NCBI GenBank assembly: GCA_913019975.1
Contig: CAJWBH010000020.1
Span: 1 to 64,000 of the forward strand
Reading direction: 5' to 3'
Source: Thalassolituus maritimus
GTDB taxonomy: Bacteria; Pseudomonadota; Gammaproteobacteria; Pseudomonadales; Oceanobacteraceae
Length of the DNA stretch: 64,000 nucleotides
Shown: piece after piece, positions 1-64,000 of the stretch
How positions within the stretch are numbered: position 1 is the stretch's first letter
How the letters are laid out: every line of letters starts with the position of its first letter
Position numbers and translations under genes: made by a program
The notes under the pieces: generated by a model
Database searches by the model: none
Seen by the model: the letters and a program-made list of their open reading frames with translations, nothing else
What the model was told of the DNA's origin: nothing

Positions 1-153
1 ATGTTGTGCAATCTCATCATGGCACAAGGGGGACGGGTCCATCTCATTTCCTACACGGAAGCAGGCTGGTTCCTTTCAGAGGTAGTTCTCTGTGGAGAGG
101 TTGTCGGGAAGAAGCTTCCCTCCTACATGGCTGAGGCTTTTGCCGTCACGTAA
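1..153 (+). CDS. Possible 3' end of an unknown gene, cut by the window edge
   Basis: Frame 1 is open from the first base to a TAA at 151-153 (51 codons) and is followed about 60 bases later by a rho-independent hairpin, as expected for the tail of a plus-strand gene converging on acnB. The visible peptide is mixed hydrophobic/polar and ends in AEAFAVT. I do not recognise a family. An open run of this length can arise by chance in roughly one case in ten, so this is weak; the upstream sequence would settle it. Confidence 0.3.
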   Translation: MLCNLIMAQGGRVHLISYTEAGWFLSEVVLCGEVVGKKLPSYMAEAFAVT

Positions 154-212
154 TGCTTGCTGCGTAGACTCCATATCGACTATTGGTAAGGCCAAAATTT
201 TCCAGACACAAA

Positions 213-245
213 AAAAACCGGCTCCTCTCACGAGTGCCGGTTTTT
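213..245. terminator. Bidirectional rho-independent terminator between the left-edge ORF and acnB
   Basis: AAAAACCGGC at 213-222 pairs with GCCGGTTTTT at 236-245 around a 13-base loop. The A-tract on one side and T-tract on the other make it usable from both strands. It lies about 70 bases beyond the acnB stop codon. Confidence 0.85.
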
Positions 246-312
246 ATTTGCTTAGCCCTCTGCCTCAACCTGAAGGTCAAGGCAGTGGGCTAATCGCCTC
301 AAAAACTGTTAA

Positions 313-3108
313 TTAAACAGCTTTCAGAGGGATCGCTGGGCGAGCCAGGTCTTTCGATGGTGGAGCGAAAGAAGTCAGGTTGATACCTTCAACCGCTGCT
401 TTGTACTCTTCCAGAGTCGGGAAGCGACCCAGGATAGTGCCCAGAACAACCATTGGGGTAGAGCCCAGCAGGGATTCACCTTTCTTCTCAGCGCTGTCTT
501 CTACAACACGGCCCTGGAACAGACGGGTAGAAGTTGCCAGTACGGTGTCACCTGGTTCTGCTTTTTCCTGGTTACCCATACACAGGTTACATCCAGGGCG
601 CTCCAGGTACAGCTGGTTTTCGTACTTGGTACGAGCCGCTTCTTTTGGATGCGCATCATCGAAGATGAAGCCAGCGTACTTAGCCAGAATGTCCCAATCG
701 CCTTCAGCTTTCAGCTCGTCAACGATGTTGTACGTTGGTGGCGCAACAACCAGTGGCGCTTTGAACGTGATAGGACCGTTCTTCTCCAGGTTACGCAGCA
801 TCGCAGCGATGATCTGCATGTCACCTTTGTGAACCATACAAGAACCAACGAAGCCCAGGTCAACCTGACGGCCATCGTAGTAAGAAGCCGGACGGATTAC
901 GTCGTGGGTGTAACGCTTAGATACGTCTTCGTTGTTTACGTCTGGGTCAGCAATCATTGGCTCGTCGATCGCGTCGAGGTCAACAACTACTTCTGCGTAG
1001 TACTTAGCGTTGTCGTCTGGAGCCAGAGCAGGTGCTTCGCCAGATTTAACTTCTTCGATACGCTTGTCAGCGAGGCCGATCAGCTTCTGCAGCATGCCAG
1101 CTTCGTTTTCCATACCTTTGTTGATCATGATCTGGATACGTGACTTAGCCAGTTCCAGAGATTGGATCAGAGTTTCATCGGTAGAAATACAGATAGAAGC
1201 TTTTGCCTTCATTTCTGCAGTCCAGTCGGTGAAAGTGAAGGCCTGGTCAGCCAGCAGAGTACCGATCTGTACTTCGATTACACGGCCCTGGAAGACGTTT
1301 TCGCCGCTGAACTGCTTCAGCATCTGCGCCTGAGTCGCGTGTACGATGTCACGGAAGTCCATGTGCGGCTTCATGTTGCCTTTGAAGGTAACTTTCACAG
1401 ACTCTGGGATTGGCATTGCTGCTTCACCAGTGGCCAGTGCTACCGCAACAGTACCGGAGTCAGCACCGAACGCTACACCTTTAGACATACGGGTGTGAGA
1501 GTCACCACCGATGATGATCGCACGATCGTCAACAGTAATGTCGTTCAGTACCTTGTGGATTACGTCGGTCATTGCAGGGTATACACCCTTAGGATCACGT
1601 GCAGTGATCACGCCGAACGCGTTCATGAACGCCATCAGCTTAGGCGTGTTGGCCTTAGCTTTGTTGTCCCATACAGAGGCAGTGTGACAGCCAGACTGGA
1701 ACGCACCATCAACGCTTGGAGAGATGGTAGAAGCAGCCATTGCTTCCAGTTCCTGAGTCGTCATAGGACCAGTAGTGTCCTGAGAACCTACGATGTTCAC
1801 TTTAACGCGAACGTCAGAACCAGCGTGCAGTGGAGTCTCAGAGTTAACACCAACCGCGTTACGGTTGAAGATCTTCTCAACAGCAGTCAGGCCCTGGCCT
1901 TCGTGAGAGATTTCTTTAGAGGCCGCGTAAACAGCTGGTGCTTCAACGCCCAGAGTTTCTGCAGCGAAAGTCTGCAGCTGCTTACCGAAGGTTACTGCGT
2001 AAGAACCGCCAGCTTTCATGAACTCGACTTTCTGTGGAGTGAAAGCGTCAGACACGTCAGACAGCTCGTTGCCTTCGCTGTCGAGCAGTTTCTTGGTCTT
2101 GGTGTTGATGGTCAGAACGGTACCGGTCTTAACAGAGTACACTTCTTCCAGTACTGCATCGCCGTTCTCGTCGCGAACAACGTTGCCGTTTTCGTCTTTC
2201 TTCTGTACCCAGTTTTTCAGGTCCAGACCAATACCACCGGTTACGCCGACAGTAGTCAGGAAGATAGGTGCGATACCGTTGGTACCAGCAACAACTGGAG
2301 CGATGTTGATGAATGGAACGTACGGGCTTGAAGGCTTACCAGCCCACAGTGCCACGTTGTTCACACCAGACATACGTGAAGAACCCACACCCATGGTGCC
2401 TTTTTCGGCGATCAGCATAACTTGCTTATCTGGGTTGGCTTCTTTCATCTTGGTGATTTCTTCCTGAGCTTCAGGAGAGATCATGCACTTACCGTGCAGT
2501 TCGCGGTCAGCACGTGAGTGAGACTGGTTGCCCGGAGACAGCAGGTCGGTAGAGATATCGCCCACTGCAGCAACGTAGGTGATCACTTTGATTTCTTCGT
2601 CGATGTCTGGCAGTTCGGTAAAGAATTCTGCTTTGCTGTAGCTTTCCAGCAGTTCTTTAGCGATGGCGTTGCCTTCTTTGTAGGCAGCAGCCAGGCGCTC
2701 GGTGTCTGCTTCGTACAGGAATACCTGAGTTTTCAGAACAGCTGCAGCCGCGTTTGCGATGTCAGCGTCGTCGCCCAGAGCCAGGTCCAGCAGAACCTTG
2801 ATAGACGGGCCGCCTTTCATGTGAGACAGCAGTTCGAAAGCGAACTCCTGGTTGATCTCTTCTACAGACGCCTGACCCAGAATGATTTCTTTCAGGAATT
2901 CAGCTTTAACGCCTGCCGCAGGAGTCGTACCCGGAAGTGTGTTGTAGATGAAGAAGTTCAATGAGTCTTTACGGTGCTCATTATTCACATCTTTGATCTG
3001 TTCGATGATTTCAGACAGCAGCTCCGCGCCATCGATCGGCTTAGGGTTCAACCCAAGCTCGTTCTTACGAACCTCAATTTCTTTCAGGTATTCTGAATAC
3101 AGACTCAT
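313..3108 (-). CDS. acnB: Aconitate hydratase B (long variant)
   Basis: Bifunctional aconitase/2-methylisocitrate dehydratase, interconverting citrate and isocitrate in the TCA cycle with a [4Fe-4S] cluster. At 931 residues it is longer than E. coli AcnB (865). The HEAT-like AcnB N-terminal domain comes first (LLSHMKGGPS), then the swivel domain and the catalytic domains with GGDSHTRMSKG. The cluster cysteines are visible in FVGSC and in GCNLCMGN near the C-terminus. The start is supported by AGGG about 6 bases upstream on the minus strand. Codon use is strongly biased, which suits a highly expressed enzyme and explains long antisense open frames. The N-terminal sequence looks closer to AcnB proteins of Bacteroidetes and some marine gammaproteobacteria than to the enterobacterial form, from memory of the family. 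Confidence 0.95.
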   Translation of the reverse strand: MSLYSEYLKEIEVRKNELGLNPKPIDGAELLSEIIEQIKDVNNEHRKDSLNFFIYNTLPGTTPAAGVKAEFLKEIILGQASVEEINQEFAFELLSHMKGGPSIKVLLDLALGDDADIANAAAAVLKTQVFLYEADTERLAAAYKEGNAIAKELLESYSKAEFFTELPDIDEEIKVITYVAAVGDISTDLLSPGNQSHSRADRELHGKCMISPEAQEEITKMKEANPDKQVMLIAEKGTMGVGSSRMSGVNNVALWAGKPSSPYVPFINIAPVVAGTNGIAPIFLTTVGVTGGIGLDLKNWVQKKDENGNVVRDENGDAVLEEVYSVKTGTVLTINTKTKKLLDSEGNELSDVSDAFTPQKVEFMKAGGSYAVTFGKQLQTFAAETLGVEAPAVYAASKEISHEGQGLTAVEKIFNRNAVGVNSETPLHAGSDVRVKVNIVGSQDTTGPMTTQELEAMAASTISPSVDGAFQSGCHTASVWDNKAKANTPKLMAFMNAFGVITARDPKGVYPAMTDVIHKVLNDITVDDRAIIIGGDSHTRMSKGVAFGADSGTVAVALATGEAAMPIPESVKVTFKGNMKPHMDFRDIVHATQAQMLKQFSGENVFQGRVIEVQIGTLLADQAFTFTDWTAEMKAKASICISTDETLIQSLELAKSRIQIMINKGMENEAGMLQKLIGLADKRIEEVKSGEAPALAPDDNAKYYAEVVVDLDAIDEPMIADPDVNNEDVSKRYTHDVIRPASYYDGRQVDLGFVGSCMVHKGDMQIIAAMLRNLEKNGPITFKAPLVVAPPTYNIVDELKAEGDWDILAKYAGFIFDDAHPKEAARTKYENQLYLERPGCNLCMGNQEKAEPGDTVLATSTRLFQGRVVEDSAEKKGESLLGSTPMVVLGTILGRFPTLEEYKAAVEGINLTSFAPPSKDLARPAIPLKAV

Positions 3109-3274
3109 TTGCGACCCTCTCTCAAAGCCTTGTTAACAACTTCATTGCACTTTAGTTAACTTGCGTCCTACGATGGCAGCAAGCCCACGCCCATGCAGTT
3201 ATGTCTGGTGAGCAGTGCTACATAGCTACAAAAGTCACTATGTATTTGCGTCACCCTCTTTTTAGTAGTGCGGG

Positions 3275-3280
3275 AGTATA
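3275..3280 (-). promoter_or_regulatory. acnB: Possible -10 element for acnB
   Basis: On the minus strand the hexamer is TATACT followed by CCCGC, about 167 bases before the acnB start codon. No convincing -35 hexamer lies 16-18 bases further upstream, so it is tentative. A very similar TATACTCCCG context occurs before glcB at 37023. Confidence 0.25.
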
Positions 3281-3328
3281 CCGGAAATTTAGGCTCAGAC
3301 GTATTTGTACCCCTGATGTGCATTATTC

Positions 3329-3478
3329 ATGGTGTTTATGATGGAGGTCTCTAATATTTTTTCAATTTATCAGATCGTCGACAGTTTCCTGTGGCGTCCG
3401 GCCTGGTGGATTCTGAATTCTGTCGTCCTGCACTTTGGCACAATTGGCCTGCTCCGGACCGGTAAGCAACGCGTATAG
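3329..3478 (+). CDS. Possible small membrane protein (49 codons)
   Basis: This open frame lies in the 426-base gap between acnB and the molybdopterin oxidoreductase. It has in-frame ATGs at 3329, 3338 and 3341 and ends with TAG at 3476-3478, 56 bases before the next gene. The peptide has a hydrophobic, Trp-rich centre (FLWRPAWWILNSVVLHFG) followed by a basic tail (RTGKQRV), the look of a single-span small membrane protein. No good ribosome binding site precedes any of the ATGs; a GGAGG at 3343-3347 lies inside the frame and could serve a later non-ATG start. Function unknown. Confidence 0.25.
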   Translation: MVFMMEVSNIFSIYQIVDSFLWRPAWWILNSVVLHFGTIGLLRTGKQRV

Positions 3479-3534
3479 TCAATCAGAACAATAAGCCCGG
3501 TCTCATCCGGCGATCAGCAGCCAGGAAAAAAGTA

Positions 3535-5661
3535 ATGACTATTCAGACGCATAAACGCACCTGCAGCCTGTGTGAGGCGACCTGTGGCATTGAAGTCAGG
3601 CATGAAGATGGCCAGATTCTTTCGATTAAAGGCGATAAGGATGACCCGTTCAGTAAGGGTTACATCTGCCCCAAAGCCACGGCGCTGCAAGACCTTCATG
3701 AAGACCCTGACCGTCTGCGCCTGCCTATGATCCGCAGGGGCGATGAGTGGCATGAAGTTAGCTGGAATGAGGCTCTGGATCATACCGCCAGCGAGCTTAT
3801 GCGTATCCGCGATCAGCACGGTCGCGATGCGGTGGCATCGTATCTTGGCAACCCCAATGTTCACAATTACGGCAATCTGCTATTTGGCCCGATGCTGCTT
3901 AAGGCGATTGGCTCAAAGAACAAGTTCTCGGCAACGTCTGTGGATCAGCTGCCGCATCACATGGCGAGCCTGCAGATGCTGGGGCATCAATTGCTGCAGC
4001 CTGTTGCTGATATTGACCGTACGGATTTTCTGATCATCATCGGCGGCAACCCTCTGGCATCCAATGGCAGCATGATGACTGTGCCGGATTTCCGTGGTCG
4101 GATTAAAGGGATTCAGGCGCGCGGAGGTCGTGTTCTGGTGATTGATCCGCGGGCAACTGAAACTGCCAGAGTTGCTAATGAGCACTGGTTTATCCGTCCT
4201 GGTCAGGACATTCAGCTGCTGCTGGCTGTGCTCCACGTCTGGGTGCATGAACTGTCTGCTCAGTTACCGGCATTGCCGGACTACGTTGCTCCCGCCAATC
4301 TTAGCGTCATCTGTGCGGGTATGACGCCTGAACACGCCGCCGACCGAACGGGTATCAGTGCTGAAGCTATCCGCCAACTGGCTGGTGACTGGCTGGGCGC
4401 GAAGTCGGCCAGCTGTTATGGCCGAATGGGGGTATCAGTTCAGCAGTACGGCGGGCTGTGTCAGTGGTTGATCATGGTGTTGAACATCGTAAGTGGTAAT
4501 TTCGACCGGGAAGGCGGCTTGATGCTGTCTCATCCTGCGGTGGATCTGCCAGCCATTCTGGCTGCACGCGGCAGCCGCGGAAATTTCAATCGCTACCAGA
4601 GCCGCGTTCGTGGTCTGCCTGAATTTGGGGGAGAGCTACCGGTATCTGTGCTTGCCGAAGAGATTCTGACGTCCGGCGAAGGGCAGGTGAAGGCGTTAGT
4701 CACGATGGCGGGGAATCCGGTTGTCTCGACGCCCAACAGTACTCAGTTGGTGACGGCGCTGGATTCGTTGGAGTTTATGGTGTCGATTGATTATTACCTC
4801 AATGAGACGACCCGCCATGCACACGTGATTTTGCCGCCTTGCGGACCGCTGGAGCGTGACCATTACGATCTGATCTTTAACAGTTTCGCCGTCCGTAACG
4901 TCGCGAAATACGCGCCAGCTTTATTCCCACCGGACAAAGGTGCGAAGGAAGACTGGCAGATTATTCACGGTCTGTTGAAGCGAATGGGCCGTGGTAGCCT
5001 GAAAACCCGTCTCCAGGGCCGTCTCGTACTGGGCATCATGGGCTGGATGAAGCCGTCCGGTATTCTGAATGCGATGCTCAAACGCGGCCCCTATAAACTG
5101 ACATTGAAACAGCTGAAAGCCGCATCGTCAGGTATGGATCTTGGGCCGTTGCGACCATGCATGCCGGAACGATTGTTTACCCGGGATAGAAAGCTACATC
5201 TTGCGCCTGATCTGTATCTGGAGGAACTCGAGAGGGTGCGTCCACAGTTGTTGGCCAAGAACGTCGAGGATCTTGTGCTGATTGGACGCCGTCATGTGCG
5301 CAGCAATAATAGCTGGCTACATAACAGCCGCCGCCTGATTAAAGGGCCGAGACGTGATCGCCTGATGATTCATCCTGAGGATGCGGAGCGTTTCGGTATT
5401 GCCGAAGGCGGGACTGTGGAAATCAGTTCACGGGTCGGAAAGCTGGTGACCGAAGCTGAGATTACTGAGGAAGTGATGCCCGGCGTGGTGAGCTTGCCGC
5501 ATGGTTGGGGCCACAACGTCGACGGTGTGCGTCTGGAGACCGCACGAGAGGCTGGCGGGGTGAATACCAACGTGCTCACCGATGATGCGCGCCTCGATGG
5601 ACTGACCGGAAATGCAGCGCTGAACGGAGTGCCGGTATCGGTGGCTGCCGTTAGTCGATGA
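3535..5661 (+). CDS. Molybdopterin (bis-MGD) oxidoreductase, formate dehydrogenase/nitrate reductase superfamily
   Basis: 708-residue soluble oxidoreductase. It opens with a Mo-bisPGD iron-sulfur domain whose four cysteines are C10, C13, C17 and C45. Molybdopterin oxidoreductase domains follow, with the C-terminal dinucleotide-binding domain at about 590-700 (RRHVRSNNSWLHNS, LPHGWGHN). No Tat signal is visible, so it is probably cytoplasmic. Around residues 131-142 (FSATSVDQLPHH), where formate dehydrogenases carry the Mo-ligating Cys or Sec, there is no cysteine; Asp137 or Ser135 falls there. Substrate is unknown. No electron-transfer subunit is adjacent, and pdxB follows after 81 bases. AGGA about 9 bases upstream supports the start. 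Confidence 0.85.
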   Translation: MTIQTHKRTCSLCEATCGIEVRHEDGQILSIKGDKDDPFSKGYICPKATALQDLHEDPDRLRLPMIRRGDEWHEVSWNEALDHTASELMRIRDQHGRDAVASYLGNPNVHNYGNLLFGPMLLKAIGSKNKFSATSVDQLPHHMASLQMLGHQLLQPVADIDRTDFLIIIGGNPLASNGSMMTVPDFRGRIKGIQARGGRVLVIDPRATETARVANEHWFIRPGQDIQLLLAVLHVWVHELSAQLPALPDYVAPANLSVICAGMTPEHAADRTGISAEAIRQLAGDWLGAKSASCYGRMGVSVQQYGGLCQWLIMVLNIVSGNFDREGGLMLSHPAVDLPAILAARGSRGNFNRYQSRVRGLPEFGGELPVSVLAEEILTSGEGQVKALVTMAGNPVVSTPNSTQLVTALDSLEFMVSIDYYLNETTRHAHVILPPCGPLERDHYDLIFNSFAVRNVAKYAPALFPPDKGAKEDWQIIHGLLKRMGRGSLKTRLQGRLVLGIMGWMKPSGILNAMLKRGPYKLTLKQLKAASSGMDLGPLRPCMPERLFTRDRKLHLAPDLYLEELERVRPQLLAKNVEDLVLIGRRHVRSNNSWLHNSRRLIKGPRRDRLMIHPEDAERFGIAEGGTVEISSRVGKLVTEAEITEEVMPGVVSLPHGWGHNVDGVRLETAREAGGVNTNVLTDDARLDGLTGNAALNGVPVSVAAVSR

Positions 5662-5742
5662 CGCTGAACTCTTGCTAGTCGTTGTCATTGTGGCAGTCAG
5701 TTGCCACAATGGATCGATCATACAAAACAGGAAGAAAGCACT

Positions 5743-6885
5743 GTGCACATCGTCGCGGACGAAAACATCCCGTTAATTGAGCAATTTTTTGGCGATTTTG
5801 GCGACATCACTCGTGTCGCTGGCAGGACCATGACGCAAGAAGATGTAGCGAATGCCGACATCCTACTTGTCCGCTCTGTAACTCAGGTTAACCGGGAGCT
5901 GCTTGACGGTTCTTCCGTAAAATTTGTTGGCACGGCGACCATTGGTACTGATCACATTGATCTTGAGTACCTGAAAGACGCCGGGATTGGGTTTGCAAGT
6001 GCACCAGGATGTAACGCTCAGGCCGTAGTTGACTATGTTCTCAGTGCTTTGAGCGTTGTGGTGGATAGTCGCGGAATTGATTTTCGTGACCTGAGTGTCG
6101 GCATTGTCGGTGTAGGTAATGTCGGCTTGCTTCTGCGCCAGCGTCTGGAGCAAATGGGGCTGACGGTTCTTGCCTGTGATCCTTTCAAAGAAGAAGAGGA
6201 CGTCGGTGAGCTGACGACGCTCGATAAAGTCCTTGGTTGTGATGTTGTCAGTCTGCATACACCGATGGAGAAGGGCGGTGACCATCCGACCTGGCACCTT
6301 ATTGGTGATGCTCAGTTGCAGCAGATGATGACAGATGCCTGTCTGATTAACGCTTGTCGCGGGGCCGTTGTCGATAACGATGCCTTGCTGAAGCATCTTC
6401 ACGATAACCCGGATTTCGTTGCTGTGCTGGATGTCTGGGAAGGCGAGCCAGAGCTGAACCGCGAATTGCTGGATTTCTGTGCGTTGGCGACACCGCATAT
6501 CGCTGGATATTCTCTCGACGGCAAGATGCGTGGTACGGAATTGGTGTATCAGGGTGCCTGCGAATTCTTTGGGCTACCTGAACGTCTGAAATTGGGGCAG
6601 TTTTTACCGGAGCCTGGTATTCGACGCGTCGACTTTTCTGCCGAAGTACCCGTGCATCAGGCGCTGCGTACTGCCATCCGGGCATCGTATGAAATTCGGG
6701 TTGATGACGGCGTCATGCGCTCAGTCATACGACACAGCCAGAATCTGCGTGAGTCGTTTGATCGCATGAGAAAGGATTACCCGCTGCGCCGCGATACCAT
6801 CAATCTTAAGGTTGGGGTTCCTGCACGCGCTCACGATCTGCAGGATGCGCTTGAAGCCGCGGGCTTCGATGTCCGTTCACGCTAA
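5743..6885 (+). CDS. pdxB: Erythronate-4-phosphate dehydrogenase
   Basis: NAD-dependent 2-hydroxyacid dehydrogenase of the DXP-dependent pyridoxal phosphate pathway, oxidising 4-phosphoerythronate. The 380-residue length is typical. The N-terminus matches PdxB (VADENIP), the Rossmann motif is GIVGVGNVG, and catalytic-region motifs NACRGAVVDN, VLDVWEGEPE and TPHIAGYS are all present, followed by the PdxB dimerisation domain. An ATG at 5701 is in frame, but the GTG at 5743 is preferred because AGGAA lies at the right distance and the protein then begins exactly where family members do. PLP made by this pathway is the cofactor of the nearby alaA product; the link is only contextual. Confidence 0.95.
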   Translation: MHIVADENIPLIEQFFGDFGDITRVAGRTMTQEDVANADILLVRSVTQVNRELLDGSSVKFVGTATIGTDHIDLEYLKDAGIGFASAPGCNAQAVVDYVLSALSVVVDSRGIDFRDLSVGIVGVGNVGLLLRQRLEQMGLTVLACDPFKEEEDVGELTTLDKVLGCDVVSLHTPMEKGGDHPTWHLIGDAQLQQMMTDACLINACRGAVVDNDALLKHLHDNPDFVAVLDVWEGEPELNRELLDFCALATPHIAGYSLDGKMRGTELVYQGACEFFGLPERLKLGQFLPEPGIRRVDFSAEVPVHQALRTAIRASYEIRVDDGVMRSVIRHSQNLRESFDRMRKDYPLRRDTINLKVGVPARAHDLQDALEAAGFDVRSR

Positions 6886-6912
6886 GGCTGAGTAAACCGG
6901 CCTGTGCTGGGG

Positions 6913-7302
6913 TTATGCTTCGAGAAACTCTTCCCGAAGCAGTCTCCGTATTAATTCAGAATCACTTTCCTGAACGGCACTGTGGAGGCGACGGAACAAT
7001 GGTTCGTCGCTTTCGTCTGGCTGACGCAGCAGTCGGGTGAATGCTTTGCTGCTCAGTACGAAGTCATCGACAGATTCCTGCCGGTCTACAATCCCGAAGC
7101 GAACATACTCTTCATCGCGAAGCCACTGAATGGCGCCCAGTGCTGCTAAGTGGCGAGGGGAGTGTAGGCCGAACTCGTCCATGTCATCTGGCCCGCAGAT
7201 ATCTTCGACGAAGAGGGTTCTTGGGGCAGGAAATTGCTGCAACCCTGTGAGCAGGGTGACAGCAACATCCCGGAAGAAATCATCGATATGAACGTCGAGC
7301 AT
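6913..7302 (-). CDS. Conserved-looking hypothetical protein
   Basis: 129-residue acidic, soluble protein with no signal peptide or membrane segment. The centre (HLAALGAIQWLRDEEYVRFG) reads like the recognition part of a winged-helix fold, followed by a helical C-terminus (LIRRLLREEFLEA). I do not recognise the family. It lies 23 bases downstream of alaA on the same strand and is probably co-transcribed with it; it converges on pdxB. A regulatory or adaptor role would be a guess. Confidence 0.7.
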   Translation of the reverse strand: MLDVHIDDFFRDVAVTLLTGLQQFPAPRTLFVEDICGPDDMDEFGLHSPRHLAALGAIQWLRDEEYVRFGIVDRQESVDDFVLSSKAFTRLLRQPDESDEPLFRRLHSAVQESDSELIRRLLREEFLEA

Positions 7303-7325
7303 TGGCGTACTGGCCTTTGGTCGTA

Positions 7326-8540
7326 TCAGAGCTGCCGATAGCTCTCGAAGAATTGCTTCATACGCTGCATCGCCGCGGTCAGGTCTTCTGGCCTTGGCAG
7401 GAATACCACGCGGAAGTGATCCGGATCTGGCCAGTTGAAGGCCGTACCATGCACGAGCAGAATTTTCTGCTGCTCAAGTAAATCCAGAACCATGCGTTCA
7501 TCGTTGCGTATGTTGAACTTCTTGGTGTCGACCTTCGGGAAGCAGTACAGGGCGCCTTTGGGTTTAACACAACTCACGCCGGGAATGTCATTCAGCATTT
7601 CGTAGGCAATATCGCGCTGCTGAACAATACGGCCGTCGCCATTGACCAGATCAAAAATACTCTGATAGCCACCCAGTGCGGTCTGAATAGCATGCATGGA
7701 AGGCACGTTGGCGCAGAGTCTCATCGTCGCCAGCATCTCAAGGCCCTGAATATAATCCCGCGCCTTGTGCTTGGCCCCGCTGATGATCATCCAGCCAGAG
7801 CGGAAGCCTGCCAGACGGTAGTTCTTAGACAAACCATTGAAAGTAATAATCAGCAGATCATCAGCAAGTGATGCGGTTGAGGTGTGGGTGACACCGTCAA
7901 ACAGAATCTTGTCGTAGATCTCATCCGAGAAAACAATCAGGTTGTTTTCGCGGGCGATCTGCAGCATGCCTTCCAGAATTTCATCCGGGTAGACAGCCCC
8001 CGTCGGGTTATTCGGGTTAATAATCACCATTGCGCGGGTGCGGTCGGTTACCTTATTGCGAATATCGTCGAGGTCTGGGTACCAGTCGGATTGTTCATCG
8101 CAGAGGTAATGAACGGCTTTGCCGCCTGCCAGGCTGACCGCGCCCGTCCAGAGTGGGTAGTCGGGTGCAGGCACCAGAACCTCGTCGCCATTGTTCAGCA
8201 GGCCCTGCATGCACATGACGATCAGTTCACTGACGCCATTGCCGATGATGATGTCTTCAAGCCCGACATTAGGAATCTTTTTCTGCTGGGTGTACTGCAT
8301 GATGGCTTTTCGCGCCGAGAAAAGCCCTTTGGAGTCGCAATAACCTTCAGAATCTGGCAAGTTGTAGATGACGTCCTGGATAATTTCCTCAGGCGCATCC
8401 AGCCCGAACGGTTTCGGGTTGCCGATGTTCAGCTTCAGAATTCGATGGCCTTCTTCTTCCATACGCTTGGCGGCATCCAGCACTGGTCCGCGTATGTCGT
8501 AGAACACGTTTGCCAGTTTGTTGGATTTGAGGATTTCCAT
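7326..8540 (-). CDS. alaA: Glutamate-pyruvate aminotransferase AlaA
   Basis: PLP-dependent class I/II aminotransferase that makes alanine from pyruvate and glutamate. At 404 residues it has the AlaA (YfbQ) length. Landmarks are the N-terminal LKLNIGNPKPFG, the substrate-site INPNNPTGAVYP, the cofactor-binding VFSDEIYDKI and the Schiff-base lysine in NGLSKNYRLAGFRSGW. The divergent neighbour is msrB, followed by a glutathione peroxidase, the same trio order I recall in Pseudomonas aeruginosa (PA2828-PA2826). Confidence 0.93.
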   Translation of the reverse strand: MEILKSNKLANVFYDIRGPVLDAAKRMEEEGHRILKLNIGNPKPFGLDAPEEIIQDVIYNLPDSEGYCDSKGLFSARKAIMQYTQQKKIPNVGLEDIIIGNGVSELIVMCMQGLLNNGDEVLVPAPDYPLWTGAVSLAGGKAVHYLCDEQSDWYPDLDDIRNKVTDRTRAMVIINPNNPTGAVYPDEILEGMLQIARENNLIVFSDEIYDKILFDGVTHTSTASLADDLLIITFNGLSKNYRLAGFRSGWMIISGAKHKARDYIQGLEMLATMRLCANVPSMHAIQTALGGYQSIFDLVNGDGRIVQQRDIAYEMLNDIPGVSCVKPKGALYCFPKVDTKKFNIRNDERMVLDLLEQQKILLVHGTAFNWPDPDHFRVVFLPRPEDLTAAMQRMKQFFESYRQL

Positions 8541-8622
8541 GGAACTTTGCCGCCTGTATCGGAACTGAATTTAAGTGATTAATCATACTCTTACGATGCT
8601 CTATCGGAAAGTGGTTCAAAGA

Positions 8623-9027
8623 ATGAAAAAAATTAGCAAGAGTGAAGACGAGTGGCGTCAGCAGTTAAGTGCCGAGTCATACCGGGTTACCCGGGAAGCA
8701 GGAACAGAAAGGCCGTTTACTGGCCAGTATTACAATTTTTCGGAAGAGGGTACCTACAAGTGCGTGTGTTGTGGTGAGCCGCTCTTTCTGTCGCAGGATA
8801 AGTTTGATTCAGGCTGTGGCTGGCCAAGTTTCAGCCTGCCAGCAGATGAAGAGAACATAGAAGAGCGCAGCGACACGAGCCACTTCATGGTAAGAACTGA
8901 GGTTGTCTGCAAACATTGTGATGCGCACCTCGGCCACGTATTTACCGATGGCCCGGCACCGACGGGTCTGCGTTATTGCATTAATTCTGCCGCGCTGACG
9001 TTTGAGGCGAAAGACGACAACGGCTGA
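8623..9027 (+). CDS. msrB: Peptide methionine-R-sulfoxide reductase
   Basis: Repairs oxidised methionine (R epimer) in proteins using thioredoxin. 134 residues from the ATG at 8623 ([11 protein letters not shown]), which begins where MsrB proteins normally do; an in-frame ATG at 8575 would overlap the alaA promoter region. Structural zinc is bound by two CxxC pairs (C47/C50 in KCVCCGEP and the pair in VVCKHCDAH). The SGCGWPSF motif and the catalytic cysteine in RYCINSAAL are intact. It forms an oxidative-damage pair with the peroxidase gene downstream. Confidence 0.93.
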
Positions 9028-9035
9028 TGATCACT

Positions 9036-9072
9036 TAATGGTCTTCTTCTAGTGTAATGGTCTTTTACTAGT
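9036..9072 (+). repeat. Short imperfect direct repeat (2 x 18 bases)
   Basis: The sequence TAATGGTCTTCTTCTAGT at 9036-9053 is repeated as TAATGGTCTTTTACTAGT at 9055-9072, one base apart and 15 of 18 identical. It lies between msrB and the peroxidase gene. It could be a slippage duplication or a paired regulator site; nothing distinguishes these. Confidence 0.5.
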
Positions 9073-9175
9073 CACCAGGGGCCAAATGCACACAGGTTTG
9101 GGCCCATTCGGCACTTGCGGCTGTAAGGGCTGATGTTTACTTTAAGCGCTTTAAAATTAACGGATGGAGTTCCTA

Positions 9176-9658
9176 ATGTCGGTTCTTGATTACACCATGC
9201 CCCTGTTGAACGGGAAAGATCAGGATCTTAGCGAATACGCGGGTAAGGTTGTTCTTATCGTTAATACCGCGAGTAAGTGCGGTTTTACGCCACAATATGA
9301 TGGTCTTGAGACTTTATACCAGGACCTGAAAGACAAAGGATTGGTAATTCTCGGCTTTCCATGCAATCAGTTTGGTAAGCAGGAACCCGGCAGCGCGGAT
9401 GATATTGGTGCGTTCTGTCAGAAAAACTACGGTGTGAGCTTTCCGATGTTCAGCAAAATCGACGTGAATGGCAGCGACGCAGCGCCTATTTACGACGAGT
9501 TAAAAGCGGCAGCGCCCGGCGTTATGGGAACAAAAGGAATTAAGTGGAACTTCACTAAATTCCTCGTGGGGCGTGATGGAAAGGTGATTGATCGCTACGC
9601 GCCGACAACGACGCCAGAGTCTCTGAAGGCCGATATTCTTAAAGCGCTGGAAGCCTGA
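9176..9658 (+). CDS. Glutathione peroxidase family protein (Cys type)
   Basis: 160-residue thiol peroxidase reducing hydrogen peroxide and organic hydroperoxides, probably with thioredoxin as donor like most bacterial Cys-type members. The peroxidatic residue is C35 in NTASKCGFTPQY. The conserved Gln/Trp partners are in FPCNQFGKQEPG and KWNFTKFLVG. The ATG at 9176 is chosen over the in-frame ATG at 9164 because GGAG sits 7 bases upstream and the protein then starts like its relatives (MSVLDYT). Cytoplasmic; no signal peptide. Downstream of msrB with a 148-base gap. Confidence 0.92.
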   Translation: MSVLDYTMPLLNGKDQDLSEYAGKVVLIVNTASKCGFTPQYDGLETLYQDLKDKGLVILGFPCNQFGKQEPGSADDIGAFCQKNYGVSFPMFSKIDVNGSDAAPIYDELKAAAPGVMGTKGIKWNFTKFLVGRDGKVIDRYAPTTTPESLKADILKALEA

Positions 9659-9666
9659 TTCCAGCG

Positions 9667-10413
9667 TTAATCAAAGGTTTTCTTCTTCCAGGATTCCTCT
9701 GCTTCCGCCAGCTCTTCAGCGCCTTCTGCCAATCGGGTGGGGCCAGAGCTGGCTCTATGTTGCTCAAGTTCATCAATGGCCTCGACCAGTGCATCCAGTT
9801 CTGTCATCAGGTCTTGTGGCAGGTCTTTTATGTTCCGTATGGTTTTCTCGGCGCGCTTCAGAAAGTGCAGCGCCTGGTTGGGCGCGTTCTGCGCCAGTGA
9901 CTGTTTAGCTCGAGCCTGATAGGTGTTTGCGCAGATCCGGGCGTTCAATACGGTCGCTTCTCTTATGCGTTCTCGCGCGGATTCTGTGGGAATCACGTGT
10001 TCTTTGTGCCCACTCTTTATCAGCTCAAGGTAGTCCATCAGTGAGTCGCGCAATTCTTTTGCTTGCTTAGGTTGTGTCGGGAGCGGGGACGGAGAGGGGG
10101 GCGGTGCGTTATTTCGCCACTCTTCAGCCTGGTCTAATGCTTTAGAGGTGCGTGGCGGCATGGTGATGAACTTAGTATTCACCTGTTGTGCGTGGAAATC
10201 CGTCAGTTCGGCCAGTGCGCGTAGTGCTTCGATTGATAACCATGGGCGCAGGCTGCTACCCACGTTACTGGTCATGTTGATGGAATCGATATGCTCAACA
10301 GATTTGCGCATCTGTTCCAGTCGGTACTGATCAAGCCACTTCTTTACCGTCACCACAGCGATGGCAATAATGCCGGTGACGATAGCGACAGAGATCATCG
10401 TTGTACTGTCCAT
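9667..10413 (-). CDS. Membrane-anchored helical protein of unknown function
   Basis: 248 residues. One N-terminal membrane span (about residues 6-24, ISVAIVTGIIAIAVVTV) is followed by a basic stretch, so the rest is probably cytoplasmic. The body is largely helical, with a Pro-rich linker near residues 100-112 (PPPSPSPLPTQPK). The region QARAKQSLAQNAPNQALHFL to LEQHR resembles a tetratricopeptide-like hairpin. I do not recognise the family. It stands alone, convergent with the peroxidase gene (stops 9 bases apart) and transcribed away from the tRNA promoter. Confidence 0.7.
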   Translation of the reverse strand: MDSTTMISVAIVTGIIAIAVVTVKKWLDQYRLEQMRKSVEHIDSINMTSNVGSSLRPWLSIEALRALAELTDFHAQQVNTKFITMPPRTSKALDQAEEWRNNAPPPSPSPLPTQPKQAKELRDSLMDYLELIKSGHKEHVIPTESARERIREATVLNARICANTYQARAKQSLAQNAPNQALHFLKRAEKTIRNIKDLPQDLMTELDALVEAIDELEQHRASSGPTRLAEGAEELAEAEESWKKKTFD

Positions 10414-10476
10414 TGGACGCTTCCTGGGAATAGGGCTGTTTTCTCAGTATAGGACAAATTTTTTGCTTTACAGGTA

Positions 10477-10505
10477 TTGACGCTTCCCACGAACGTACAT
10501 AGAAT
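10477..10505 (+). promoter_or_regulatory. Sigma-70 promoter of the first tRNA-Glu/tRNA-Gly unit
   Basis: The -35 box TTGACG (10477-10482) and -10 box TAGAAT (10500-10505) are 17 bases apart. A GCGCGC discriminator follows the -10 box, the pattern of stringently controlled stable-RNA promoters. The mature tRNA-Glu begins at 10526. Confidence 0.8.
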
Positions 10506-10525
10506 GCGCGCTCCTTGATTGAGAC

Positions 10526-10601
10526 GTCCCCATCGTCTAGAGGCCTAGGACACCGCCCTTTCACGGCGGTAACAGGGGTTCGAATCCCCTTGGGGATGCC
10601 A
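10526..10601 (+). tRNA. tRNA-Glu (UUC), copy 1
   Basis: 76 bases including encoded CCA. Acceptor stem GTCCCCA pairs with TGGGGAT; anticodon TTC (10560-10562) lies in the CTTTCAC loop; T-loop GTTCGAATC. Identical to the copies at 10827 and 25129. Followed after 16 bases by tRNA-Gly. Confidence 0.98.
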
Positions 10602-10617
10602 TTTTCAAGTGTGAAAT

Positions 10618-10693
10618 GCGGGAATAGCTCAGTTGGTAGAGCACAACCTTGCCAAGGTTGGGGTCGGGAGTTCGAGCCTCCTTTCCCGCTCCA
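10618..10693 (+). tRNA. tRNA-Gly (GCC), copy 1
   Basis: 76 bases with encoded CCA. GCGGGAA acceptor arm, D-loop AGCTCAGTTGGTAGAGC, anticodon GCC in TTGCCAA, T-arm GGGAGTTCGAGCCTCC. Identical to the copy at 10905; co-transcribed with the preceding tRNA-Glu. Confidence 0.98.
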
Positions 10694-10778
10694 ATTTCAC
10701 ATGAAAGTGGCATGACGCTGAATCAGGATCGGTGTTTTGCAATTAGGCAGTTAGCAAACATCTTGTTGAAAAAAGTTC

Positions 10779-10806
10779 TTGCAAATCAACGAGATGGAGT
10801 TAAAAT
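10779..10806 (+). promoter_or_regulatory. Promoter of the second tRNA-Glu/tRNA-Gly unit
   Basis: TTGCAA (10779-10784) and TAAAAT (10801-10806) are separated by 16 bases, ending 20 bases before the second tRNA-Glu. The duplicated tRNA unit therefore seems to have its own promoter, unrelated in sequence to the first. Confidence 0.6.
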
Positions 10807-10826
10807 GCAACGCACTTAAACGATGT

Positions 10827-10902
10827 GTCCCCATCGTCTAGAGGCCTAGGACACCGCCCTTTCACGGCGGTAACAGGGGTTCGAATCCCCTTGGGGATGC
10901 CA
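10827..10902 (+). tRNA. tRNA-Glu (UUC), copy 2
   Basis: Identical over all 76 bases to the copies at 10526 and 25129, with encoded CCA and anticodon TTC. Only two bases separate it from tRNA-Gly copy 2. Confidence 0.98.
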
Positions 10903-10904
10903 TT

Positions 10905-10980
10905 GCGGGAATAGCTCAGTTGGTAGAGCACAACCTTGCCAAGGTTGGGGTCGGGAGTTCGAGCCTCCTTTCCCGCTCCA
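10905..10980 (+). tRNA. tRNA-Gly (GCC), copy 2
   Basis: Identical to the copy at 10618, anticodon GCC, encoded CCA. Followed directly by a strong terminator. Confidence 0.98.
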
Positions 10981-10985
10981 AATTC

Positions 10986-11019
10986 AAAAAAGCCGAACCA
11001 TTCGTGGTTCGGCTTTTTT
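10986..11019 (+). terminator. Rho-independent terminator of the tRNA-Glu/Gly cluster
   Basis: AGCCGAACCA (10991-11000) pairs perfectly with TGGTTCGGCT (11005-11014) around a TTCG tetraloop, followed by a run of T to 11019. Confidence 0.95.
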
Positions 11020-11038
11020 ATTGCTCTGAGATTATGAA

Positions 11039-11120
11039 GGCTCAACTCCCGACCGAGGTCGTGAGCTGGGGCGCCAGTCCGATCGGCCTCCTTATACCGC
11101 TCCAAATTCTAAAAAGCCGG
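11039..11120 (+). repeat. Degenerate tRNA-Gly fragments (relics)
   Basis: Bases 11081-11120 match the 3' end of tRNA-Gly plus the start of its downstream terminator: GCCTCCTTATACCGCTCCAA against GCCTCCTTTCCCGCTCCAA, then AATTCTAAAAAGCCGG. Bases 11039-11054 (GGCTCAACTCCCGACC) are the reverse complement of the tRNA-Gly T-arm with one base missing. Neither fragment can fold as a tRNA. Confidence 0.6.
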
Positions 11121-11143
11121 TACAGAGATGTACCGGCTTTTTT
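11111..11143 (+). terminator. Second terminator behind the tRNA-Gly relic
   Basis: AAAAAGCCGGTACA pairs with TGTACCGGCTTTTTT around GAGA. Its sequence differs from the first terminator but it sits in the same position relative to the tRNA-Gly-like end, as if a whole tRNA-plus-terminator unit had been duplicated and decayed. Confidence 0.9.
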
Positions 11144-11210
11144 ATTGTCCCGAGAAAGCACGCCTCACATGCCGAGGGCGGTGTATCACTAGCTTCAGTG
11201 AGCGTCGAAA

Positions 11211-11588
11211 TTAATGCAGGCTACGGCCCGCCGAGCGGTAGTCGTATTCTTTACCCTCGGCTTCGGCCTCTGCTGCCATCTCGTCGAGATCCTGGAATCG
11301 CGAGATTTCTTCATCGCTCAGGAAGTGCATGCATTCACCACCGAAGAACCAGAGCAGTGCGCGGTCTACAGCAGGCATCAGTTGTGGCTGGTGTGTACCG
11401 ATTTTGCTGAACAGATCCTGTCCTGCCTCGTAGGCTGAATCCCTGTGTTCTGTGAGCTGATCAATAACGTCACGGAATTGTTGTAGAATGTCGGCATCTA
11501 TGACCCCTGACTCGTTTGCTGCGGCCTTTTCAATGCGAGAAAGCGTTTCGTTCAGCAGTTCGAGGTGGTATTTCAGTCGGTTATTCAT
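11211..11588 (-). CDS. Conserved hypothetical protein, soluble and acidic
   Basis: 125 residues. The N-terminal half is helical (RLKYHLELLNETLSRIEKAA); the C-terminal half carries the striking ALLWFFGGECMHFLSDEEI followed by a short acidic tail. No signal peptide, membrane span or cysteine metal motif. It reads away from the ABC transporter ATPase gene, whose start lies 26 bases away on the other strand, so both share a promoter region. I do not recognise the family and assign no function. Confidence 0.75.
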   Translation of the reverse strand: MNNRLKYHLELLNETLSRIEKAAANESGVIDADILQQFRDVIDQLTEHRDSAYEAGQDLFSKIGTHQPQLMPAVDRALLWFFGGECMHFLSDEEISRFQDLDEMAAEAEAEGKEYDYRSAGRSLH

Positions 11589-11614
11589 TTTCTATCTCAG
11601 AAGGTATTCAGTTT

Positions 11615-12535
11615 ATGGTTGCAGCCCTGGCGGTTGAAAACCTTTCCAAGGTATACGGCAACGGTTTCGAGGCCCTGAAGGGTATCACGCTTGAAGTTGC
11701 CAAAGGGGATTTCTTTGCCTTGCTTGGCCCTAATGGTGCCGGTAAGTCGACGACTCTGGGCATCGTGTCTGGCCTGGTTCAGAAGAGCTCTGGCAGTGCC
11801 TATGTTATGGGGCATGATGTTAACGGTGATGCCTTTCAGGCTCGTCGCTCCCTGGGGGTTGTGCCTCAGGAGTTTAACTTCAATCAGTTCGAGAAGGTGT
11901 ACGACATCGTTGTGACTCAGGCCGGTTATTTCGGGCTGAAGCCTTCAGAAGCACGTGCGAATGCCGAAGAGCTGCTTAAGGCTCTGGATCTCTGGGAGAA
12001 GCGGGATACGCCGTCGCGGATGCTTTCCGGTGGTATGAAACGTCGCCTGATGATTGCGCGTGCGCTGGTGCATAAACCAGACGTGTTGATTCTCGATGAG
12101 CCGACTGCAGGTGTTGATATTGAACTGCGTCGCTCTATGTGGGAGTTCATGGAAGACCTTAATAAGAAGGGGACAACCATTATCCTGACGACACACTATC
12201 TCGAAGAGGCAGAACAGCTGTGTCGGAATATCGCGATTATCAATAAAGGTGAAATCGTTCAGTGCACCAGCAAGCGTGAACTGTTGAGCCAGTTGACGAC
12301 TGAAACCTTTGTTTTTGATCTGTGCGAGTCTTTGCCGGATGGTTTTTCTCTGGAGGGGTTTGAGTTTTCTTCACCGGCTGATGAGACGCTAGAAGTTACG
12401 GTTGAGAAAGGGCAGAGCATTAACCGGATATTTACCATGCTCACAGAAAAAGGCCTTGAGGTCCGCAGTATGAGAACCAAGTCTAACCGACTTGAAGAGT
12501 TGTTTGTGAACCTGGTACGGGAGAGTAATTCATGA
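11615..12535 (+). CDS. yadG: ABC-2 type exporter, ATP-binding protein
   Basis: 306-residue ATPase of a two-gene ABC-2 exporter like E. coli YadGH. Walker A is GPNGAGKST (38-46), signature LSGGMKRRL, Walker B DVLILDEPTAGVD and the switch histidine is in TTHYLEEAEQL. A longer open frame reaches back to 11516, but the ATG at 11615 (MVAALAVENLSKVYG) matches the family start and follows AAGG. The gene overlaps the permease gene by 4 bases, indicating translational coupling. The exported substrate is unknown for this family. Confidence 0.9.
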   Translation: MVAALAVENLSKVYGNGFEALKGITLEVAKGDFFALLGPNGAGKSTTLGIVSGLVQKSSGSAYVMGHDVNGDAFQARRSLGVVPQEFNFNQFEKVYDIVVTQAGYFGLKPSEARANAEELLKALDLWEKRDTPSRMLSGGMKRRLMIARALVHKPDVLILDEPTAGVDIELRRSMWEFMEDLNKKGTTIILTTHYLEEAEQLCRNIAIINKGEIVQCTSKRELLSQLTTETFVFDLCESLPDGFSLEGFEFSSPADETLEVTVEKGQSINRIFTMLTEKGLEVRSMRTKSNRLEELFVNLVRESNS

Positions 12536-13308
12536 GCCCGATGCGCGTTCAGTGGGTTGCATTTCAGACGATTGTGACCAAAGAAATCCGTCGTTTTATG
12601 AGAATCTGGCAGCAGACGTTATTACCGCCTGCGATCACCATGACGTTGTATTTTATTATTTTCGGCAATCTGATTGGCAGCCGGATCGGTGAGATGGGCG
12701 GTGTTGATTACATGGCCTATATCGTACCTGGCCTGATCATGATGAGCGTTATCACCAATGCTTATGGCAACGTTTCTTCGTCTTTTTTCAGTAATAAATT
12801 CCAGCGCAGCATTGAAGAGATGATGGTTGCGCCTGTGTATCCGGTAACCATTCTTCTGGGCTTTGTTGCCGGTGGTGTAGCGAGAGGCGTGGCGACGGGG
12901 GTGATTGTTACTTTACTGTCGCTGTACTTTACGGATCTTCAGGTGCATCACGTCGGAGTCATGGTCGGTGTTGTTCTTTTATCGGCGATTCTGTTTTCGT
13001 TGGGCGGTTTTATTAACGCGGTTTTTGCGACTAAGTTTGATGATATCGCGATCGTTCCTACTTTTATTATTACGCCACTGACCTACCTTGGCGGTGTATT
13101 TTATTCCATCAGTCTGCTTCCTGATTTCTGGCAGGATGTATCCAAGCTGAACCCGATTCTCTACATGGTTAATACCTTCCGCTACGGTGTGTTAGGTGTG
13201 ACGGATATTAATGTTTACGTCGCCTTTGGGATGCTGGTTTTGTTTATTCTTATTTTGGGTAGTTACAGCATCTGGTTGCTGCGACGCGGCACAGGCATGA
13301 GGCAATAA
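12532..13308 (+). CDS. yadH: ABC-2 type exporter, permease
   Basis: 258-residue inner-membrane protein with about six spans, partner of the ATPase encoded just upstream. Family landmarks are the FMRIWQQTLLPPAITMTLYF start of the first span and the ABC-2 motif around PLTYLGGVFYSISLLPDFWQ, then a LNPILYMVNTFRYGVLG stretch before the last span. The start codon overlaps the yadG stop by 4 bases, and the TAA overlaps the queF start by one base. Confidence 0.9.
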   Translation: MSPMRVQWVAFQTIVTKEIRRFMRIWQQTLLPPAITMTLYFIIFGNLIGSRIGEMGGVDYMAYIVPGLIMMSVITNAYGNVSSSFFSNKFQRSIEEMMVAPVYPVTILLGFVAGGVARGVATGVIVTLLSLYFTDLQVHHVGVMVGVVLLSAILFSLGGFINAVFATKFDDIAIVPTFIITPLTYLGGVFYSISLLPDFWQDVSKLNPILYMVNTFRYGVLGVTDINVYVAFGMLVLFILILGSYSIWLLRRGTGMRQ

Positions 13309-14135
13309 TGATGGGATCAGTACACAGCGAGACCAATCCACTTGGCAAAACATCCGAATATCCTGAGCAGTACGACGCGGGATTGTTGTTTCCAATTGAT
13401 CGCAATGAAAGTTGGAAAGCGTCAGGCGATGACCGCTCTGCGATTACTTTTTATGGCGTTGATATCTGGAATGGCTACGAGGTGTCCTGGCTAACACCGA
13501 ACGGGAAGCCTGTCGTTTGCGTTGCGGAATTTCGAGTCCCTTCTGATAGCCCGTTTCTTGTGGAGTCGAAGTCGTTCAAGTTGTACCTCAACTCTTTTAA
13601 CCAGACCCGATTTGAAAATGAGTCTGATGTTAAAGCGGTGATGGAGCGGGACTTGTCTCTCGCTGCTGGAGGAGCAGTAACGGTTGCCTTCCACGGAATG
13701 GATTACGCCTATCCCGCCGCTCCTGATGCTTTGTGCATAGACGATGTCGATGTCGATATTTCTTCATACACACCGTCGCCGGAGCTTCTGAAAGTGGTTC
13801 CAGACAGTCAGTTCGATGGATGGATCTGCAGCCACTTACTGAAATCAAATTGCCCAGTGACTGGTCAGCCGGACTGGGGCTCAGTGTATATTCAGTACAA
13901 GGGGCAGGAGATTGATAAAGCGTCTTTGCTCGCGTACCTGGTTTCTTTGCGGCAGCATCAGGATTTTCATGAGCAGTGTGTTGAGCGAACATTCCGGGAT
14001 ATACAGCAGCGCTGTGCGCCAGAGAGTCTGACGGTGTATGCCCGTTACGTTCGCCGGGGTGGGTTGGATATCAATCCATTCCGGACGACAGAGGAAACTT
14101 TCGAAGCGTTGAACTTTCGGTTACAGCGTCAGTAG
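13308..14135 (+). CDS. queF: NADPH-dependent 7-cyano-7-deazaguanine reductase (bimodular QueF)
   Basis: Reduces preQ0 to preQ1 in queuosine biosynthesis. The 275-residue length is that of the two-module (type II, E. coli-like) enzyme. The NADPH motif is ESKSFKLYLNS (residues 86-96), the nucleophile that forms the thioimide is C182 in KSNCPVTGQPDW and the general acid is D189. The start overlaps the yadH stop; a second ATG directly follows. The 3' end overlaps the convergent cyclase gene by 65 bases. A QueD-family gene lies at 32559. Confidence 0.95.
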   Translation: MMGSVHSETNPLGKTSEYPEQYDAGLLFPIDRNESWKASGDDRSAITFYGVDIWNGYEVSWLTPNGKPVVCVAEFRVPSDSPFLVESKSFKLYLNSFNQTRFENESDVKAVMERDLSLAAGGAVTVAFHGMDYAYPAAPDALCIDDVDVDISSYTPSPELLKVVPDSQFDGWICSHLLKSNCPVTGQPDWGSVYIQYKGQEIDKASLLAYLVSLRQHQDFHEQCVERTFRDIQQRCAPESLTVYARYVRRGGLDINPFRTTEETFEALNFRLQRQ

Positions 14136-15537
14136 CAATGTCTCCGGCGTCTGCGTTGTGGTTTATTCGCAGACGTCGAGCGGCTTTCTCCAGTGTCTCT
14201 GCGGCTTTCAAGCGTTCCGCTTCGGTCATCTGATCGCGATCCAGGCGGAGGCTGAAACCCTCCGACTCCTGAATAAACTGACGTTCATTCGAGTCGTCCT
14301 GACTGCGGTAGTCACGCACTTCGAAGGTAGGAATTGGGTCGCGGAAGCCCTTAACAACAGCATTGCCCCGACTGCGGCAGTCAATTTTGTCGCGGATCAG
14401 GGTGTAGGTATCTTGTGATACCAGAATCTCACCCGGCGTTGCTTCGGTTTCAAGGCGTGAAGCCAGGTTCACTTCCTTTCCAATGATGGTGTAGTCCATC
14501 CGGCTCTCGGTTCCAAAGTTACCGACGGTACAGTACCCGGTACTAATGCCCATACGAATCTGGAGAGGGGCCGAAATGCCTTGATCTGCCCAGCGCTGGC
14601 GAAGAACTTCCATATGGTTACGCATTTCAATTGCCATAGAAACGCAGGCCAGGGCGTCGCGCTTAGTGCCCTTGGTTTTCGGGTCGCCAAAGAAAATCAT
14701 AATGCCATCGCCAATAAACTTATCGATGGTGCCGCCGTACTTGAGCGCGATGTGAGACATGTCGGTTAGGTAGGTGTTGAGGAGGTCGGTGAAGGACTCC
14801 GCTTCCATCTGCTCAGACAGGGCAGAAAAACCGACGATATCAGAGAAGAAAACCACCAGCTTTTTACGCTGAGTTTCGAGGCGAACCTGGCGGCGGCCGG
14901 AAAAAATAGATTCCCATATCTGCGGCGCCACATACTTCGATACCTGATGAGAGAGCGCCTGAAAGCGTTCAACCTGCCCCTGAAACTTCATCTTTAATCG
15001 CATCAGGTCACGTGCCTGGCGGTAACTGTTGTGTGCTGTCAGGGCTAAGTGGAAGCCGACACCGGCTGCCGTCGCGACAAAGACTTCATAAGGAACTGGG
15101 GCAGGCTGTGTGTAGCCTGTTAGCAGGTATGCGGCACCGGCACCGGATACCAGTGAAATAATACAGAATGCCCAGGCGGTCAGGCTGCCCACGACGATAA
15201 AGCTGGTGTTTATCATCACTGCGAAGAGCACAACGATCTCTATCGGGAAGTTGATAAGCCCGAGGAAAATACCGCAAAGAAGAGCATCGCCATGAATCAG
15301 AAACTGACGTGTCGTGTATGCTTTACGACGTCGGAATGGCCCGCTCGCGAAATAAACCAGATGAGGGTAAAGCAGCGCGAACATTGCTATACCATCGCTG
15401 CTCTCCGGGAAATAACCAAAGTGTATGCCCGTGTAGACACTGACGGCGGCTACCGCGTAACCGAAGATCCGTGCGACATAGTCTTGTTTTGGTAGCGTCG
15501 TTTCGTGGAACTGCGCCTGGGCCTGCGAACTCGACAT
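14071..15537 (-). CDS. cyaB: Class III adenylate cyclase with N-terminal membrane domain (CyaB type)
   Basis: 488 residues. The first 170 or so form about six membrane spans, matching the MASE2 sensor domain of Pseudomonas CyaB. After a helical linker (170-225) comes the catalytic domain: metal ligands D233 (FFSDIVGFS) and D277 (FIGDG), adenine-selecting K273, N357 and R361 (VNLASRLE). T350 occupies the second base-recognition site, typical of class IIIb cyclases. All residues needed for cAMP synthesis appear present. About 50 residues beyond the catalytic core form a charged tail whose coding end overlaps queF. Confidence 0.9.
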   Translation of the reverse strand: MSSSQAQAQFHETTLPKQDYVARIFGYAVAAVSVYTGIHFGYFPESSDGIAMFALLYPHLVYFASGPFRRRKAYTTRQFLIHGDALLCGIFLGLINFPIEIVVLFAVMINTSFIVVGSLTAWAFCIISLVSGAGAAYLLTGYTQPAPVPYEVFVATAAGVGFHLALTAHNSYRQARDLMRLKMKFQGQVERFQALSHQVSKYVAPQIWESIFSGRRQVRLETQRKKLVVFFSDIVGFSALSEQMEAESFTDLLNTYLTDMSHIALKYGGTIDKFIGDGIMIFFGDPKTKGTKRDALACVSMAIEMRNHMEVLRQRWADQGISAPLQIRMGISTGYCTVGNFGTESRMDYTIIGKEVNLASRLETEATPGEILVSQDTYTLIRDKIDCRSRGNAVVKGFRDPIPTFEVRDYRSQDDSNERQFIQESEGFSLRLDRDQMTEAERLKAAETLEKAARRLRINHNADAGDIATDAVTESSTLRKFPLSSGMD

Positions 15538-15706
15538 GTAACTTCACCGATTGTTTATTATTATGTGGCGGAGCGGGGCGGAACTAATAACTTTGCCTTA
15601 GTCATACTTATATAGACATTCTGACTACACGGCAAGACCCTGACCCATTTGTCACAATACTGCGTAAATACTCACGCATGGCCTGTAATGATACATTGGA
15701 GCCCTG

Positions 15707-16273
15707 ATGGACGCAATTAGAGCGATTACCGAGCGGGTGTCGGTGGCACAGCTCACCGGACCTGACATCACTCAAGAGCAAAAAGAGATACTTTTTAAGG
15801 CCGCTCTGCGCGCGCCTGACCACGCCTGGATGAGGCCAAGCCGTTACCTGACCATCGAAGGTGAGGCGAGAGAAGAGCTGGGTAAGATTTTCTACAAGTA
15901 CCAGGCTGGCCGTGAAGTCCTTTCGCCGGAGAAGGCCAAAAAGATCAAAAATATGCTGTTGCGAGCGCCTCTGGTGATCGTTGGCATTACACATCTGGAA
16001 GAACACCCTAAAGTGCCTCGCGATGAGCAGCTGCTCTCTACGGGAGCGGGCGTACAGAATATGCTGAACGCCGCATATGCAATGGGACTGGGCGCTATCT
16101 GGCGTACGGGTGCCATGGCTGAATGCGAGGGCGTTCGGAAAGCATTGGGCCTGAATCGTGATGATGTCATTACAGCCTTCCTGTATGTTGGCCACATCAA
16201 TACTACACCTAAACCAGTACCTGACGTCGAGCTGTCTGAGTACGTGACTGCGTGGACGGGCGAAACCAGTTAA
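15707..16273 (+). CDS. ydjA: Nitroreductase family protein, YdjA-like
   Basis: 188-residue FMN-binding oxidoreductase of the short nitroreductase subfamily. Motifs are APDHAWMRPSRYL near the N-terminus (flavin phosphate and ring contacts), the QNMLNAAYAMGLGAIWRTG central helix and FLYVGHINT near the end. The physiological substrate is unknown. GGAG lies 7 bases before the ATG. Monocistronic, divergent from cyaB, and followed by the tRNA-Ser region. Confidence 0.88.
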   Translation: MDAIRAITERVSVAQLTGPDITQEQKEILFKAALRAPDHAWMRPSRYLTIEGEAREELGKIFYKYQAGREVLSPEKAKKIKNMLLRAPLVIVGITHLEEHPKVPRDEQLLSTGAGVQNMLNAAYAMGLGAIWRTGAMAECEGVRKALGLNRDDVITAFLYVGHINTTPKPVPDVELSEYVTAWTGETS

Positions 16274-16298
16274 AAAACAAGGCATTAGCCTATAAAGG

Positions 16299-16327
16299 TT
16301 GACCTCATACGGTGCCATGCGTATAGT
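16299..16327 (+). promoter_or_regulatory. Promoter of the tRNA-Ser region
   Basis: TTGACC (16299-16304) and TATAGT (16322-16327) with a 17-base spacer, then a GCGCGGCGC discriminator. The tRNA-Ser gene begins 124 bases downstream, an unusually long leader for a tRNA; a tRNA-Ser-like 5' fragment sits where a tRNA would normally start. Confidence 0.8.
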
Positions 16328-16337
16328 GCGCGGCGCT

Positions 16338-16440
16338 GGTGAGGCGTCCTGGTGACTGACTCGCAGAGAACGTCGGAGTTTACGACGACGGTAACGAGCA
16401 CGGCAGCGTGCGACTTACAGCCCCTTTATATGGGGTGACG
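16338..16440 (+). repeat. Degenerate tRNA-Ser 5' copy and leader repeat
   Basis: GGTGAGGCGTCC at 16338-16349 matches the first 12 bases of tRNA-Ser at 11 positions, and the following bases keep the GTG.CTGA pattern of the D-arm. After that the sequence diverges into a GC-rich segment with CGTCGGAGTTTACGACGACG (16371-16390), which recurs as CGTCGGAGCCTGCGACGACG at 16661-16680 on the other side of the tRNA. It looks like the remnant of an older tRNA-Ser gene. Confidence 0.45.
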
Positions 16441-16451
16441 TAGACAAACAA

Positions 16452-16541
16452 GGTGAGGTGTCCGAGTGGCTGAAGGAGCACGCCTGGAAAGCGTGTATAG
16501 GTTTATCCCTATCGAGGGTTCGAATCCCTCCCTCACCGCCA
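16452..16541 (+). tRNA. tRNA-Ser (GGA)
   Basis: 90 bases with encoded CCA, a class II tRNA with a long variable arm (TATAGGTTTATCCCTA). Acceptor stem GGTGAGG pairs with CCTCACC; anticodon GGA at 16486-16488; T-arm GAGGGTTCGAATCCCTC. Confidence 0.97.
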
Positions 16542-16550
16542 CTAATTCTA

Positions 16551-16578
16551 AAAACCCGGTCAATTGGCCGGGTTTTTT
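16551..16578 (+). terminator. Terminator of tRNA-Ser
   Basis: AAAACCCGG pairs with CCGGGTTTT around TCAATTGG, followed by T residues. The same hairpin and its flanking bases recur at 16838. Confidence 0.9.
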
Positions 16579-16727
16579 ATTGGCTGGCGTTCAGGTTGCC
16601 AGTGATCAGTGAGGGCAGGGTGAGAACCCTCGCAGGTTCGAGTCGAACGTAGTGAGACAACGTCGGAGCCTGCGACGACGGCCCGAAGGGCGCGAGTCAT
16701 CCCTCCCTCACCGCCATTATTCCAAAG

Positions 16728-16760
16728 AACCGTGGACTTGAAGAAGTTCACGGTTTTTTT
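16728..16760 (+). terminator. Terminator hairpin behind the first tRNA-Ser 3' fragment
   Basis: AACCGTGGACTT pairs with AAGTTCACGGTT around GAAG with one mismatch, followed by seven T residues. Its sequence is unrelated to the tRNA-Ser terminator although its position is equivalent. Confidence 0.8.
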
Positions 16761-16837
16761 ATGCCCAATGGTTATCGCTAAAGGCGGTGAGGGAGGGATT
16801 CGAACCCTCCACTTTCTCGGCCCGGCCACTAATTCGA

Positions 16838-16864
16838 AGAACCCGGTCAATTGGCCGGGTTTTG
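16838..16864 (+). terminator. Copy of the tRNA-Ser terminator
   Basis: GAACCCGGTCAATTGGCCGG followed by GTTTTGTATTG repeats the hairpin at 16551 with a few changes. The interrupted T-tract suggests weaker termination. Confidence 0.7.
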
Positions 16865-17087
16865 TATTGCCCTTCGATCAGGCTTAATCCGGCCAGTCAT
16901 TTGAGATCACATTCGAGTTATACGACGTCATTGCTGAATTTTCAGCGTTTCTGGTAGGAAGTTTTTCGGTTTATTGTGGCCATTACGGTCAAAAAAGGCC
17001 TTGTGCGCATTGCTGCCAATTCAGCGCGAGGTGTATCCTGTTTGCTCAATTTGCGCGACATAAAATAACAACAGCGCGGTGCGAGCT

Positions 17088-18188
17088 ATGGATCTAGACA
17101 CTAAGTGTATACCTTTGGGTCACATACAGACCTATTTCAATCTGAAGAAATCGATCGAGGTTGATGCTGACTGGCTGATGAAGCGCACGGGCATCATTCC
17201 TGATAATCCCGATGAGCTGATGCGGTCAATTACCGGCCTGGAGCCTGCAGACATGTATGCGCGCGCAGGCATCGATCTTGGCGAAGAAGACGGCGTAGGT
17301 ATGTTCGTTTCTGCTCGGCAGGTTCTTAATCTCGTTGAGCAGATAATGGACGCTTTGAAGATGCCCTATATCGGCCTGGCGATGGGTAATCTGATGACAG
17401 TGTCACACCATGGTATGGCCGGCCTGGCTGCTGTAACTCAGCCTACGCTGTGGGATTGTGGGCAAGCGGTGGTGCGGTTTTGCCGTGAGTTATTTCCGCC
17501 TCTGGAAATGAGTGTCACTCTTGATGGTGAGGAAGGGTGGTTTGCTATCGACGAGAACATTCCGCTGGATCCTTATTCGCACTTCTTTGTTGAGCTGAAT
17601 CTGGTGAGTTTTTACAACATCTTCCGCGATCTTGTGGCTAATGATCCGGACCTGATGCCGGTCCGCGTGGAGATCGGTTACCCGGAGCCGGGGTGGGGTC
17701 ACATTTACCGACGTTACTTTAAATGCCCGGTTGTTTTCGGTTGTCATCAGTCTCGTATCATCGGTAAGTCGATGTTGGCAAACCATGAGTTGCCTCTTGC
17801 GAATCGTCTGATGGCAATGACGGCTGAGAAGTCGCTATTCGAAAATATCCCGACAAAGGCAATGAAGTATCTGCCGTTACGGTTGAGGCGATTACTTATT
17901 CGTTATTACGGTGCTTTCCCATCCCTGGAAAATGCGGCCAGCGAATTGGGTATGAGTGGCCGTACTATGCGGCGTAAGTTAAAAGATGACGGTACGTCTT
18001 ATCAGCAGGAGCTGGATTTTGTACGACAGAAATTTGCCCGTGAGTATTTTGCTCGCGGTGGCGACTCTGTAACCGAGCTCGCCCATTTGCTTGGTTTTGC
18101 TGATTCTTCTGCTTTTGCAAAGGCCTTTCGCCGTTGGACAAACATGTCTCCCAAAGAGTACATGGCGTCAATTATGGCCAGGACCTGA
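17088..18188 (+). CDS. AraC family transcriptional regulator (paralogue 1)
   Basis: 366 residues. The N-terminal two thirds match the ligand-binding domain found in OruR/ArgR-type AraC regulators; the C-terminal 90 residues are the double helix-turn-helix, including LENAASELGMSGRTMRRKL and VTELAHLLGFADSSAFAKAF. The ATG at 17088 (MDLDTKCIPLGHI) is preferred over an in-frame GTG at 17079 because the paralogue at 20951 starts with the same words. It precedes the lipase-like gene by 175 bases on the same strand and probably regulates it; this is inferred from position. Confidence 0.9.
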   Translation: MDLDTKCIPLGHIQTYFNLKKSIEVDADWLMKRTGIIPDNPDELMRSITGLEPADMYARAGIDLGEEDGVGMFVSARQVLNLVEQIMDALKMPYIGLAMGNLMTVSHHGMAGLAAVTQPTLWDCGQAVVRFCRELFPPLEMSVTLDGEEGWFAIDENIPLDPYSHFFVELNLVSFYNIFRDLVANDPDLMPVRVEIGYPEPGWGHIYRRYFKCPVVFGCHQSRIIGKSMLANHELPLANRLMAMTAEKSLFENIPTKAMKYLPLRLRRLLIRYYGAFPSLENAASELGMSGRTMRRKLKDDGTSYQQELDFVRQKFAREYFARGGDSVTELAHLLGFADSSAFAKAFRRWTNMSPKEYMASIMART

Positions 18189-18195
18189 CGTTAAG

Positions 18196-18240
18196 TGGCC
18201 ATCGGTTCAAGGTGGCCGAAAACACCGTCTGGCAGTGGCC
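18196..18240 (+). promoter_or_regulatory. Three TGGCC repeats, possible regulator half-sites
   Basis: TGGCC occurs at 18196, 18213 and 18236 as TGGCCATC, TGGCCGAA and TGGCCATT, in direct orientation between the AraC gene and the lipase-like gene. Spacings of 17 and 23 bases are near two helical turns, plausible for AraC-type binding. Inference only. Confidence 0.3.
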
Positions 18241-18297
18241 ATTTCAGACCGATCACTGTCCGACAATTGCGAGCACAGTCACATAATTGGGGCGTAA

Positions 18298-18363
18298 GGT
18301 AGATCACAGGTTCGGAAACATCCGTCCGTTATAAAAATAACGAAACACTAAAGGTGATCTACC
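18298..18363 (+). promoter_or_regulatory. Nested inverted repeats ending at the lipase start codon
   Basis: GGTAGATCAC (18298-18307) is perfectly complementary to GTGATCTACC (18354-18363), whose last base touches the ATG at 18364 and which covers the ribosome binding site. Inside the loop, CGTTAT (18327-18332) pairs with ATAACG (18337-18342) around AAAA. It could be a DNA operator pair or an RNA hairpin that hides the ribosome binding site; a TATAAA within the inner repeat could alternatively be a -10 box. Confidence 0.55.
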
Positions 18364-20154
18364 ATGTCTGACTTCAAACTGAAGGCCGGCGCCCTTGCTC
18401 TGAGCGCAGCTCTGCTAACTCCGGTCGCCGCACACGCGGCAGTAGAAGGTCCGTCCGGAATGGACTTTTACGATATTCCATCAATCAATACCAACCAGAA
18501 CGGAGACCTGATCTGGTATCGCGATGCGAGCGTAAATCTCGGTGCTGGGGCCCCGCTGGCTAAAGCATACAACGTTATGTACCGCTCTACTGACTCACTC
18601 GGTGCCGAGAACGCAGTTACTGGTACTGTTTTAATTTCAAGCAATGAGTGGAGTGGTGCGGGTGAGCGCCCAACGCTGAGTTATGCCGTGGGTACACATG
18701 GTCTGGACCAGTCTTGCGCTCCGTCCTTGCAACTACAGGCCGGTAGCGATTATGAAATCCGTAACATTCGTGCCGCTCTTGAAAAGGGTTATGCGGTACT
18801 GGTAACTGACTATCAGGGCTATACCACGGGTGCTACACCTACCTATCTGGCCGGTGAGTCGCAGGCGCACGCCGCACTGGATATTTTCCGTGCCGCCTCT
18901 CAGATTCCTCGTGCAGGGATAGATGCTGAAGCGCCTGCTGCTGTTTGGGGCTTCTCTCAGGGCGGGCAGACTGCTGCATGGGTCGGTCAGATTGCAGACG
19001 ACTATGCACCAGAACTTGATCTGGTAGGTGTTGCATCAGGTGGTACTCCGGCTGACTTCCCCGTGGTTGCTGATTATCTGAATGGCAGTACAGGTGCATC
19101 CTTCCTTCTTGGGGGGATCATTGGTCTTGCCGAGCAATATCCGGATGATATCCCAGTCGATCAGCTTGCCAGTGCGAACGGTAAAGCAGCCATCGCTGAC
19201 TATAAAAACAAGTGTACTTTTGAGTTCCTGTTCGACTACATGAATGAATCTCTCAGCTCTTACACCGTTGGCAACAAAGATCTGGATGAGCTTTTGATGG
19301 TGCCTTCTATTGGTCAGCGCATCAATGAGCAGAATCTGGGTGGCGAGGGTGCTGATGTCCCAGTGTTGCTTTATCACGGTACTGCGGATGAGTTCATTCC
19401 GATTGAGCAAAGCGTAGAGCTGAAAAAAGACTACTGCCGACGCTTCGATAAGGTCACTTACGACGTTTATCCAAGTGAGCACATCGTGACGCTCTTCCAG
19501 GCGGCCCCAACCGTTCTGACCTGGCTTGACGAGCGTTTTGCTGGCCAGAATCCGCGTAACAGCTGCTACAGCTTTGCTGCTGATCCTGTATCAAATGCTA
19601 ATCCGGGCGGCGGTGATTTCATTGTTACTCTGGATGAGTGGAATCTTGATGCTGAAATTCTGCTGAACACTCTGAATCAGACCGTTGAGCTGCCAGAAGA
19701 TACCTCAATCACAGCAGATGCCAACATTACCGATGAAAGCTTGGTAGGTGATCTGTATGTGCCAGACTTTGAAACAGAGTTGAATATTCTGGTTAACCTC
19801 GATGTTGCACTGTCGGTTGAACCCGTAGGTCAGATAGAAGCGACCAATAGTCTGAGCCGTGATGGCATACTCGCTATCAATGGTTCGACTCAGGCAAATG
19901 TTCTTATTAACGCTGCGGGGTTCGGTTGGCTGAAGCTACCGTTCAACTGTAAAACCATTGAACCTGCGAACTTCAATCTCGCCTGGGAAGGCCCAATTGC
20001 CGAATTCGGTGCGGGTGGCATTGTGTTCGAGGGTGAAACCGAGTTCTCGGAACTTGAGTGTGGCTGGATGACAGCGCTGTTCAACAGCCTGGTGGCTGGC
20101 CCAGGTCAGGAATATAGCTTCCGTCTTGTACCTCCGGCGCCAGAGCGTCTGTAA
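18364..20154 (+). CDS. Secreted lipase-like alpha/beta hydrolase with extra C-terminal domain
   Basis: 596 residues. A Sec signal peptide ends near AHA (residue 25). The hydrolase core resembles the secretory lipase (LIP) family: nucleophile S198 in WGFSQGG, acid D342 in YHGTADEF and H373 in PSEHIV. The triad is intact. Beyond about residue 400 there is a region of about 190 residues, predicted beta-rich (repeated short strands such as NILVNLDVALSV), with two cysteines, that I cannot place; a substrate- or surface-binding role is possible. AAGGTGA precedes the ATG. Flanked by AraC regulators and followed by a membrane-anchored protein gene. Lipid or polyester substrate is inferred from family only. 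Confidence 0.85.
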   Translation: MSDFKLKAGALALSAALLTPVAAHAAVEGPSGMDFYDIPSINTNQNGDLIWYRDASVNLGAGAPLAKAYNVMYRSTDSLGAENAVTGTVLISSNEWSGAGERPTLSYAVGTHGLDQSCAPSLQLQAGSDYEIRNIRAALEKGYAVLVTDYQGYTTGATPTYLAGESQAHAALDIFRAASQIPRAGIDAEAPAAVWGFSQGGQTAAWVGQIADDYAPELDLVGVASGGTPADFPVVADYLNGSTGASFLLGGIIGLAEQYPDDIPVDQLASANGKAAIADYKNKCTFEFLFDYMNESLSSYTVGNKDLDELLMVPSIGQRINEQNLGGEGADVPVLLYHGTADEFIPIEQSVELKKDYCRRFDKVTYDVYPSEHIVTLFQAAPTVLTWLDERFAGQNPRNSCYSFAADPVSNANPGGGDFIVTLDEWNLDAEILLNTLNQTVELPEDTSITADANITDESLVGDLYVPDFETELNILVNLDVALSVEPVGQIEATNSLSRDGILAINGSTQANVLINAAGFGWLKLPFNCKTIEPANFNLAWEGPIAEFGAGGIVFEGETEFSELECGWMTALFNSLVAGPGQEYSFRLVPPAPERL

Positions 20155-20174
20155 ATAGCCTGATGGGCTCCTTG

Positions 20175-20210
20175 GCCAGGAACAGAGGAAACTCCGTTCC
20201 TGGCATTTTT
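20175..20210 (+). terminator. Hairpin with T-tract between lipase and accessory gene
   Basis: GCCAGGAACAGAG (20175-20187) pairs with CTCCGTTCCTGGC (20192-20204) around GAAA, with one mismatch, followed by ATTTTT. It lies only about 25 bases before the next start codon, so it may attenuate read-through into the accessory gene. Confidence 0.75.
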
Positions 20211-20234
20211 CTCAGAATTTATAAGGTGCAGATT

Positions 20235-20837
20235 ATGTTTAAGACAGCGATTGTGACAGGTGTTATCGCCATTGGCGGGCTCGCTTACTACTCTGGCTTT
20301 GATGGGATACAGGTATTGAAGACGTCAGTAGAACCTCAGCACTCTCAGGCTATATCCCAATCTGTGGAGTATACGCGTGAAGAGCTTGCTGCGATGACGC
20401 CCAATCTACTGATCCAGATGCAGAAAGACGCGCTTAACTCAGCAAAAGAAGCCGCTACCAGTGTCGGTGAGCTGAACCGCATTGAAGGTCGGCCTGATTT
20501 CGTCTCACCGGCGGAGTGGATGATGCTTCAGGCGGTTGCTGACCAGAAGACTGATCCACAAGCAGAGCTTCTTCGTCTGGTTAATCTGTTGCGGTTTAAC
20601 AAGCAACTGGAGGCTCTGGATCGAACTTCCGACGCAGAAGAGCGCAAAGTGCTGATTGAGGCGGTGTTGGCTCAATTGCCGAAGCGCATCGAGAATCAGG
20701 AAATGTCGGTAGAAAAAGCGCAATCGATCCAGTTGAAATTGATCTCTCAGATCTATTCTGATGACCGCGATATCCGCGACAGGGCGGCTGAAGAGGCCCG
20801 CCGCATAGGTGCGGAGTTCAGCATTAAAGCGTCTTAA
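20235..20837 (+). CDS. Membrane-anchored helical protein next to the lipase, possible folding factor
   Basis: 200 residues from the ATG at 20235, which follows AAGGTG; an in-frame ATG at 20163 would run through the terminator hairpin. One N-terminal membrane span (residues 3-20, KTAIVTGVIAIGGLAYYS) places the rest in the periplasm. The body is nearly all helical and charged. Position, anchor and helical make-up recall lipase-specific foldases and phospholipase C accessory proteins (PlcR), but the foldase motif RxxxFDY is absent and the protein is shorter. A chaperone role is therefore an inference from context. Confidence 0.7.
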   Translation: MFKTAIVTGVIAIGGLAYYSGFDGIQVLKTSVEPQHSQAISQSVEYTREELAAMTPNLLIQMQKDALNSAKEAATSVGELNRIEGRPDFVSPAEWMMLQAVADQKTDPQAELLRLVNLLRFNKQLEALDRTSDAEERKVLIEAVLAQLPKRIENQEMSVEKAQSIQLKLISQIYSDDRDIRDRAAEEARRIGAEFSIKAS

Positions 20838-20950
20838 TCTGGCCCGTTGAGCATTTAAGCACTCAGCCAGTCACTCTAATTTTCGGTTGGCGTTGATCTG
20901 CCTTCTGGCTATTGATACTTTCAGGTCCATAAAATTCATCTGGAACATTT

Positions 20951-22039
20951 ATGGACCTGGATACTCCCTGCATCCCTCTCGGGCACATACTGACGTACTT
21001 TAATATCGCTCAGAAACCTGATCTTGACCTGGGTGTTAATGAACAGGACGAAGACGCCCGTGCTGTGCAGCTGAATAAGTTGATGCAGGTCTCTATGGGG
21101 CTCGATCACAATGAAATGTTCCGTAAGATCGGTGTCGACCTCAGCGAGGGAAATGTCGCTGGTCGATATATCTCCACCCGGCAGGTACTTGGTCTGGTAG
21201 AGCAGTCCATTGAACATATGCGCATGCCGTATCTGGGGCTTTTCATCGGAAATATCATGACGGTGTCCCATCATGGATACGCGGGCCTGATGAGCATTAC
21301 CCAGCCGACTCTGAAAGAATGTAGTCAGACAACAGCGCGCTTATGCCGGGAGCTGTTCCCAGCCCTGGATATGTCAGTTCACGAGGCTGACGGATTGGTC
21401 TGGCTGGCAATCGATGAGAACGTCTCCCTTTCTCCCTACACCCATTACTTTATGGAGCTGAACAGTATCAGCTTTTACAACATCGTCTGTGACCTTGTCG
21501 GGCGCGACCCCGAACTTGAGCCAGTAGCTATTGAGTTCAGTTACCCGGAGCCAGCCTGGGGGCATATTTACCGTCGCTATTTTCGTTGCCCTGTGCGTTT
21601 TTCCTGCGCTCAGACCAGAATCATCCGTAAGGCGAGCAGTGCCGACTTTGAGTTGCCTCTGGCCAATCGATTGTTGGCGATGACTGCAGAAAAAACTCTC
21701 TTTCAGCGGATTCCAACGAAAGCGATGCAGTTTCTGCCCCTGCGCTTGAGGCACTTTCTTGTGCGCTCGTACGGAGCATTACCTTCGCTTGAGCGCGCCG
21801 CGGGTGAGTTGGGTATGAGTAGTCGTACCTTCAGAAGGCGTCTCGCAGAAAGTGGCACTACCTACCAAAAAGAGCTGGATGTAATCCGTGAGCGTTTTGC
21901 ACGAGGCTACTTTGCTCGTGGAGGTCAGTCTGTGGGTGAGTTGTCCGAGTTGCTCGGCTTCAGTACAACCCAGGCGTTCAGTCGGGCTTTTAAGCGCTGG
22001 ACGGGAGAGAGCCCATCAGCCTTTATCAAAAAGGCCTAG
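20951..22039 (+). CDS. AraC family transcriptional regulator (paralogue 2)
   Basis: 362 residues, clearly paralogous to the regulator at 17088 over the whole length: both begin MDLDT.CIPLGHI, share MTVSHHG and WGHIYRRYF, and have the C-terminal double helix-turn-helix (LERAAGELGMSSRTFRRRL, VGELSELLGFSTTQAFSRAF). The two genes bracket the lipase-like gene and its partner on the same strand. Their ligand domains differ most near residues 25-45. One may respond to a lipid breakdown product and the other may tune the same promoters; this is speculation. Confidence 0.9.
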   Translation: MDLDTPCIPLGHILTYFNIAQKPDLDLGVNEQDEDARAVQLNKLMQVSMGLDHNEMFRKIGVDLSEGNVAGRYISTRQVLGLVEQSIEHMRMPYLGLFIGNIMTVSHHGYAGLMSITQPTLKECSQTTARLCRELFPALDMSVHEADGLVWLAIDENVSLSPYTHYFMELNSISFYNIVCDLVGRDPELEPVAIEFSYPEPAWGHIYRRYFRCPVRFSCAQTRIIRKASSADFELPLANRLLAMTAEKTLFQRIPTKAMQFLPLRLRHFLVRSYGALPSLERAAGELGMSSRTFRRRLAESGTTYQKELDVIRERFARGYFARGGQSVGELSELLGFSTTQAFSRAFKRWTGESPSAFIKKA

Positions 22040-22178
22040 CGGTTGTTGTTCTCTGACGCGCTTAAATGCGTCAATCGGGCTGGCGCTGTGCGTTTTCTTT
22101 ACTAACCTTATACGAGCGACGTCGTCTGAAAAAATTGTCGCTAATGGTTGTAAATAATTATGTATGCGGAGCCGTCCA

Positions 22179-23270
22179 GTGTTCTTTCGATCCCAGAAGA
22201 AAGCCGTAGAAACCATCCCTACTGCAGAGTGCAACGATCATATCCATAAACTTGAGCAGGAGAATGAGCTTCTGCACAAGGTGAAAATCGTGGCTGAGAT
22301 GCGCTGTGAATTCGGGTTGACGCAGTATCAGTACGTTAAGGATCTGCAGTCGCTTTGGTTCAGTTCGACGGATGCCATCGACAGTATCCGCAATACTATG
22401 GCTGGCTCTGCAACACGTCTGCGGGATGAGAATGATAGTGTGCAGGCTTCTCTCGCTCGGGTTGGAGAGATCTCTTTAACACTCGGTAAGTTAACTGAAT
22501 CTTTGGATATTATTCAGAATGAATCGCAAGAGGCGTCTACTGCGGTAGGCGGCTTAAAGTCTGTGGCGTCCGGCATTGAGGACTTCGTCAGTCTCATTAA
22601 GGGTATTTCTGAACAGACGAATCTGCTAGCGCTTAATGCAGCAATCGAGGCGGCGAGGGCAGGTGAACAAGGGCGGGGCTTTGCCGTTGTTGCAGATGAA
22701 GTGCGCACGCTGGCACAGCGCACAGCCGACGCGACAGCAGAGATTGATGCACTTATTTCTACGATTGGTGGTGAAGTTGATCGGGTTGCACGAGGTATTG
22801 CAGCGCTTGGGGAGCGTGGCGCAGTGCTCTCTGATGAGGTTGGCACAGTGTCATCTCACATAAATGAGATTGGTGACGTTGCCGGGCAGGTCTGTCAGAG
22901 CTTTGAGCGTACATCCGCTGAGTCTTTCCTTGAAACAGTGAAACTGGATCATATTGTCTGGAAGGGGCAGGTTTATGCTGCGATCAGCCAGGAGCAGGAC
23001 GTTGAGTTGCCGACTCTGGTAGATCACACGATGTGTCGGCTTGGTAAGTGGTATGCAGAGGGTGAAGGTCGGGAAAAGTACGGTCATCTGAATGCTTATC
23101 GTCGCCTGGACGCTCCTCACAAGGGCGTACACGAGAACGGCTTTAAGGCCATGAAGGCGCACTCAGAAGGCAACCGCGACGCGATGCTGGGGTATCTGGA
23201 AGCCATGGAAACGGCCAGTCGCGAAGTGATCGCCACTCTGACCGAAATTGAGGAAGCGGTAGCTCGTTGA
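22179..23270 (+). CDS. Soluble methyl-accepting chemotaxis protein with CZB zinc-binding domain
   Basis: Cytoplasmic chemoreceptor without membrane spans. A short coiled coil ([17 protein letters not shown]) leads to the MCP signalling hairpin, whose tip is [20 protein letters not shown]-like and is intact. The C-terminal chemoreceptor zinc-binding domain shows [15 protein letters not shown] and [10 protein letters not shown], supplying the His, Cys, His, His ligands. GTG at 22179 is preferred because GGAG sits 7 bases upstream and relatives begin MFF; an ATG at 22164 is in frame and would add five residues. CZB domains in other bacteria sense zinc or hypochlorous acid at the cysteine. No che genes are nearby. 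Confidence 0.9.
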
Positions 23271-23331
23271 CCTAGTGCTGGCGAATGTGTGTCCCGTGCG
23301 CATTCGTCATGCAATCGACCCGGTATTTCTC

Positions 23332-23337
23332 TATAAT
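23332..23337 (+). promoter_or_regulatory. gltX: Probable -10 element of gltX
   Basis: TATAAT lies 31 bases before the gltX start codon. The hexamer 17 bases upstream is ATGCAA, a poor -35 box. Confidence 0.45.
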
Positions 23338-23368
23338 CGCGGCAGTTTTGAGTTAACCGAGATCCATC

Positions 23369-24877
23369 ATGACTGTCCGCACACGCGTCGCGCCGTCTCC
23401 TACCGGCGATCCCCATGTAGGTACTGCATACATTGCTCTGTTTAATCTCGCATTTGCCCGCCAGCACGGCGGTCAATTTCTCCTGCGTATTGAAGATACC
23501 GATCAGGTACGCAGTACCCCTGAATCTGAACAGGCGATTCTCGACAGCTTGCGTTGGCTTGGCATGGACTGGGATGAAGGTCCTGATGTAGGTGGCGATT
23601 ACGGCCCTTACCGTCAGAGTGAGCGCCGTGCGATTTATGAAGAACACGTACAGAAGCTGCTTGATAGCGGTAAGGCCTTCAAGTGCTATCGCACCGCCGA
23701 AGAGCTGGATGCCTTGCGCCAGCAGAAACAGGAAAGCGGTAACCAGACTGCTCTGAAAGTATCTGACCTCGCTTTACCTGAAGACGAGGTTAACGAGCGT
23801 GAAGCAGCAGGCGCGCCTTACGTTGTGCGCATGAATGTTCCGGAAGAGGGCGTTTGTGTCGTTAAAGACATGCTGCGCGGTGAGATTGAACTGGACTGGG
23901 CTCAAGTTGACGCTCAGATTCTGATGAAATCTGACGGTATGCCAACCTACCACCTGGCCAACGTGGTTGATGACCACCTGATGGCAATTACTCACGTGAT
24001 CCGTGGTGAAGAGTGGATCAGCTCAGCGCCTAAGCATAAGCTGCTATACGAATACTTTGGTTGGGATATGCCAGAGCTGTGTCATATGCCGCTGCTGCGT
24101 AACCCGGATAAGAGCAAGCTGAGTAAGCGTAAAAACCCAACGTCGATCATGTTCTATGAGCGCATGGGCTTTATGCCTGAGGCCGTATTGAACTACCTCG
24201 GCCGTATGGGTTGGTCTATGCCAGACGAGAGCGAGAAATTCAGCCGTGATGAAATGTTCAACAATTTCGACATCAATCGTGTGTCTTTGGGTGGCCCGGT
24301 ATTTGATGTCGAAAAACTGCGTTGGTTGAATAGTCTTTGGCTACGTGAACTGTCTCCTGAGCAGTTTGTTGAAAAGTTCGCACAGTGGGGTTTCCGTTCG
24401 GAGAATGTGTTGCCGGTGATCCCACATGTTCAACCGCGGGTTGAAGTCTTTTCTGACGTTGCACCGTTAGCCGGGCACTTCCTGTCGGGAATGACGCCGC
24501 TGACGCCTGAAAGCTTTGAGCACAAAGTGCTGGATACAGAAGCAACAACCAACATCCTTCAGATGGGCTTGTGGCAACTGGAAGCTATCCGTCACTGGGA
24601 AAAGGAAAATATTGAGCAGGCGTTGTTTGGATTAGCGAAGCAGATGGATATCAAAATCCGCGACTTCCTGTATCCATTCTTTATCGCGATTGCCGGAACA
24701 TCTTCGACCATCTCGGTACTCGATACCATGGACTTGCTCGGCCCGGATATGAGTCGTGCGCGTGTTCGTCATGCTGTCGATACTTTGGGTGCTCCGGGTA
24801 AGAAGAAGCTGAAGAAGCTTGAGAAAGAGTATACCTCGCTTCTTATTGCCATGGAAAACGCTCAGCAAGCTGATTGA
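23369..24877 (+). CDS. gltX: Glutamyl-tRNA synthetase
   Basis: Charges tRNA-Glu with glutamate; class I synthetase of 502 residues. The HIGH-type motif is in [14 protein letters not shown] near the N-terminus, the KMSKS-type motif is KLSKRK, and the all-helical anticodon-binding domain fills the C-terminal third. Transcribed alone, ending at a strong terminator. It sits just before tRNA-Ala and the third tRNA-Glu copy. Confidence 0.97.
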
Positions 24878-24901
24878 TCAGCTCAGCAGTACTGATTAAC
24901 C

Positions 24902-24930
24902 AAAAGAGCGGCTTCTATGCCGCTCTTTTT
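24902..24930 (+). terminator. gltX: Terminator of gltX
   Basis: AAAAGAGCGGC pairs with GCCGCTCTTTT around TTCTAT, followed by more T. Confidence 0.93.
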
Positions 24931-24983
24931 GTTTGTGCTGGCGTTGTAAGTTGTTGTTTATGTGAATTTTTTTCTCAAAAGAG

Positions 24984-25012
24984 TTGACAGCTCAGAGGGG
25001 CACCCTTAATAT
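24984..25012 (+). promoter_or_regulatory. Promoter of the tRNA-Ala/tRNA-Glu unit
   Basis: Consensus -35 TTGACA (24984-24989), 17-base spacer, -10 TAATAT (25007-25012), ending 18 bases before tRNA-Ala. Confidence 0.88.
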
Positions 25013-25030
25013 TTGCCCACGTTTTGAGAC

Positions 25031-25106
25031 GGGGCCTTAGCTCAGCTGGGAGAGCGCAACACTGGCAGTGTTGAGGTCAGCGGTTCGATCCCGCTAGGCT
25101 CCACCA
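25031..25106 (+). tRNA. tRNA-Ala (GGC)
   Basis: 76 bases with encoded CCA. Acceptor GGGGCCT pairs with AGGCTCC, anticodon GGC in CTGGCAG, T-arm GCGGTTCGATCCCGC. Confidence 0.98.
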
Positions 25107-25128
25107 AAACCTTCTTGCTTGTCCTTGT

Positions 25129-25204
25129 GTCCCCATCGTCTAGAGGCCTAGGACACCGCCCTTTCACGGCGGTAACAGGGGTTCGAATCCCCTTGGGGAT
25201 GCCA
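25129..25204 (+). tRNA. tRNA-Glu (UUC), copy 3
   Basis: Identical over 76 bases to the two copies near 10.5-10.9 kb. Co-transcribed with tRNA-Ala, 22 bases upstream. Confidence 0.98.
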
Positions 25205-25269
25205 CTCTTTTTCTTTCTATTAGTCCAAAACCTCCAAGTCGTTGTGACCTGTTTTTTATTGCCTGATTT

Positions 25270-25299
25270 TTGGTGTCCTGTACCTTGAACCGGTACAAT
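25270..25299 (+). promoter_or_regulatory. kdsC: Possible promoter of the kdsC operon
   Basis: TTGGTG (25270-25275) and TACAAT (25294-25299) with an 18-base spacer, 26 bases before the kdsC start codon. Confidence 0.5.
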
Positions 25300-25325
25300 A
25301 GCGGCAAATTATCTGGTGGTTAGAT

Positions 25326-25901
25326 ATGGTTCATCTCCCTAACGTAATCAAAGAAAAAGCCCGCGCAATACGCCTTGTCGTGTTTGATGTAGACGGCGTA
25401 CTCACCGATGGAACGCTGAGCTATTCGGCGTCTGGCGAAGAGGTTAAGCACTTTAACGTGAAAGATGGCGTGGGGATTAAGCTGCTCAATGTTTTCGATA
25501 TCGACACTGCGATCATCTCTGCGAAAGATTCGGCGCCCCTAGCCAAGCGTGCGTCAGATTTGGGTATTACCAACTTTTACCCGGGTACTAAAGATAAATG
25601 GCCAGTGCTGTCTGAGCTCATGGACTCACTGATGCTGGACCCTGCTGAGGTCTGTTACGTGGGTGATGATGTGATCGATCTGAAGGTGATGACCCGGGTC
25701 GGTCTGGCGATTTCTCCAGCGGATGGCTTCTGGATGGTCCGCGACCGAGCTGATTTGGTGACCGAAGCTGCCGGTGGCAAAGGGGTGGCGCGTGAAGTCG
25801 CCGATATCGTACTCGGCAGCCGTATGCCATTAGAGGAAGCCTACATCAAAGCCATGCTTCCTGAATTTGAAAGTCTGAATGACACGAAGGATAAAAAGTG
25901 A
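25326..25901 (+). CDS. kdsC: 3-deoxy-D-manno-octulosonate 8-phosphate phosphatase
   Basis: HAD-family phosphatase (191 residues) that makes Kdo from Kdo-8-phosphate for the lipopolysaccharide core. Motif I FDVDGVLTDG holds the nucleophile and acid aspartates, and CYVGDDVIDL is the metal-binding motif. The short C2-type cap and length fit tetrameric KdsC. The stop overlaps the next start by 4 bases. kdsD and kdsA, which act earlier, are not in this window. Confidence 0.95.
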   Translation: MVHLPNVIKEKARAIRLVVFDVDGVLTDGTLSYSASGEEVKHFNVKDGVGIKLLNVFDIDTAIISAKDSAPLAKRASDLGITNFYPGTKDKWPVLSELMDSLMLDPAEVCYVGDDVIDLKVMTRVGLAISPADGFWMVRDRADLVTEAAGGKGVAREVADIVLGSRMPLEEAYIKAMLPEFESLNDTKDKK

Positions 25902-26908
25902 AGATTTTAGTTACCGGCGCTGCCGGATTTATCGGTGCTTTCACCAGCAAAAAACTGGTCGAGATGGGACATGAAGTTATAGGCGTTGATAACCTGAACG
26001 ACTACTACGATGTCGCTTTGAAACACGGCCGTCTTGGGTGGCTTGAGCCGATGGCTGGTTTTCAATTTCAGCAACTCGAACTGGCTGATCGCGCTGCAGT
26101 AGAGGGCTTGTTCAATCAACACAAATTCGATCGTGTGATTCATCTTGCTGCACAGGCTGGCGTTCGTTATTCCATTACAAACCCTCATGCTTATGTTGAC
26201 AGCAACCTGATTGGTTTCGTGAATGTTATGGAAGGCTGTCGTCACCATGAGGTAGAGCATTTCGTTTATGCCTCATCCAGCTCAGTATACGGGCTCAACA
26301 CACACCTGCCGTACAGCACAGGCGACCGGGTGGATCATCCGGTGTCACTGTACGCGGCGACGAAAAAATCCAATGAGCTGATGGCTCATACCTATGCTCA
26401 CCTGTACCGTTTGCCGACGACTGGTCTGCGCTTTTTTACTGTGTATGGCCCGTGGGGGCGTCCGGATATGGCGTACTTCAGCTTCACTAAGGCGATTCTT
26501 GAGGGCAAAACCATTAATGTCTTCAACCATGGCAAGATGCAGCGTGATTTCACCTACATCGATGACATCGTTGAAGGCGTAGTGCGCATCGCGATGAAAG
26601 TGCCAGAGCCGGTCGAGAACTGGACGCCGGAATCTGGTGATTGCTCACGCAGCTCCGCGCCGTACAAAATCTACAATATCGGTAATCATAATTCGGTTGA
26701 GCTCGGTACCTTCATTGAAACGATCGAAGGCGCGCTGGGTGTTGAGGCCGATAAAAACTATATGGAAATGCAGCCCGGTGACGTGCTGGCCACTTATGCG
26801 AACGTGGATGATCTGGCGGCTGATGTTGATTTTGCCCCGAATACGCCACTGGCAGACGGCATCGGCACCTTCGTCGACTGGTATAAAGACTTCTATAAGG
26901 TCAAATAA
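25898..26908 (+). CDS. NAD-dependent nucleotide-sugar epimerase, UDP-glucuronate 4-epimerase-like
   Basis: 336-residue short-chain dehydrogenase of the extended type. The NAD motif GAAGFIG (7-13) opens the protein, and the catalytic Ser/Tyr/Lys are seen in YASSSSVYG and SLYAATKKSNE. HLAAQAGVRYSI, FFTVYGPWGRPDMA and DFTYIDDIVEG are hallmarks of the CapI/LspL group that interconverts UDP-glucuronate and UDP-galacturonate. It is translationally coupled on both sides, to kdsC (4-base overlap) and kdsB (1-base overlap), so it is made together with Kdo-activation enzymes; its sugar probably enters the LPS core or a surface glycan. Confidence 0.85.
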   Translation: MKILVTGAAGFIGAFTSKKLVEMGHEVIGVDNLNDYYDVALKHGRLGWLEPMAGFQFQQLELADRAAVEGLFNQHKFDRVIHLAAQAGVRYSITNPHAYVDSNLIGFVNVMEGCRHHEVEHFVYASSSSVYGLNTHLPYSTGDRVDHPVSLYAATKKSNELMAHTYAHLYRLPTTGLRFFTVYGPWGRPDMAYFSFTKAILEGKTINVFNHGKMQRDFTYIDDIVEGVVRIAMKVPEPVENWTPESGDCSRSSAPYKIYNIGNHNSVELGTFIETIEGALGVEADKNYMEMQPGDVLATYANVDDLAADVDFAPNTPLADGIGTFVDWYKDFYKVK

Positions 26909-27681
26909 TGTCTGGATACAAAATCGTAATCCCCGCTCGTTTCGCATCAAGCCGTTTACCCGGCAAGCCGCTGATTGATCTGGCCGGTAAGCCAATGATC
27001 CAGCATGTTTATGGGCGCGCACTTGAGGCTGGCGCCGAAGACGTTGTCGTTGCTACCGACGACGACCGGATCGCTGATGTTGCCCGGGGCTTTGGTGCGG
27101 ATGTTGTAATGACCTCTCCGGATCACGAGAACGGCACTGAACGCATTGCAGAAGTGGTCTCGGTAAAAGGCTGGTCTGCGGATACTGTCGTCGTGAACCT
27201 GCAGGGCGATGAGCCGCTTATTCCTAAGTCTCTGATCGAATTGACCGCGGAAGGTCTGCTGCAGAACTCAGATGCTGGTATGAGTTCTGTCTGTACGCCG
27301 ATTACCACTGCGCACGATGCGTTTGATCCAAACGTCGTAAAAGTTGTCCTCAATGAGCGGCATTTTGCGATGTATTTCAGCCGCGCACCTATTCCATGGG
27401 ATCGCGACCTGTACAAAGAGAGCCAGGAGGAGGTGACAGCGCGCATGCCTGTATACCGTCACATTGGTATGTACGGATACCGGGTTTCTTTCCTCAACGA
27501 TTACCGTGAGATGGCGCCTTGCCCGATTGAACTGACCGAATCGCTGGAGCAGCTGCGTGCGCTCTGGTACGGCGTGAATATTCACATGTCAGTCATTGAT
27601 CAGGCACCGGGCCATGGCATTGATACGCCACATGACGTTGAACGTGTAGCTGCTATTCTGAAAGCAGGTCATCACAACTAA
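26908..27681 (+). CDS. kdsB: 3-deoxy-manno-octulosonate cytidylyltransferase
   Basis: Activates Kdo as CMP-Kdo before its transfer to lipid A precursors. 257 residues; nucleotidyltransferase start IPARFASSRLPGKPL, then VVNLQGDEPLIP and YFSRAPIPWDR with HIGMYGYR, all standard KdsB motifs. It overlaps the epimerase stop by one base. In Pseudomonas kdsB sits in the lpxK-ycaR-ptp-murB cluster; here it has moved to kdsC, leaving ycaR and the phosphatase adjacent at 58.9-59.6 kb. Confidence 0.96.
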   Translation: MSGYKIVIPARFASSRLPGKPLIDLAGKPMIQHVYGRALEAGAEDVVVATDDDRIADVARGFGADVVMTSPDHENGTERIAEVVSVKGWSADTVVVNLQGDEPLIPKSLIELTAEGLLQNSDAGMSSVCTPITTAHDAFDPNVVKVVLNERHFAMYFSRAPIPWDRDLYKESQEEVTARMPVYRHIGMYGYRVSFLNDYREMAPCPIELTESLEQLRALWYGVNIHMSVIDQAPGHGIDTPHDVERVAAILKAGHHN

Positions 27682-27695
27682 GGTCTGGAGCCACT

Positions 27696-28112
27696 ATGAA
27701 CGGAATTAGCCAGAAGTTAGGTTACGCGGGGCTGATCCCGTTCGTATTTTTTGCTCTATCTGTCCTTGCTGGCAGTACCTGGGCCCCCGATTTTTTCACG
27801 CTTTACTCGGCATTGATTCTCAGCTTCATGGCGGGTGCTTGCTGGGGCGTTATGCAGGCGCAGCGTGATCATGTGTCTTCGGCAGAGCTCGGATTGTCGA
27901 TTGGCGTGTTCTTGTGGGGTTGGCTGATGTACTTCGTTCCTCATCTCGCGGGACTGCCTGGCCTGTTACTCGGCTACTGGGTTCTGGTCTGGCTGGAGCG
28001 CCAGCCCGTCTTTCGTCAGAGCTATAAGCGGGATTACCGGACCATGAGGTGGACGCTCACGCTTGTGGTCAGTGCCTGTCATGCGGTCGCTTTCTGGGGC
28101 CTGCTGACGTAA
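27696..28112 (+). CDS. DUF3429 family integral membrane protein
   Basis: 138 residues with about five membrane spans, starting GYAGLIPFVFFALSVLAG and containing the family stretch LYSALILSFMAGACWG. The function of DUF3429 is unknown. It follows kdsB by 14 bases on the same strand and is probably the last gene of that operon; no functional link is evident. Confidence 0.8.
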   Translation: MNGISQKLGYAGLIPFVFFALSVLAGSTWAPDFFTLYSALILSFMAGACWGVMQAQRDHVSSAELGLSIGVFLWGWLMYFVPHLAGLPGLLLGYWVLVWLERQPVFRQSYKRDYRTMRWTLTLVVSACHAVAFWGLLT

Positions 28113-28146
28113 GTTCTTCGCAGGCCAGTTTTTACAGGGGCAAGCG

Positions 28147-29058
28147 CTATAGAGACAAGCGTCGCGCTTCTCGTGGGCGCTGACCTGTCTCCGTAAGGGG
28201 CTTGTAGTAGGCTTCCATGCGCTTCACCCGGCTGGCGTCACCCATAGTCGCGATCCCTTGTGTTTCATCGGTAAGCTGCAAGAGGCCCCACGGTGCTGTA
28301 ATAAGCAGATCGTCCTGTACTTCAGGGGAAACTCGCAAGCTGATACGGCTGCTGAGTCTCTGTTGTAATCGTAACAGTGGGTGGCGGTTAATGCCGCCTC
28401 GCTCAGAGGGAATCAGAATTTTCACCCGGCGCCTGTGTGAATCGAGAGCAAACTCTCTGACGGCATTGAGTGCTGCTTTGTCCCACCATAATGGGTGGGT
28501 TAAATCGCAGCAGGTGATAATAGCGTTGCGGGGGTGCATGGCGAGAATCATTTCGACCCAGCCCACAAGTGAAACTAAGTCGTTCTGCGGATAAATATTC
28601 TTATCGCGACCCGGGCGAAAAACATAGTTTGTTTCAGGCGCGCCAGGTGCCTTGTATATATTCAGGTGCGGAATCCCTGCATCATCAAAGAAACCCGCTT
28701 CAATATTAAAACCATTCTTCTGATAGAAGGGGACGGCATGCGCCTGAGCCGCGGCTCGAATTTCGCGGATTTTTAATTCGTTTCGGGCGAAGTCTTCGAT
28801 GGCATTGATTAATCGTGAGCCCCAGTGCTGCCCTCTGAACTCTCTGAGTACTGCCATGCGCCCGAATTTACCCGTGTGCATAAGTCGTGCGCAGCCTATC
28901 GGATTCCTGCCATCCAGTGCCAGAAAATGAATTGCTTCAATGTCGTATTCGTCCCACTCCAGTTTGGGCGGCACACTCTGTTCCTTAATGAACACTTCTT
29001 CCCGGATCTTTCGGATGATATCGCGGGATGCACGCCAGTCGGTGATGCGAATTTCCAA
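28147..29058 (-). CDS. GNAT acetyltransferase with extra C-terminal domain
   Basis: 303 residues. The first 150 form a GNAT N-acetyltransferase (FIKEQSVPPKLEWDEYD start; acetyl-CoA loop region LREFRGQHWGSRLI; FYQKNGFN). The C-terminal half (about 155-290) is a separate domain with FRPGRDKNIYPQNDLVSL and RRVKILIPSERGGINRHPLL; its layout recalls phospholipase D-like folds, but no HKD motif is present. I recall this two-domain architecture in other gammaproteobacteria, without known substrate. It converges on the DUF3429 gene. Confidence 0.8.
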   Translation of the reverse strand: MEIRITDWRASRDIIRKIREEVFIKEQSVPPKLEWDEYDIEAIHFLALDGRNPIGCARLMHTGKFGRMAVLREFRGQHWGSRLINAIEDFARNELKIREIRAAAQAHAVPFYQKNGFNIEAGFFDDAGIPHLNIYKAPGAPETNYVFRPGRDKNIYPQNDLVSLVGWVEMILAMHPRNAIITCCDLTHPLWWDKAALNAVREFALDSHRRRVKILIPSERGGINRHPLLRLQQRLSSRISLRVSPEVQDDLLITAPWGLLQLTDETQGIATMGDASRVKRMEAYYKPLTETGQRPREARRLSL

Positions 29059-29130
29059 GTTTCTGCTTCCCTGTCTTTATGTAATAAAAAGAATGGCTGC
29101 TTAATCGTAAATCATCAAGGAGTATCAGGT

Positions 29131-30285
29131 TTAAATAGCAACAATCAGGTCACAAAAAACCAGATCGGTGAGTAGTTTTTTTAGCTCTGGCAGAGCGAAT
29201 GACCCGATCAGCCACTCGCTTTCATAGTATGCAGAATCGCAGAGTTGCATAACATCTTGACGAGAGGAGGTCGGCAACCGAATTACTTCACCCTGGCAAT
29301 AAAAAGCGACGAAGGTGTCCTCGACGCTATAGGCGAAGCGGGCCTGTGGGTGGCGTGCCCACTGATCGGCTTCCTTTAGCGCGTTAACCGTGTCAGCCCA
29401 GCCTTCCTCAGAGGCCTGATAAACCGGTGCTTGTTCATCATATTTCGCTTCTGTCATGAGTTGTCCCAGCGTGGCTTTGAGCAGAGCAGGGTCATCAATG
29501 GCTTTTATCAAAAGAGACTTCAGGCGCTCAGCAGCATGATCGTCAATCTCTCCGGGTGAGCTTTGGGCTGCGATGTCAGCATCTGAGTAGCGATCATCCT
29601 GGGTCAGTGTGGGCAAGACGGAATCAATCGTTCTTTCAAAAAGCTCAGCCGTCGAGGGTGCCCGGAAGCCGATGGAGTAGGTCATGCACTCACCTTGTGA
29701 TATTCCCCAGTGGGCGAGGCCAGGAGGAAGATAGAGCATATCGCCGGGCTCAAGCACCCAGCGGTCTGTTTCTGCAAAGTCCGCGAGTATCTTAACGCTA
29801 GGGCCTTCCAGGATGCTGCTTTTCTCTGAGCACATCTGGCCGACTCGCCATTCTCTCTGACCTTCGGCTTGCAGCAGGAATACGTCGTACTGATCCCAGT
29901 GTGGGCCGACGCTGCCGCCGTCGGTGGCGTAACTGATCATCAGGTCGTCGATACGCCACGAGGGAATAAAGCGGAAGTGTTCCAGTAGTTCAGCAGCTTC
30001 TGGTAGCCACTGATCAACAGCCTGGACTAATAAGGTCCATTTGTTTTCCGGCAGAGCGCGATAGTCGGTCTCGGTGAAGGGGCCTTTTTTCACTTCCCAT
30101 GGGCCTGTCTTACCTTCTTCGATGATCAGGCGTGACTCGATGTCTTCTTCAAGGCTGAGGCCTGCAAGCTCGTCGGCTGCCAGTAAAGGTTCAAAACCTG
30201 GAATCGCCTGACGGATAAGTACCGGCTTCTTTTGCCAGTAGTCGCGCAGGAACTCTTCAATAGTGAGATGGCCGAGGACGTGCAT
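29131..30285 (-). CDS. roxA: Ribosomal protein uL16 arginine hydroxylase
   Basis: Fe(II)/2-oxoglutarate oxygenase (YcfD/RoxA) with a JmjC-like cupin barrel, which hydroxylates an arginine of ribosomal protein L16. Metal ligands are H129, D131 (GPHWDQYD) and H192 (GLAHWGIS). 384 residues with winged-helix-like C-terminal part. The start MHVLGHLTIEEFL follows GGAG by 8 bases; the in-frame ATG at 30321 would lie in the purB terminator. purB is immediately upstream on the same strand, separated by a terminator. Confidence 0.9.
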   Translation of the reverse strand: MHVLGHLTIEEFLRDYWQKKPVLIRQAIPGFEPLLAADELAGLSLEEDIESRLIIEEGKTGPWEVKKGPFTETDYRALPENKWTLLVQAVDQWLPEAAELLEHFRFIPSWRIDDLMISYATDGGSVGPHWDQYDVFLLQAEGQREWRVGQMCSEKSSILEGPSVKILADFAETDRWVLEPGDMLYLPPGLAHWGISQGECMTYSIGFRAPSTAELFERTIDSVLPTLTQDDRYSDADIAAQSSPGEIDDHAAERLKSLLIKAIDDPALLKATLGQLMTEAKYDEQAPVYQASEEGWADTVNALKEADQWARHPQARFAYSVEDTFVAFYCQGEVIRLPTSSRQDVMQLCDSAYYESEWLIGSFALPELKKLLTDLVFCDLIVAI

Positions 30286-30319
30286 AGGGAGGGCTCCACA
30301 AAGGGCTTGGTAAAGGTAC

Positions 30320-30344
30320 AAAAAAGCCCCCTTTCGGAGGCTTT
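30320..30344 (-). terminator. purB: Terminator of purB
   Basis: On the minus strand AAAGCCTCC pairs with GGGGGCTTT around GAAA (one mismatch) and is followed by TTTTTT. It lies between the purB stop and the roxA start, so roxA depends on read-through or its own promoter. Confidence 0.85.
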
Positions 30345-30363
30345 ATCAGAGGAGAAGGCTCGA

Positions 30364-31809
<1,446 letters not shown>

Positions 31810-31961
31810 TCAGTATCTGGGAGCCAATATGATGGAAACAGTCGTGAATTATTACCGGTAGGGCGAATATTCGGGTATTTAAAGCCAGTTACATAGGCAA
31901 TCTGGGCACTTCTGGTACAATCGCCGGTCAATTTTCACGGGTGGCTTTAGCAGGACCACGA

Positions 31962-32525
31962 ATGCTCGACAGTTTATTTGGTTACATCGATCACCCCGGC
32001 TGGCCTGTTCTGGTTGTGGTTATCTCTACTTTTATGCTCGAAGATTTGGCGATTATCGGTGCAGCGTTGCTGGCCGCGAGCGAAAAAATGGCGCCGGGCA
32101 TCGCTTTTTTTGCTGTTTGTCTGGGAATGTTTATCGGTGATACAGCGCTATATCTGTTAGGACGAGCGGCCCTCGTATGGCCAAAACTGCGACGTAAAAT
32201 ACGCCACCCCATCATACAGAAGCAGGTGCAACCACTAAGGAACTCACCCTGGAAGCAGCTGATGCTGATTCGCTGTATGCCAGGGCTTCGCACGTTTGGG
32301 TATATTGCCTGTGGTCTGGCAAGAGTACCTGCAACGCCTTTCTGTTTTGCTAATCTGGCGTCGATTATTGCCTGGGCCTCCGCTCTGTTTATCACGACCT
32401 ACCTACTTGGACGCCAATTCGGAGAGCAGCTTCACGAATGGATGTGGTTTCTCTTGCCGTTCGCCATCATCGCGTTCATTTACACGCAACGTCGCGCTCG
32501 CCAATCGATGGAGGAGGCGGCCTGA
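31962..32525 (+). CDS. DedA family membrane protein
   Basis: 187 residues, DedA/SNARE-associated family, members of which act in membrane homeostasis and lipid-carrier recycling. Family features include FMLEDLAIIGAALLAA, the GMFIGDTALYLLGR segment and RCMPGLRTFGYIACGL with its conserved arginines and the re-entrant loop pattern. About five membrane segments. The ATG at 31962 follows AGGA; the frame extends to a GTG at 31941 without a better site. Not obviously in an operon. Confidence 0.88.
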   Translation: MLDSLFGYIDHPGWPVLVVVISTFMLEDLAIIGAALLAASEKMAPGIAFFAVCLGMFIGDTALYLLGRAALVWPKLRRKIRHPIIQKQVQPLRNSPWKQLMLIRCMPGLRTFGYIACGLARVPATPFCFANLASIIAWASALFITTYLLGRQFGEQLHEWMWFLLPFAIIAFIYTQRRARQSMEEAA

Positions 32526-32558
32526 TTGGCCAGGCTGCTGCGCAAGCCGCCGTATTGA

Positions 32559-33392
32559 TCAGACTTGTACCATAGCGCCTTTGTTTACCCCCTCAAAGGC
32601 GCGAACACGAATATCTTTGCCCGGGTGGCGCTTGCTGATTTCTTTAGCGAGGTGATCGGCGATCAGTTCTACTGTCGAATCGGTGCTCATCATATAGCAA
32701 TGTGCGCGGTTCAGGGTCAGTGAGAAATCACCTTGTTGTGCAGTGTAAGCGAAAGAAAATGTGTCAGTGTCGTCTGAGGCGAGATCTTCAGTGCTGCCGA
32801 TATAAATATCCCGCCAGAGGTCAGCCCAGTAGGACTCTTCCTGCTCATCACGTTGACCATCAAGCCAGATCTGGATGCGCGAACGGTGTCCGTGGGCAAT
32901 CCGTTGGCAATTCCCTGCGTGCTTCTTAAGGCCGTGAGAGTAGTGGTAGAAGGCACCGTCAATCGTTTCAGGGGTGAAGTCCAGGGTCAGTTGGTCAATG
33001 GTATCCGGGAAATACATCTGGAGCTGTTTGATAGACCAGGCAGCGACGCTCGCCGCTGTAATTTCAGTCGAGTCGATCAGGGTCACGGCTTCTGCTGGAG
33101 CACTCATTTCGACGATGCCGCGCCCGGTTTGCATAGAAATATTCACGCGCTCGCCGGTCTTCTTAACTTCGAGGCCAGGTGCCTCGGCAGGCACAAGAAG
33201 TCTGTGGTCGAGTTCGGTATCCAGCCACTGACGAAGTGTTTTCTTAACAATGCCGAAGTCACAGACCATGCCCTGGTCATCCAGTGCTCCTTCAAGGATG
33301 GCTGACGCCCACCAGGTCTCTCCGACGATCCCTCTGTTCGCGTCTAGGTAGCTGAAATCGACATTGGTGAGTTGTTCGACAAATAAGTGCAT
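32559..33392 (-). CDS. 6-pyruvoyl-tetrahydropterin synthase/QueD-family protein with swapped motif order
   Basis: 277 residues, about twice the length of QueD. The part with DFG and LDH motifs (MVCDFGIVK with D45; LDHRLL with D62/H63) comes first, while the zinc and nucleophile part (H153, C162, H167, H169 in SHGLKKHAGNCQRIAHGHR) comes second; a terminal FEGVNKGAM supplies the usual late glutamate. In ordinary QueD the HxH part precedes the DFG/LDH part. This reads as a tandem duplication with complementary decay. It may be a 6-carboxytetrahydropterin synthase for queuosine or a related pterin enzyme. GGAG precedes the ATG. Confidence 0.8.
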   Translation of the reverse strand: MHLFVEQLTNVDFSYLDANRGIVGETWWASAILEGALDDQGMVCDFGIVKKTLRQWLDTELDHRLLVPAEAPGLEVKKTGERVNISMQTGRGIVEMSAPAEAVTLIDSTEITAASVAAWSIKQLQMYFPDTIDQLTLDFTPETIDGAFYHYSHGLKKHAGNCQRIAHGHRSRIQIWLDGQRDEQEESYWADLWRDIYIGSTEDLASDDTDTFSFAYTAQQGDFSLTLNRAHCYMMSTDSTVELIADHLAKEISKRHPGKDIRVRAFEGVNKGAMVQV

Positions 33393-33417
33393 AAATACTC
33401 CGGTGCAGATGGGCGCG

Positions 33418-33423
33418 ATTATA
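33418..33423 (-). promoter_or_regulatory. Probable -10 element of the QueD-family gene
   Basis: TATAAT on the minus strand, 25 bases before the start codon at 33392, with a poor -35 hexamer. Confidence 0.4.
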
Positions 33424-33567
33424 GAGCAAAGATGGCGACGACGCAGCCAGGCAGATTCGGCATGGCGAAGTGCCGGGTTTTGTCAAAAGGGCGCTGTCTC
33501 TGGTGGCATCAGAACGCGTGGCTGATATGATGGCGCACATCTACATCCCTTTTTATTTGAGGCTCGT

Positions 33568-36504
33568 GTGACCAGACCGCTTTTTTCTGTCAGTCGTTTA
33601 GCGTTTCCCGACAATATTTCCTTCTCCCGCTGGGTTGTTATCCCTCTGGTCGCTGCGCTGGCAGCATGCAGTGATAATGACAGCAGCTCGTCTGTGACAA
33701 CCATCAATCTGGATGTGCAGGTTGGTCAGGAAGATTTCAATGAAGCCATGCTCAGACGGGTAACTGTCGACGAAACCGGTATGCCTTCAGAGGTGCAGCC
33801 GGGAGTTCTTAGCTTTGCCCGCTTCACGACGGATGATGAGGGTCAGGCCGTAGTCTCTGCCGATGGTACTGAAATCGTCTATCTCGATGTCTATGGGCGT
33901 GAAAATGTCGATGGCACGTCGACGACTCGACGCTGCCAGCTCGTTGATGGTTGCGGCTCTGTCGCTTTCGGTGCTCAGTACACAATTGTTGGTGCGCCTG
34001 GTTGGCGATCGGTTGCTGTTGGTATCGAGGATGGCCAGCGCATTCGAATCACGCCACTCACTGATCTGGCAGCTCAGCTCGCTTTCGATCGTGTATACAG
34101 TCAAGATTCTGGTACCCAGCAGGATGCAGGTTGGTTAGATACTGGTTTCTATTCTGTGTATTCGACACTTCAAGCCGAATCACAGGTTTCACGCTTGTTT
34201 GGTATCGATTCTATCCAGAGTCGGGAACCCGCAGACCTGACTCAAATAGAGGAGTGGCGGGGCGCTAACCAGGCAGAAGCACAATATTCAATTCGCTATG
34301 GTGCTCTTTTAGCCGCGTGGCAGTCCTATGAATTGTCCTATACATCAACGACAGATCTGCCATCTTTCGCTTCAGCGGTTGCTGCTGACCTGGTGGCAAA
34401 TGACGGCCAGTTGATGCAGCGCGGTGGAGCGCAGACTCTCGCTCTTTACGATCTTTATGACGCAGCCATCAGTAACCTGAATGATTTAAATGTCACGAAT
34501 TCAACCGTGTCTGGTTATGTTGCCAGTGTTGTTGCTCAACTACAGACGGAGCGCGATGCGTTTGTAGATGGGGACCTGACGTCGGTTGCACCGGCTTCTT
34601 TGAGCTCGCTGCTCGGTGACGAGCTGGAGGATTATCAGTTAGGCCTTCAGCGCACGAAAGCCTTTGTGCAGGAACTTCGCGACTACGGCAACAGCTTTTT
34701 CGAAGACGGTTACCGGGAGCAACTGGATAGCTACGCCGATCTGTTGAGGAGTGTTGGTGAAGACAATGCTGAAAATCTCGATGAAATCACAACCGCAGTG
34801 TCGGAAATCGCTGGTTTCTACCGGGATTGCTATCTCAACAGTGGCTGCCCATCAGTCAGCCCGGAGTGGGAGTGGTATCAGAGTCATACCTACTCTGCGC
34901 CTGTATTGACGCTTAACGGCGGTGATTTTGAAGTATCACAGGCCGTTGCGGACATTAATTTGCTTGATGAAGATGATGCTCCGACCAGTTCCCGCGCAAT
35001 AGATATTCTGATGACTGGGACTTTAGTTGCCAATGGTCTGCGTCTCGAGCTGGATCATACCTACAGTGATGACGAAATCAGCAGCCCAAGCGGTTTGCGT
35101 ATTTTCTATGAAAATACCGTGACGGTTCTTCAGGATGAGGTGTCTGCCCCGGCATTGGCCTACCAGATTCGTTGGACCGATTTCACCCTTTACGATGCAG
35201 GCGATGTTGGTAGCGCTAACGAAACTGAGCTTACCGGTGCATTCAGTATCCTGTACCAGGGCGTCGATGACCCTGACGGTGTCTCCGGGCGTCGTTTTAA
35301 TATCTCAGAAGTGGTTCTGAATAGTCGCATCTCTGATGTTTATGAAGACGATAACGGCACGGATTCAAACATTACGACGGTATTTCTCACGGCCAGTGCC
35401 AATCAGGCAGCAGATTATTACCCAGAGTCTGAGTTTGCTTCGTTCAATGCATTCTTTGAGCGGGCACCCCTTTACCCTGAAGGGACAGTTGCTAGTGGGC
35501 TGGTTCAGTACCGTACTGGTACGCAAACCGTAAACGGGCGCGAGACTCAATATCTGGACTATTTCGTTGAAGGTGGGGACGATTACCGTTATCGATTCTA
35601 CCCAACGGTACAGCGCGAAGACGTCAGTGATATCGATGGTGATGGTGATACCGAAGAACTAATTGCTACGCATGATTATGAAGCGTGTTTACTGAGCGGT
35701 ACTGCTGAGTCGCCAGTGATTGAGCGTTGCCAGCCGAAGCAGCGGTTAAATGCTGAACAGGATCTGCAGAATGCGGTGAATGAGTTGTGGCAGATTGGCG
35801 TTTTCTCCCGCCCGGAAGTACCGGGGCAGGGTGTGTACTTCGTTGAATTCCCAGTTGAAGCTGCCGATGATCAAGGGTGCCTGACACTTTCTCCGTTGCC
35901 GACATCTCTATCTTCATTGGACGGCACCTTGTACAGAAGCGCGCAATTGGGCCTGTCGAATGCACGTTTTACCAGTGAAGTCGTGCTCGACTACTCAACG
36001 GCGACTGAACCGAAAACGCTTGTCGATATTCAGGTGACAGCCCCATACAGTGAACAGGTTGATGTGTCGCTTTCAGTGTCACATGACTATACGAGCGTCA
36101 ATACTACGGGTCTCTATCAGGGCGTGGGCGCTGACCTTGATCGTCTGATTTTCGATTTCAGTACTGAGAGCGGTACGGTTGAAGCCACGAGCCTGTCTGT
36201 ATTTAAAGACGGTGTTGAACTCTCTCTCGCTGATGGCTCAACCGACACGGTGGACAGCGAAATTATCCTGGGCAGCAACCTTGATTTGGTCGATGGTGCA
36301 CCGGTTTATCGTTATATCGTCGGTGATGATGGCGAGTACCGTCGCTGTGTTGTGTCAAACACGGCCGAGCCTTCGTTCAGTCGCGATCCTCAGGAAGCCG
36401 TCTACGTGCTGAATTATCGCGATAAGGTTTACGGAAAAATTGTCTATGAAAGCGGTGTCTGGATCATCCGTTATATCGATGGCACCTGGGAGTCACTGAA
36501 CTGA
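33568..36504 (+). CDS. Very large lipoprotein of unknown function (paralogue A)
   Basis: 978 residues from a GTG preceded by GAGG. A lipoprotein signal ends in the lipobox LAAC (C34), followed by a Ser/Asp-rich linker; no Asp at +2, so outer-membrane sorting is expected. The rest is predicted periplasmic or surface-exposed, acidic and beta-rich with one helical section (about 280-430). It is paralogous along its length to the lipoprotein at 39418: shared landmarks are RCQLVDGCGSVAFG, SQVSRLFGIDSI, YSIRYGALLAAW, a DIDGDGDTEE calcium-loop-like motif, FSRPEVPGQGVYFVEF and a C-terminal YIDGTW. No known domain recognised. Confidence 0.85.
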   Translation: MTRPLFSVSRLAFPDNISFSRWVVIPLVAALAACSDNDSSSSVTTINLDVQVGQEDFNEAMLRRVTVDETGMPSEVQPGVLSFARFTTDDEGQAVVSADGTEIVYLDVYGRENVDGTSTTRRCQLVDGCGSVAFGAQYTIVGAPGWRSVAVGIEDGQRIRITPLTDLAAQLAFDRVYSQDSGTQQDAGWLDTGFYSVYSTLQAESQVSRLFGIDSIQSREPADLTQIEEWRGANQAEAQYSIRYGALLAAWQSYELSYTSTTDLPSFASAVAADLVANDGQLMQRGGAQTLALYDLYDAAISNLNDLNVTNSTVSGYVASVVAQLQTERDAFVDGDLTSVAPASLSSLLGDELEDYQLGLQRTKAFVQELRDYGNSFFEDGYREQLDSYADLLRSVGEDNAENLDEITTAVSEIAGFYRDCYLNSGCPSVSPEWEWYQSHTYSAPVLTLNGGDFEVSQAVADINLLDEDDAPTSSRAIDILMTGTLVANGLRLELDHTYSDDEISSPSGLRIFYENTVTVLQDEVSAPALAYQIRWTDFTLYDAGDVGSANETELTGAFSILYQGVDDPDGVSGRRFNISEVVLNSRISDVYEDDNGTDSNITTVFLTASANQAADYYPESEFASFNAFFERAPLYPEGTVASGLVQYRTGTQTVNGRETQYLDYFVEGGDDYRYRFYPTVQREDVSDIDGDGDTEELIATHDYEACLLSGTAESPVIERCQPKQRLNAEQDLQNAVNELWQIGVFSRPEVPGQGVYFVEFPVEAADDQGCLTLSPLPTSLSSLDGTLYRSAQLGLSNARFTSEVVLDYSTATEPKTLVDIQVTAPYSEQVDVSLSVSHDYTSVNTTGLYQGVGADLDRLIFDFSTESGTVEATSLSVFKDGVELSLADGSTDTVDSEIILGSNLDLVDGAPVYRYIVGDDGEYRRCVVSNTAEPSFSRDPQEAVYVLNYRDKVYGKIVYESGVWIIRYIDGTWESLN

Positions 36505-36511
36505 TTCTGCA

Positions 36512-36532
36512 AGCACCGGCAGCGCCGGTGCT
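36512..36532 (+). terminator. Weak hairpin after the first large lipoprotein gene
   Basis: AGCACCGGC pairs perfectly with GCCGGTGCT around AGC but no T-tract follows, so it may be an mRNA-end stabiliser or a weak terminator. Confidence 0.45.
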
Positions 36533-36552
36533 ATTGGGGTTCCCGTGTTGAA

Positions 36553-36771
36553 TCAGAGTGTTCCGTAGGAGATAGGAAGCTGTATATTCACCCGTGTATT
36601 GGGATTGTATCCGTTGCGCGGGCGCTTCCAGCCGGTCTCCCCACTAATTCCTTCTTTAATGCGGTGAATCTTTCCGCCGCTCGTGAGGTAAGCCTGTACG
36701 TCAGCTTCCAGTTGCTGACGAAGCTCTTCGGGACTTGCTTTACGTCTATCTGCACCTTTCTTCGAAGCCAT
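36553..36771 (-). CDS. Small basic conserved-looking protein
   Basis: 72 residues with a Lys/Arg-rich N-terminus (MASKKGADRRKASPEELR), a helix (QQLEADVQAYLTSGGKIHRI) and a polar tail rich in Asn and Pro. No membrane span. The segment YLTSGGKIHRI recalls small proteins of unknown role common in marine gammaproteobacteria, from memory. It converges on the lipoprotein gene and diverges from glcB. Confidence 0.65.
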   Translation of the reverse strand: MASKKGADRRKASPEELRQQLEADVQAYLTSGGKIHRIKEGISGETGWKRPRNGYNPNTRVNIQLPISYGTL

Positions 36772-37022
36772 ATCGGTTCTCCTGTGCGCCGCGTCAGATC
36801 TGGTTGTAAGTCAGACTGCTAACGGCAGAGTCAATGTCAGTTACTTCGGGTGCGGCCAAGCTCCTGGGTCATTATAAACACCTTGTATATTGTATGTATA
36901 GGTTTTGTATTGCTTTTGGCAGGCAATGGTATGGAGGTTTTTGAGGGGCTGCCCGGGAATATCTGGCACGGAGTCGGAGAGGGGGGCTGCGATACGTGGT
37001 CGCGATACGAAAACAGTTGCGT

Positions 37023-37028
37023 TATACT
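37023..37028 (+). promoter_or_regulatory. glcB: Possible -10 element of glcB
   Basis: TATACT followed by CCCGG, 76 bases before the start codon. The -35 region is not recognisable. The 333-base gap 36772-37104 holds this element and the leader; I see no gene in it. Confidence 0.3.
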
Positions 37029-37104
37029 CCCGGCCCTGAAATTTCACCGGTCTAAGATGCAGCCGTACATTTGGCTGTGTCCCCAAAAGAGTTGAGGCTA
37101 AACA

Positions 37105-39279
37105 ATGACAGAATACGTTCAGAAGGGTGGACTCCAGATCGCCCAGGAGCTGTACGATTTCATCAATGACAAAGCAATGCCAGGCACTGGTATTGAACAG
37201 GATGCGTTCTGGGCGAGCTTTGATGCTATTGCCAATGAACTGGCTCCAAAGAACAAGGCGCTGCTGGCTAAGCGTGATGATCTGCAGGCCAAAATCGATG
37301 CTTACCACACTGAGCGTAAAGGTCAGGCTCACAACGCTGCAGAATACAAAGCGTTCCTGCAGGAAATCGGTTACCTGCTGCCAGAAGGCGAAGACTTCGA
37401 AGCAACTACCGCAAACGTCGAGCCAGAGATCGGCCAGATGGCTGGTCCTCAGCTGGTAGTACCGGTTATGAATGCTCGTTTCGCTCTGAACGCTGCGAAC
37501 GCTCGTTGGGGCTCACTGTACGATGCTCTTTACGGCACTAACGTCATTTCTGAAGAAGACGGTGCTGAGAAAGGTCAGGGCTACAACAAAGTACGTGGTG
37601 ACAAAGTTATCGCTTATGCGCGTAACTTCCTGAACGAATCAGCCCCACTGGCGGCTGGCGATCACGCTGACAGCACTAAGTACGCTATCGACGCAGGTAA
37701 ACTGGTCGTTACGCTGAAAGACGGCAGCACTACCAGCCTGAAAGATGCTTCTCAGCTGGTTGGCTTTAAAGGCGAAATGGCTGCACCAGAAGCGATTCTG
37801 CTGGTTAACAACGGCCTGCACTTCGAAATTCAGATCGACGCAACCAGCCCAATCGGTTCAACCGACGCTGCTGGCGTAAAAGACGTTCTGATGGAAGCGG
37901 CACTGACCACCATTATGGACTGTGAAGACTCTGTTGCTGCTGTTGATGCAGAAGACAAAGTCGTGACCTACGGTAACTGGCTCGGCCTGATGAAGGGTGA
38001 CCTGGCGGAAGACGTAACCAAGGGCGGCAAGACTTTCACCCGTACTATGAACCCAGACCGTGAGTACACTGGCCTGAACGGTGAAACCGTTAAGCTGAAA
38101 GGTCGCTCAATGCTGTTCGTTCGTAACGTGGGTCACCTGATGACTAACCCTGCGATCCTGCTGGCCGATGGCAGCGAGATCCCAGAAGGCATCATGGACG
38201 GCATGATGACTACCCTGATCGCTATGCACGATCTGAAGGGTAACTCCCCGTTCCAGAACTCGACTACCGGTTCTGTCAACATCGTTAAGCCTAAGATGCA
38301 CGGCCCAGAAGAAGTGGCATTCGCCAACGAACTGTTCGGTCGCATCGAAGACGCACTGGGTCTGCCACGCTTCACTATGAAGATGGGGATCATGGACGAA
38401 GAGCGTCGCACCACGGTTAACCTGAAAGAATGTATCCGTTCTGCGAAAGACCGTGTTGTATTCATCAACACTGGCTTCCTGGACCGTACTGGTGACGAAA
38501 TCCACACGTCTATGCTGGCAGGTCCGTTTGTACCTAAGACTGTCATGAAGCAGCAGACCTGGATCAACGCCTACGAAAACTGGAACGTTGATACTGGTCT
38601 GGAAACAGGTCTGCAGGGCCGTTCACAGATCGGTAAAGGCATGTGGCCTATCCCTGATGAGATGGGCATGATGATGGAGCAGAAGATCGGCCATCCTAAG
38701 TCTGGCGCGAACACCGCATGGGTTCCATCTCCGACTGCCGCTACTCTGCACGCGATGCACTATCACCAGGTAGACGTATTCGCTGTTCAGAACGAACTGA
38801 AGAGCCGTGAGCACGCGTCTGTTGACGACATCCTGAGCATCCCTCTGATGACCGCTGAAGAAGCTTCAGCTCTGACTGAAGAACAGATTCAGAAGGAAAT
38901 CGACAACAACTGTCAGGGTATCCTGGGTTACGTTGTTCGCTGGGTTGATGCAGGTGTTGGTTGTTCTAAAGTGCCAGACATCAACAACGTTGGCCTGATG
39001 GAAGACCGCGCAACGCTGCGTATCTCTTCTCAGCACGTTGCTAACTGGCTGGAACACGGTATCTGTACCCGCGAACAGGTTGAAGACAGCCTGAAGCGCA
39101 TGGCTGCGGTTGTTGATGGTCAGAATGCGGGTGACGCTTCTTATATCAATATGGCGCCAGGCTTCGACACTATCGCGTTTAAAGCGGCGTCTGACCTGAT
39201 CTTCAAAGGTAAAGAGCAGCCAAGTGGTTATACCGAGCCGCTGCTGCACGCATACCGTCTGAAGTTCAAAGCTCAGTAA
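37105..39279 (+). CDS. glcB: Malate synthase G
   Basis: Condenses glyoxylate with acetyl-CoA to malate, the second step of the glyoxylate shunt needed for growth on acetate, fatty acids or alkanes. 724 residues, the monomeric G isoform with its inserted alpha/beta domain. Catalytic motifs include [44 protein letters not shown] and GQSQIG-type [10 protein letters not shown] near residue 510, with the conserved cysteine region [19 protein letters not shown]. Codon use is strongly biased like acnB. It is a single-gene unit inserted between two paralogous lipoprotein genes. Confidence 0.97.
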
Positions 39280-39296
39280 GTAGCGTCAAGCACTGT

Positions 39297-39325
39297 AAAA
39301 AACCCGGCAAATGCCGGGTTTTTTT
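39297..39325 (+). terminator. glcB: Terminator of glcB
   Basis: AAAAAACCCGGC pairs with GCCGGGTTTTTT around AAAT. Confidence 0.95.
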
Positions 39326-39417
39326 GTGTAAAGGGGCAGTAAAACACCTGTCTGAGAGCTATCCTGTGCCTACTCCAAACGTAGAATGACATAGAACAGA
39401 ATAAGAGTAATAAGAAG

Positions 39418-42400
39418 ATGGTTCATAAGCTTACCTCAGTAATCCTTATCGGCGTGCTCCTTCAGGCCTGTTCAGGGAACTCCAGTTCTACCCGCACCGT
39501 CAGCGGTGAAGAGGAGACTTATGGTATTAGCGGTCGAATAGGGACGGCGACCTGGGGTAGCCGAATCAGTGCAACACCGATCAACTATGAGGGTGGCCCG
39601 ACGCTCATAGAAAACGATAGCGGTAATCTTGTATACGATGGTGCAGCTTCGCAGTCTTCTCAAACGGGTACTTACGAGCTGACGGCAGAGGCCGAAGACG
39701 TATCAGGATCGTTTATCTTTATCGCGAATACGGACAACGGGGATGTGTTCTATCGCTGTGAGCGAGTACAGGGGTGCGACTCGCTCGCTTACGGGAAATA
39801 TGTTCCGCTTCCAGATGATCTGGATGTCCGGGCTGGCGTCGGTGAATTGCTCGACGGCATGACGGTCAATGTCAACTGGATTACTGATATTGCAAGCAGT
39901 ATGGCCAGAACGGTTTATATCGACGCAGTCACGAACGGCCTTTCTGCAGACGACCGGGCGGACATCAATCAGGCTGTGTTGGATGACATCGAGAAAGCGA
40001 AAACAGGTGTGTATAACCAATACACGATGGAGTTGGCCAATCTTCATGTCTCTGAGCTCTTCGGTCTGACGGATATTATTTCGTCGCCTGTAGTTGCCCC
40101 CAGTCAGATTACGCAAGTTGAGACAGTTTCAGGTGACGCTCTGGTCGAAGGGGTCTATTACGGTGCGTTAATTGCTGCTTTGCCGTATCTCGCTGATTCG
40201 GCTAACACCGACTTCGTAACGAAACTGGGTGAAATTACCGGTGATGTAATTGATCGGCGCGGGCAGTTGTTGGAGAAAAAAAGTAACGCCTCGGATGTTG
40301 TAACTAAGTTCAAGATTTTCTCTGCGGCCAGCACAATACTCCGGGATAACATCAATTACTTTAACGGGCTTGGTGCCAGAGTCCCTGCTGGTGCAGTCAC
40401 AGCTCTCGAACGGCTCGACGGCGTCGCAGCCTCTATGAGAGAGGACGTTGAAACATCGGTAGATGTCGATGTGCCAGCCAGGTTAGCGGGTTGGCGTACT
40501 GCAATAGAAAACAGCAAATATTTTCTGACGGACCTTACTGCGGCAGTGAAGAATTTCTGGGGCTATGATGAAAATCAGCCCAGCTTCATCGATCCTGTTC
40601 ATGGACGTCGCGTTGATTCATATTATCTGGCGCATGAAACAGCGCTGAACACAGTGGCAGACCTGGCATTTGGGCCTACTGGTGTTCTCAATGAAATATT
40701 GGAAGGTGCTGAGATCCTTGCTCGTTGTGAGTTCGGAGAGGGTGATTGCACCCCGCCAGTGGGGTTCGCCATCGAAACTGATGAGAGCGATTCGGCAGGG
40801 CTTCCTAGTGACCGTGTACTTATTGACGGTTCACTTCGGCTTGTTATGCGCCCGATTGAAACCACGGATGCGGATGCCGGGCTCTATAATGTGTTTGATT
40901 TCGAAATAGAGTCGGCTGATAACCCTGATGAGGGGGTTGATGCTATTCCAGCCGAAATTAAGAATGCTTTGGCACTAGGTAATGGTAAAAAGCTTTACTG
41001 GTACACGGAGGCCATCTCTGACGGAAGCATCACTACTCGTCCTTATGTTCGGGTGTTTTATGAGGATAGCTACGCGTCGCCTCCTGCTGGATCATTTCTG
41101 GATGACTCAGATCCTTCACACGTTGCGCCAACGCAGATTGCGATTGTCTGGCCGTTGGTCAGGTTTGAAGGCAATATCGATGGCGCCCAGGCGGGCGATA
41201 ATGGTGAACATGAATTCAACGCGCTCATTGAGGCCAACCTGGTAGGGGTCAAAGACCCGCTCGATGATGCCTCCCAGACCAGGTATAACCCAGTTACATT
41301 TGTCGTCCGTGCAAGGTCCACGCTGGAACCGGATGCAGAAAACAGGACTGATCTGAACGTTCAGCTCAGAACGACGAATTCTTCATCGTATTACCCAACC
41401 AGTAAATGGCCTGCTACCCATGAGTTTTTCCTTGGGCGTCCAGATGCTCCGACGGAAATTACAGATCTCGTTGAAAGCCTGTATCGCGACCAGACCGTCT
41501 TATCGGATGGTCGGGTTATAGAATATTTTGATGAAGAGCTTCGTGGGAGGGACTTCATTAGTCGGATCAAGTTGTACCCCTACGACTCTAGTACCAATAC
41601 GACCCGTTCCGAATCCTGTAACGTATCCTGGGTGGATGTCGATATGGACGGGGATGATGAAAGAGTTGAGCAGAGTTGCGATACAGTTATTGAGCTGGCC
41701 GGAGAAGTAACCCTTGATGAGCTTCTCGAGAGAAATTTCGAAAATAATGTTTTATCCAGATACAGCGTGCCTGGCAACGGGATATATGAAATCGATTTGT
41801 CTACGTCTGCAATTGTATCTGGTACTGAGTATCAGGGTCTGACAGAAGGCGTAGAGTATGGGCCGTTCAGCGGTACCTTCTATGATGATATAGAGCTGGG
41901 GATAGATCGTCTTACTGCCGTTGCAGAAAGTTACCTCAAAGACCCAGAAGACGAAGCGCTGATTCCTGTTATCTTCGAGCTAGCGCTTGAACGACAGGTT
42001 GAGGACGAGTTCGCATTGAGTGCCTCGTACGGCTTCGGCTCCGAGGAAACTTATGAAAATATCAGCAACCAGTTAGGTGTTGTTGCTGGCGGAGATGCAC
42101 AGGGCTTTTATCTCGAATTGGCCGTCTCGGAAGAGCAGATCAGTGATGGGGAAGGCGGACTGAAAACCATCGAAGTCGAACGTGGTTACTGGTTGATTTC
42201 CCGCTCAAACGTATCTATGGGTGGTACTGATCAATCGGTTCTTGCTCAAATAGCTACTCGTACGGAATACACGCAAGGCAACGATGAAACGGCCTGCGGC
42301 TTTAACGACCGCGATAAATTGTCAGCAGCAGCGCCAACAGATGCAGATTCAAATGATGGCTGCGAAGCAGTCGCCTATCTGACGGTACGTGGTGCACTCG

Positions 42401-42480
42401 TAGGCACAATTCGCGAAGAGCGCGAGAACGTATTTGTCGCCCGTTTCGTTGATGGCACCTGGATGATTATTGGTGATTAA
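39418..42480 (+). CDS. Very large lipoprotein of unknown function (paralogue B)
   Basis: 1020 residues. A short lipoprotein signal ends in LQAC (C18) with Ser at +2, so outer-membrane localisation is expected. It shares the plan of the lipoprotein at 33568: YRCERVQGCDSLAYG, NLHVSELFGLTDI, EGVYYGALIAAL, a DVDMDGDDERVE calcium-loop-like motif, SRYSVPGNGIYEIDL and a C-terminal FVDGTW. The middle (about 190-410) is helical and the rest beta-rich and acidic. The 3' end overlaps the start of the beta-barrel gene, so the two are probably made together. Codon use is less biased than in glcB. Confidence 0.85.
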   Translation: MVHKLTSVILIGVLLQACSGNSSSTRTVSGEEETYGISGRIGTATWGSRISATPINYEGGPTLIENDSGNLVYDGAASQSSQTGTYELTAEAEDVSGSFIFIANTDNGDVFYRCERVQGCDSLAYGKYVPLPDDLDVRAGVGELLDGMTVNVNWITDIASSMARTVYIDAVTNGLSADDRADINQAVLDDIEKAKTGVYNQYTMELANLHVSELFGLTDIISSPVVAPSQITQVETVSGDALVEGVYYGALIAALPYLADSANTDFVTKLGEITGDVIDRRGQLLEKKSNASDVVTKFKIFSAASTILRDNINYFNGLGARVPAGAVTALERLDGVAASMREDVETSVDVDVPARLAGWRTAIENSKYFLTDLTAAVKNFWGYDENQPSFIDPVHGRRVDSYYLAHETALNTVADLAFGPTGVLNEILEGAEILARCEFGEGDCTPPVGFAIETDESDSAGLPSDRVLIDGSLRLVMRPIETTDADAGLYNVFDFEIESADNPDEGVDAIPAEIKNALALGNGKKLYWYTEAISDGSITTRPYVRVFYEDSYASPPAGSFLDDSDPSHVAPTQIAIVWPLVRFEGNIDGAQAGDNGEHEFNALIEANLVGVKDPLDDASQTRYNPVTFVVRARSTLEPDAENRTDLNVQLRTTNSSSYYPTSKWPATHEFFLGRPDAPTEITDLVESLYRDQTVLSDGRVIEYFDEELRGRDFISRIKLYPYDSSTNTTRSESCNVSWVDVDMDGDDERVEQSCDTVIELAGEVTLDELLERNFENNVLSRYSVPGNGIYEIDLSTSAIVSGTEYQGLTEGVEYGPFSGTFYDDIELGIDRLTAVAESYLKDPEDEALIPVIFELALERQVEDEFALSASYGFGSEETYENISNQLGVVAGGDAQGFYLELAVSEEQISDGEGGLKTIEVERGYWLISRSNVSMGGTDQSVLAQIATRTEYTQGNDETACGFNDRDKLSAAAPTDADSNDGCEAVAYLTVRGALVGTIREERENVFVARFVDGTWMIIGD

Positions 42481-43558
42481 GAAGGTCATACTGCTGTCTT
42501 CTGCTATCGCAATAGCGAATATTGCTGATGCGACAGCAGGGCAGTCTGAGGAGCACTTAGGCGAGGTCCGCTTCGCGTTGTCCGCTGAGGCAAGCTCTGA
42601 GCCCGTTCCGATTGATCAGATGATCGAAGGCTGGGAGCAGGACGCTGATACCGGCGAGTACGCGTATGCGGATATGAGTCTCGCAGCATCGGCGTCTTAC
42701 CGGAACTTCACGTTGAATGCGGAGCGTCGCTGGTTCTATTCTCTTAAGTTTTCTCCTGACACAACAGCGGTCTACCTGGACGCCGAGTTTGGAATAGAAA
42801 CCCAGCAGGATAGAGACCTTAATCTGGTGGCCAAGGTATTTCAGGCTCGCGGTATTGGTGGTTCCTATCACTTTGAGGGTAAGAACTGGACGGTGTCACC
42901 CGCTTTTATGGTGTACAAGCTGATTCATTATCAGTTTGGTTCGTTTGTTGGGAGAAGCTTTGCTGACGAGGGCTCTAATTTCTCGGCAAGCCTGTCGTAC
43001 TATTTTGACGAGTATCGCTTTCCTTCTTTCGATACGCTTCCTGAATATGAAGACCCGCAAGGCACTGCATCTCAGGAGTGGTTTGGTTACAGTGCATCTC
43101 TTTCAGGAACCTGGGCCCCCACGGATGAGCTGGAACTTGCTCTGCAAGTGAAAGATCTCTGGAATCTTCTCGATATGGGTAACTCAGGACATCGTTCTAT
43201 ATGCGCAGAAGTCGGTGAAGTTACTAATCCAGTCTGTTCGAGTGGAGGAGCTGCCAGTGGCGACGATAACCCGCAGACACTGGAAACATCGATTAAGTCT
43301 ACCGTAATCGCGAACGGGGTTTATAAGCCGCTCGATGTATACGTTCAGTACTACTGGCATGACGTTTACCGGAACCTATCTGTCGAAAAACGATATCCTT
43401 TTGGTAATGGTGAGGTGGGTATTGTTGGAACGTCGAAGCGTCAGCTCGGTGCTGCTATATACTGGCGGGGGCTCTCAGCCAGCTACATCGTAGATGATCT
43501 TAATATCAAACAAGTCCGCGATGCCCGTATAGGGTTGTCGTATCAGTATCGCTGGTAA
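42473..43558 (+). CDS. Outer-membrane beta-barrel protein coupled to the lipoprotein
   Basis: About 361 residues. The start lies inside the end of the lipoprotein gene: GTG at 42473 (or TTG at 42470) overlaps its stop by 8-11 bases. A Sec signal peptide (IKKVILLSSAIAIANIADATAG) is followed by alternating strands rich in Tyr, Trp and Phe (LTLNAERRWFYSLKF-like pattern), and the last strand ends in YQYRW with the terminal aromatic residue recognised by the Bam machinery. By length about 12-14 strands are possible. Family not recognised. The coupling suggests that the lipoprotein and the barrel work as one complex. Confidence 0.8.
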   Translation: MIKKVILLSSAIAIANIADATAGQSEEHLGEVRFALSAEASSEPVPIDQMIEGWEQDADTGEYAYADMSLAASASYRNFTLNAERRWFYSLKFSPDTTAVYLDAEFGIETQQDRDLNLVAKVFQARGIGGSYHFEGKNWTVSPAFMVYKLIHYQFGSFVGRSFADEGSNFSASLSYYFDEYRFPSFDTLPEYEDPQGTASQEWFGYSASLSGTWAPTDELELALQVKDLWNLLDMGNSGHRSICAEVGEVTNPVCSSGGAASGDDNPQTLETSIKSTVIANGVYKPLDVYVQYYWHDVYRNLSVEKRYPFGNGEVGIVGTSKRQLGAAIYWRGLSASYIVDDLNIKQVRDARIGLSYQYRW

Positions 43559-43646
43559 GCTGATGCCGGCGATTTCAGGCTAAGTCACCACTGCGTCAGA
43601 CGTGCAATTCCGGTATCATGCCGGCATCAATCAGACAGGATGCAGC

Positions 43647-45107
43647 ATGTACCTTGAGTACTTCGGCTTAGACAAACTGCCATTTACCATCTCTCCGGAT
43701 CCGGATTTTCTGTACCCTTCACCTGGGCATCAGGAAGCGTTGGCACATCTGAGCTATGCCCTGACGGATCAGGGCGGGCTTATCTGCCTTACTGGCGAAG
43801 TGGGTACGGGTAAAACGACACTGTGCCGGGCGCTTATGGCGTCTATCCCAGAAGGTGATCATGTTGCATATATATTCAATCCGCAGCTCTCGCCTATAGA
43901 GTTAATGCAAAGCATCTGCGATGACCTTGGCATCGCCTATGAAAGAAGCGCAACGCTCAAGGAAGTTTACGCATCGATCAATGAAGCACTGGTGAGCTTC
44001 TACGGGAAACATCAGCGTATTATTTGCGTGATCGACGAAGCCCAGTCCATGCCTGTCGCGCTATTGGAGCAGGTTCGCCTGCTGACTAATCTGGAAACAG
44101 ACCGGGAAAAGCTACTGACACTCGTTCTGGTAGGGCAGCCAGAGCTTCGCGATCTGCTTAAGCGTCATGATCTACGCCAGCTGAATCAGCGCATTACTGC
44201 TCGTTATCACCTCGATTTGCTGAGTCTGACCGAAACCTCCGAATACGTTGAGCACCGCCTGGTCTGCGCTGGCGGGAATCAGATGTTATTTGATCCTGCC
44301 GCGATCGAGACTATCTGGCGGGCCAGTGAGGGAACTCCACGCCTGATTAACAGTATTTGCGATAGAGCGCTATTGGGTGCTTATGCCACGGGCAGTCACC
44401 TGGTCAGTTCGGATATCGCAAGTCAGGCGATTATTGAAGTGCTTGGGGCAGATTATGATGCAGTTCCTCAAGTTCATGTAGGAAAAGGGGCGGCTGGCAT
44501 TGCAGAGACCTCAGGCAAATACATATTAAAAAGTGCACTCGCTTTCTGCGCGGCTGCTGTGTTTGTCTTTGCGGGTGTGATTGCGTACCAGAATATTCCT
44601 GCACTTAAGACGGTCTCATTAGACCGCAGTGATCCGTATGCCGTACTTGAGGCCTCCCGCACTGAGGGCGCCGCGAATTGTGACTCTTCAGGTTGGCGGT
44701 GTATTCCGGTCGACTGGGATATCTCTGAATTGCGCGAGCTGAATCAGATCACGGTCGTCAGAGTGGGGAGCGGGGGTGCAGAAGCAGAATGGTATGACCT
44801 TGAAGAATACGAGCGTGGGTATGCTGGTGAGGCTGTGATTTTATGGCAGGCGCCTGCCGACTACACCAGTGCTGTAAAGCCAGGGGAAACAGCTCCAGTG
44901 ATTCGTTGGGTGCGCTCGCGTCTCGGCGCTGGCTGGGATAAGGAGTGGACCAGTATCGGGCCGGGTGGTGTTCAGGTTGAGGTCAACCCGGAATTTTACG
45001 ACCCATTGCTAGAACGAGCAGTTGCTGAATTTCAGATCGCTGAAGGTTTAAAAGCAGATCGGATTATTGGGCCGAAAACCCTGATGTATCTGCAGGCGAG
45101 GCAATAG
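43647..45107 (+). CDS. gspA: General secretion pathway protein A (ExeA-type ATPase)
   Basis: 486 residues from MYLEYFGLDKLPF, preceded by AGGA. AAA ATPase domain with Walker A GEVGTGKTTL and Walker B IICVIDEAQSM, then a membrane span (about 290-310, ALAFCAAAVFVFAGVIAY) and a periplasmic part ending in a peptidoglycan-binding domain (ADRIIGPKTLMYLQ). GspA works with GspB to let the type II secretin be placed through the cell wall. gspB follows directly. The rest of a gsp operon is not in the window. Confidence 0.9.
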   Translation: MYLEYFGLDKLPFTISPDPDFLYPSPGHQEALAHLSYALTDQGGLICLTGEVGTGKTTLCRALMASIPEGDHVAYIFNPQLSPIELMQSICDDLGIAYERSATLKEVYASINEALVSFYGKHQRIICVIDEAQSMPVALLEQVRLLTNLETDREKLLTLVLVGQPELRDLLKRHDLRQLNQRITARYHLDLLSLTETSEYVEHRLVCAGGNQMLFDPAAIETIWRASEGTPRLINSICDRALLGAYATGSHLVSSDIASQAIIEVLGADYDAVPQVHVGKGAAGIAETSGKYILKSALAFCAAAVFVFAGVIAYQNIPALKTVSLDRSDPYAVLEASRTEGAANCDSSGWRCIPVDWDISELRELNQITVVRVGSGGAEAEWYDLEEYERGYAGEAVILWQAPADYTSAVKPGETAPVIRWVRSRLGAGWDKEWTSIGPGGVQVEVNPEFYDPLLERAVAEFQIAEGLKADRIIGPKTLMYLQARQ

Positions 45108-45108
45108 C

Positions 45109-45771
45109 ATGTCATACATCCTCGATGCATTGAAGAAATCCGAACAAGAGCGGGATGAGCGCAACCCGGCCCAAATGCCGCCTAAAAAGGGCCTGATCTC
45201 AGAATCTGCTGAGACTGGAAAAGTGGCTTCAGAGCACGAGCAGCAACGTAATACGGACAGTAATACTTCTGCTCGCATGGGAATTTCTGCCGCTCTGGCC
45301 GTTGTGCTTATCTTAGGTGCTATCGCTACAGCCTTTTATTTTTCGCCCGCTGACAAGCAGGGCGCTACACCATCGGCTGCCGAAGAGACTTCGCTTTCTG
45401 AAACGGACTCAGAACCTGCAGCGGTTATGACGACGGCAGAGCTTTCTGCAACTCAAATCGTGGTAGCAGAAAGTGCAATTGAGGATATTGAGGCGGAACA
45501 AAGCGACGTTGAGCCAAAAGCGCCTCTTAAAGAAGCGCGAGCACCGTTCGAAGCATTGGAGCGAATTCCGGATCTGAATATTACGGGGCATACGTTCAGT
45601 TCCGTGCCAGCTAAGCGAACAGTGACCATGAACGACCGTCTCTGGCGAGAAGGTGAGCAATTGGTGGACGGTGTAGTTCTGCAGGAGATTACGCGCGACG
45701 GCATTCTGCTCGACGTTTCCGGGTGGCCTGTAGTGATTGGTCGTACGCGCGGATGGAAGGCTATTCGCTGA
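45109..45771 (+). CDS. gspB: General secretion pathway protein B
   Basis: 220 residues. The hallmark N-terminus MSYILDALKKSEQERD is followed by a membrane span (about 59-79, MGISAALAVVLILGAIATAF), an acidic linker and the C-terminal periplasmic GspB domain (LNITGHTFSSVPAKRTVTMN to SGWPVVIGRTRGW). It starts one base after the gspA stop and overlaps the dinG start by one base. Partner of GspA in secretin insertion. Confidence 0.9.
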   Translation: MSYILDALKKSEQERDERNPAQMPPKKGLISESAETGKVASEHEQQRNTDSNTSARMGISAALAVVLILGAIATAFYFSPADKQGATPSAAEETSLSETDSEPAAVMTTAELSATQIVVAESAIEDIEAEQSDVEPKAPLKEARAPFEALERIPDLNITGHTFSSVPAKRTVTMNDRLWREGEQLVDGVVLQEITRDGILLDVSGWPVVIGRTRGWKAIR

Positions 45772-47861
45772 TGCTGCAAAAAGAAACTAAAGAGCGCATT
45801 CAGTCGCTCTACCGCGAAGCGATCAAAGCACTGGAATTACGTCCACGCTATGGCCAGCGCGTCATGATTGCAGAAATCGCGAAAGCCCTGGGCTCGATTC
45901 ATGAAGGCGAAAAAGACGAGCGTGACAACGACGCCGGAATTGCAGTCGTAGAGGCGGGGACCGGCACTGGTAAGACTCTGGCTTACCTTATCGCTTCTCT
46001 GCCAGTAGCTATAGAACGAGAACGTAAACTACTGGTCTCGACGGCAACCGTTGCCCTTCAGGAGCAGATCCTTGATAAGGATTTGCCTGCACTGAAAAAA
46101 CACCTCTCTCTACCGTTTAATTTTGCATTGGCAAAAGGGCGAGGTCGTTACCTGTGCCTGGCGAAGCTGGATAAAGCCTTGCAGCAACTCTCCGGCATTC
46201 TGTCTACGGTCGATCTGTTCGAACAGACACCCGAAGAGCAGGACCGCGAGCTCTACGAAAAGATGCTGATGAAATACGGCAGCGGTGATTGGGATGGAGA
46301 TCGGGATCGCTGGGATGATGAAATTGAGCATAAACAATGGTCCCACCTGACGGCGACTCACCGGGAATGCTCGAACCGTCGTTGCCCGCATTTTCAGAAC
46401 TGCGCTTTTTACAAGGCGCGAAGCGCCATGGAAGACGCAGATGTCATCGTCGCTAACCACGACTTGGTGCTTGCGGATCTTTCGCTTGGTGGTGGTGCTA
46501 TTTTGCCGGCGCCTGAGAAAACCATTTATGTGTTTGATGAAGGGCATCACCTCGCCGATAAAGCACTGAACCACTTCCGGCTGGAATTTGGCGTGCGCTC
46601 AACACGCCAATGGCTGAAACAGCTGGAAAAAGTCATCGAACAATTTATTGCTGATGCCGGAATGCCCGTAGGGTTAATGCATTCGCTGCAAGAGATGCCG
46701 GCGAATCTTCAGGCGTTGTCCCAGAGCGCGAGCCTTGTCTGGCCACTCGTGATGGACTTGATGCAGGACAGAGATCGTCAGCGGTTTGAATTTGGTGTGT
46801 TACCCGAATCGCTACGCGAGCTTTTACAGACAATGAAGGCCCCCTTGCAGCCCGTAGTTCATTGCCTCGACAAAATGTCGGATATGCTGCAGAAGTCTCT
46901 CGATCCGAATGAGACTGGAGACTTTCAGCGTGAGGTTGCCGAGGCCTGGCAGGCGCCAGTCGGTATTATGCTAGCTCGCGCAGAAGAGCTGTCAGAGGCG
47001 CTGTCGTGGATAGCGGCGGAAGAGGCAGAAGGCGAATTGCCTGTGGCCCGGTGGCTTAGTAAGCGTCCGTACGGTGATGATTGGGATATTTCACTGTCGG
47101 CGTCGCCAATTTCAGTGGCAGCGCAGTTGCGCAGGAACCTATGGAACCGCTGTTACGGTGCCGTTGTCACCTCGGCAACGCTCACAGCGTTGAACAGTTT
47201 CAACTCGCTGAAATGGGAAGCCGGCCTGCCAGACTGGGCGGTCTACGAGCGGGTCGCGAGTCCGTTTAATTATCCAGAACTCGGCCAGCTCGAAGTTGTC
47301 CAGCTGGCTTCAGACCCGAAGAGCGAAGCGTTTGAAAGTGACGTTCAGAATTGGTTGAAAGAGGCCGTGAACCCAGATGAGGCCACTCTTGTGCTCTTTA
47401 GTTCGCGTGCACAGCTAGAAGCGACGAGAGACTATTTTATTCGCGACTGGTACGAACACCTCCTGTGTCAGGGTTACCTGCCCAAAAGTGAAATCGTACG
47501 TCGTCACAAGGAACGCATTGATAACGGGAAAGGAAATGTGATCTTCGGACTGGCATCCTTTGCCGAGGGGATCGACTTACCCGGTGAGTACGTAACTCAT
47601 GTTGTGATCGTTAAGATTCCGTTTGCGGTACCAGATGATCCTATCCAGTCTGCCATATCGGAGTGGATGGAGAGCCGGGGGCGCAATCCTTTTATGGAGT
47701 TAACGCTACCAGCGGCGTCTATACGGCTTATCCAGGCATGCGGCCGACTGATCCGTAAGGAATCCGATCACGGCAAAGTCAGTATTCTCGATAAGAGATT
47801 GGTGTCTTCCCGATACGGGCAGTTATTACTTGATTCTCTGCCTCCGTTCCGGCGAGTGTGA
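45771..47861 (+). CDS. dinG: DinG-family ATP-dependent DNA helicase
   Basis: 696-residue XPD-like superfamily 2 helicase that unwinds 5'-3', including R-loops and forks. Walker A VVEAGTGTGKT, DEAH-type box FDEGHHLAD, and late motif CGRLIRKESDHG. The [4Fe-4S] cysteines are in GRYLCLAK and in ECSNRRCPHFQNC. Translation is coupled to gspB by a TGATG overlap, an unusual partner for a repair helicase, probably accidental. Longer frame to 45723 lies inside gspB and is rejected. Confidence 0.93.
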   Translation: MLQKETKERIQSLYREAIKALELRPRYGQRVMIAEIAKALGSIHEGEKDERDNDAGIAVVEAGTGTGKTLAYLIASLPVAIERERKLLVSTATVALQEQILDKDLPALKKHLSLPFNFALAKGRGRYLCLAKLDKALQQLSGILSTVDLFEQTPEEQDRELYEKMLMKYGSGDWDGDRDRWDDEIEHKQWSHLTATHRECSNRRCPHFQNCAFYKARSAMEDADVIVANHDLVLADLSLGGGAILPAPEKTIYVFDEGHHLADKALNHFRLEFGVRSTRQWLKQLEKVIEQFIADAGMPVGLMHSLQEMPANLQALSQSASLVWPLVMDLMQDRDRQRFEFGVLPESLRELLQTMKAPLQPVVHCLDKMSDMLQKSLDPNETGDFQREVAEAWQAPVGIMLARAEELSEALSWIAAEEAEGELPVARWLSKRPYGDDWDISLSASPISVAAQLRRNLWNRCYGAVVTSATLTALNSFNSLKWEAGLPDWAVYERVASPFNYPELGQLEVVQLASDPKSEAFESDVQNWLKEAVNPDEATLVLFSSRAQLEATRDYFIRDWYEHLLCQGYLPKSEIVRRHKERIDNGKGNVIFGLASFAEGIDLPGEYVTHVVIVKIPFAVPDDPIQSAISEWMESRGRNPFMELTLPAASIRLIQACGRLIRKESDHGKVSILDKRLVSSRYGQLLLDSLPPFRRV

Positions 47862-47898
47862 CTCACGCTTCAGTTCCTGCAGTTCGGATTTCAGGCAA

Positions 47899-47920
47899 TA
47901 AAAAACCCGCCGAAGCGGGC
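47899..47920 (-). terminator. Terminator of the hydrolase-PilZ gene
   Basis: On the minus strand AGCCCGC pairs with GCGGGTT around TTCG, followed by TTTTATTG. It separates this gene from the convergent dinG. Confidence 0.88.
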
Positions 47921-47953
47921 TGTGTATCTGGCAGTCCTGCCGTGCACTCAGTC

Positions 47954-49225
47954 TCAGGCCAGCTGGCCTGCTACTTCCTCAACTGTTGGTTGATCTTCAC
48001 GGACCATAAGCAGGTGGTCCTGGAGGTAGTTCAAAAGGGCTTCTGCACCTTTCATTTCGCGCTGCATCAGCAGGCAACGCAATGATTTTTTGTCTTTATC
48101 CAGAACACGAACATGGTAAGTGTGACCCGTTTCTGGAATTTCCAGCCAGAGCTGATCAGACGACTCGTTCAGCGTCATATCCATGTTGATCTGCTCAATT
48201 TCGCAACCGCTGAAGTTAATGTTGCTGATGCGTACGGTGTGTTCTTTGCCAGTGGCCTTGTCGTGAAGGCTATACGGCTGCTCCATTGGGCGCAGGCGAG
48301 CTTGCAGGCGCTGGTTGGCGAAGTCGTACGCTTGTGGGTCATACAGGTCGACGCCCTGGATACCTTCGAGTGACTGGCCGCTCATGAAGCGACATACGAC
48401 TTCCATTGAAGCAGATTTCTGTTCGAACTGTGCCAGGTGATCGGCATTGCGGATAACGGCAAACTTACCGTTAACGCACTGACGTGCTACCGCAGCGTTT
48501 TCCTGCGGCAGGGTGAAATTATCGAACTCGCCAGTCGCAATCAGGGTTTCGCAGGTCGGGAACGACTTAAAGCCCTGGAAACGCAGCAGTCGGCGTGTGT
48601 TCTGAGCGTAACGCTGACGCTCATTATCATTCAGACGAGCAATCTGACGGAACAGAAGGCGACGATAGGTTGCGCCGATCTGAGTGTCTTCCATACGGTT
48701 GTGATTGATCAGGTTGCAGACGGCTGTGGTTGCAAAGGCATCCATGTCGCCGTTGTCGAGTAGCTTGAGAGAATCTTCGAGCAGTGTGATCAGGCTTTCG
48801 CGACGGAAGCAGGTGATACCGGAAATAAGAAGACGGTCGATCATCTGCGGGTAAGCAGATGCGAAAAGAGTCGCCATTGCAGAGCCATAGCTCACACCCA
48901 TCAGTTGAACCTTGCTTACACCCTGTGACGTCAGGAAACCCGCGATCAGGTCTGCGAAGTCTTCCATATCGAGTTCAGGCGCAAGCTGGTCGTTGCCACC
49001 CTGAGAAGGGAAGTCTGCAAGGATAACAGGGCAGTGCTCAAGCATTTGCTCAACTTCGTTACGGAACGAAGAAAAGCTCTGGAAAGCACCACCAAGAAAC
49101 ATGACTGGCGCCTTATCCATGTTGCCCTCACTTTCGTAGGCAACAAACTCAACCTTATAGTCACCAATCATCTGGATGTTTGGTGCTTGCTTTAACGCTG
49201 CTGGGGAGTAGTTGGCAAACTGCAT
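47954..49225 (-). CDS. Alpha/beta hydrolase fused to a PilZ-like domain
   Basis: 423 residues. The first 290 form an alpha/beta hydrolase with S112 in LMGVSYGSA, D235 in TGEFDNF and H263 in NADHLAQF as likely triad. From about 300 a second domain reads RLQARLRP, then RISNINFSGCEI: an arginine cluster followed by an N-x-S-x-x-like turn, resembling PilZ c-di-GMP receptors, though the final G of the classic (D/N)xSxxG is replaced. No signal peptide, so cytoplasmic. The divergent upstream region (49226-49414, 189 bases, AT-rich) holds the promoter area. Single gene with its own terminator. Substrate unknown; c-di-GMP control is inferred. Confidence 0.75.
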   Translation of the reverse strand: MQFANYSPAALKQAPNIQMIGDYKVEFVAYESEGNMDKAPVMFLGGAFQSFSSFRNEVEQMLEHCPVILADFPSQGGNDQLAPELDMEDFADLIAGFLTSQGVSKVQLMGVSYGSAMATLFASAYPQMIDRLLISGITCFRRESLITLLEDSLKLLDNGDMDAFATTAVCNLINHNRMEDTQIGATYRRLLFRQIARLNDNERQRYAQNTRRLLRFQGFKSFPTCETLIATGEFDNFTLPQENAAVARQCVNGKFAVIRNADHLAQFEQKSASMEVVCRFMSGQSLEGIQGVDLYDPQAYDFANQRLQARLRPMEQPYSLHDKATGKEHTVRISNINFSGCEIEQINMDMTLNESSDQLWLEIPETGHTYHVRVLDKDKKSLRCLLMQREMKGAEALLNYLQDHLLMVREDQPTVEEVAGQLA

Positions 49226-49414
49226 GATGGTGTCGACTCTTTATTCTTATAGTGTGATCACTCTATCGCACTTATAGACAGAATGCCACACTTGTATGTT
49301 TTCTTTACGTTACATTGAAGTCTTTATAACTTATTGATTTATATGGTTATTTTAAAAAATGTAACGCGAGTCGAGTGGGTCGGTGAAAAAAAATTGTTGC
49401 TCTCGTCACATTTC

Positions 49415-50044
49415 TTAACGTGGCGAATTAAATTGAAACCGGATCTCGTCAGGCGTCACGTCAATATCAAAATCTCCGTTAGGAGTAGAGTGCGATTCTG
49501 GCGCCAGGTTCCCGGCGTTCGGAATAACGATTTCGAATGAATACGGGTTGATAGCAAGCTCGGATGGTGGGACCGCACCGTCTGGGTACACCGCGTTTGA
49601 AAGACTCAGGTTTTCGTAATCGATCGGAGTGCCTTCGTCGAGCCCCAGTGCATCGCGAAGTCTCGTCTCATTAACGAACTTGTCGTGATCATAAATAGGC
49701 GTATCAGGAATCGTCTGAGAAATACGCGCGAACTCATATTCTGACTGAGCCGTCATGTCATAAGGTATCGCCTCATACTGCTCACGCATATCAATCGTGG
49801 ACTGCGACGTGGATTCGCCCTCAGAAAAGTCGTCTTCAAGTGGCGATACACGAATAATGCTGCGACGCTCATTCTGTTGAGTAGGCGCCTTCTTGCGCAC
49901 AATCACGGTGGTATCGCGGATGTAGGACTCGGTCATCTCTTCAGCCGGAATTTCGGTGATTTCGGCGAATGTGAGAGGAGATGCAGCGATAGAGAGGCTC
50001 AGCACGGCGCCGGCGAGGACTGAGAAGTTATTGATATCTTTCAT
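49415..50044 (-). CDS. Secreted protein of unknown function
   Basis: 209 residues. Sec signal peptide (VLAGAVLSLSIAASPLTFA) with cleavage near residue 27, then an acidic, proline-rich chain without membrane spans or cysteines, probably periplasmic. The middle carries RRSIIRVSPLEDDF and the end DIDVTPDEIRFQFNSPR. No family recognised. It stands alone, divergent from the lol operon; 199 bases lie between the two starts. Confidence 0.7.
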   Translation of the reverse strand: MKDINNFSVLAGAVLSLSIAASPLTFAEITEIPAEEMTESYIRDTTVIVRKKAPTQQNERRSIIRVSPLEDDFSEGESTSQSTIDMREQYEAIPYDMTAQSEYEFARISQTIPDTPIYDHDKFVNETRLRDALGLDEGTPIDYENLSLSNAVYPDGAVPPSELAINPYSFEIVIPNAGNLAPESHSTPNGDFDIDVTPDEIRFQFNSPR

Positions 50045-50243
50045 GATGAGACTCCCATTGATGTTTTACTAATCCTAGAGGAATGCCGCAGAGTTACAAG
50101 CGTACATTAGCGTCAGCAGTGCCGCATTTCAGGCCTTTCAGTTAACAATTGAATCTGAACGGTAAGCTCTCTGTAAGCTGGAACACGGGTACAACTTAGG
50201 GCACACTTGCGCGCACGCTTTATTATCACTGGTTGTAGTCCCT

Positions 50244-51485
50244 ATGAGAGCCAATATCCCCCTCTGGATTGGCCTGCGTTATCTGGCCGCGAAACGCAGA
50301 AATCACTTTATTTCTTTTATATCAATGTCATCGATGATCGGCATGACGCTCGGTGTGGCGGTTCTGATCCTCGTTCTCTCCGTGATGAATGGCTTCGACC
50401 GTGAGTTGAGGGAACGCATCCTCGGTATGGTGCCTCATGCAGTGCTCTATAAATATGGAGGCATTGAGGACTGGGAAGTTCTGGCAACGCGTGTTGAGGG
50501 CCTGCCGGGCGTTGCCGCGGCAGCACCTCTAACCCGGCTCCAGGGGATGCTTGGTTATGGCGGTCGGGTGCAGGGGGTAATGATCACCGGCATTGAGCCC
50601 GGCGTCGAAGAGCGTGTATCTATCCTTCCTCAGCATATGACAGAAGGTGAGCTTGAGTCGCTGCAGCCGGGTGAGTTCGGCGTAGTGATCGGTGAGCTTC
50701 TCGCGAGGCACCTGAAAGTAGGCATGGGCGATAAAATCACCATGATGTTGCCCGAGGCGACGTTGTCTCCAGCGGGTGTTCTCCCGCGTATTAAGCGCGT
50801 CACTGTCACAGGGATATTTTCAGTCGGAGCTGAGCTGGACTCGAATCTTGCTGTTATCAATATTGATGATGCCCGCAAACTGGGTCGCATTGACGCAGAG
50901 GTTCAGTCTCTGCGCATACGCTTTGATGATCTGTTTGATGCACCAGCAGGTATCTGGGAAATCGTCGGGCAGCTGGATGGCCGCTACAGTGGTACCGACT
51001 GGACCCGTACACACGGCAACCTCTTCCAGGCGATTCGTATGGAGAAGACCATGATCGGACTGCTATTGCTGATGATTGTTGCGGTTGCAGCCTTCAATAT
51101 TATCTCCACACTGATCATGGTGGTGACCGACAAACAGGCGGACATCGCGATCCTGCGCACCATGGGCGCCACCCCTCGTACCATTATGGGCATCTTTATG
51201 GTGCAGGGCCTGTCGATTGGCGTAGTAGGGGTTCTGCTTGGTACAACGCTCGGGATTATTGGTGCATTGACCATCTCAGATCTGATTGCGGCTCTGGAAA
51301 GGCTATTTCAGTTCCAGATTCTGAATGCGGATGTTTACTTTATTTCGTACTTGCCGAGTCAGCTGAAGCTGTCTGATGTTCTGATCGTTGTGTCTGCATC
51401 GCTGACTATCAGCTTCCTCGCTACCCTGTACCCATCTTACCGGGCGTCGCGCGTCCAGCCTGCGGAGGCCCTGCGTTATGAGTAA
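50244..51485 (+). CDS. lolC: Lipoprotein-releasing ABC permease, LolC/LolE family
   Basis: 413-residue inner-membrane protein that extracts outer-membrane lipoproteins and hands them to LolA. Starts IPLWIGLRYLAAKRRNHFIS with the first span, followed by a large periplasmic domain (about 45-265) and three spans, including ADIAILRTMGATPRTIMGIF. It overlaps lolD by 8 bases. Only one permease gene is present here, whereas Pseudomonas has lolC and lolE around lolD; the second may lie elsewhere or the protein may act as a LolF-type homodimer. Confidence 0.92.
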   Translation: MRANIPLWIGLRYLAAKRRNHFISFISMSSMIGMTLGVAVLILVLSVMNGFDRELRERILGMVPHAVLYKYGGIEDWEVLATRVEGLPGVAAAAPLTRLQGMLGYGGRVQGVMITGIEPGVEERVSILPQHMTEGELESLQPGEFGVVIGELLARHLKVGMGDKITMMLPEATLSPAGVLPRIKRVTVTGIFSVGAELDSNLAVINIDDARKLGRIDAEVQSLRIRFDDLFDAPAGIWEIVGQLDGRYSGTDWTRTHGNLFQAIRMEKTMIGLLLLMIVAVAAFNIISTLIMVVTDKQADIAILRTMGATPRTIMGIFMVQGLSIGVVGVLLGTTLGIIGALTISDLIAALERLFQFQILNADVYFISYLPSQLKLSDVLIVVSASLTISFLATLYPSYRASRVQPAEALRYE

Positions 51486-52158
51486 TCCAATCCTTGTCGC
51501 TGAAGGCCTTAAAAAGACCTACACCAGTGGTCCACAGGCGGTTACGGTCTGGGAGGATGTCGACCTGACGGTGGATGCCGGTGATTCTGTTGCTATCGTG
51601 GGGGCGTCGGGCTCAGGCAAGACGTCACTTCTGAACGTTCTTGGTGGTCTGGATGATATGGATGCGGGGGACGTTCAGATCTGCGGGCGTAAGTTAAGTC
51701 AGCTCACCGAGCACGAAAAGACGAAACTGCGTAATCAGGATGTAGGTTTTGTATATCAGTTTCATCATCTGTTGCCTGAGTTTTCAGCGCTCGAGAATGT
51801 GATGATGCCACTACTGCTTGGTGGTGTGTCGCGCACTGAAGCTAAGCGCCGGGCAACGGATAGCCTTGAGAGACTGCGCCTTGGAAGTCGTGTTGTTCAC
51901 AAACCTTCAGAGTTGTCTGGTGGTGAACGACAGCGGACAGCCATTGCCCGGGCACTCGTGACGCGTCCGAAGCTCGTCCTGATGGACGAGCCAACAGGAA
52001 ACCTGGATCAGGGAACGGCGTCAGAGGTTGAGCAATTGATGGCAGAGCTACGTACGGATGCCGAAACCGCGTTTATCACGGTGACGCATGATCAGGCTCT
52101 GGCTCGCAGAATGAATCGGGTGTATCACCTGATAGAAGGGCGCCTTCAGTCTGACTGA
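51478..52158 (+). CDS. lolD: Lipoprotein-releasing ABC transporter ATPase
   Basis: 226 residues. Walker A GASGSGKTSLL, Q-loop YQFHHLLPEFSALEN, signature LSGGERQRTAIARAL, Walker B KLVLMDEPTGNLD, H-loop VTHDQAL. Powers LolC. The start is 8 bases inside lolC, and the 3' end overlaps the convergent DUF2062 gene by 13 bases. Confidence 0.95.
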   Translation: MSNPILVAEGLKKTYTSGPQAVTVWEDVDLTVDAGDSVAIVGASGSGKTSLLNVLGGLDDMDAGDVQICGRKLSQLTEHEKTKLRNQDVGFVYQFHHLLPEFSALENVMMPLLLGGVSRTEAKRRATDSLERLRLGSRVVHKPSELSGGERQRTAIARALVTRPKLVLMDEPTGNLDQGTASEVEQLMAELRTDAETAFITVTHDQALARRMNRVYHLIEGRLQSD

Positions 52159-52682
52159 AGCGCTCTTTGCTGCCGCAGGCGCTTGCGTTTTGCCCATGCC
52201 TTGCTGACATGGCGTCTCCATACCAGATGGATCGCAAAGTAGGCGATAACGCTCAGAAAAATGCCTGCGACCAGTGAGCCGACAAAGAGCGGCGCCCAGA
52301 AATCGGCCAGATTATTCAGAACCCAGTCGATTGATAATTCGATGTTAAAGTCCAGCGGATCTGCGTTCAGAATCTGAGCGCCAAGCAAGTAAGTTGCGTA
52401 AAAGATCGGTGGAATAGTGACTGGATTGCTGATCCAGACAAGGCCGATAGAGATCGGCACATTCGCATTGATGTAGAAAGCGAGAAATGCCGCGATCCCC
52501 ATCTGAAAGGGCAGTGGTAGAAACGCAGTAAATACACCGATCAGGAAAGCGCGGGCCACAGCTCGGCGGTTAACGTGCCAGAGGTTGGGCTTGCTGAAAA
52601 GTGGTGACAGGAAACGCAGGGAGCGTTTTCGCTGGACCTGTTCCGGCGACGGGAAAAATCGTTTTAAAAGCTTTTTGGGCAT
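52146..52682 (-). CDS. DUF2062 family membrane protein
   Basis: 178 residues with two or three membrane spans. Family markers are the N-terminal FFPSPEQVQRKRSLRFLSP, FLIGVFTAFLPLPFQMGIA and ISNPVTIPPIFYATYLLGA, plus a basic C-terminus. The role of DUF2062 is unknown. It is antisense-oriented within the lol-comEC region, overlapping the end of lolD by 13 bases and diverging from comEC with 57 bases between starts. The same DUF2062-comEC neighbourhood exists in Pseudomonas as I recall. Confidence 0.88.
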   Translation of the reverse strand: MPKKLLKRFFPSPEQVQRKRSLRFLSPLFSKPNLWHVNRRAVARAFLIGVFTAFLPLPFQMGIAAFLAFYINANVPISIGLVWISNPVTIPPIFYATYLLGAQILNADPLDFNIELSIDWVLNNLADFWAPLFVGSLVAGIFLSVIAYFAIHLVWRRHVSKAWAKRKRLRQQRALQSD

Positions 52683-52739
52683 GCTGGTCGCCGTTCATTG
52701 ATCGCGGCTGAATTATGCACATTACGCCATGGAGTGGCA

Positions 52740-55088
52740 ATGAATCTGACCCTTCTGGGATGCCTTGCGGCTTTGCTTGCAGGGACACTCATACCAATGT
52801 CATCGGCAGCCTTGATATCTGTTGCCATTGTGAGTTGCTCTCTGGCAATGGTTGTCATTGTCAGGGCTCGCAATTCTGGCCTGAAAGTTATTCTTACGTC
52901 CGGCGCTCTCGCTTTGTCACTGCTATGGGGGAGTGGATTTACCGATGCCCAGCTTGGGCACCGCTTGCCTGATGTTTTATACGGTCAGGATGTCTCTGTC
53001 ACAGGCTGCATTGTCGGCGAGGTTGATCGACAGAACCTCTCAGCTTCAAGATCCCGGGCCAGGTTTCTTCTCGAACTACACGCCAATTCGCTCTCAATAC
53101 ATGGCCTCCGCTCTGTGCGGGTAAGTTGGTTTGATGCGCCGGATTGGCTGATGACAGGAGCCTGTCTGAAGGGCACTGCCCGACTTAAGCCGCCACGCAG
53201 CTATGCCAATGGTCTCAGCTACGACTATGTCGCCAGTATGATGTTCCAGAAGATCGATGCGACTGGCTACCTGACTCGCGGCGAGCAGGTAGAGAGTGTA
53301 GCGCCCGGCGTCCTGCTCGGTTCTGATCTGGCGGATAAGATAAAGCAGGTTGCGTTGGCTGGCTTGACGCCGGAATCATCTGCCTGGGTTAAGGGACTGG
53401 TGTTCGGAGATAAGGCTGCTTTTTCAGGTGAGCAATGGCGGAGGGTGAGGGACAGCGGCACGCTTCATCTGCTGGTCGTCAGTGGGCTGCACGTCAGCAT
53501 GATCGGAGCGATGGCGTTGTTTCTTGGGGCCTTGGTCGCTCGGTTGTTGATACTGTTCTCTGAGCTACTCCTTGTTAAGCGATCGATTGCAGGACTTCGT
53601 GCTTTGCCTGTCGCCTGCGCACTTGTGGTGACAGCCGCGTACGTGCTGCTGGCGGGCTCGGGGATTTCCTTAATCAGAGCGTGGTTTATGTTTGCCGTCG
53701 CCCTGGCCATCTGGAAGCTACCAATGCGAGTACGACGCGCGTCTTTGTTGCTTATGGCGGCGCTGGTTATCATGATCATTAACCCCCTCAGCTGGACCCA
53801 GGCGGGATTCTGGTATTCATTTTGTGCGGTTGCAGCGTTGGTGTTCTTCTTTGAAGGACGACGTTCGACGCGTGTTTCTGCACTGCTAACTCCTCAGCTT
53901 CTGATTCTGTTCGCTATGTTGCCGGTTATGCTCTATTTCGGTCAGGAGGTGACGCTGGGCCACCTGATCGCTAATTTCTTTGCCATACCGCTCGTGACTC
54001 TGATAATCCTCCCGCTATCACTCTTGAGTGCCTCGCAATTGATGTCATGGGCTGACCCGGCTCTGTCTTTCTCTGTTAGCTTGTTCTGGGGCTTGCTCGA
54101 CGGTCTGCCTGAATTGCCGTCGTTGAACTTGCATGGCAATTCAACACTGGGGGTACTTGCAGTCGCTGTCTTAGCGTGGATCTGGGCGGGTCGATCGTGG
54201 GCGCTTCCTGCCTGTGTATCTGCAATATACGGACTGATGTTCTTTACCTCCGGTGGCATCGGTTCTCAGGCTTCTGGCGTATGGGTTGTAGATAGCGGGC
54301 AGGGGCAGGCGATACTCGCCAGCGATGGTGTAACGTCGGTACTGATCGATACAGGCCCTGCGTATTCTGATTCCTTTTCGGTAGCGAGCGCCGCTGTTCT
54401 TCCTTTGATGCGTCAGAAAGGAATCGATCATCTGGACGTTCTTATTGTTTCTCACTCGGATAATGACCACTCCGGGGGCACTCGGGATATTCTGGAAGCT
54501 GTTTCAGTTGGGCGATTCTATGTTGGGCAGCAGCTTCAAGATTTAAAGCAGCAGATCAACTGCCATTCTCTAAGCTCGATAGATAACCAAGCGCATATTG
54601 TCTCTGGCGCAAATCTTCGCATCGAATTTGTCCCAGTTCCTGAGGGCGTGAGGGATGGCGACAATAACCAGAGTTGCATGGTCCGTTTGCACTGGTCAGG
54701 GTATAGCATCCTGATCCCTGGGGATGCTGATTCGAAGGTTGAGCGGGCTTTAATTGTGGGCGACGCTGAGCGGCTAAAGTCCGATATCCTGATCGCGGGT
54801 CATCACGGAAGCAACAGCAGTACCAGCTCGATGTGGCTGAAAGCAGTCGATCCTCAGGTAGTGGTTTTCAGTGCGGGTTATCGCAATCGCTTCAATCATC
54901 CTCACCCTGATGTAATAGGCCGCATAGTTCGGGAAGGGCTGCCTTACGTGAATACAGCAACGTCTGGGTTGATCGAATTAACACCAGAAGGACAGATAAA
55001 ACTCATGCGCGCCCAGTGGATGCCGCGATGGCACGCGCCGCCAGACGCGGAAAGGGATTTTTCACTTCACGGCCATGTGCTAGAGTAG
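52740..55088 (+). CDS. comEC: DNA internalisation-related competence protein ComEC/Rec2
   Basis: 782-residue inner-membrane channel for single-stranded DNA uptake in natural transformation. An N-terminal OB-type domain (about 65-160) is followed by the competence domain with roughly ten spans (LLVVSGLHVSMIGAMALF is the family signature) and a C-terminal metallo-beta-lactamase domain (VSHSDNDHSGG, LIAGHHGSNSSTS). The ATG at 52740 follows GGAG; an in-frame ATG at 52698 lies over the divergent promoter. The presence of an intact gene hints that the host may be transformable. Confidence 0.93.
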   Translation: MNLTLLGCLAALLAGTLIPMSSAALISVAIVSCSLAMVVIVRARNSGLKVILTSGALALSLLWGSGFTDAQLGHRLPDVLYGQDVSVTGCIVGEVDRQNLSASRSRARFLLELHANSLSIHGLRSVRVSWFDAPDWLMTGACLKGTARLKPPRSYANGLSYDYVASMMFQKIDATGYLTRGEQVESVAPGVLLGSDLADKIKQVALAGLTPESSAWVKGLVFGDKAAFSGEQWRRVRDSGTLHLLVVSGLHVSMIGAMALFLGALVARLLILFSELLLVKRSIAGLRALPVACALVVTAAYVLLAGSGISLIRAWFMFAVALAIWKLPMRVRRASLLLMAALVIMIINPLSWTQAGFWYSFCAVAALVFFFEGRRSTRVSALLTPQLLILFAMLPVMLYFGQEVTLGHLIANFFAIPLVTLIILPLSLLSASQLMSWADPALSFSVSLFWGLLDGLPELPSLNLHGNSTLGVLAVAVLAWIWAGRSWALPACVSAIYGLMFFTSGGIGSQASGVWVVDSGQGQAILASDGVTSVLIDTGPAYSDSFSVASAAVLPLMRQKGIDHLDVLIVSHSDNDHSGGTRDILEAVSVGRFYVGQQLQDLKQQINCHSLSSIDNQAHIVSGANLRIEFVPVPEGVRDGDNNQSCMVRLHWSGYSILIPGDADSKVERALIVGDAERLKSDILIAGHHGSNSSTSSMWLKAVDPQVVVFSAGYRNRFNHPHPDVIGRIVREGLPYVNTATSGLIELTPEGQIKLMRAQWMPRWHAPPDAERDFSLHGHVLE

Positions 55089-55121
55089 CGCGCAAACAAA
55101 AACTGGCAGGAGACGCTGGAC

Positions 55122-55757
55122 ATGCTTGAGATCATCCAGAGTGGTGGTTGGATGATGGTGCCAATTATCATCGCCTCTGTATTGGCACTCGCGATTACCG
55201 TAGAACGTTTCTGGACGCTACGTCCGGGTAAAATTGCGCCGCCTAATCTGCTGTCGCAGGTTTGGGGTTGGATGAAAAATAAACAGTTAGACTCGGCGAA
55301 AATCCGGTCTCTGAAAGATTCCAGTCCGTTAGGTAACGTCTTAGCAGCCGGTTTGATCAACTCCCGACATGGTCGCCAGATCATGAAAGAGAGCATTGAA
55401 GAGGTGGCTTCGCACGAGATCCATGAAATGGAGCGCTATCTTAATGCTCTTGGTACTGTCGCAGCCGTCGCACCGCTGATGGGCCTGCTCGGTACAGTGA
55501 TCGGTATGATTAAGGTCTTTGCTGAAATTATGGCTCAGGGTACTGGTCAGGCTAATTTGCTGGCAGGTGGTATTTCGGAAGCTCTGATCACCACGGCAGC
55601 AGGTCTGGTTGTTGCGATTCCGGCGCTTATTTGTCATCGCATACTGCAACGCCGTGTCGACGAAATTGTCGTTTACATGGAGCAGGAAGCGCTGAAACTC
55701 GTTGATGTACTTCACGGTGAGCGTGAAGTAGCAGACGCTCCGGAGAACGCTGGGTGA
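55122..55757 (+). CDS. exbB: MotA/TolQ/ExbB proton channel family protein
   Basis: 211 residues with three spans (first at about 10-28) and the typical core LNALGTVAAVAPLMGLLGTV and ALITTAAGLVVAIPALICHR. With the ExbD-like protein it forms a proton-driven motor in the inner membrane. No tonB lies nearby; the position between comEC and lipid A genes is conserved in gammaproteobacteria, where its client is unclear. The stop overlaps exbD by 4 bases. Confidence 0.92.
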   Translation: MLEIIQSGGWMMVPIIIASVLALAITVERFWTLRPGKIAPPNLLSQVWGWMKNKQLDSAKIRSLKDSSPLGNVLAAGLINSRHGRQIMKESIEEVASHEIHEMERYLNALGTVAAVAPLMGLLGTVIGMIKVFAEIMAQGTGQANLLAGGISEALITTAAGLVVAIPALICHRILQRRVDEIVVYMEQEALKLVDVLHGEREVADAPENAG

Positions 55758-56176
55758 ATTTTCGTCGTCAGTCGAAAGAAGAGGTAACAGTTAATCTGAC
55801 GCCTCTGATTGATATCGTATTCCTGTTGCTGATTTTCTTTATGGTGTCGACGACATTCACGAAAGAAAATCATCTCAGCATCAGCTTGCCGGAGTCCAGC
55901 TCGGAAGAGACAGGCCAACCGCCGAAAGCGATTGAGATCCTGATTTCAGAGAGCGGAGAGTACAGTATTGATGGCCAACCTCTGGTGAATACCAAGGTAG
56001 AAACTCTTAAACGTGCCATTGAAAAAATCTTAGACGGACGTGAAATCGCTCCCGTGGTTATTTCAGCGGATGCCAGAACGTCCCATGAATCTGTTGTGCG
56101 CGCCATGGATGCGGCAGGTCAGTTGGGGTTGATCAACCTCAGCATTACCACACGCAAATCTGCCGGTGGTGACTGA
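55754..56176 (+). CDS. exbD: ExbD/TolR biopolymer transport protein
   Basis: 140 residues. One N-terminal span carries the proton-path aspartate (VNLTPLIDIVFLLLIFFMV), followed by a periplasmic domain (ISADARTSHESVVRAMDAAG). Coupled to exbB by a 4-base overlap; msbA starts 4 bases after its stop. Confidence 0.93.
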   Translation: MNFRRQSKEEVTVNLTPLIDIVFLLLIFFMVSTTFTKENHLSISLPESSSEETGQPPKAIEILISESGEYSIDGQPLVNTKVETLKRAIEKILDGREIAPVVISADARTSHESVVRAMDAAGQLGLINLSITTRKSAGGD

Positions 56177-56180
56177 AACT

Positions 56181-57926
56181 ATGTCTACTGAAGCAACTGC
56201 AGGCGCTATTTATAAGCGCCTGCTGACCTACCTCGGGCCGCAGAAGTGGTACTTTTTGCTGAGTATCATCGGTTTTGCCATGTTTGCGGCTTCTGCTCCA
56301 GCGCTTGCTCATTTAATGGGTGTTGTTGAAGAAACCCTGAATGAGCCAACGCAGGAGAATATTTTCCTTCTGGTATCTGCGCTCTTTGCTGTTTACCTCT
56401 TTCGTGGTATCGGTACCTTTCTTGGTAAGTATTTTACGGCCTTGGTTGGGCGTGAAATTGTGCATGCACTGCGTACCCAGCTGTTCAATCGTATGCTGCG
56501 TCTGCCCAGCCAATATTATGATAATGAATCCAGTGGGCGCGTAATATCACGGGTTATTTTTGATGTCGAACAGGTCAACGGCGCCAGCACCAAAGCGTTG
56601 ACGACGGTGGTTCAGGAAGGTCTCACAGTGACTCTTCTGATGGGGTATCTGATCTGGCTGGACTACACTCTGACGGCGATCTTTCTTGTCGTTATTCCAG
56701 TGATTGGTGGTCTCGTTTCTTTAGCAAGTAAATTTTTCCGCCGTTACAGTCGTCGCATCCAGAAATCCATGGGCCAGGTAACTCAGGTTACCAACGAATC
56801 GATCAGCGGTTACCGTGAGGTTCGCACCTATGATGCCACCTCGGTTGAGGAACAGCGGTTTCTGAAGGCAAGCAATGAAAACCGTAAGCAGGTGATGAAA
56901 TTCGCGTTAACGAATGCGATCAACGTCCCTCTGTCTCAGCAGGTTATTGCTACGGGTCTGGGTGTTATGATTTATCTGATGTTTCAGCGTGTGGCTAGTG
57001 GCACCATGGACGCAGGTGAATTTCTCCAGTTTATTACTGCTGCGTCTCTGATCGCTAAACCTCTTCGTGCGCTAACCGATGTCAATTCAGTTATTCAGAA
57101 AGGCGTTACCGCTGCTGAGTCTGTATTTAGTGTGCTGGATACTGAAACTGAGAAGGATACCGGCACAAAAGAATTAGGGAAAAGCACCGGCGCGGTCGAG
57201 TTTAAAGAGGCTCGTTTCCGTTATGCTCAAGCAGAAACGGATGCTATTAAAGGTATCAACCTGAATATCAAAGCCGGTACTTCGGTCGCGTTTGTCGGTC
57301 GCTCTGGCAGCGGTAAAACCACCCTGGTGAATCTGCTACCGCGCTTTTACGAGTTAACGTCGGGCAGCATCAGCATTGATGGCCACCCAATCAATGAGCT
57401 GACGCTTAACTCATTGAGAGAACAGATCGCGATCGTGTCACAGAGTGTGACCCTGTTTAATTGCAGTATTCGCGAAAATATTGCTTACGGCAGTCTTGCC
57501 GATGCAAGCGACGAAGCCGTTATTGAAGCAGCGAAAGCCGCACATGCGCACGAATTTATTGAGAAACTCCCTGAAGGGTATGACACTCAGGTGGGCGAGA
57601 ATGGCGTCATGCTCTCGGGCGGTCAGCGTCAGCGCTTGGCAATCGCACGGGCCATTCTTAAAAATGCCCCAATTCTTATTCTGGATGAAGCCACCTCGGC
57701 CCTGGATACAGAGTCTGAGCGACACATCCAGGCGGCGATGGGAGAAGTTATGAAGGGCCGTACCACATTGGTTATCGCTCATCGTCTGAGCACCATTGAA
57801 AATGTCGACACGATCGTTGTGATTGATGATGGACAGGTTGTTGAATCTGGCCCGCATCAGGAGCTTCTTAATCAGCAGGGCGCCTACGCTCAGCTTCATC
57901 AGCTGCAATTTGCAGAGGAAGAGTGA
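56181..57926 (+). CDS. msbA: Lipid A export ATP-binding/permease protein MsbA
   Basis: 581-residue ABC half-transporter that flips core-lipid A across the inner membrane as a homodimer. Six-span domain (about 20-320), then the nucleotide-binding domain: Walker A GRSGSGKTTL, signature MLSGGQRQRLAIARAI, Walker B ILILDEATSALD, H-loop VIAHRLST. ATG at 56181 is chosen because it lies just after exbD and begins like relatives; an in-frame start at 56166 would overlap exbD. lpxK follows, as in E. coli. Confidence 0.94.
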   Translation: MSTEATAGAIYKRLLTYLGPQKWYFLLSIIGFAMFAASAPALAHLMGVVEETLNEPTQENIFLLVSALFAVYLFRGIGTFLGKYFTALVGREIVHALRTQLFNRMLRLPSQYYDNESSGRVISRVIFDVEQVNGASTKALTTVVQEGLTVTLLMGYLIWLDYTLTAIFLVVIPVIGGLVSLASKFFRRYSRRIQKSMGQVTQVTNESISGYREVRTYDATSVEEQRFLKASNENRKQVMKFALTNAINVPLSQQVIATGLGVMIYLMFQRVASGTMDAGEFLQFITAASLIAKPLRALTDVNSVIQKGVTAAESVFSVLDTETEKDTGTKELGKSTGAVEFKEARFRYAQAETDAIKGINLNIKAGTSVAFVGRSGSGKTTLVNLLPRFYELTSGSISIDGHPINELTLNSLREQIAIVSQSVTLFNCSIRENIAYGSLADASDEAVIEAAKAAHAHEFIEKLPEGYDTQVGENGVMLSGGQRQRLAIARAILKNAPILILDEATSALDTESERHIQAAMGEVMKGRTTLVIAHRLSTIENVDTIVVIDDGQVVESGPHQELLNQQGAYAQLHQLQFAEEE

Positions 57927-57928
57927 TC

Positions 57929-58888
57929 GTGGGGTTGGCGGCCCGTATAGAGAAAAACTGGTACGGCAGTGCGCTGGGAAATCTTTGGTTGCTGCCGCTC
58001 TGGTGTCTGTTTGTTCTGGTAAGTGCGCTTCGGCGTGTTAAATATCAGATTTTCCCTGCCAGTCCGGCAGACACGCCGGTACTCGTTGTTGGCAATATTG
58101 CCATCGGCGGAACCGGAAAAACGCCGTTGATCACCTTGCTCGCCGAGCTCGCCGCAAAGCAGGGAATTCGCGTCGGTGTCGTGTCTCGCGGGTACGGCGG
58201 TCGTGCAGAGCAATACCCTCTGGTGGTTGATACAGATACACCTGTCGCGCAGTCGGGTGATGAGCCTGCTTTGCTCGCAGGGCTGGGGCTCCCGGTGGTT
58301 GTTGACCCTCAGCGAGCCCGTGCGGTAAAGGCGTTAAAAGATAAAGTAGATCTGATTCTGTCAGACGATGGCCTGCAGCATTATGCGATGGCCAGAGACG
58401 CCGAAATTGTTGTCAGTGATGCGACGCGCGGATTTGGTAATGGCTGGCAGTTGCCGGTTGGGCCTCTGCGTGAGCCCATATCCCGTATCGATACGTGTGA
58501 TCTGCACCTGGTAAATGGCGTTGACTTCACGGTGCAGCCGACTGGTTATTTCGTTGGTTCGGTTGAGCTGTCGCCTCAGAGCCTGAAGGGCAGGCGTGTT
58601 CACGCTGTTGCTGGTATCGGAAACCCAGCGCGCTTTTTTACCACGCTCCGGCAGTTAGGCGCTGATGTTGTAGAGCATGCATTTTCGGATCATCACGCGT
58701 TTGTAAGAGAAGACCTTGTGTTTAATGATGATTTGCCCGTCGTCATGACAGAGAAAGACTGGGTAAAATGTCGTCACTTTGAACTACCAAATTCTGGATT
58801 CCTTCGGGTGAGCGCCGTACCGTCGGAAACCGCCGAAGAAAACATTTCGCAGTTATTGAAAAGATTGGGAGCAATCCGTCATGGATAA
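57929..58888 (+). CDS. lpxK: Tetraacyldisaccharide 4'-kinase
   Basis: Phosphorylates the lipid A precursor at the 4' position; about 320 residues. N-terminal membrane-associating stretch ([19 protein letters not shown]), P-loop [13 protein letters not shown], then VVSRGYGG and [17 protein letters not shown] at 57929 is preferred to the GTG at 57923 because the GAGGAA site (57915-57920) is 8 bases from the former and 2 from the latter. It starts just behind the msbA stop; its 3' end overlaps ycaR by 8 bases. Confidence 0.94.
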
Positions 58889-59090
58889 AAAATTACTGAG
58901 CATGCTGGTATGCCCTGAGTGTAAAGGCAAATTGAAGTACGACCGTGAAGCTCAGGAGCTTCTGTGTACGTTCGATGGTTTAGCGTATCCGATTCAGGAT
59001 GGCGTGCCGGTAATGCTGGAAGGCGAAGCTCGTAAGATGGGCGAAGAAGAAAAGCTTGAGAAAGCCAAAGCGGTGAAACCAGCGGAATGA
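58881..59090 (+). CDS. ycaR: Trm112 family small zinc-binding-like protein
   Basis: 69 residues. Begins with the family pattern [14 protein letters not shown], with C11 and C14, and a third cysteine at C29; the fourth ligand of the eukaryotic Trm112 zinc site is missing. [10 protein letters not shown] is the other family hallmark, followed by a charged helical tail. In eukaryotes Trm112 stabilises methyltransferases; the bacterial role is unsettled. Overlaps lpxK by 8 bases and the phosphatase gene by 4. Confidence 0.9.
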
Positions 59091-59572
59091 TCCGGGTACT
59101 GTTTGTTTGCCTCGGCAATATCTGTCGCTCTCCAACGGCGCACGGCGTCATGCTCGGGCTGCTGGAGAGTGAGGGGCTGAATGATCAGGTCTTTGTCGAC
59201 TCTGCGGGAACAGCAGGGTGGCATATCGGTAAAACGCCAGACCCGCGCTCTCAGCAGGCGGCACTCGCGCGGGGCGTTGATATTTCAGACCAGCGTGCAC
59301 GCCAGGTTTCTGCAGAAGATTTTGAAACTTTCGATTATGTTCTGGCAATGGATCGATCAAACCTCGACGATCTGAAAGCGCTCTATGCCAGTAATGGAAG
59401 TCAGGGCACTGAGCCCAAACTGTTTCTGCGTGCATTTGGACGCAGCTTTGACGAACATGAAGTGCCTGATCCCTATTACGGTGGTGAGGCAGGATTTCGT
59501 CATGTTCTTGATCTGGTTGAAGACGCCTGTGACGGCTTGTTGGCCGACATCCGGCAGAAGATGGATGCCTGA
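59087..59572 (+). CDS. Low molecular weight protein-tyrosine phosphatase
   Basis: 161 residues. Active-site loop CLGNICRSP with C8 and R14, and the general acid in VPDPYYGG. In envelope clusters such enzymes often act on tyrosine kinases of polysaccharide export, but no kinase is nearby. It overlaps ycaR by 4 bases and murB by one base, so it belongs to the lipid A/peptidoglycan operon. Confidence 0.93.
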
Positions 59573-60597
59573 TGTCTCAGATGCCGGTCATTTCTGAACA
59601 CTATTCACTCCACGATAAAAATACGCTCAGGCTGGCTTCGTGTGCGGAGTACTTCGCAACATTTACCTCAAGTGATGAACTTGCGGAGCTTGTTCACTGG
59701 GCAGAGCAGAAAAGCCTTGCGATCCGCGTCCTCGGCGGGGGAAGCAATGTCCTTATGCCTGAGTTCGTTCCGGGGCTCGTTATTCAGTCAAAAGATGAAA
59801 CGGTATCGGTCGTTTCTGAAGATGAAAACTCAGTCGTTATAGATGTGGCGGCCGGGAAGTGCTGGCACGACTGGGTGGTAGAAAGCATTCAGTATGGCCA
59901 TGGCCTTGAGAATCTTGCACTGATTCCAGGTTCGGTCGGCGCCTCGCCCGTGCAGAACATCGGTGCTTATGGTGTTGAGGTGTCAGACCTTCTTGTCTCT
60001 GTGACTGGGTTCAGTATTGCAGAACAGCGTATGCTGACAATTGAAAAAGCAGATTGCGATTTTTCCTATCGGGATTCTGTTTTTAAAAATCGCCTGAAAA
60101 ATAATTTTGTTATTTGTAGTGTCAGGTTCCGATTGAATAAGTTCTTTTCGCCAAATCTTGAATATGCGCCGCTTAATTCACTTGAACCAAATGCCTTGTC
60201 TGCTCAGGATTTGATCGATTTTGTGGTCGGCGTCCGGTCTGCAAAACTGCCAGATCCTGGGCTGATTCCTAATGCTGGCTCCTTTTTTAAAAATCCGATT
60301 GTCAGTACTGAGACCGCCGACGACCTCAAAAACCTGCACCCAACACTGCCTGTTTATCCGGTTCATAGTGCTCCCCAGAGTGCTAAGTTGGCGGCAGGCT
60401 GGTTAATTGAGCAGTGTGGCTTTAAAGGCAAAGCGTACGGGCCCGTTGCCATGTATGAAAAACAAGCGCTCGTGCTGACCGCTCCGGGGGAGGCTGAGCT
60501 ACAGGATGTCGCCCGCTTGCAAAGCCTGGTGCAGACAGAAGTCGAATCACGCTTTGGTGTCCACCTCGAACCTGAGCCGCAACTCTTTACTGACTGA
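59572..60597 (+). CDS. murB: UDP-N-acetylenolpyruvoylglucosamine reductase
   Basis: FAD enzyme that completes UDP-MurNAc for peptidoglycan. 341 residues, type I (E. coli-like). FAD contacts LGGGSNVLM and IPGSVGASPVQNIGAYG, the catalytic serine in NAGSFFKNP and the late glutamate in HLEPEP. Start overlaps the phosphatase stop (TGATG). Last gene of the operon; 118 bases separate it from the convergent EamA gene. Confidence 0.96.
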   Translation: MSQMPVISEHYSLHDKNTLRLASCAEYFATFTSSDELAELVHWAEQKSLAIRVLGGGSNVLMPEFVPGLVIQSKDETVSVVSEDENSVVIDVAAGKCWHDWVVESIQYGHGLENLALIPGSVGASPVQNIGAYGVEVSDLLVSVTGFSIAEQRMLTIEKADCDFSYRDSVFKNRLKNNFVICSVRFRLNKFFSPNLEYAPLNSLEPNALSAQDLIDFVVGVRSAKLPDPGLIPNAGSFFKNPIVSTETADDLKNLHPTLPVYPVHSAPQSAKLAAGWLIEQCGFKGKAYGPVAMYEKQALVLTAPGEAELQDVARLQSLVQTEVESRFGVHLEPEPQLFTD

Positions 60598-60715
60598 GGT
60601 TTCGGCTCAGTTTATTCAGAATATCAAGGTGCGGCCCACATCGCGGACGATTTGCACTGGTCGAGGAACTACATCAAAGTCTCTGGTTACTGGAAACGGG
60701 GCATTCAAACTCAGT

Positions 60716-61591
60716 TTATTGGCGGATAGGCTTCTTAGTAAACGTGACGATGGCAATACCACCGAGAACCAACAGAGAGGCAATGACGAATCGACTGGTG
60801 ATGGGCTCTGCCGCGAATAGCAATCCACCAACGGCGGCAATGACCGGCACTGAGAGCTGGACGACCGCCGCTTGAGATACCCGAAGGTGGCTGATGACGG
60901 CATACCAGACTGCATATCCAGCGCCTGATGCTAGTGCGCCCGATGAGATGGCGAGCAGGAGGCCTCTTTCCGTTAGGTAAACGTCTCCCAAAAAGTAAAA
61001 AAGCAGAATCAGCGCAGGTATGCACGAGCGTAAAAAGTTTCCACTGGTGTCTGCCAGAGGCGTCGCTGAGCCTCGCCCGATCAGGGTATATACGCCCCAG
61101 GCTGCCCCCGATATGGCCATAAGAACGAAGCCAGCAAGCTCAGGTGCTTCTGACCCTGGCAGCAGCATATAACTTAAGCCGCCAAAGGCCAGAAGAGTGC
61201 CGGCCCATTCTGTGAGCACAAGTCGATGCCCACGAAAAACGCCAATCAGAATCATGGAAAGCTGCACAAAACCAAATAAAATAAGTGCGCCAGCGCCGGT
61301 ATCAATGCTGATGTAACCGAATGACAGGGTCGCTGCGTAAATAAACAGAGCCATTGCGGCGGGCCAGTTGCCGTAATTCAGGATTTGGCTCGGTCGACTG
61401 GGCTTCAACAGGATTAACGAGAGCAGGGCAAGGAAAACGGCGCCAGCAATAAGCCGCACCAAGGTGTATCCGGCCGGGTCGATAGTTTCGTCTTTGAGTG
61501 CCAGTCGGCAGAGGACAGAATTACCGGCAAAGGCAAGCATTGCAAAGGCGGTGAGCCCTAGTGTGCGAAGCCAGTGAGGAGGCGAACTCAT
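60716..61591 (-). CDS. EamA (DMT superfamily) transporter
   Basis: 291 residues, ten predicted spans as two EamA repeats (FAMLAFAGNSVLCRLAL near the start; LAISSGALASGAGYAVWYAV in the second). Probable metabolite or amino-acid exporter; substrate not predictable. It starts 11 bases after the lpxH stop on the same strand, so it is likely the last gene of ppiB-lpxH-eamA. Confidence 0.9.
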   Translation of the reverse strand: MSSPPHWLRTLGLTAFAMLAFAGNSVLCRLALKDETIDPAGYTLVRLIAGAVFLALLSLILLKPSRPSQILNYGNWPAAMALFIYAATLSFGYISIDTGAGALILFGFVQLSMILIGVFRGHRLVLTEWAGTLLAFGGLSYMLLPGSEAPELAGFVLMAISGAAWGVYTLIGRGSATPLADTSGNFLRSCIPALILLFYFLGDVYLTERGLLLAISSGALASGAGYAVWYAVISHLRVSQAAVVQLSVPVIAAVGGLLFAAEPITSRFVIASLLVLGGIAIVTFTKKPIRQ

Positions 61592-61602
61592 AAAAGTCCG
61601 GG

Positions 61603-62328
61603 TTAAAACCCGAACTTTTCTAAGACAGGGCTTGAACCCTCATCCCAGCGGACAAGCCAGCCGTGATCGTCGCCCCAGTCACCGAGTACGATGCGCTGAC
61701 GCTCCTGGCCGTTACATTCCCAGTCATGAGTTGCAGGGCGGTGAGTGTGACCGTGGATCAGCAGGTTTACACTCGCATCATCCATCACCTTGTCGACCTC
61801 TTCGGGGGTGACGTCCATGATGTCGTCCGCTTTCATCTGCTGGCCAGCTTTGCTCTCTGACCTGACCTGTTGACCAATGGCCAGTCTCTCTTCGATCGAC
61901 TTGCTCAACAGATCTGCCTGCCACTCAGGGTTGCGGAACAGCTGTCGCATGTTCATGTAAGCAACGTCACGTGTACACAGGCTATCACCGTGCATCAGCA
62001 GCGCTTGCTGATCGCCAACGGTAATAACCGTACCCTCAGCGAGCATCTCCGCGCCGCAGGCGTTGGCAAATACATCGCCCATCAGAAAGTCGCGATTACC
62101 GTGCATAAAGAAAATCTTTACGCCTTGATCTGCGAGAGCTTTCAGTGAGGTTTGAATGCGTTCAACCAGAGCGTCGGTGTAATCGTCACCGATCCAGACT
62201 TCGAAGAAGTCGCCGAGAATATACAGTGTCTCTGCGCCTTTGAGCCGGTCCAGCAGTCCGAAGAAGCCTTCGGACATGGCTGGGCGATTGCCCTGCAGAT
62301 GCAGGTCAGAAATAAAGTAATGCGTCAT
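61603..62328 (-). CDS. lpxH: UDP-2,3-diacylglucosamine diphosphatase
   Basis: Calcineurin-like metallophosphoesterase that makes lipid X in lipid A synthesis. 241 residues. Metal motifs ISDLHLQG (D8, H10), LGDFFEVWIGDD, MHGNRDFL and LIHGHTHRP are complete. Located 10 bases after ppiB on the same strand; the lpxH-ppiB-glnS order resembles Pseudomonas. It acts upstream of the LpxK and MsbA proteins encoded about 4 kb away. Confidence 0.96.
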   Translation of the reverse strand: MTHYFISDLHLQGNRPAMSEGFFGLLDRLKGAETLYILGDFFEVWIGDDYTDALVERIQTSLKALADQGVKIFFMHGNRDFLMGDVFANACGAEMLAEGTVITVGDQQALLMHGDSLCTRDVAYMNMRQLFRNPEWQADLLSKSIEERLAIGQQVRSESKAGQQMKADDIMDVTPEEVDKVMDDASVNLLIHGHTHRPATHDWECNGQERQRIVLGDWGDDHGWLVRWDEGSSPVLEKFGF

Positions 62329-62338
62329 AGAAACCGGA

Positions 62339-62836
62339 TCAGTCAGCGATGACTTCAGCTTTCTCGATGATTACGTCTTCCGCAGGTACGTCCTGGTGGC
62401 CCATAGCCATCGTAGTGCGCACGCCTTTGATGCGGTTTACCACATCCATGCCTTCAGTTACTTTACCGAATACCGCGTAGCCCCAACCCTGCATGTCTTT
62501 GCTGGTGTGGTTAAGGAAGGCGTTATCAGCAACGTTGATAAAGAACTGCGCGCTGGCAGAGTGTGGGTCCATAGTGCGGGCCATCGCCAGGGTGCCAACT
62601 TCATTCTTGAGGCCGTTGTCAGCTTCGTTTTCGATAGGCTCGCGAGTCGCCTTCTCTTTCATGCCAGGCTCCATACCGCCGCCCTGAATCATGAAACCGT
62701 CGATGACGCGGTGGAAGATAACGCCGTCGTAGAAGCCATCTTTAACGTACTGCTCGAAGTTCGCGGCAGTTTTAGGAGCTTTCTCGTGGTTCAGTTCGAC
62801 TTTGATGTCACCAAAGTTGGTTTTCAGCAGGATCAT
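62339..62836 (-). CDS. ppiB: Peptidyl-prolyl cis-trans isomerase B (cyclophilin)
   Basis: 165 residues without signal peptide, so cytoplasmic. Cyclophilin core motifs [31 protein letters not shown] and [17 protein letters not shown] are intact. First gene of the minus-strand ppiB-lpxH-eamA unit, divergent from glnS. Confidence 0.96.
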
Positions 62837-62958
62837 GATTTCTCTCAGCTCAAATAGTGTGTTCGGGTATCCCTTACGGGCTTTCGGCGCGTATAATACC
62901 GCCTTTTTCCACGGCCCGACATGGGGCGGCTATCGTTTCTGTACAGATACGGACCAAT

Positions 62959-64000
62959 ATGACTGATACGACATCGAACACCAGTAATAATTTCATCGCC
63001 AAAATCATTCAGGAAGACCTTGATGCCGGGCGCGTACAATCGGTGCAGACCCGATTCCCGCCAGAGCCAAATGGTTATCTCCATGTCGGCCATGCGAAAT
63101 CTATCTGCCTCAACTTCGGCGTTGCCAAACAGTTTGATGGCGCATGTAACCTGCGTTTCGATGACACCAACCCAGAGAAAGAAAGCCAGGAATTCATTGA
63201 TGCGATCAAAGACGACATCACCTGGCTTGGTTATCAGTGGAAGGGCGATATCCACTATGCGTCTGATTACTTTGACCAGTTGCACGACTGGGCGGTTGAG
63301 CTGATCAAGGCCGATAAAGCCTATGTCTGTGACCTGAACGCCGAAGAAGCGCGCGAATATCGAGGCACTCTGACCGAGCCGGGTAAGAACAGCCCATATC
63401 GCGAACGTACTGTCGAAGAGAATCTCGACCTGTTTGCTCGTATGAAAGGGGGTGAGTTCGATACGGGTGCGAAAGTTCTGCGCGCTAAGATCGACATGGC
63501 GTCGCCGAACATGAATATGCGCGACCCGATCATCTACCGCATTCGTAAGATCACCCATCACCAGACTGGTGATACGTGGTGCATCTATCCGACCTATGAC
63601 TTTACTCATGGGCAGTCGGATGCGATTGAGGGCATCACTCACTCTGTGTGCACGCTGGAATTCGAAGATCACCGCCCATTGTACGAGTGGTTCATCGAAA
63701 ACCTGCCGGTACCTGCGCAGCCAAAGCAGTACGAGTTTGGCCGCCTGAACCTCGACTACACAGTAACGTCTAAACGTAAGCTCAAGTTCCTGGTTGATGA
63801 AGGCGTGGTCGCTGGCTGGGATGACCCGCGTATGCCGACTATTTCCGGTATGCGCCGCCGTGGTTTTACCCCAAACTCAATTCGCACCTTCTGCGACATG
63901 ATTGGCGTAACCCGCAGTGATGGCATGGTTGATGTGGCCATGCTGGAGCACGCATTGCGTAGCGACCTGAACCAGAATGCACCTCGCGCCATGGCCGTGC
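62959..64000 (+). CDS. glnS: Glutaminyl-tRNA synthetase, 3' part beyond the window
   Basis: 347 complete codons from the ATG at 62959 to the window edge, with no stop. Class I synthetase: [16 protein letters not shown] is the HIGH region, [20 protein letters not shown] and [13 protein letters not shown] form the catalytic fold, and VTSKRKL is the KMSKS-type loop. Full-length enzymes have about 555 residues, so roughly 200 remain outside, including most of the anticodon-binding beta-barrels. Confidence 0.96.

Follow-up and report, generated by a model that had tools for sequence, protein, structure and literature searches.

The passage of lipoproteins across the bacterial outer membrane is so far partly known, and the closest described systems join a lipoprotein to an outer-membrane barrel. 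In the Slam survey reported in PMC5449769, 185 of 353 homologues were adjacent to a gene with a lipobox, and the Slams of that study all carried TPR and DUF560. For cluster 3 loci of the type 11 secretion system (T11SS), two or three DUF1194 genes, some of them lipidated, are described beside one barrel (PMC12282271). In the NalP and RcsF–OMP routes, as outlined in PMC7857515, the lipoprotein reaches the surface together with a barrel; the same review of lipoproteins at the surface anticipates additional machineries and refers here to Spirochaetes and Bacteroidetes.

We analysed a 64,000-nt window (the whole stretch of DNA under study) from Thalassolituus, a marine oil-degrading bacterium, which contains what looks like an undescribed pair: a large lipoprotein (B) and a predicted barrel (C) that stand side by side in many bacteria and match no described family. 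The pair looks like an unstudied cell-surface system, and our literature searches turned up no paper with a title or abstract opening describing it. As in Slam or T11SS (DUF560, SlipAM) loci, the barrel gene lies beside a lipoprotein gene, here in 60 of 74 loci of the class with the window excluded. The design of the B–C pair resembles that of Slam–cargo pairs, but judged by sequence the pair is not Slam. PF04575 (SlipAM/DUF560) is found in none of 44 barrel relatives at E up to 0.1, nor in C at E up to 1; a PF04575 search of the genome itself was also empty, but uninformative, its 14 controls being equally silent. With 362 aa, C leaves no room for the N-terminal periplasmic TPR of Slam, because ~45 residues separate its signal region (placed by eye) from the main series of strand-like peaks, and the Pfam matches of the barrels include no TPR family. 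The TbpB-like C-terminal domain, an eight-stranded barrel that is a feature of Slam cargo, is absent from the Pfam matches of 37 lipoprotein relatives.

The other known arrangements differ as well. Unlike NalP, a single polypeptide, the pair shows no lipoprotein–barrel fusion, and unlike RcsF, which associates with BamA and with an OMP like OmpA, it has a dedicated neighbour gene; BamA and OmpA-type OMPs are general partners. Type V autotransporters hold passenger and barrel in one polypeptide, whereas lipoprotein and barrel are separate ORFs in all 60 pairs; an apparent one-gene fusion (a 1186-aa open frame in genome G416) was rejected, since the 383-aa barrel ORF sits in a different frame. 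SusCD and other TonB-dependent pairs have a large receptor with a plug, in contrast to the small C, and with a cut-off of E 0.1 none of the 44 barrels matches such a family.

Two large lipoproteins flanking glcB

The genes for A, B and C, glcB, gspA and gspB all lie on the forward strand. Lipoprotein A (33568..36504; 978 aa, GTG start) and lipoprotein B (39418..42480; 1020 aa) flank glcB, which encodes malate synthase G (37105..39279; PF01274, PF20658, PF20659 and PF20656); coordinates, lengths and lipoboxes agree with the sequence-only reading from which we started. Like bacterial lipoproteins, both carry a signal peptide with a lipobox cysteine: LAAC with Cys34 in A (33658..33669; sequence and lipobox scan) and LQAC with Cys18 in B (39460..39471), there followed by a Ser-rich stretch. 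These lipoboxes, and those of the relatives, were called by pattern and without a signal-peptide predictor.

The proposed kinship of A and B is directly supported by pairwise alignment (BLASTP, 104 bits, E 9e-27, 24% identity over most of both lengths), by which the two are paralogous lipoproteins; their clades each have support of 100/100. Four of five landmarks said to be colinear, C..V.GC, SRLFGI/SELFGL, YGAL.AA and DGTW, occupy the same columns of the multiple alignment. The first reads CERVQGC in B (39757..39777), with Cys114 and Cys120 invariant in a 31-row alignment, and the terminal DGTW of A (36478-36489) is in register with that of B (42451..42462). The fifth, D.DGD, falls out of register (column 1118 in A, 1145 in B); similar motifs are present in 6/8 A-clade rows versus 1/14 B-clade rows. 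The idea of a calcium loop common to A and B was rejected on these grounds; the pairwise BLASTP alignment, unlike the multiple alignment, does set the two motifs side by side.

That A and B contain no known domain still stands, as neither Pfam nor NCBIfam has a family that matches A, B or C at E up to 1. Among the 37 lipoprotein relatives scanned, matches are scattered and none spans the family: CarboxypepD_reg appears in 3/37 (best E 1.3e-5), and TSP_3 (4e-6), MtsC (4.7e-11) and an Omp28-related selenoprotein model (3.1e-10) in a single member each. Solved structures searched by sequence with A1 and A2 gave no credible match (best E 0.59 and 0.044, respectively), and the AlphaFold model of the lipoprotein, from a 7-row alignment, was too poor (pLDDT 36.4). 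A scan for promoter-like sites (3 vs 9.4 expected) and terminator-like sites (9 vs 7.9 expected) was uninformative.

A predicted barrel and its lipoprotein neighbours

C (42470..43558) is a predicted outer-membrane beta-barrel, judged by the amphipathic pattern of its sequence. Its gene overlaps that of B by 8-11 nt, as had been noted before; the overlap is real because the stop codon of B (42478-42480) falls after both possible starts of C (TTG 42470 or GTG 42473). The genes that follow, previously named gspA and gspB, bear out these names by Pfam matches: gspA (43602..45107), a neighbour kept within the family, has an AAA domain and a sub-threshold peptidoglycan-binding match, and gspB (45109..45771) a T2SSB domain.

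Like outer-membrane beta-barrel proteins, the C family combines an amphipathic strand pattern (z 6.6 against shuffled columns; 43/44 members individually above z 2) with a terminal aromatic or hydrophobic residue, W/F/Y in 21/44 and L/I/M in 17/44. By the same score, four other window proteins reach -0.8 to 1.6, A 1.5 and B 1.9. Strand-like peaks of C occur at 30 and 54 and become dense from 70 onward; ahead of the main run lies the conserved N-terminal motif ASSEPVPIDQMIEGW (42590..42634), whose S43 and W55 are each conserved in at least 90% of 27 rows. Together the 44 members match four Pfam families at E up to 0.1. Porin_2 is weakly matched by 1/44 (E 0.014), and DUF5723 (PF18990), which we take to be an outer-membrane barrel family, by 5/44 (best E 2.6e-4), a weak likeness in which the other 39, C included, have no part at E up to 0.1; in NCBIfam a GspN model is weakly matched by 1/44 (E 0.0013). 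The AlphaFold model of C was too poor (pLDDT 28.1, 4-row alignment). Barrels were found in 39/322 genomes sampled from the order, one of them (G272) with a single weak fragment, and plasmid records searched with two barrels gave no match.

The adjacency is observed directly: a lipoprotein relative lies immediately upstream of the barrel in 19/27 loci of the window's family, 28/31 of other families of the order and 13/16 of the rest of the class, with gaps of -68 to +148 nt. The class set is independent, its loci having been found by barrel profile A5 alone and lipoprotein profile A6 having been built without them, whereas the order-set count is partly circular, as A6 contains many of those neighbours; the narrower profile A2 matches the direct neighbour in 10/30 order loci. 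In a control at the class loci, A6 matched 3 of the 41 remaining ORFs with at least 400 aa, and two of these three are additional lipoproteins that precede the same barrel. The counts leave out G272 and any barrel match weaker than 1e-15 (L193; L192 has none at all). The paired neighbours have a lipobox by pattern in 57/60 cases, the residue after its cysteine being Ser or Gly in 48/57, and G/S/T/N/D make up a mean of 67% of their first 20 mature residues. At four loci (L142, L144, L181, L184) two lipoproteins precede one barrel, as would be expected of a barrel serving clients. Partner trees agree with a Spearman coefficient of 0.79, uncorrected for species descent (61 pairs; 0/2000 permutations as high), and a within-genome paralogue test was mixed (agreements 59/59, 52/59, 15/59 and 1/59); this sequence evidence for partner co-evolution is at most suggestive.

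The expectation that a barrel always follows a lipoprotein holds for the majority of loci and fails for some. In the window's family, a barrel with no adjacent lipoprotein is seen at five loci of genus g2 and at two of g6, and the same holds for three loci of genus g202, for which a lipoprotein search scoring at most two candidates per genome gave no match in G429 and G657 and weak matches only in G555. Lipoproteins with no adjacent barrel comprise A and those of L170-L174, covering nearly the whole profile, and a genome search of the five genomes of L170-L174 gave no barrel match anywhere; L196 was dropped from this count because its contig ends within 161 nt downstream. An obligate two-way pairing is rejected, since each partner also occurs without the other, and the rule is one-way: a barrel usually has a lipoprotein, and lipoproteins also occur without a barrel. 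The earlier proposal of an undescribed outer-membrane lipoprotein/barrel system is partly supported: the two lipoproteins align and the adjacency survey does not contradict it, but the coupling is one-way and A has no barrel of its own.

A possible two-gene module and competing explanations

We tentatively favour, at a little under an even chance, the reading that B and C form a dedicated two-gene outer-membrane module. The barrel would position or retain the lipoprotein, in all likelihood at the surface. B would be made with a lipoprotein signal peptide, acylated at Cys18 and sent to the outer membrane, into which C would insert, its beta-barrel having some 14-18 strands. C would then bind the lipoprotein and either pass it through or hold it at the membrane, and the large body of B would most likely be displayed on the cell surface, as with Slam cargo lipoproteins. 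A may be an old duplicate of B whose own barrel was lost or never present, and may share C. A more specific form of the function that we infer for the pair, and a doubtful one, is a Slam-distinct delivery system for surface lipoproteins that lacks TPR and DUF560 and would be widespread among Gammaproteobacteria. Its small dedicated barrel would export lipoproteins of ~500-1160 residues and at times serve two of them. Were C a carrier, its cargo would consist of very large proteins.

C might instead be a channel or porin-like transporter that does not export B, with B as an accessory lipoprotein that catches ligands at the surface or acts in the periplasm as a plug or assembly partner; we regard this as possible but unlikely. 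SusD and LptE are examples of accessory lipoproteins paired with outer-membrane proteins, and the lipoproteins would here be a new class of partner. An upstream lipoprotein fits such a channel equally well, the weak Porin_2 and DUF5723 matches point towards it, and an independent function of C would account for the lipoprotein-less barrels of g202 and g2. However, besides the one Porin_2 match, none of the 44 barrels matches a TonB-dependent receptor, FadL or other transporter family of Pfam with a cut-off of E 0.1, and the genes further upstream, compared by eye, vary among loci with no common substrate pathway.

The order of genes also bears on two readings that depart further from the proposed B–C module. 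It is improbable that the type II secretion system exports A and B as its cargo, with a meaningful gspA–gspB link and C as helper or bystander: gspA–gspB come after C in most window-family loci, yet outside the family their homologues are labelled at one barrel locus (L167) among those examined, up to L175. GspD is above cut-off in the window's own genome and in 35/38 barrel-positive versus 209/284 other order genomes (Fisher p 0.014, kinship ignored, G272 left out), and the GspN match would fit; G059, G100 and G132, however, which belong to one family and are 96, 89 and 79% complete, have no GspD above cut-off and each has a lipoprotein–barrel pair. Least credible, and in our estimate very improbable, is that A, B and C are mere neighbours in a stable chromosomal block and do not work together. 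The block purB, A, glcB, B, C, gspA, gspB, dinG is largely conserved within the family, so that synteny alone could keep B next to C there. Outside the family, however, the other labelled block genes are missing from the loci examined (with the exception of L167), and the lipoprotein still adjoins the barrel in 41/47 loci, 28/31 from the partly circular set and 13/16 from the independent one.

Two paralogous lipoproteins and a predicted barrel

In the window, a JmjC/ROXA-like gene, a gene identified by eye as purB, and a PTPS-domain gene on the minus strand lie ahead of the lipoprotein A (33568–36504, plus strand; 978 residues), which is followed on the same strand by glcB, the second lipoprotein B (39418–42480; 1020 residues; 99% identity to a T. 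maritimus DSM 24913 protein), the predicted barrel C (42470–43558; 362 residues), gspA, gspB and a dinG-like helicase gene. C overlaps B by 8–11 nt, depending on the choice of the C start codon. With E up to 1, neither Pfam nor NCBIfam gave a family match to A, B or C, in agreement with the sequence-only reading that the lipoproteins carry no known domain. Elsewhere on the minus strand, one product (28147–29058) fuses a GNAT acetyltransferase domain to a DUF7931 domain, and a 209-aa product (49415–50044), whose N-terminus looks signal-like by eye, matches nothing in Pfam at E up to 0.001.

The paralogy of A and B, proposed from the sequence, was borne out by BLASTP, which detects homology over most of their length (E 9e-27). 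Among the landmarks proposed to be colinear, C..V.GC, the LFG block, YGAL.AA and DGTW occupy the same columns in a 31-row alignment, throughout which Cys114 and Cys120 (B numbering) are invariant. The D.DGD motif did not stand and is treated as not shared: it is out of register (column 1118 vs column 1145), and motifs of this kind occur in 6 of 8 A-clade rows and 1 of 14 B-clade rows, although BLASTP alone sets the two copies opposite each other. In a tree of 40 lipoproteins, the 16 A rows and the 11 B rows form distinct clades, each with 100/100 support. Since both clades contain genera g1, g4, g5, g7 and g8, the duplication predates the divergence of those genera.

As the AlphaFold model of C was not usable, we infer its beta-barrel fold from sequence. 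The family-averaged beta moment is 0.91 vs 0.59 ± 0.05 in shuffled columns (z 6.6), and 43 of 44 barrels individually exceed z 2; four comparison proteins from the window (glcB, gspA, dinG, purB) range from z −0.8 to 1.6, and A and B reach 1.5 and 1.9. Eighteen strand-like peaks lie from residue 70 onward and two earlier, and the C-terminal residue is W/F/Y in 21 and L/I/M in 17 of the 44 barrels. Weak Pfam matches to DUF5723 (5/44) and Porin_2 (1/44) point the same way.

Adjacency of barrels and lipoproteins

Among 93 related genomes, B, C and A matched 29, 37 and 35, respectively, counts that contain paralogue cross-matches (in g2, the B query retrieves A only); the window's own family holds all A and B matches and every C match except one (G054). 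The block B-C-gspA-gspB is kept in g1, g5, g7 and g8. Genus g3 has one lipoprotein only, together with its barrel and gspA, and in the single g4 locus read gspA is unlabelled. In g2, A and C are retained without adjoining each other and B was not found; in g6, C directly follows glcB and a third lipoprotein type is located elsewhere. A second barrel subfamily (L108, G036:C36; L162, G009:C41; L163, G003:C1; L169, G013:C7) shares genomes of this family with the main type, with lipoproteins of 1121–1154 aa upstream in three of four loci, the fourth being cut by a contig end.

In the order, a 27-barrel profile matched 39 of the 322 genomes, one of them (G272) by a single weak fragment; in the class, a 44-barrel profile matched 18 of 369, two of these weakly. 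We read 74 barrel loci besides the window: 27 in its family (part of those found), 31 in other families of the order (all except G272) and 16 in the rest of the class (all except the two weak ones, removed at 1e-15). A lipoprotein relative lies directly upstream on the same strand in 60. The fraction is 19/27 in the family, 28/31 in the other families of the order, which is partly circular because the lipoprotein profile A6 includes many of these neighbours (the narrower A2 matches the neighbour in 10/30), and 13/16 in the rest of the class, which is the independent figure. As background, A6 matches 3 of 41 other large ORFs in the class loci, two being additional lipoproteins upstream of the same barrel. 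The 14 loci lacking such a neighbour comprise five in g2, two in g6, three in g202, L161 and L165, which adjoin contig ends, L163, whose upstream 615-aa ORF extends past the contig end and has no profile match, and L167, where the missing lipoprotein is without explanation. The lipoprotein-less barrels of g202 (L187, L188, L189) lie downstream of a gene whose product we take, by eye, to be Mpl-like (MHIHILGICGTFMGG).

The pairing is one-way: lipoproteins covering nearly the whole profile also occur without a neighbouring barrel, namely A and those of L170–L174, in whose five genomes the barrel-profile search of the order gave no match. L196, where the contig ends within 161 nt on the downstream side, is left out of this group. 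A6 matches 95 of 369 class genomes, mostly over the N-terminal part alone; a barrel thus predicts a lipoprotein better than the reverse. At L195:551–4043, the gene of an 844-aa lipoprotein relative shares 56 nt with a 339-aa ORF, possibly another kind of partner, whose beta score is z 2.2 and which matches neither the barrel profile nor Pfam.

Possible roles of the pair

The evidence supports lipoprotein and barrel as a putative dedicated outer-membrane pair. A lipobox pattern is present in 57 of 60 paired lipoproteins (median 860 residues, range 487–1160); L183 and L190 extend past the contig end, and L176 has no Cys at the expected place. Ser/Gly follows the lipobox Cys in 48 of the 57 and Asp/Glu in three. 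The model of B, also of poor quality, gives a hint of beta structure at the N-terminus, helices in the middle and a second half rich in beta structure.

That the barrel would serve the lipoprotein, and not the reverse, is favoured because loci with two lipoproteins ahead of one barrel recur (L142, L144, L181, L184) and because lipoprotein starts are Ser/Gly-rich. Orphan barrels suggest that the barrel has a function by itself, and lipoproteins without a barrel that the lipoprotein does. A tie of the pair to type II secretion is faintly suggested by GspD, present in 35/38 barrel genomes vs 209/284 others (p 0.014, uncorrected), but GspD over the cut-off is missing in three barrel genomes and gspA/gspB are labelled in one locus, L167, among those examined outside the window's family. 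The nearest known design to the lipoprotein–barrel pair is Slam/T11SS, defined by a barrel domain and a TPR domain, neither of which is among the Pfam matches of the 44 barrels at E up to 0.1. The pair may work like Slam; it is not classed as Slam. A literature search covering few subscription journals and no preprints returned no description of such a pair.

In the g3 paired lipoproteins (L102, L103, L136), Glu or Asp directly follows the lipobox Cys (CEN, CDN). In E. coli, Glu/Asp at this position can signal inner-membrane retention, and the g3 residues do not fit an outer-membrane partner unless sorting follows other rules.
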